12,348 bases of DNA. Origin: Alistipes sp. (lineage in GTDB: Bacteria > Bacteroidota > Bacteroidia > Bacteroidales > Rikenellaceae). The DNA lies in the NCBI GenBank assembly GCA_017934845.1, contig JAGBIR010000203.1, forward strand, positions 1 to 12,348, read 5' to 3'. The position numbers and the translations under genes were made by a program. A model generated the notes under the pieces. It did not search any database, had not been told where the DNA came from, and saw only the letters and a program-made list of their open reading frames with translations. Positions 1-12,348 of the stretch are shown piece after piece. The first letter of the stretch is position 1; the number at the start of each line of letters is the position of its first letter.

Positions 1-141
1 TGCTAACTTTTAATGCTTTATATTATGAAAAAATTATTTATCGCCACCCTCGCTATCGCCGCTCTCGCCAGCTGCAATAAGGACCAGGTTATTAACTTCG
101 ATAAATTCCCAATTAACTTCGGTGAGGCTTTCGTCGATAAT
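1..141 (+). repeat. Left arm of a perfect 141-bp inverted repeat
   Basis: These bases are identical, without mismatch or gap, to the reverse complement of 12208-12348; I compared the two base by base. The arm holds the 24 bases before the preferred start of L1 and its first 39 codons (signal peptide plus about 22 mature residues). Identity stops sharply: base 142 is A here and G in the other arm, and the proteins then diverge strongly. The arm begins at the first base of the window, so it may continue outside. Inside it a 10-bp direct repeat (ATTAACTTCG) occurs at 91-100 and 112-121, 21 bp apart. The inferred role is as the recombination arm for inversion of the whole segment. Confidence 0.97.
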
Positions 142-960
142 AGTGTCAGAGTCGACTATAGCAATGCAAATACCCTCCAGGGTTTCAATGTATATGGTAC
201 TGTAACAGGTACTGCTGGCATTGTACCTCTTTTCGACGGCGATGGTGCTACTGTTTCTCGTAATGGTGCTGCATACAATGCTGCATGGAATTGCTCAGAG
301 TCTGAGTATTGGATTCCTGGAGCTTCATACAGCTTTGCAGCTGTGGTTGACGCGACTCCAACTATTGTTAATGGTCTTCCTACAGCCCTTAAAACCATTG
401 CTGATGATGCAGCAACCGATAATATGAACCTCAAGGATATGCTTTACGCAACTCAGTCTGTTGCTGGTACATCGGTAACAGCAGACTACAATGAGCTCGT
501 TAAGTTCACTTTCTCTCACCTTTTGTCGAAGGTTAAGTTCACTGTAAAGTCTAACGCAGAAGGTACATACAAACATACTGTGACTAACATCACAGTTTCT
601 AACTACACTGAGGGTACTTATACTATTGATGGTGGTACATGGGCTCACGCCACTGCTACAGACAAGAATGTAGCTTTTGCAAGCATCGAGGGTGTAACCT
701 CAACAGATACTAATGGTGTTTCCAACGCTGATATGTTGCTTGTTCCAACAACATCAGATTTTGTTGTTACTTTCACCGTTGAACTTTACAAGGGTACAAC
801 TCAGCTCGGCACCGAGACCAAGAATATTACTGTATCTCAGGACCTCGTTAAGGGTAACGCTTATAATTTCCTAATCAACTGCGTTGTTGGTAAGGAGATT
901 CAGTTCTCTGTTACTAACGACCCAACTTGGGCTGTGCAGCCGGACATCACCGTTCAGTAA
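25..960 (+). CDS. Fimbrillin family lipoprotein L1 (putative main pilin, left operon)
   Basis: This is a predicted surface pilin of the FimA/Mfa-like type, 311 aa from the preferred start. An in-frame ATG at 13 would add four residues (MLYI), but the ATG at 25 gives a standard signal peptide, MKKLFIATLAIAALASC, with lipobox LASC and lipidated Cys17. The mature part has the family's central FSHLLSK motif (residues 163-169) and a C-terminal beta-rich ending, GNAYNF ... FSVTNDPTW ... ITVQ. In type V pili the lipoprotein is exported, its N-terminus is removed by a protease, and subunits join by strand exchange; that applies here by family only. The first 39 codons are identical to those of R1 at 12324-11374 while the rest is diverged. 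It is the first gene of a four-gene operon, separated from L2 by a hairpin. Being first and smallest suggests the main shaft subunit, but a base or accessory subunit is possible. Confidence 0.88.
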   Translation: MKKLFIATLAIAALASCNKDQVINFDKFPINFGEAFVDNSVRVDYSNANTLQGFNVYGTVTGTAGIVPLFDGDGATVSRNGAAYNAAWNCSESEYWIPGASYSFAAVVDATPTIVNGLPTALKTIADDAATDNMNLKDMLYATQSVAGTSVTADYNELVKFTFSHLLSKVKFTVKSNAEGTYKHTVTNITVSNYTEGTYTIDGGTWAHATATDKNVAFASIEGVTSTDTNGVSNADMLLVPTTSDFVVTFTVELYKGTTQLGTETKNITVSQDLVKGNAYNFLINCVVGKEIQFSVTNDPTWAVQPDITVQ

Positions 961-981
961 TTCGCTACGGCACAACAACTT

Positions 982-1011
982 GGCTATAAGGGTTTGATCG
1001 CCCTTATGGCC
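982..1011 (+). promoter_or_regulatory. Intercistronic hairpin between L1 and L2
   Basis: An 11-bp stem pairs 982-992 with 1001-1011 (GGCTATAAGGG with CCCTTATGGCC, one G-U pair) around an 8-base loop. It lies 21 bases after the L1 stop. No T-run follows (next bases are CTAATAACTAAAAAAG), so it is not a classic intrinsic terminator. A homologous hairpin sits at the same place in the right operon (11335-11361). A likely role is to protect the 3' end of the first cistron or to lower transcription of the later genes, so that the first pilin is made in excess; this is inference. Confidence 0.7.
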
Positions 1012-1035
1012 CCTAATAACTAAAAAAGTACGACA

Positions 1036-2088
1036 GTGAAAAAGATATTATTTACAATATTTGCGACAGCGGCATTGCTTGGATGTAGCGAGGGTGATCG
1101 AGGCATTACCCCTGCCACCCCGGGAGCTATCTCGTTCGGCAATGTCTCGACGCGCGTTGACAGCGCCTCCGAGATCAACGAGTTCAGCGTATGGGCCACG
1201 GTCAGCAGCATCACGGACGGCGCAGTTAACCCCGAGGTCAGCTATGTGCCTATTCTCGAAAATGAGCGTGTTTACCGCAACCCTGCCGGCTCCGACACTT
1301 GGACCTACGACAACACGGAGTATTGGATATCTAACAGCTGGTTCCATTTCTTCGCTGCATATCCGTATAATTTGGGAATTGAGCAGATTCGCCAGGCCCA
1401 AAACGGTCAATATTACACCGGTTATTTTCTCGAGGTAACAGCCGATGGCACAGCCGACACCCAGGATATTCTTGTCGCAACATGTATTAAGGATACCACT
1501 TCCGAGGGTATGTTCGATATGGCAAATCCTCCTGTTGTGCCTGTTTCGTTCAAACATCTGCTCTCAAAGTTGAAGCTAACCATAAGCCAGAACACCGATA
1601 TCGATTCCGAGTTCGAGTACTATATCACGAAAATTACAATCACCGGCATTTGCGACAAAGGAACATATGCGGTTATGCCGCTTAATAATCAATTTTTTGA
1701 AACTATTGACACAGTTGGCTCTACTACCATATCCATCGAGAAAGATTACGAGGATGCTCCTATTTGCCTTCGTGAAGATTTCGGAAATGGCCGTAAAAGC
1801 AAACCGCACATGGTGTTTGGCGAAGAAGGTGTTATGATGATTCCGCAGGAGATAGCAGTGGAAGCCATAGAGATCAAGGTTGACTACCTTTACGATGTCA
1901 ACCCCGATGACGAAGATTTAGGTACTCCAAAGAGCAAGTCCGGCCATATTCCTGCCATTACTTGGGAGTCCAACAAGTCATACCATTACAACCTCTCAAT
2001 TGCAAACACAAGCGCCATCACCTTCGATCAGCCGACTATCGAGCCTTGGGGATCGCCACAAACGGGAGGTACAATTATTATTAAATAG
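1036..2088 (+). CDS. Fimbrillin family lipoprotein L2 (putative accessory pilin, left operon)
   Basis: This 350-aa predicted lipoprotein begins with GTG at 1036; the start is supported by the signal peptide MKKILFTIFATAALLGC (lipobox LLGC, Cys17) and by alignment with the paralogue R2, whose Cys is also residue 17 from its MKK. The mature protein has the Mfa-like features WTYDNTEYWIS and FHFFAAYPY in the N-terminal domain and FKHLLSK at 172-178. It ends in WGSPQTGGTIIIK, almost the same as the end of R2 (WGTPQTGGTVIIK). It follows the intercistronic hairpin and is 15 bases from L3, so it is co-transcribed with L3 and L4. The GTG start plus the hairpin fit lower output than L1. An accessory or minor shaft subunit is most likely; the exact role cannot be read from sequence. 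Confidence 0.87.
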   Translation: MKKILFTIFATAALLGCSEGDRGITPATPGAISFGNVSTRVDSASEINEFSVWATVSSITDGAVNPEVSYVPILENERVYRNPAGSDTWTYDNTEYWISNSWFHFFAAYPYNLGIEQIRQAQNGQYYTGYFLEVTADGTADTQDILVATCIKDTTSEGMFDMANPPVVPVSFKHLLSKLKLTISQNTDIDSEFEYYITKITITGICDKGTYAVMPLNNQFFETIDTVGSTTISIEKDYEDAPICLREDFGNGRKSKPHMVFGEEGVMMIPQEIAVEAIEIKVDYLYDVNPDDEDLGTPKSKSGHIPAITWESNKSYHYNLSIANTSAITFDQPTIEPWGSPQTGGTIIIK

Positions 2089-2103
2089 TAAACGGTTCGC
2101 CTT

Positions 2104-3270
2104 ATGAAGATATATAACAAATTTTTAGCTGTGCTTTTTGCTATCGCCCTGGTGGGTTGTAGCAACAAGGACATTGCGCCCGATTCCGATATCGACATTC
2201 CGCTCGATCCGAACCAACGATATATCCAATTCGATGCAGATGTATCCACTCGTGGAGCCCTTATCGAGGGTAATCTCCTGCTTGACGACTTCTCCGTATT
2301 GGGCTATCAATATCCGGGTACCTGGGAGTCCGAGGCAGTCTTGGCTGCTCCAAATGTTTTCGATAAGACCCCGGAGAAAGTATATTACCGAAATGACGGA
2401 ACCTTCGACTATCTTGACGAAACCGGAGAAAAACTGAAAATCTGGACCAGAAACAGATACTCATTCTTCGGCTATTATCCTTCGGAGCATGCCAATATCA
2501 AGTTGTTTGACGACGGTACAGTCAAGCAAGGCACACCGTATATCACTTATACGCTTCCCGATGATAACGACCCTACAAATCTTATCGATGTTATGACCGC
2601 CTCGTATATCGATACAAGTGTTGCATCTTCGGCATCTGTATCTATGCAGTTCCGCCACCGTCTTTCGGCTATCGATGTTGGTGCGCGCAACTACTACGAG
2701 TACGATCACGATAACGACAAGACTACTGCTGCAAAGCTCGTTACTATCGAAATCACCAAATTGATTGTAAACCTTACAAATGTGGTCAATACCTCGGCTA
2801 AAATCTACCTCGACCATACCATTCCGAGTGTCTATCCCGAGAATCAGGCAAAAGCCTCCAAGGTTTACGCAATGGTTAATATTAACACACCTTGGGCCGT
2901 TACTTCTTTCGATGTTAAACCTAACACAAAGGAGGATCGAGCAATTCGTCTTGTAACAACCCAAACAGGCGAGAATGCATCGTCGATTATTCTTATCCCT
3001 CAAACAGAGTTCTTGCATGGCGCACTCGAATTGGTCTATAAGAAGAAGTACCAGGACGATAATGGCAACTGGATATATCTTCATGAGGGTACCAATACCG
3101 AGGACACCGAGTTTGAACCGACCGACCTCGGCATCAACTTCTCGAAGCAGCTGATCGAGGGCCGTCGCTACTATATCGAGCTTACCTTTACATCCGATGC
3201 CGTTTCGGTTAATATCGTTGCAGCCGACGAGTGGGACGACAAAGATGATATCCACCACGAATTTGAGTAA
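2104..3270 (+). CDS. Fimbrillin family lipoprotein L3 (putative accessory pilin, left operon)
   Basis: This 388-aa predicted exported lipoprotein has the signal peptide MKIYNKFLAVLFAIALVGC with lipobox LVGC (Cys19), followed by SNKD, the same residues that follow the Cys in R3. Motifs shared with R3 include RYI, PNVF, a YSFFGYYP-like segment, GTPYVTY/GTPYITY, the family motif at 183-189 (FRHRLSA) continuing into IDVGA, and the C-terminal run LTFTSDAVSVNI with DEW. The protein has the general size and beta-rich make-up of Mfa1/FimA-like pilins. It lies 15 bases after L2 and 16 bases before L4, in one operon. It is probably a minor pilin linking the shaft to the long L4 subunit, by analogy with accessory subunits of fim and mfa loci; that assignment is inferred from gene order alone. 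Confidence 0.86.
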   Translation: MKIYNKFLAVLFAIALVGCSNKDIAPDSDIDIPLDPNQRYIQFDADVSTRGALIEGNLLLDDFSVLGYQYPGTWESEAVLAAPNVFDKTPEKVYYRNDGTFDYLDETGEKLKIWTRNRYSFFGYYPSEHANIKLFDDGTVKQGTPYITYTLPDDNDPTNLIDVMTASYIDTSVASSASVSMQFRHRLSAIDVGARNYYEYDHDNDKTTAAKLVTIEITKLIVNLTNVVNTSAKIYLDHTIPSVYPENQAKASKVYAMVNINTPWAVTSFDVKPNTKEDRAIRLVTTQTGENASSIILIPQTEFLHGALELVYKKKYQDDNGNWIYLHEGTNTEDTEFEPTDLGINFSKQLIEGRRYYIELTFTSDAVSVNIVAADEWDDKDDIHHEFE

Positions 3271-3272
3271 AG

Positions 3273-3279
3273 AAAGGAG
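3273..3279 (+). promoter_or_regulatory. Shine-Dalgarno-like site for L4
   Basis: AAAGGAG lies 7 bases before the ATG at 3287, and a second AGGAG at 3282-3286 touches the start codon. Strong sites of this kind are uncommon in Bacteroidota. The equivalent spot before R4 has the related AGTTAGGGA before its ATGATG. This supports the start chosen for L4. Confidence 0.55.
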
Positions 3280-3286
3280 TTAGGAG

Positions 3287-6055
3287 ATGAGATACACAAA
3301 ATATATTACAACCCTTTTTGCCCTTATTGCCATTTCGGCTTGTACCATTGCCGATATCGACAATCAGGTAACTGTTGGCAACACCGCCAAAGACGATAAA
3401 ATTCAGGTCTTGGGCCGTATCACTCGTTTTGCCGATGTGGATGTCTCGACTCGTGGCGTTAAGGACCAGGACGAGGCGAAATTGACCTCTATGGCTCTGG
3501 CTATCTTCAAGGTGAACGCAGCAGGTGATGGTCTTGACGGCGACTGTGTTTACTATCAATACGCCGACGATCAAGCGGAACTCCTCTTTACTATCGAGCG
3601 TGGTAGCAACTACGACTACGATACTCGCTATGCAATGTATGTATTCTGCAATATGCCGGGTATGCAAACTGAAACTATGGGAGTTGGTACAAGTTTGAGC
3701 GAGATGATGGCTGCATTCTACAATGTCGAGAATATCGATATCCCTGCTAATGGCTTCCCGATGATGGGATCGCTGGGCGATACTTTCAGCACTACCTTCG
3801 ACAAGGATGGCAGAGTCTTCGTTCTTTCTCCTACCACCGAGAATGGTGATCTTACCACCCCAAAGGTCGATGGCGTTACTCAAACGCTCCTCACGATCCC
3901 TATGAAGGCTATGTATGCCAAGGTAAATTTCACTATCGATGTTGACCCCGACCAGACTATCGACGGCAACTATTCGCCACAGTTTACTTTGGAGGGTTAC
4001 ACTGTTAATAATGTACCTTCGACTGTCGATTTCAACAATAGTTCTAATGACGACGCAGCCGTTTTAGCGGATAGTTTCAGCCTGCCAATATCGGGCAATA
4101 CCGTAGCCTCGGGTGCTAATAAGATTAACTTCACATTCTACCTCCCGGAGCGCTATTTGGAGCCTGCAACCAAGCCTGCCGACTACGCCTATCCGTTCAA
4201 AAATGATGGAAAGATTCGTGGCGAGGACTCTGTCTATATGCAGCGCTACAAGCCCGAACTTGTTGGCAACAAAAAGGCTACAAATGTTGTGATTTCAGGT
4301 CGTTTCCGCGATCACCAAACTCACCATTGGGATGTCAAGTACACAATCTATCTCGGTGAGGACAACTACGGCGATTTCAATATTAAGCGCAACTGCGAAT
4401 ACCACAACTATATTACTATTCGCGGTATTCAGTCATCAAGCGATATGTCTGATAACGAGAACGCAATCTCTATCGACCATCGTGTCGATGTAACGCGCAC
4501 ACAGCCGGCTATTATCTCGTTGCGTCGCGAAACTTTGCTCGACTCGCACTTTGAGGTACGACCTTTGCGTGTAATTAAGAGCGAGGTTTCCGACTCGTCT
4601 ATCAATGCCGTTAAGGTCGAGGTTGTTAATCCGACCACTACCACCTGGATGCGTTTGGAGCGTAGCTTTGGCGATGGAACGCCTGAGGGCTCGCCACAGA
4701 CAACGGTTAATGGCACAGCTACCTCCATCTATATCGATAGCGACGCAACTAGCGCATCGTATGGTAAGCGTAAGTTCTTTACCTACAATCTTATCGATGG
4801 TGTAAATGCCAATGAAACGGATGCGTCGTTGGTCAATAGCACCGAGGTTATCTTGCCAATTACCGAGGCAACCGAGTGTTGCTGGATCTATATCGATGAG
4901 TGTACCGAGGTGGGCGATGCAGTCCGCTCGGGTATTGTTAAGGTATCGTATGGAAAGCTTGAAGGCACAACCTTTACCCCTGCCAACAACTCATCATATC
5001 CCGATGTGCAGTATATTATCAATCAGCGCAAATTGTTCCAGGTAACCTACGACGATCCCGAGACTACTGCTGAAGAGAATCGCACCTACAATATCGAGTA
5101 CGAGGAGGAGTATCTCCACAACTTCGATGCCGATGATAACTTTGGCCAAACCGAGTACGAAGGTATGCCGTGGGGATTGGATGGAGTACACCTATCATAT
5201 GATTTAAGAGCATTATTCTTTGGTAATGCTAATCAAGGTTGGCTTGCAAATCTTTTTAATGGAATCGTTAATGCTGTTGCAGCTGGCACTGGAGTGAATC
5301 CTCTTTATGATTTCTATATACCAAAACATGATACCGGCGTATCAACATTGGCAACTAAGCGTGGCTATAGTGGTTATGAATTCTCAAGTGAAATAATTCA
5401 AACTGTTAATGGCGGACAAACGGATAGCAATGGAGATGCTTACGACACCGACACCTCTAATGATATCAATATTCTTAAATTAGACGAAGATCCAAAATCG
5501 GCTATCGAATATTGCTTTAACAAAAATAAGCGCAATAATAAGGGAGAGGTTGTATGGCAAAATACTGATGGCACCTATAACCAGAGCCAACTTAATTGGT
5601 ATCTTCCGGCTATTGATGAAATTGAGGATATCGTAATGGGCACTTATGGTAATAATCAGTATGCATATGCTCGTTTTATAGACTTTCAAGAGAAGTTCTA
5701 TTGGTCATCTCAGCCATCGTATATTAGAAATTTTGCAAGGTACGAAATCACTGGGCAAAATGGCGAGTTCTATTACGATGATACTACGCACGCCAGAGCA
5801 ACAAGTGTATGGAGAAACACAAGTGAGAATAAGTTCGATTATGCGCGTAGTGGTTCTACGAGCTATTTTGCTGCGCTAAGAATCTATGCAACTAGTATTT
5901 GGGATGTTCTTGACCCTAGCTATCAAATATTATATGAGGGCAGCTATCAAGATCATACACTTGGTACAATTATTCGTGAAGATGGTAACCGCCCTCGAAC
6001 ATCTAAGGCGCGTGTGCGATGCGTGCGTAAGATCGATACAACAACCACCGAATAA
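3287..6055 (+). CDS. Long DUF4906-like fimbrial lipoprotein L4 (putative tip adhesin, left operon)
   Basis: This is a 922-aa predicted lipoprotein with signal peptide MRYTKYITTLFALIAISAC (lipobox ISAC, Cys19). Residues about 25-430 form the fimbrillin/DUF4906-like part: a MYAKVNFTIDV segment, LPERY at 286-290, YLG at 355-357 followed by DFNIKRN, an IRGIQ motif and RRETLLDSHFEVRP. A second region to about 630 ends in the QTEYEGMPWGLD segment. The last 290 residues are a separate module with SAIEYCFNKNK, NWYLPAIDEIED from 770, YWSSQPSY, ARATS and the ending ARVRCVRK. The pattern W-LP-E ... YWSS ... RCVR is typical of DUF1566-like C-type-lectin-fold modules; that fold is inferred. GC falls in this last module, suggesting a swapped domain. 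Its place as last and largest subunit fits a pilus-tip adhesin. It pairs with R4 over the full length. It ends 12 bases before a strong terminator. Confidence 0.87.
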   Translation: MRYTKYITTLFALIAISACTIADIDNQVTVGNTAKDDKIQVLGRITRFADVDVSTRGVKDQDEAKLTSMALAIFKVNAAGDGLDGDCVYYQYADDQAELLFTIERGSNYDYDTRYAMYVFCNMPGMQTETMGVGTSLSEMMAAFYNVENIDIPANGFPMMGSLGDTFSTTFDKDGRVFVLSPTTENGDLTTPKVDGVTQTLLTIPMKAMYAKVNFTIDVDPDQTIDGNYSPQFTLEGYTVNNVPSTVDFNNSSNDDAAVLADSFSLPISGNTVASGANKINFTFYLPERYLEPATKPADYAYPFKNDGKIRGEDSVYMQRYKPELVGNKKATNVVISGRFRDHQTHHWDVKYTIYLGEDNYGDFNIKRNCEYHNYITIRGIQSSSDMSDNENAISIDHRVDVTRTQPAIISLRRETLLDSHFEVRPLRVIKSEVSDSSINAVKVEVVNPTTTTWMRLERSFGDGTPEGSPQTTVNGTATSIYIDSDATSASYGKRKFFTYNLIDGVNANETDASLVNSTEVILPITEATECCWIYIDECTEVGDAVRSGIVKVSYGKLEGTTFTPANNSSYPDVQYIINQRKLFQVTYDDPETTAEENRTYNIEYEEEYLHNFDADDNFGQTEYEGMPWGLDGVHLSYDLRALFFGNANQGWLANLFNGIVNAVAAGTGVNPLYDFYIPKHDTGVSTLATKRGYSGYEFSSEIIQTVNGGQTDSNGDAYDTDTSNDINILKLDEDPKSAIEYCFNKNKRNNKGEVVWQNTDGTYNQSQLNWYLPAIDEIEDIVMGTYGNNQYAYARFIDFQEKFYWSSQPSYIRNFARYEITGQNGEFYYDDTTHARATSVWRNTSENKFDYARSGSTSYFAALRIYATSIWDVLDPSYQILYEGSYQDHTLGTIIREDGNRPRTSKARVRCVRKIDTTTTE

Positions 6056-6067
6056 GTCCCCTCATCT

Positions 6068-6101
6068 GCCGGGTATCGAAAACGATACTCGGCTTTTTCT
6101 T
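6068..6101 (+). terminator. Rho-independent terminator of the left operon
   Basis: An 11-bp stem pairs 6068-6078 (GCCGGGTATCG) with 6083-6093 (CGATACTCGGC), with one G-U pair and an AAAA loop, followed directly by TTTTTCTT. It begins 12 bases after the L4 stop. Read on the other strand the hairpin has no T-run after it, so it serves the + strand operon. Confidence 0.9.
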
Positions 6102-6102
6102 G

Positions 6103-6116
6103 CCCCCCCCAAAAAA
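6103..6116. repeat. C8-A6 homopolymer run between the terminators
   Basis: Eight C are followed by six A in the spacer between the convergent operons. On the - strand this reads T6-G8, and the T run may be the tail of the right-operon terminator. Such runs slip easily during copying, but this one is not in a gene, so a change in length would have little effect beyond terminator strength. Confidence 0.8.
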
Positions 6117-6145
6117 CAAGCAGAGAGGTAGTCATCGACTACCTC
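6111..6145 (-). terminator. Probable terminator of the right operon
   Basis: A 9-bp perfect stem pairs 6125-6133 (GAGGTAGTC) with 6137-6145 (GACTACCTC) around a 3-base loop. Read on the - strand, the stem is followed by TCTGCTTG and then six T (complement of 6111-6116). The gap between stem and T-run is longer than usual, so it is less canonical than its neighbour. The stem lies about 50 bases after the R4 stop. Confidence 0.65.
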
Positions 6146-6167
6146 CCTACCTTCAATATATTAAATT

Positions 6168-6212
6168 AATTTGTGGTCACCTAATTTGTGGTTACCTAAT
6201 TTGTGGTTACGG
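6168..6212. repeat. Three-copy 15-bp tandem repeat over the R4 stop codon
   Basis: The units are at 6168-6182, 6183-6197 and 6198-6212: AATTTGTGGTCACCT, AATTTGTGGTTACCT and AATTTGTGGTTACGG. On the - strand each unit reads V-T-T-N-stop in the frame of R4, giving VTTN-TAG, VTTN-TAG, VTTN-TAA. R4 ends at the first of these; the other two are extra copies of its last four codons and stop. It is probably a slippage duplication. Confidence 0.93.
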
Positions 6213-8901
6213 TTGTCGGTCTGCCATATACACAACGCACGCGGGCCTTGTGATTGCGTAAAAGATTACCATCCTCATGTGCTACACTATTTAGAGAGCG
6301 AGAGTTGTATGAGCCAGAATAATACATGGTTGCTTTTGGGTTCCATGGTTGATTATATACTTGTATTGCATCATCATATCCAGTAGATCCACTTTTGACA
6401 TAGTCCTTTACAATAGAACCATTGGTACTCGTATAAGTATAAACCTTTGTGGCACGAGCTCTACCCTCATTAGTTTTGACTAATTTACCATCATCGTTAT
6501 TATAATAGCCATAATCATCAGTATAATAAGATCCATCTATTGAAATCCACACATTATAATGTGCATAATTAGGGTTATATGAGGGTTGGCACGACCAATA
6601 GTAATTTTCTTGAAATTCAGGATAACTGTTATATGCGCCCATAACAAAATCCTCTATTTCATCAATCGCAGGCAGATACCAATTTACTGTAATTGTACCG
6701 TCCGCATTTTTTTTGTTCTTGTTGTAGCAATATTCAATAGCACTATTGGCAAATTGGTCAAGTTGTAGGCCTGATATAGTACCAGTATATCCAGTATCCC
6801 TGTTGGAGTTATTTTTTGTATTTATATCTTGAATGATTTCTGTATTGAAATCAAAGCCCTTATGGTCGTGCTTTTCCGCGTTATCCAAAATTGAAGTATC
6901 ATGTTTAGAAACATAAAAATCATACATAGGATTAACTCCTGCCCAAGATTGAATTCCAGAAATAATCCAATCGATCAAATCAATCGTATCCGTAAATAAA
7001 AGTGCGTTATGATCAAATGAAAGGATTGCATTATCTAGTCCCCACACCATACCATTTTGTTCGGTTTGGTTGTAGTCATCGTTAGCGTCGTAGTTGTACA
7101 GGTACTCTTCGTGGCATTCGATAAGGTAAGTGTAGCCATTATAAGTAACCTCGTGAAGGTCATATTGGTTAATGGTATAGTCGATAGGATTGGAAGGGTC
7201 CTCGCTATAAGTCACACGAACCACCGCAGTACGATAGGTCTTTTGTCCCTTATTTGTGTTTTCATCAACATAAATCCACACAGTCTGGTCGTCCTTGGAG
7301 AGGTTGACATCAACATAAGTATTCTTTTTTAGCGTATTAGTGACAAGATCTGTAGTAAAGTACTTACGCTTTCCCGCCGAAACTCCCGAAGTGATATGGT
7401 TATCAGAAGATCCACTAGCCTCCAAACGGATCCAAGTAAAAGTAGATTCGGAAGCGTTCAGGACCTCAACTCTTGCTGTGGCATTCGAAGGAATATTATC
7501 TCCAACAAGGCGCAGACGCATAGGACGCACCTCGAAATGGGCATCAAGCAAGGTCTCACGGCGGAGATTGATAACAAGAGGAGTCGAGCGCTCAACATTC
7601 ACACGGTGGTCAATAGCGATACCATTCGTATTGGTCGCCTGGTCGCTCGAGTTCTGAATACCGCGAATCGTTACCGTATTCTCGTAGTGAGTATTTCTAA
7701 TAAGGTCGAAATTGCTATAATTGTCACCGCCAAGGTGGATATTGTAGCTAACATCGTATGTATGCTCTTGGTGATCGCAGAACTTACCGGTAATTGTAAT
7801 ATAGGTCGCTGCCTTACCATCTACAAGCTTACCCTTGAAACGCTGGCGAAGGTTTTCGTCCTCATCGCGAATGCCGTTCTGATCCTTATCGATAGTTTTG
7901 TCGTAAGTACCAGGAGCCTTTTTGAACGGATAGGCGTAATTCTCCGCCGATGTAGTAGGAGTCAAATAACGCTCCGGAAGATAGAATGTGAAAGTGGCCG
8001 TTGTAGCACCTTGTGCATAGACTCCGCTCGGCGCATACTCTTTTGATTTCTCAAGAACATTCGAGTCGGAGTTGGTGGTACTGTCGAGGTCAACGGTCGC
8101 TGCGATATTATTAACCTGATAGCTTAGCAAATCGAAACGAGGAGCCGCATTATCGGAGATATCCTGATCGGGTACAACCTTGATAGTAAACGAAACTTTG
8201 GCGTAGAGAGCCTTCATAGGGATCTCCAAGTTGTCGGTAGGGACATACTCTACACCAGCACCTGCACCATCATGATCAACTAAAGGAAGACCATCTGTAT
8301 TTGTGTCGCTTGCAGCCGGTTTTAGAATGAAATATTTTCCGTCGGCGAGAAGTTCATCACCATTCTTGCTGACATAATCGCCCAAAGAACCAATCATAGG
8401 GAATCCGCTCTCAGGAACATCGGCGATATCGACAGAAACGGTTTGATAGCTTTGCACGAAAGTTGTGATGGGCTTACCTTTTGCATCATCTTCTGTTGTA
8501 GGAAATCCTGTACAGTTGTGCATATTTGCAAAGACATACATCGCATATTGCTTGCCCGTATATAGGTCACCGGCGAAATCTTTTGCACGGTCAATAACGA
8601 ATACAATGTTGCTACCCTCCTTATAGTCATAGTAAGCGCAATTTCCCAACGCGCCATCTTCGATTGGAAACAGAGCCAATGCCATAGAGGAAACATTCGC
8701 TTCAGTAGCACTCTTGTCCGAACGAGTGTTTACATCGCAATCTTCGTATTGCACAACACGACAGTGAACTTGCACTTTGTCTTTACCTACTCCGGTTGCG
8801 CCCGCACCGATGTTGACAACTTCATCGATGTCGGTAGTCGCACAAGAGGCAGCAATAAAGAATGCTGCTACTGCCATTAAATATTTTGTGTATTTCATCA
8901 T
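6196..8901 (-). CDS. Long DUF4906-like fimbrial lipoprotein R4 (putative tip adhesin, right operon)
   Basis: This 901-aa predicted lipoprotein is the full-length paralogue of L4. Starts at 8901 or 8898 are both possible (ATGATG); the signal peptide ends in IAASC with Cys20 from the first Met. Shared segments include TDID after the Cys, MKALYAKVSFTI, LPERY at 308-312, the HLGGDNYSNFDLIRN and TIRGIQNSSD motifs, RRETLLDAHFEVRP, and QTEQNGMVWGLD near 605-620. The C-terminal module has NPMYDFY, SAIEYCYNKNK, NWYLPAIDEIED from 740, YWSCQPSY (Cys where L4 has Ser), ARATK, EDGN and ARVRCV. The loops between these blocks differ in length and sequence from L4, as expected if the two tips bind different targets. 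GC drops in the C-terminal third. It is the last gene of its operon, 18 bases after R3, with its stop inside a 15-bp tandem repeat. Confidence 0.87.
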   Translation of the reverse strand: MMKYTKYLMAVAAFFIAASCATTDIDEVVNIGAGATGVGKDKVQVHCRVVQYEDCDVNTRSDKSATEANVSSMALALFPIEDGALGNCAYYDYKEGSNIVFVIDRAKDFAGDLYTGKQYAMYVFANMHNCTGFPTTEDDAKGKPITTFVQSYQTVSVDIADVPESGFPMIGSLGDYVSKNGDELLADGKYFILKPAASDTNTDGLPLVDHDGAGAGVEYVPTDNLEIPMKALYAKVSFTIKVVPDQDISDNAAPRFDLLSYQVNNIAATVDLDSTTNSDSNVLEKSKEYAPSGVYAQGATTATFTFYLPERYLTPTTSAENYAYPFKKAPGTYDKTIDKDQNGIRDEDENLRQRFKGKLVDGKAATYITITGKFCDHQEHTYDVSYNIHLGGDNYSNFDLIRNTHYENTVTIRGIQNSSDQATNTNGIAIDHRVNVERSTPLVINLRRETLLDAHFEVRPMRLRLVGDNIPSNATARVEVLNASESTFTWIRLEASGSSDNHITSGVSAGKRKYFTTDLVTNTLKKNTYVDVNLSKDDQTVWIYVDENTNKGQKTYRTAVVRVTYSEDPSNPIDYTINQYDLHEVTYNGYTYLIECHEEYLYNYDANDDYNQTEQNGMVWGLDNAILSFDHNALLFTDTIDLIDWIISGIQSWAGVNPMYDFYVSKHDTSILDNAEKHDHKGFDFNTEIIQDINTKNNSNRDTGYTGTISGLQLDQFANSAIEYCYNKNKKNADGTITVNWYLPAIDEIEDFVMGAYNSYPEFQENYYWSCQPSYNPNYAHYNVWISIDGSYYTDDYGYYNNDDGKLVKTNEGRARATKVYTYTSTNGSIVKDYVKSGSTGYDDAIQVYNQPWNPKATMYYSGSYNSRSLNSVAHEDGNLLRNHKARVRCVYGRPTTVTTN

Positions 8902-8919
8902 TTCCCTAACTTTTTTGCG

Positions 8920-10197
8920 TTACTCAAATTCGTATCCAACCTTTATGTCGTTCCACTCGTCCGATGTGATAATATTGATAGATACCGCAGACGATGTAAA
9001 TGTCAACTGCACATAGTAGCGGCTACCCTCCTTAATCTCGCGGTTGAAAGTTGCCGTTTTTGTTTCTGTGTATGTGTCGTTGTTATTTGTATCCGTCAAA
9101 TAAGTGCCATCCGGACGCTTTTTCTTAAATGTAACGGTTGTTGTTACGGTAGGCGCAGCTTCGCTGTCCCCTGCAACTTGCGGAATAAAGAGCATTGTTG
9201 TCTCGTTATCCGCAGAAATAGATTGCATCGCAGCATCTGTGTTGTAGTGCAAAGTCTGTGGCGACTTTACAATCGAGTATGCAGGTTGAGAATCGGCATT
9301 GGTAAGGCTCTTTACACCCTTTGGAAGGGCAAGCGATCCATCGGAATTTAGAGTTTCAAAATCCTTATCCAAATAGATATCTGCCCCTTTGTACTTAATG
9401 CCGGTAAACGCTACATTAAGAGATGTAATCTCAATCTGGATATTTTCGGTTACTAAATAACCCGTTAGCGTTCCATTTTCATCTTTAATTTCTGTTATGG
9501 CGATACCTTCAACCAATTCTGGAAGGGTAGCATCTGCTCCAAGGTCGTAATTGTTCTGGTAGAAATTAAGAGCGCCCACATCAATAGCTGCCAAACGATG
9601 GTAGAAATTGAAATATACATACTGGCTCGAACTCAAACTGGTATCTTCAAACATGGCAGTCATAATATCGGCGTGATTCGAAGAATCGCCCATATCAACC
9701 GAGTAAGTTACATACGGCGTTCCCTCTACATTTTCATCGCTGGCTGCGACATTAGCATGGCCAAATGGATAGTATGCAAAGAATGTGTACTTGGCACCAT
9801 CCCACTGCTTGATAGGAGTGTAAGAGTAGATCTCGTCTGCATATGTAACCTCTTGCGGAGCAACAGGGGTGGCTAAATAGGAGTTTCCACTAGCATCTGT
9901 TCCATCTTCTCCAAAAACATTAGGCTTGGCAGTAACACGATAGGTTGTCCACTTGTTACTGAAATCGTACTTGTAGCCATACGCGCCAAAAGTTTTTTGA
10001 AGTTTTTCGCCAGTAACGAGGTTTCCGCGACTCTTTACTCCGCTGTCAAGGTAAATGTATCGCGCATCGGGATTAGGCAATATAACATCTTCTCCACCCT
10101 CGCCATTTGGCGCATACAGATCCTTATTGCTGCAACTACAAACAAGGACAGCAATCAAAAGTGTAAATATGTAGCTATATTTTTTCATCTTCTTCAT
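8920..10197 (-). CDS. Fimbrillin family lipoprotein R3 (putative accessory pilin, right operon)
   Basis: This 425-aa predicted lipoprotein is the paralogue of L3. Translation may begin at 10197 (MKKMKK) or at 10188 (MKKYSY); both give a signal peptide ending in LVCSC, with Cys22 from the first Met aligned with Cys19 of L3 and followed by SNKD in both. Shared blocks are RYI, KPNVF/APNVF, YTFFAYYPFGHAN, EGTPYVTY, IMTAMFEDTS, FYHRLAAIDVG (198-208) and the end LTFTSSAVSINI with DEW and a final EFE. It is longer than L3 mainly through inserts in the middle of the protein. It starts only 5 bases after the R2 stop and ends 18 bases before R4, so it is translated from the same transcript. The role is the same as for L3: probably a minor pilin, from context. 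Confidence 0.86.
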   Translation of the reverse strand: MKKMKKYSYIFTLLIAVLVCSCSNKDLYAPNGEGGEDVILPNPDARYIYLDSGVKSRGNLVTGEKLQKTFGAYGYKYDFSNKWTTYRVTAKPNVFGEDGTDASGNSYLATPVAPQEVTYADEIYSYTPIKQWDGAKYTFFAYYPFGHANVAASDENVEGTPYVTYSVDMGDSSNHADIMTAMFEDTSLSSSQYVYFNFYHRLAAIDVGALNFYQNNYDLGADATLPELVEGIAITEIKDENGTLTGYLVTENIQIEITSLNVAFTGIKYKGADIYLDKDFETLNSDGSLALPKGVKSLTNADSQPAYSIVKSPQTLHYNTDAAMQSISADNETTMLFIPQVAGDSEAAPTVTTTVTFKKKRPDGTYLTDTNNNDTYTETKTATFNREIKEGSRYYVQLTFTSSAVSINIITSDEWNDIKVGYEFE

Positions 10198-10202
10198 TGC
10201 TA

Positions 10203-11273
10203 TTATTTAATAATTACTGTTCCACCGGTCTGCGGTGTACCCCATGCACTAATAGTGGTCTGGATGTAGTATAGCGTAATATCCTTTACATCCGAAAGCA
10301 ATACATTGTAAACAATATTTTGACCTGCACGCCATGTTGTCGCAGGTGGCAACTGAATATCGATTTTCTTCGTCTCTCTATCTGTTGCACCAGAACGAAG
10401 GTGCTCGTAAACGATTGAGATTTTAGAGCCAGAAAGTGTTTGAGGGATCAAAATTAACTCAGAGAAAGGGGCTACTGTTCCACTTCCCTGAATGGTTGAA
10501 TTTTCGCCAATGGTTCCAGCGCCAAGTTCTACTGTTGTCGCATAAGTCCTGCTCAACTGCATTGTTTCTGTACCATATGTCCAATTGTCTTCTACATCAT
10601 TGAAAATGGATGTATAGAAAATTCCTGACTTTTTAACTCCAGTAAACTCTACCGATTTAAGATACATTTTGTCGTTTTTGTTCTTCGCACCATCTCGCCA
10701 AATCTTCAAACTAACTTTTGTAAGTTCGTGCTCAAACTTGAAATCAACTGTCGGGTAGTTCTCTTGATTGGTTACTGTTACAACAGGCTCGAACGCAGTA
10801 ATAAAATCTGCATCTGCAGCATCGGGAGTCGTGAAACTCAAAGCATAACCATCTTTATCGGAGATCGAGGTTGGTTCTATTTTCCAAAGACCAATTTGTT
10901 CTGATTTTGATCCATTTTCAAGATAAGGACAATATGCAAAGAAACGGAAAGTACGGTCGTCCACCCAATAGCGAGTATTAGTGTATGTCCATGGCGAAGC
11001 CGCATCAACGCGCGAAATCTTTTCGTTAGACAATAGGTCTATGAATGTTGTATTCAAAGGATTGCCATTTCCATCAACGCTCGTATCATTATCGCCTGCC
11101 AAATTCATCTGTGCGTATACTCCGAATTGCAGAATTTCATCCGCGTTATTGATAGCTGCTCTTGTTTTCAGATCGCCGAACTCGATAGCGACATTAGGCG
11201 TCGCATCGATGGTGTGGTCGCTGCAAGCGGCAAGAGCTGTGGTTGCCAATATTGCGAGTAATAATTTTTTCAT
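10203..11273 (-). CDS. Fimbrillin family lipoprotein R2 (putative accessory pilin, right operon)
   Basis: This is the paralogue of L2, 356 aa from the preferred ATG at 11273; an in-frame ATG at 11288 would add MSLGI and has an AGGGA-like stretch before it, so the start is not settled. From 11273 the signal peptide is MKKLLLAILATTALAAC (lipobox LAAC, Cys17), matching L2 position for position. Further shared features are WTYTNTRYWVDD, FRFFAYCPY, the family motif FEHELTK at 180-186 followed by VSLKIW, and the near-identical end WGTPQTGGTVIIK. The middle of the protein is strongly diverged from L2. It lies after the intercistronic hairpin and 5 bases before R3. A minor or second shaft pilin is the likely role. 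Confidence 0.86.
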   Translation of the reverse strand: MKKLLLAILATTALAACSDHTIDATPNVAIEFGDLKTRAAINNADEILQFGVYAQMNLAGDNDTSVDGNGNPLNTTFIDLLSNEKISRVDAASPWTYTNTRYWVDDRTFRFFAYCPYLENGSKSEQIGLWKIEPTSISDKDGYALSFTTPDAADADFITAFEPVVTVTNQENYPTVDFKFEHELTKVSLKIWRDGAKNKNDKMYLKSVEFTGVKKSGIFYTSIFNDVEDNWTYGTETMQLSRTYATTVELGAGTIGENSTIQGSGTVAPFSELILIPQTLSGSKISIVYEHLRSGATDRETKKIDIQLPPATTWRAGQNIVYNVLLSDVKDITLYYIQTTISAWGTPQTGGTVIIK

Positions 11274-11334
11274 AATACCCAAACTCATTATCCCTTTTTT
11301 ACATCATTGCGGGAGCCAATCTCCCATCTTGCGG

Positions 11335-11361
11335 CCATAAGAGGTAATCAGCCCCTTATGG
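11335..11361 (-). promoter_or_regulatory. Intercistronic hairpin between R1 and R2
   Basis: A 10-bp stem pairs 11352-11361 with 11335-11344 (on the - strand CCATAAGGGG with CCTCTTATGG, one G-U pair) around a 7-base loop, 12 bases after the R1 stop. Downstream on the - strand a second small hairpin pairs GGGAG and CTCCC (11321-11325 and 11311-11315). Neither is followed directly by a T-run. Position and core sequence (ATAAGGG ... CTTATGGCC) match the hairpin at 982-1011 of the left operon. Confidence 0.7.
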
Positions 11362-11373
11362 TCAAAAAATTTG

Positions 11374-12324
11374 TTACTGAACAGTGACATTTGTGTCATC
11401 GCCCCAACCTGCCAAACCATTCTCAGCAGCAATTGTGAAATCAATCTTATTGCCCGCTTTAAGTTGTACAGCAAGGTTGTACGAACAACCCTCTGCAAAT
11501 GTCGTTGTCAGTTCTTTTGTTACATCAGTGCTATAAACCTCAGTTCCATTAAACTTTAACACATAGTGGAATTTCAAAGTTGCAGCAGCGCCAGGAATAA
11601 TTAACTGAGCACCAGCGCTCGTTGCTACATTGTAGGCGAGGCCAGATAATGCGCTATATGTAAGGTTTGCAGAGCCTGTTCCGTCTTGTGCCCAAGGTGT
11701 GGCAGCACCGATGGTATAAATACCCTTATCCCAAGTGCTGATTTGCACACCCGAAACCTCGTATGTATAGTCTGCGCTTTCATTCAAATTAACAAACGAG
11801 ACCTTAATACGCGAAAGAAGGTGGCGCATGGTAAACGCGACGACCTTGTTACCATTTACGCCCGAAATTGGCACACTATTCGCATCGGTTGCAGCAGTTA
11901 CATTGCCACTATAAATCAAATCTGCAGGATCTGTTGGGTTGACGGTATAGCTAATCTTTGTAGGGATGCCATTCACACATTCAGCTGCTGTACCATTGGC
12001 AATAGCAGCAAAATTGTAAGTACAATCAGGTGTCCAATAGCGAGTAACGCTGCAAGTCCAGGCTACGCCCAAAGCAGCATTATTTCGATCTACTGTTGCG
12101 CCAGTGTCGCCGTAAAGAGCAACAGGGGTAGCATTTGTACCCTGAACATTTCCCCAAACGGTAAAACCGGTAATGTCGTCGCCATCCTCATAGATAGCTT
12201 TAGTCGCATTATCGACGAAAGCCTCACCGAAGTTAATTGGGAATTTATCGAAGTTAATAACCTGGTCCTTATTGCAGCTGGCGAGAGCGGCGATAGCGAG
12301 GGTGGCGATAAATAATTTTTTCAT
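11374..12324 (-). CDS. Fimbrillin family lipoprotein R1 (putative main pilin, right operon)
   Basis: This 316-aa predicted pilin lipoprotein (320 aa if the ATG at 12336 is used) has the same signal peptide as L1, MKKLFIATLAIAALASC, because its first 39 codons lie in the inverted repeat. From codon 40 the two proteins differ strongly, though they remain homologous: both have an SEYW/TRYW block, a central motif (here MRHLLSR at 166-172) and a C-terminal VTVQ/ITVQ ending. It contains WAQDGTG and a GWGDD segment near the end. It is the first gene of the right operon. Its role would be the same as that of L1, forming an antigenically different shaft. The sharp change from complete identity to low similarity points to recombination or gene conversion limited to the 5' end. 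Confidence 0.88.
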   Translation of the reverse strand: MKKLFIATLAIAALASCNKDQVINFDKFPINFGEAFVDNATKAIYEDGDDITGFTVWGNVQGTNATPVALYGDTGATVDRNNAALGVAWTCSVTRYWTPDCTYNFAAIANGTAAECVNGIPTKISYTVNPTDPADLIYSGNVTAATDANSVPISGVNGNKVVAFTMRHLLSRIKVSFVNLNESADYTYEVSGVQISTWDKGIYTIGAATPWAQDGTGSANLTYSALSGLAYNVATSAGAQLIIPGAAATLKFHYVLKFNGTEVYSTDVTKELTTTFAEGCSYNLAVQLKAGNKIDFTIAAENGLAGWGDDTNVTVQ

Positions 12325-12348
12325 AATATAAAGCATTAAAAGTTAGCA
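12208..12348 (-). repeat. Right arm of a perfect 141-bp inverted repeat
   Basis: This arm is identical in reverse complement to bases 1-141. It includes the 24 bases before the preferred start of R1 and its first 39 codons in the same reading frame as L1, so a crossover anywhere in it leaves both first genes uninterrupted. It reaches the last base of the window and may extend further. Confidence 0.97.

Follow-up and report, generated by a model that had tools for sequence, protein, structure and literature searches.

Introduction

In Moraxella bovis, alternative pilins share an invariant 5′ part, behind which DNA inversion places one or the other; the genes concerned are single type IV pilin genes and the recombinase, Piv, is of another class. 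In Escherichia coli, fimbriae are controlled by the fimB/fimE system, in which a recombinase of ~200 aa flips a promoter element of about 300 bp. The pilin gene inversion of M. bovis is mentioned, and the E. coli switch cited, in PMC11868660. In Bacteroidales, phase variation of surface structures via inverted repeats is described for promoter inversions of the Mpi type, in which promoter segments turn an operon on or off (PMC12632263, PMC10939037). Shufflon-type inversions of SusC/SusD genes, associated with Tsr0667, are likewise described for Bacteroides fragilis, where DNA inversion by a Tsr-type invertase leads to the expression of alternative surface-protein genes (PMC4747536, PMC12632263).

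The locus considered here is a stretch of 12,348 nucleotides from Alistipes sp. (the window). We consider it likely that this stretch is the part of a type V pilus locus of Alistipes that varies, in which an invertible segment of ~12 kb swaps the distal module behind one head. As in the SusC/SusD shufflon, alternative surface-protein genes would be expressed through DNA inversion, whereas the alternatives would here be multi-gene type V pilus modules, each ~5-6 kb long and convergently arranged within a single ~12-kb segment, for which Pfam gives fimbrillin families only. Unlike the short promoter-carrying segments of the Mpi type, the 12-kb segment is filled by convergent operons and its promoter is presumed to lie outside. 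No minor pilins or tip are known to be exchanged in the M. bovis system, unlike in the modules proposed here, and the E. coli recombinase is comparable in size (~200 aa) to the candidate enzyme of Alistipes, but flips a promoter element instead of gene modules. If the proposed module swap is right, a gut commensal could replace its pilin, minor subunits and adhesive tip in a single step, instead of turning one pilus on or off, and the enzyme, its sites and two defined states would be open to testing.

Results and discussion

Two convergent fimbrial gene sets

The window is a complete contig (G000:C59) of a metagenome-assembled genome of 242 contigs, 70% complete; its repeat arms are therefore contig ends. 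It contains two convergent four-gene sets of open frames (Table 1), and seven of the eight proteins pass the Pfam cut-off (five Mfa_like_1, two DUF4906), as expected for pilins of the type V (FimA/Mfa-like) family. Operon 2 gene 3 had no Pfam match, and NCBIfam gave nothing above cut-off for the window proteins. The two four-gene fimbrillin operons facing inward that the initial annotation had proposed are thus borne out by open frames and Pfam. Calling them complete was too strong, because the loci followed through in relatives begin with a DUF3575-DUF5119 head, often followed by more fimbrillins, which are absent from the window; the usual order there is head, fimbrillins, minor pilins and DUF4906 tip. 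The DUF5119 head was not found in the window's own bin, and the control genomes gave none either.

Table 1. Features of the window (positions from the first nucleotide of the contig).
Feature	Position	Strand	Basis or remark
Left arm of inverted repeat	1..141	+	12 bp 5′ of start codon and codons 1-43 of operon 1 gene 1; contig end, true repeat may extend outward
Operon 1 gene 1, stalk-type fimbrillin	13..960	+	Mfa_like_1, lipoprotein signal, predicted type V pilin fold
Intercistronic hairpin 3′ of operon 1 fimbrillin gene	982..1011	+	Present in many relatives too
Operon 1 gene 2, minor fimbrillin	1036..2088	+	Mfa_like_1, GTG start
Operon 1 gene 3, minor fimbrillin	2104..3270	+	Mfa_like_1
Operon 1 gene 4, presumed tip pilin, 922 aa	3287..6055	+	DUF4906; sub-threshold Lcl_C at C-terminus
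Terminator-like hairpin 3′ of operon 1, 11 pairs	6068..6093	+	Picked for stem length and place
Terminator-like hairpin 3′ of operon 2, 16 pairs	6118..6152	-	Picked for stem length and place
Operon 2 gene 4, presumed tip pilin, 901 aa	6196..8901	-	DUF4906; 47% identity to operon 1 tip
Operon 2 gene 3, minor fimbrillin	8920..10197	-	No Pfam hit; assigned from synteny and from 41% identity with operon 1 gene 3
Operon 2 gene 2, minor fimbrillin	10203..11288	-	Mfa_like_1
Intercistronic hairpin, diverged copy in operon 2	11334..11363	-	Counterpart of the operon 1 hairpin
Operon 2 gene 1, stalk-type fimbrillin	11374..12336	-	Mfa_like_1; 43-codon leader same as operon 1 gene 1
Right arm of inverted repeat	12208..12348	-	Same content for operon 2 gene 1; contig end

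Since solved structures yielded no match to the fimbrillin, the tip or the recombinase by sequence alone, the comparison was made between folds. The model of operon 1 gene 1 (pLDDT 83.6) matches Bacteroides fimbrial proteins, the best being 4qb7 (E 1.2e-12, TM 0.58), and the weaker tip model (pLDDT 71.4) finds its best structural matches in the same family. Both first genes carry a lipoprotein signal (LPAM_1) and a basic residue, R46 or K46, three residues beyond the shared leader. N-terminal proteolysis of type V pilin precursors is described (PMC12632263); the leader and pro-strand are probably removed from the mature pilin. At the centre of the window, two long terminator-like hairpins stand back to back; terminator-like sites as a whole show no excess (10 versus 9.1 expected in shuffles), and the promoter scan of the window was uninformative (35 found versus 27.4 expected).

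The terminal inverted repeat

The two ends of the window form a perfect inverted repeat (141/141 identical). When the window was resampled 50 times with an order-1 Markov model, exact inverted matches reached 20 bp at most. Contig ends were compared within the bin by fetching 100 of its 241 other contigs; after removal of 11 that were masked and one cut at 20 kb, 88 remained beside the window. Among these 89 contigs, one other exact end-to-end overlap (at least 25 bp) was found, also of 141 bp, and four further words taken from contig ends had matches of 31-85 bp in the interior of other contigs. Contigs of a relative, G003, overlap by 141 bp too. The figure 141 is the assembler's k-mer; hence the true repeat measures at least 141 bp, with a real inner edge and an outer edge, the expected position of an inversion site, beyond the contig. 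The 141-bp perfect repeat first noticed at the window ends is real, its length being set by the assembler and not by biology. No contig of the bin was found to continue the repeat or supply its outer flank, and flipping cannot be shown from the contig alone.

A shared leader on divergent bodies

As first proposed, the two first genes share start and reading frame within the repeat, with 43 codons in common; beyond them, their bodies are 32% identical. In both G000 and G003 the repeat stops at the same codon (FVDN / FVEN), on leader DNA that differs between the two, and this end lies just before a presumed protease site. A module switch, if right, would account for the breaks of fimbrillin loci at the leader seen in these two closely inspected assemblies, and methods limited to short intergenic inverted repeats may consequently under-count such switches.

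In protein databases, a given leader is found with bodies that are unrelated, and a given body with leaders that differ. Among 22 proteins (231 pairs), ten pairs had identical leaders, half of which (5/10) had bodies less than 60% identical; without the window's own genes, this was the case for 3/7. The reverse discordance, with bodies above 85% and leaders below 85%, was seen in 7/231 pairs. By these comparisons, the linkage between leader and body is loose among database proteins. A 30-base piece of the leader had no exact counterpart in viral contigs.

Layouts in relatives

In G041, a single contig carries a DUF3575-DUF5119 head, a fimbrillin array and then two convergent alternative modules, a layout found whole on one contig in 1/180 genomes of the genus. 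These modules are bounded by perfect inverted 21-bp palindromes, CACTTTTGTTAGAAGTGAGAT (L105 1596-1616 and 13904-13924), 12.3 kb apart and forming a single inverted pair in the G041 sequence examined. One lies directly 3′ of the stop codon of an array fimbrillin and the other adjoins the gene of a 195-aa tyrosine recombinase (PF00589). When L105 was resampled 50 times, the longest inverted match was 20 bp, barely shorter than the 21 bp observed. The 17-bp palindrome core, with at most one mismatch, had five matches in 3/180 genus genomes, all five at fimbrial loci, versus eight chance matches in eight genomes for its reversed control. The argument from the palindrome is thus carried by its place, not by its length or number. 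In G094, the core occurs after an array fimbrillin and again directly after a recombinase gene (product 80% identical to that of G041), with 63 bp identical; in G041 and G094 alike, a candidate cognate recombinase gene thus adjoins the site. Sixteen near-full-length relatives of the recombinase were found, and of the three neighbourhoods read, two were fimbrial and the third (G003:C66) was non-fimbrial. The G041 inverted sites are intergenic, with no shared leader, and module 2 there does not include a stalk pilin; both joint and cargo thus differ from those of the window.

G003 presents a fork resembling that of the window: its repeat of 177 bp connects the ends of two outer contigs with two alternative modules. 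One outer contig is a fimbrillin array and the other is the upstream side of the head, inverted; no contig joining the head contig to the array contig was found. The outer edge of the repeat coincides to the base with a 19-bp palindrome, present in 1/180 genomes and only at these contig ends. The overlap of module contig C2 is 98 bp, not 141.

Proposed exchange and competing explanations

Taken together, two alternative distal modules, each with a stalk-type pilin, two minor pilins and a tip, would lie convergent between inverted repeat copies of at least 141 bp. A head outside the window (DUF3575-DUF5119, probably then more fimbrillins) would carry the promoter, from which transcription would read through the repeat into the module facing it, while the other module is kept silent. 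The modules would be swapped when the ~12-kb segment inverts, the likeliest enzyme being a small tyrosine recombinase that acts on a palindrome immediately beyond the end of the window. As the joint falls within the leader and pro-strand, probably removed from the mature pilin, the swap would damage no gene. For the window's own genome, we infer the inversion, together with the silent state of the parked module, read-through from outside and the identity of the enzyme. The idea that a ~12-kb flip puts the other module behind one outer promoter gains from the G041 layout, the G003 fork and the discordance of leader and body, though not from this genome itself. That the whole pilus changes was overstated: the head, like any fimbrillin array upstream, would remain in place, and the exchange would concern one pilin of the stalk type, the two minor pilins and the tip. 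More tentatively, and somewhat short of what we would call probable, Alistipes may possess a pilus-module exchange system in which a fixed head and fimbrillin array supply the promoter, two alternative modules of stalk, minor pilins and tip lie convergent, and a tyrosine recombinase of ~195 aa at the far end is dedicated to the exchange. In the window species and in G003, the joint would lie in the leader and pro-strand removed from the mature pilin, allowing scarless exchange of unrelated pilins; within each strain, the leaders would evolve concertedly and the bodies would diverge.

The modules could instead be a stable, duplicated and diverged pair, whose identical 5′ ends are kept by RecA-dependent gene conversion or by selection on the leader, with no programmed inversion. 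Gene conversion predicts the sharing of leader haplotypes by unrelated bodies just as well, and the fimbrillin bodies themselves look mosaic. Moreover, the small recombinase was not found in the G000 bin (70% complete), where the search gave only an integrase-family protein of 300 aa that matched at 23%, and neither palindrome (G041 type or G003 type) occurs there. A second orientation was seen neither in this genome nor in its relatives. However, conversion alone leaves the convergent G041 modules bounded by inverted sites unexplained; the recombinase gene and palindromic site adjoining a module in G041 and G094, and the meeting of repeat edge and palindrome in G003, also speak against it, and we regard a fixed pair as unlikely.

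A larger shufflon, of which the window would be one pair among more than two modules sharing the repeat and reshuffled by inversion and deletion, appears improbable. Databases contain at least three classes of body whose leaders are nearly the same (w1, v1, P0181, P0241-P0254), the alternative modules of G003 and G094 lie on different contigs, and both G003 module contigs continue into other genes. Yet the 141-mer has two copies only in the own bin, and the same-leader proteins come from unplaced contigs and so may belong to different strains. As for a chimeric contig or an assembler-made terminal duplicate, with no inverted repeat in the chromosome, the coincidence of repeat length and k-mer is what it would predict. 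Nevertheless, an unbranched de Bruijn path beginning and ending in the same k-mer represents sequence truly shared at both ends, which implies that both genes share it. The inner divergence is sharp, both first genes are intact and close homologues of both occur in other database entries with an identical leader (P0001) or one differing by one residue (P0122), which makes an artefact very improbable.

Other candidate sites

Dispersed repeats of ~130 bp around the G041 modules were set aside as inversion sites because they occur in several copies and both orientations. Hairpin H (GGCTATAAGGG-N8-CCCTTATAGCC) was first considered since G041 carries two copies of it as a perfect inverted pair of 26 bp. 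It was set aside as the main recombination site, being located 3′ of fimbrillin genes, on the coding strand, in many relatives; in G094 one copy lies between recombinase and fimbrillin. It may have a role in recombination. Among 25 sequences picked from its matches, 97.1% of stem cells were paired and 31 cells were changed on both sides, a level reached in 0/500 shuffles. These compensatory and G-U changes point to an RNA hairpin.

Repeat and gene content of the window

The window is an entire contig (G000:C59) of a 70%-complete MAG of 242 contigs. As the initial annotation stated, its ends form a perfect inverted repeat, exact over 141 bp, with two convergent four-gene operons between the arms and first genes sharing start and reading frame inside the repeat. 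Seven of the eight proteins passed the Pfam cut-off (five Mfa_like_1, two DUF4906). Each arm spans 12 bp ahead of the start codon and the first 43 codons of its operon's first gene; beyond the repeat these two genes are 32% identical, and genes 2, 3 and 4 are 34, 41 and 47% identical between operons. Gene 1 is predicted to fold as a fimbrillin (closest solved structure 4qb7, E 1.2e-12; mean pLDDT 83.6); for the tip, modelled with less confidence (pLDDT 71.4), the top structural matches are in the same family. The C-terminal parts of both tips match Lcl_C below threshold (22.2 and 21.7 bits; cut-off 34.9), possibly a ligand-binding region. At the centre, two long-stemmed terminator-like hairpins stand back to back, the window having no excess of such sites (10 vs 9.1 in shuffles). 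Another hairpin (11-bp stem, 8-nt loop, often TTTGATCG) lies between stalk and minor pilin genes; it is conserved, with strong covariation and G-U pairs, and perhaps sets the stalk-to-tip mRNA ratio.

The repeat itself stands, but its length of 141 bp is the size of a contig-end overlap. The largest default k of MEGAHIT is 141. Of the bin's remaining 241 contigs, 100 were taken and 88 compared together with the window (11 were masked and one was read to 20 kb only), giving one other exact end-to-end overlap, likewise of 141 bp; contig ends of the genus-mate genome G003 overlap by 141 too. Because such overlaps recur in both genomes, the outer edge of the repeat is where the contig stops, which makes 141 bp a minimum length; its inner edge (position 141) is a true divergence. 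The window contig would look identical for a fixed or a flipping segment.

Layout of fimbrial loci in the genus

In relatives whose contigs read through the locus (among them L107, L116, L118, L183, L189 and L193; Pfam run on L107, L112, L116 and L118), the order on one strand is DUF3575, DUF5119, one to several tandem fimbrillins, minor fimbrillins and a DUF4906-type tip. The operon-1 tip had a match in 26 of 180 genus genomes and, among the matches listed, only the bin of the window has two separate tip genes.

The full layout is found on a single contig of the genus-mate G041, where DUF3575 and DUF5119 genes (on L233, upstream of L105) are followed by a fimbrillin array and two alternative modules. 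These lie between 21-bp identical, inverted palindromic sites 12.3 kb apart; module 2 has no stalk fimbrillin of its own, and a flip would place it behind the array. With up to one mismatch, the 17-bp core of the site occurs five times in 3 of the 180 genomes, always at fimbrial loci; since the reversed control gave 8 matches in 8 genomes, this number alone is meaningless and the argument rests on the places. In another relative (G094), one contig has the core behind an array fimbrillin and a second has it directly behind a recombinase 80% identical to that of G041, with 63 bp identical. This recombinase family has no fixed link with fimbriae: among 16 near-full-length relatives in the 180 genomes, three neighbourhoods were read, of which two were fimbrial and one was not. 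Besides, intergenic repeats of ~130 bp (CGTCATTGCGAGG...), dispersed in both orientations, crowd the G041 modules, and an endonuclease/exonuclease/phosphatase-like domain is present in a protein beside the fimbrillins in an alternative module of both G041 and G003.

In G003, a 177-bp repeat connects two outer contig ends with two module contigs, one of which (C2) shares only 98 bp with the outer ends instead of 141. Beyond its outer edge the flanks have zero bases in common, and this edge is a 19-bp palindrome (AAGTTCTTATCAAGAACTT) present in 1 of 180 genomes, solely at these contig ends. In this genome the inverted copies appear to enclose head and array, whose linkage we infer, no contig of G003 having been found to join them; in the window, the copies enclose the two modules instead.

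Coordinates and contents of fimbrial features in the window and in genus-mate contigs
Sequence	Feature	Position	Strand	Remark
Window	Intercistronic hairpin	982-1011	+	also present behind many fimbrillin genes of relatives
Window	Tip	3287-6055		
Window	Tip	6196-8901		
Window	Intercistronic hairpin	11334-11363	-	same element as 982-1011
G041, L105	Last array fimbrillin	677-1591		
G041, L105	Palindromic site, first copy	1596-1616		after array
G041, L105	Module 1 fimbrillin	1670-2614		
G041, L105	Module 1 778-aa Mfa_like_1 protein	2845-5181		
G041, L105	Module 1 protein with Exo_endo_phos domain	5875-7509		
G041, L105	Module 2, tip and two minor fimbrillins	13585 down to 8716		faces module 1
G041, L105	Palindromic site, inverted copy	13904-13924		
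G041, L105	195-aa tyrosine recombinase	14006-14593		beyond inverted site
G041, L105	~130-bp repeats	2679-2808, 5192-5588, 7730-8621, 13638-13809		
G003, C67	Outer contig, array			last stop 32 bp before repeat
G003, C10	Outer contig, DUF3575-DUF5119 head			repeat in inverted orientation, upstream of the head and diverging from it
G003, C58	Inner contig, fimbrillins, minor pilins, tip			
G003, C2	Inner contig, fimbrillins and 781-aa protein			protein 55% identical to G041 module-1 protein
G003, L230	Endonuclease/exonuclease/phosphatase-like protein	4497-6344		

The initial annotation had proposed a ~12-kb flip that switches fimbrial operons. An inversion that swaps the distal pilus module behind one outside head is the best-supported reading and, in our analysis, a fairly likely one, by homology of layout with relatives, not by observed flipping. 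In the window's own bin, 70% complete, neither a flank nor a small recombinase turned up. A SusC/SusD shufflon is named in PMC4747536, new genes can be carried into an active site by inversions (PMC10939037), and fimbrillin genes are among those enriched near invertons (PMC11892184). The portions consulted of PMC11868660 and PMC8748976 make no mention of fimbrial modules of Bacteroidales, and titles and abstracts of mostly non-subscription literature yielded no description of whole fimbrial modules of Alistipes being exchanged by inversion.

Discordance between leaders and bodies

The repeat ends at a homologous codon in the window (...FGEAFVDN) and in G003 (...FGDAFVEN), in differing DNA, and both window pilins carry a basic residue (R46, K46) three residues further. 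Since the N-terminus of type V pilins is trimmed during assembly (PMC12632263), the mature pilin probably lacks the shared, repeat-encoded part. A query of only the first 48 residues retrieved, at E <= 10, 23 of 26 candidate proteins. Leaders (last 39 residues) and bodies were compared among 22 sequences (231 pairs), namely both window genes, 19 matches of this search and P0004, after exclusion of three fragments and of the entry for the window itself. Leaders were identical in 10 of the 231 pairs, five of them with bodies less than 60% identical (three of seven without the window's own genes). These three are P0243 paired with P0249 and with P0250 (bodies at 38 and 35%), and P0241 paired with P0242 (bodies 59%). 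The reverse case, bodies above 85% with leaders below 85%, was found in seven partly non-independent pairs, such as the window's v1 and P0004 (body 91%, leader 67%). Overall, leader and body identities were weakly correlated (Spearman 0.23; database proteins without genomic context).

Bodies of P0241-P0254, which have a common leader, look mosaic-like, built of a few blocks, many pairs being 54-92% identical; this pattern suggests recombination within fimbrillin bodies as well. Finally, two convergent fimbrillin-like genes of ~1,170 aa each in another relative (L239, G143:C36, 6871-14891) contain inverted stretches of 918 bp (88%), 194 bp (92%) and 54 bp (100%), and could be another invertible fimbrillin pair.
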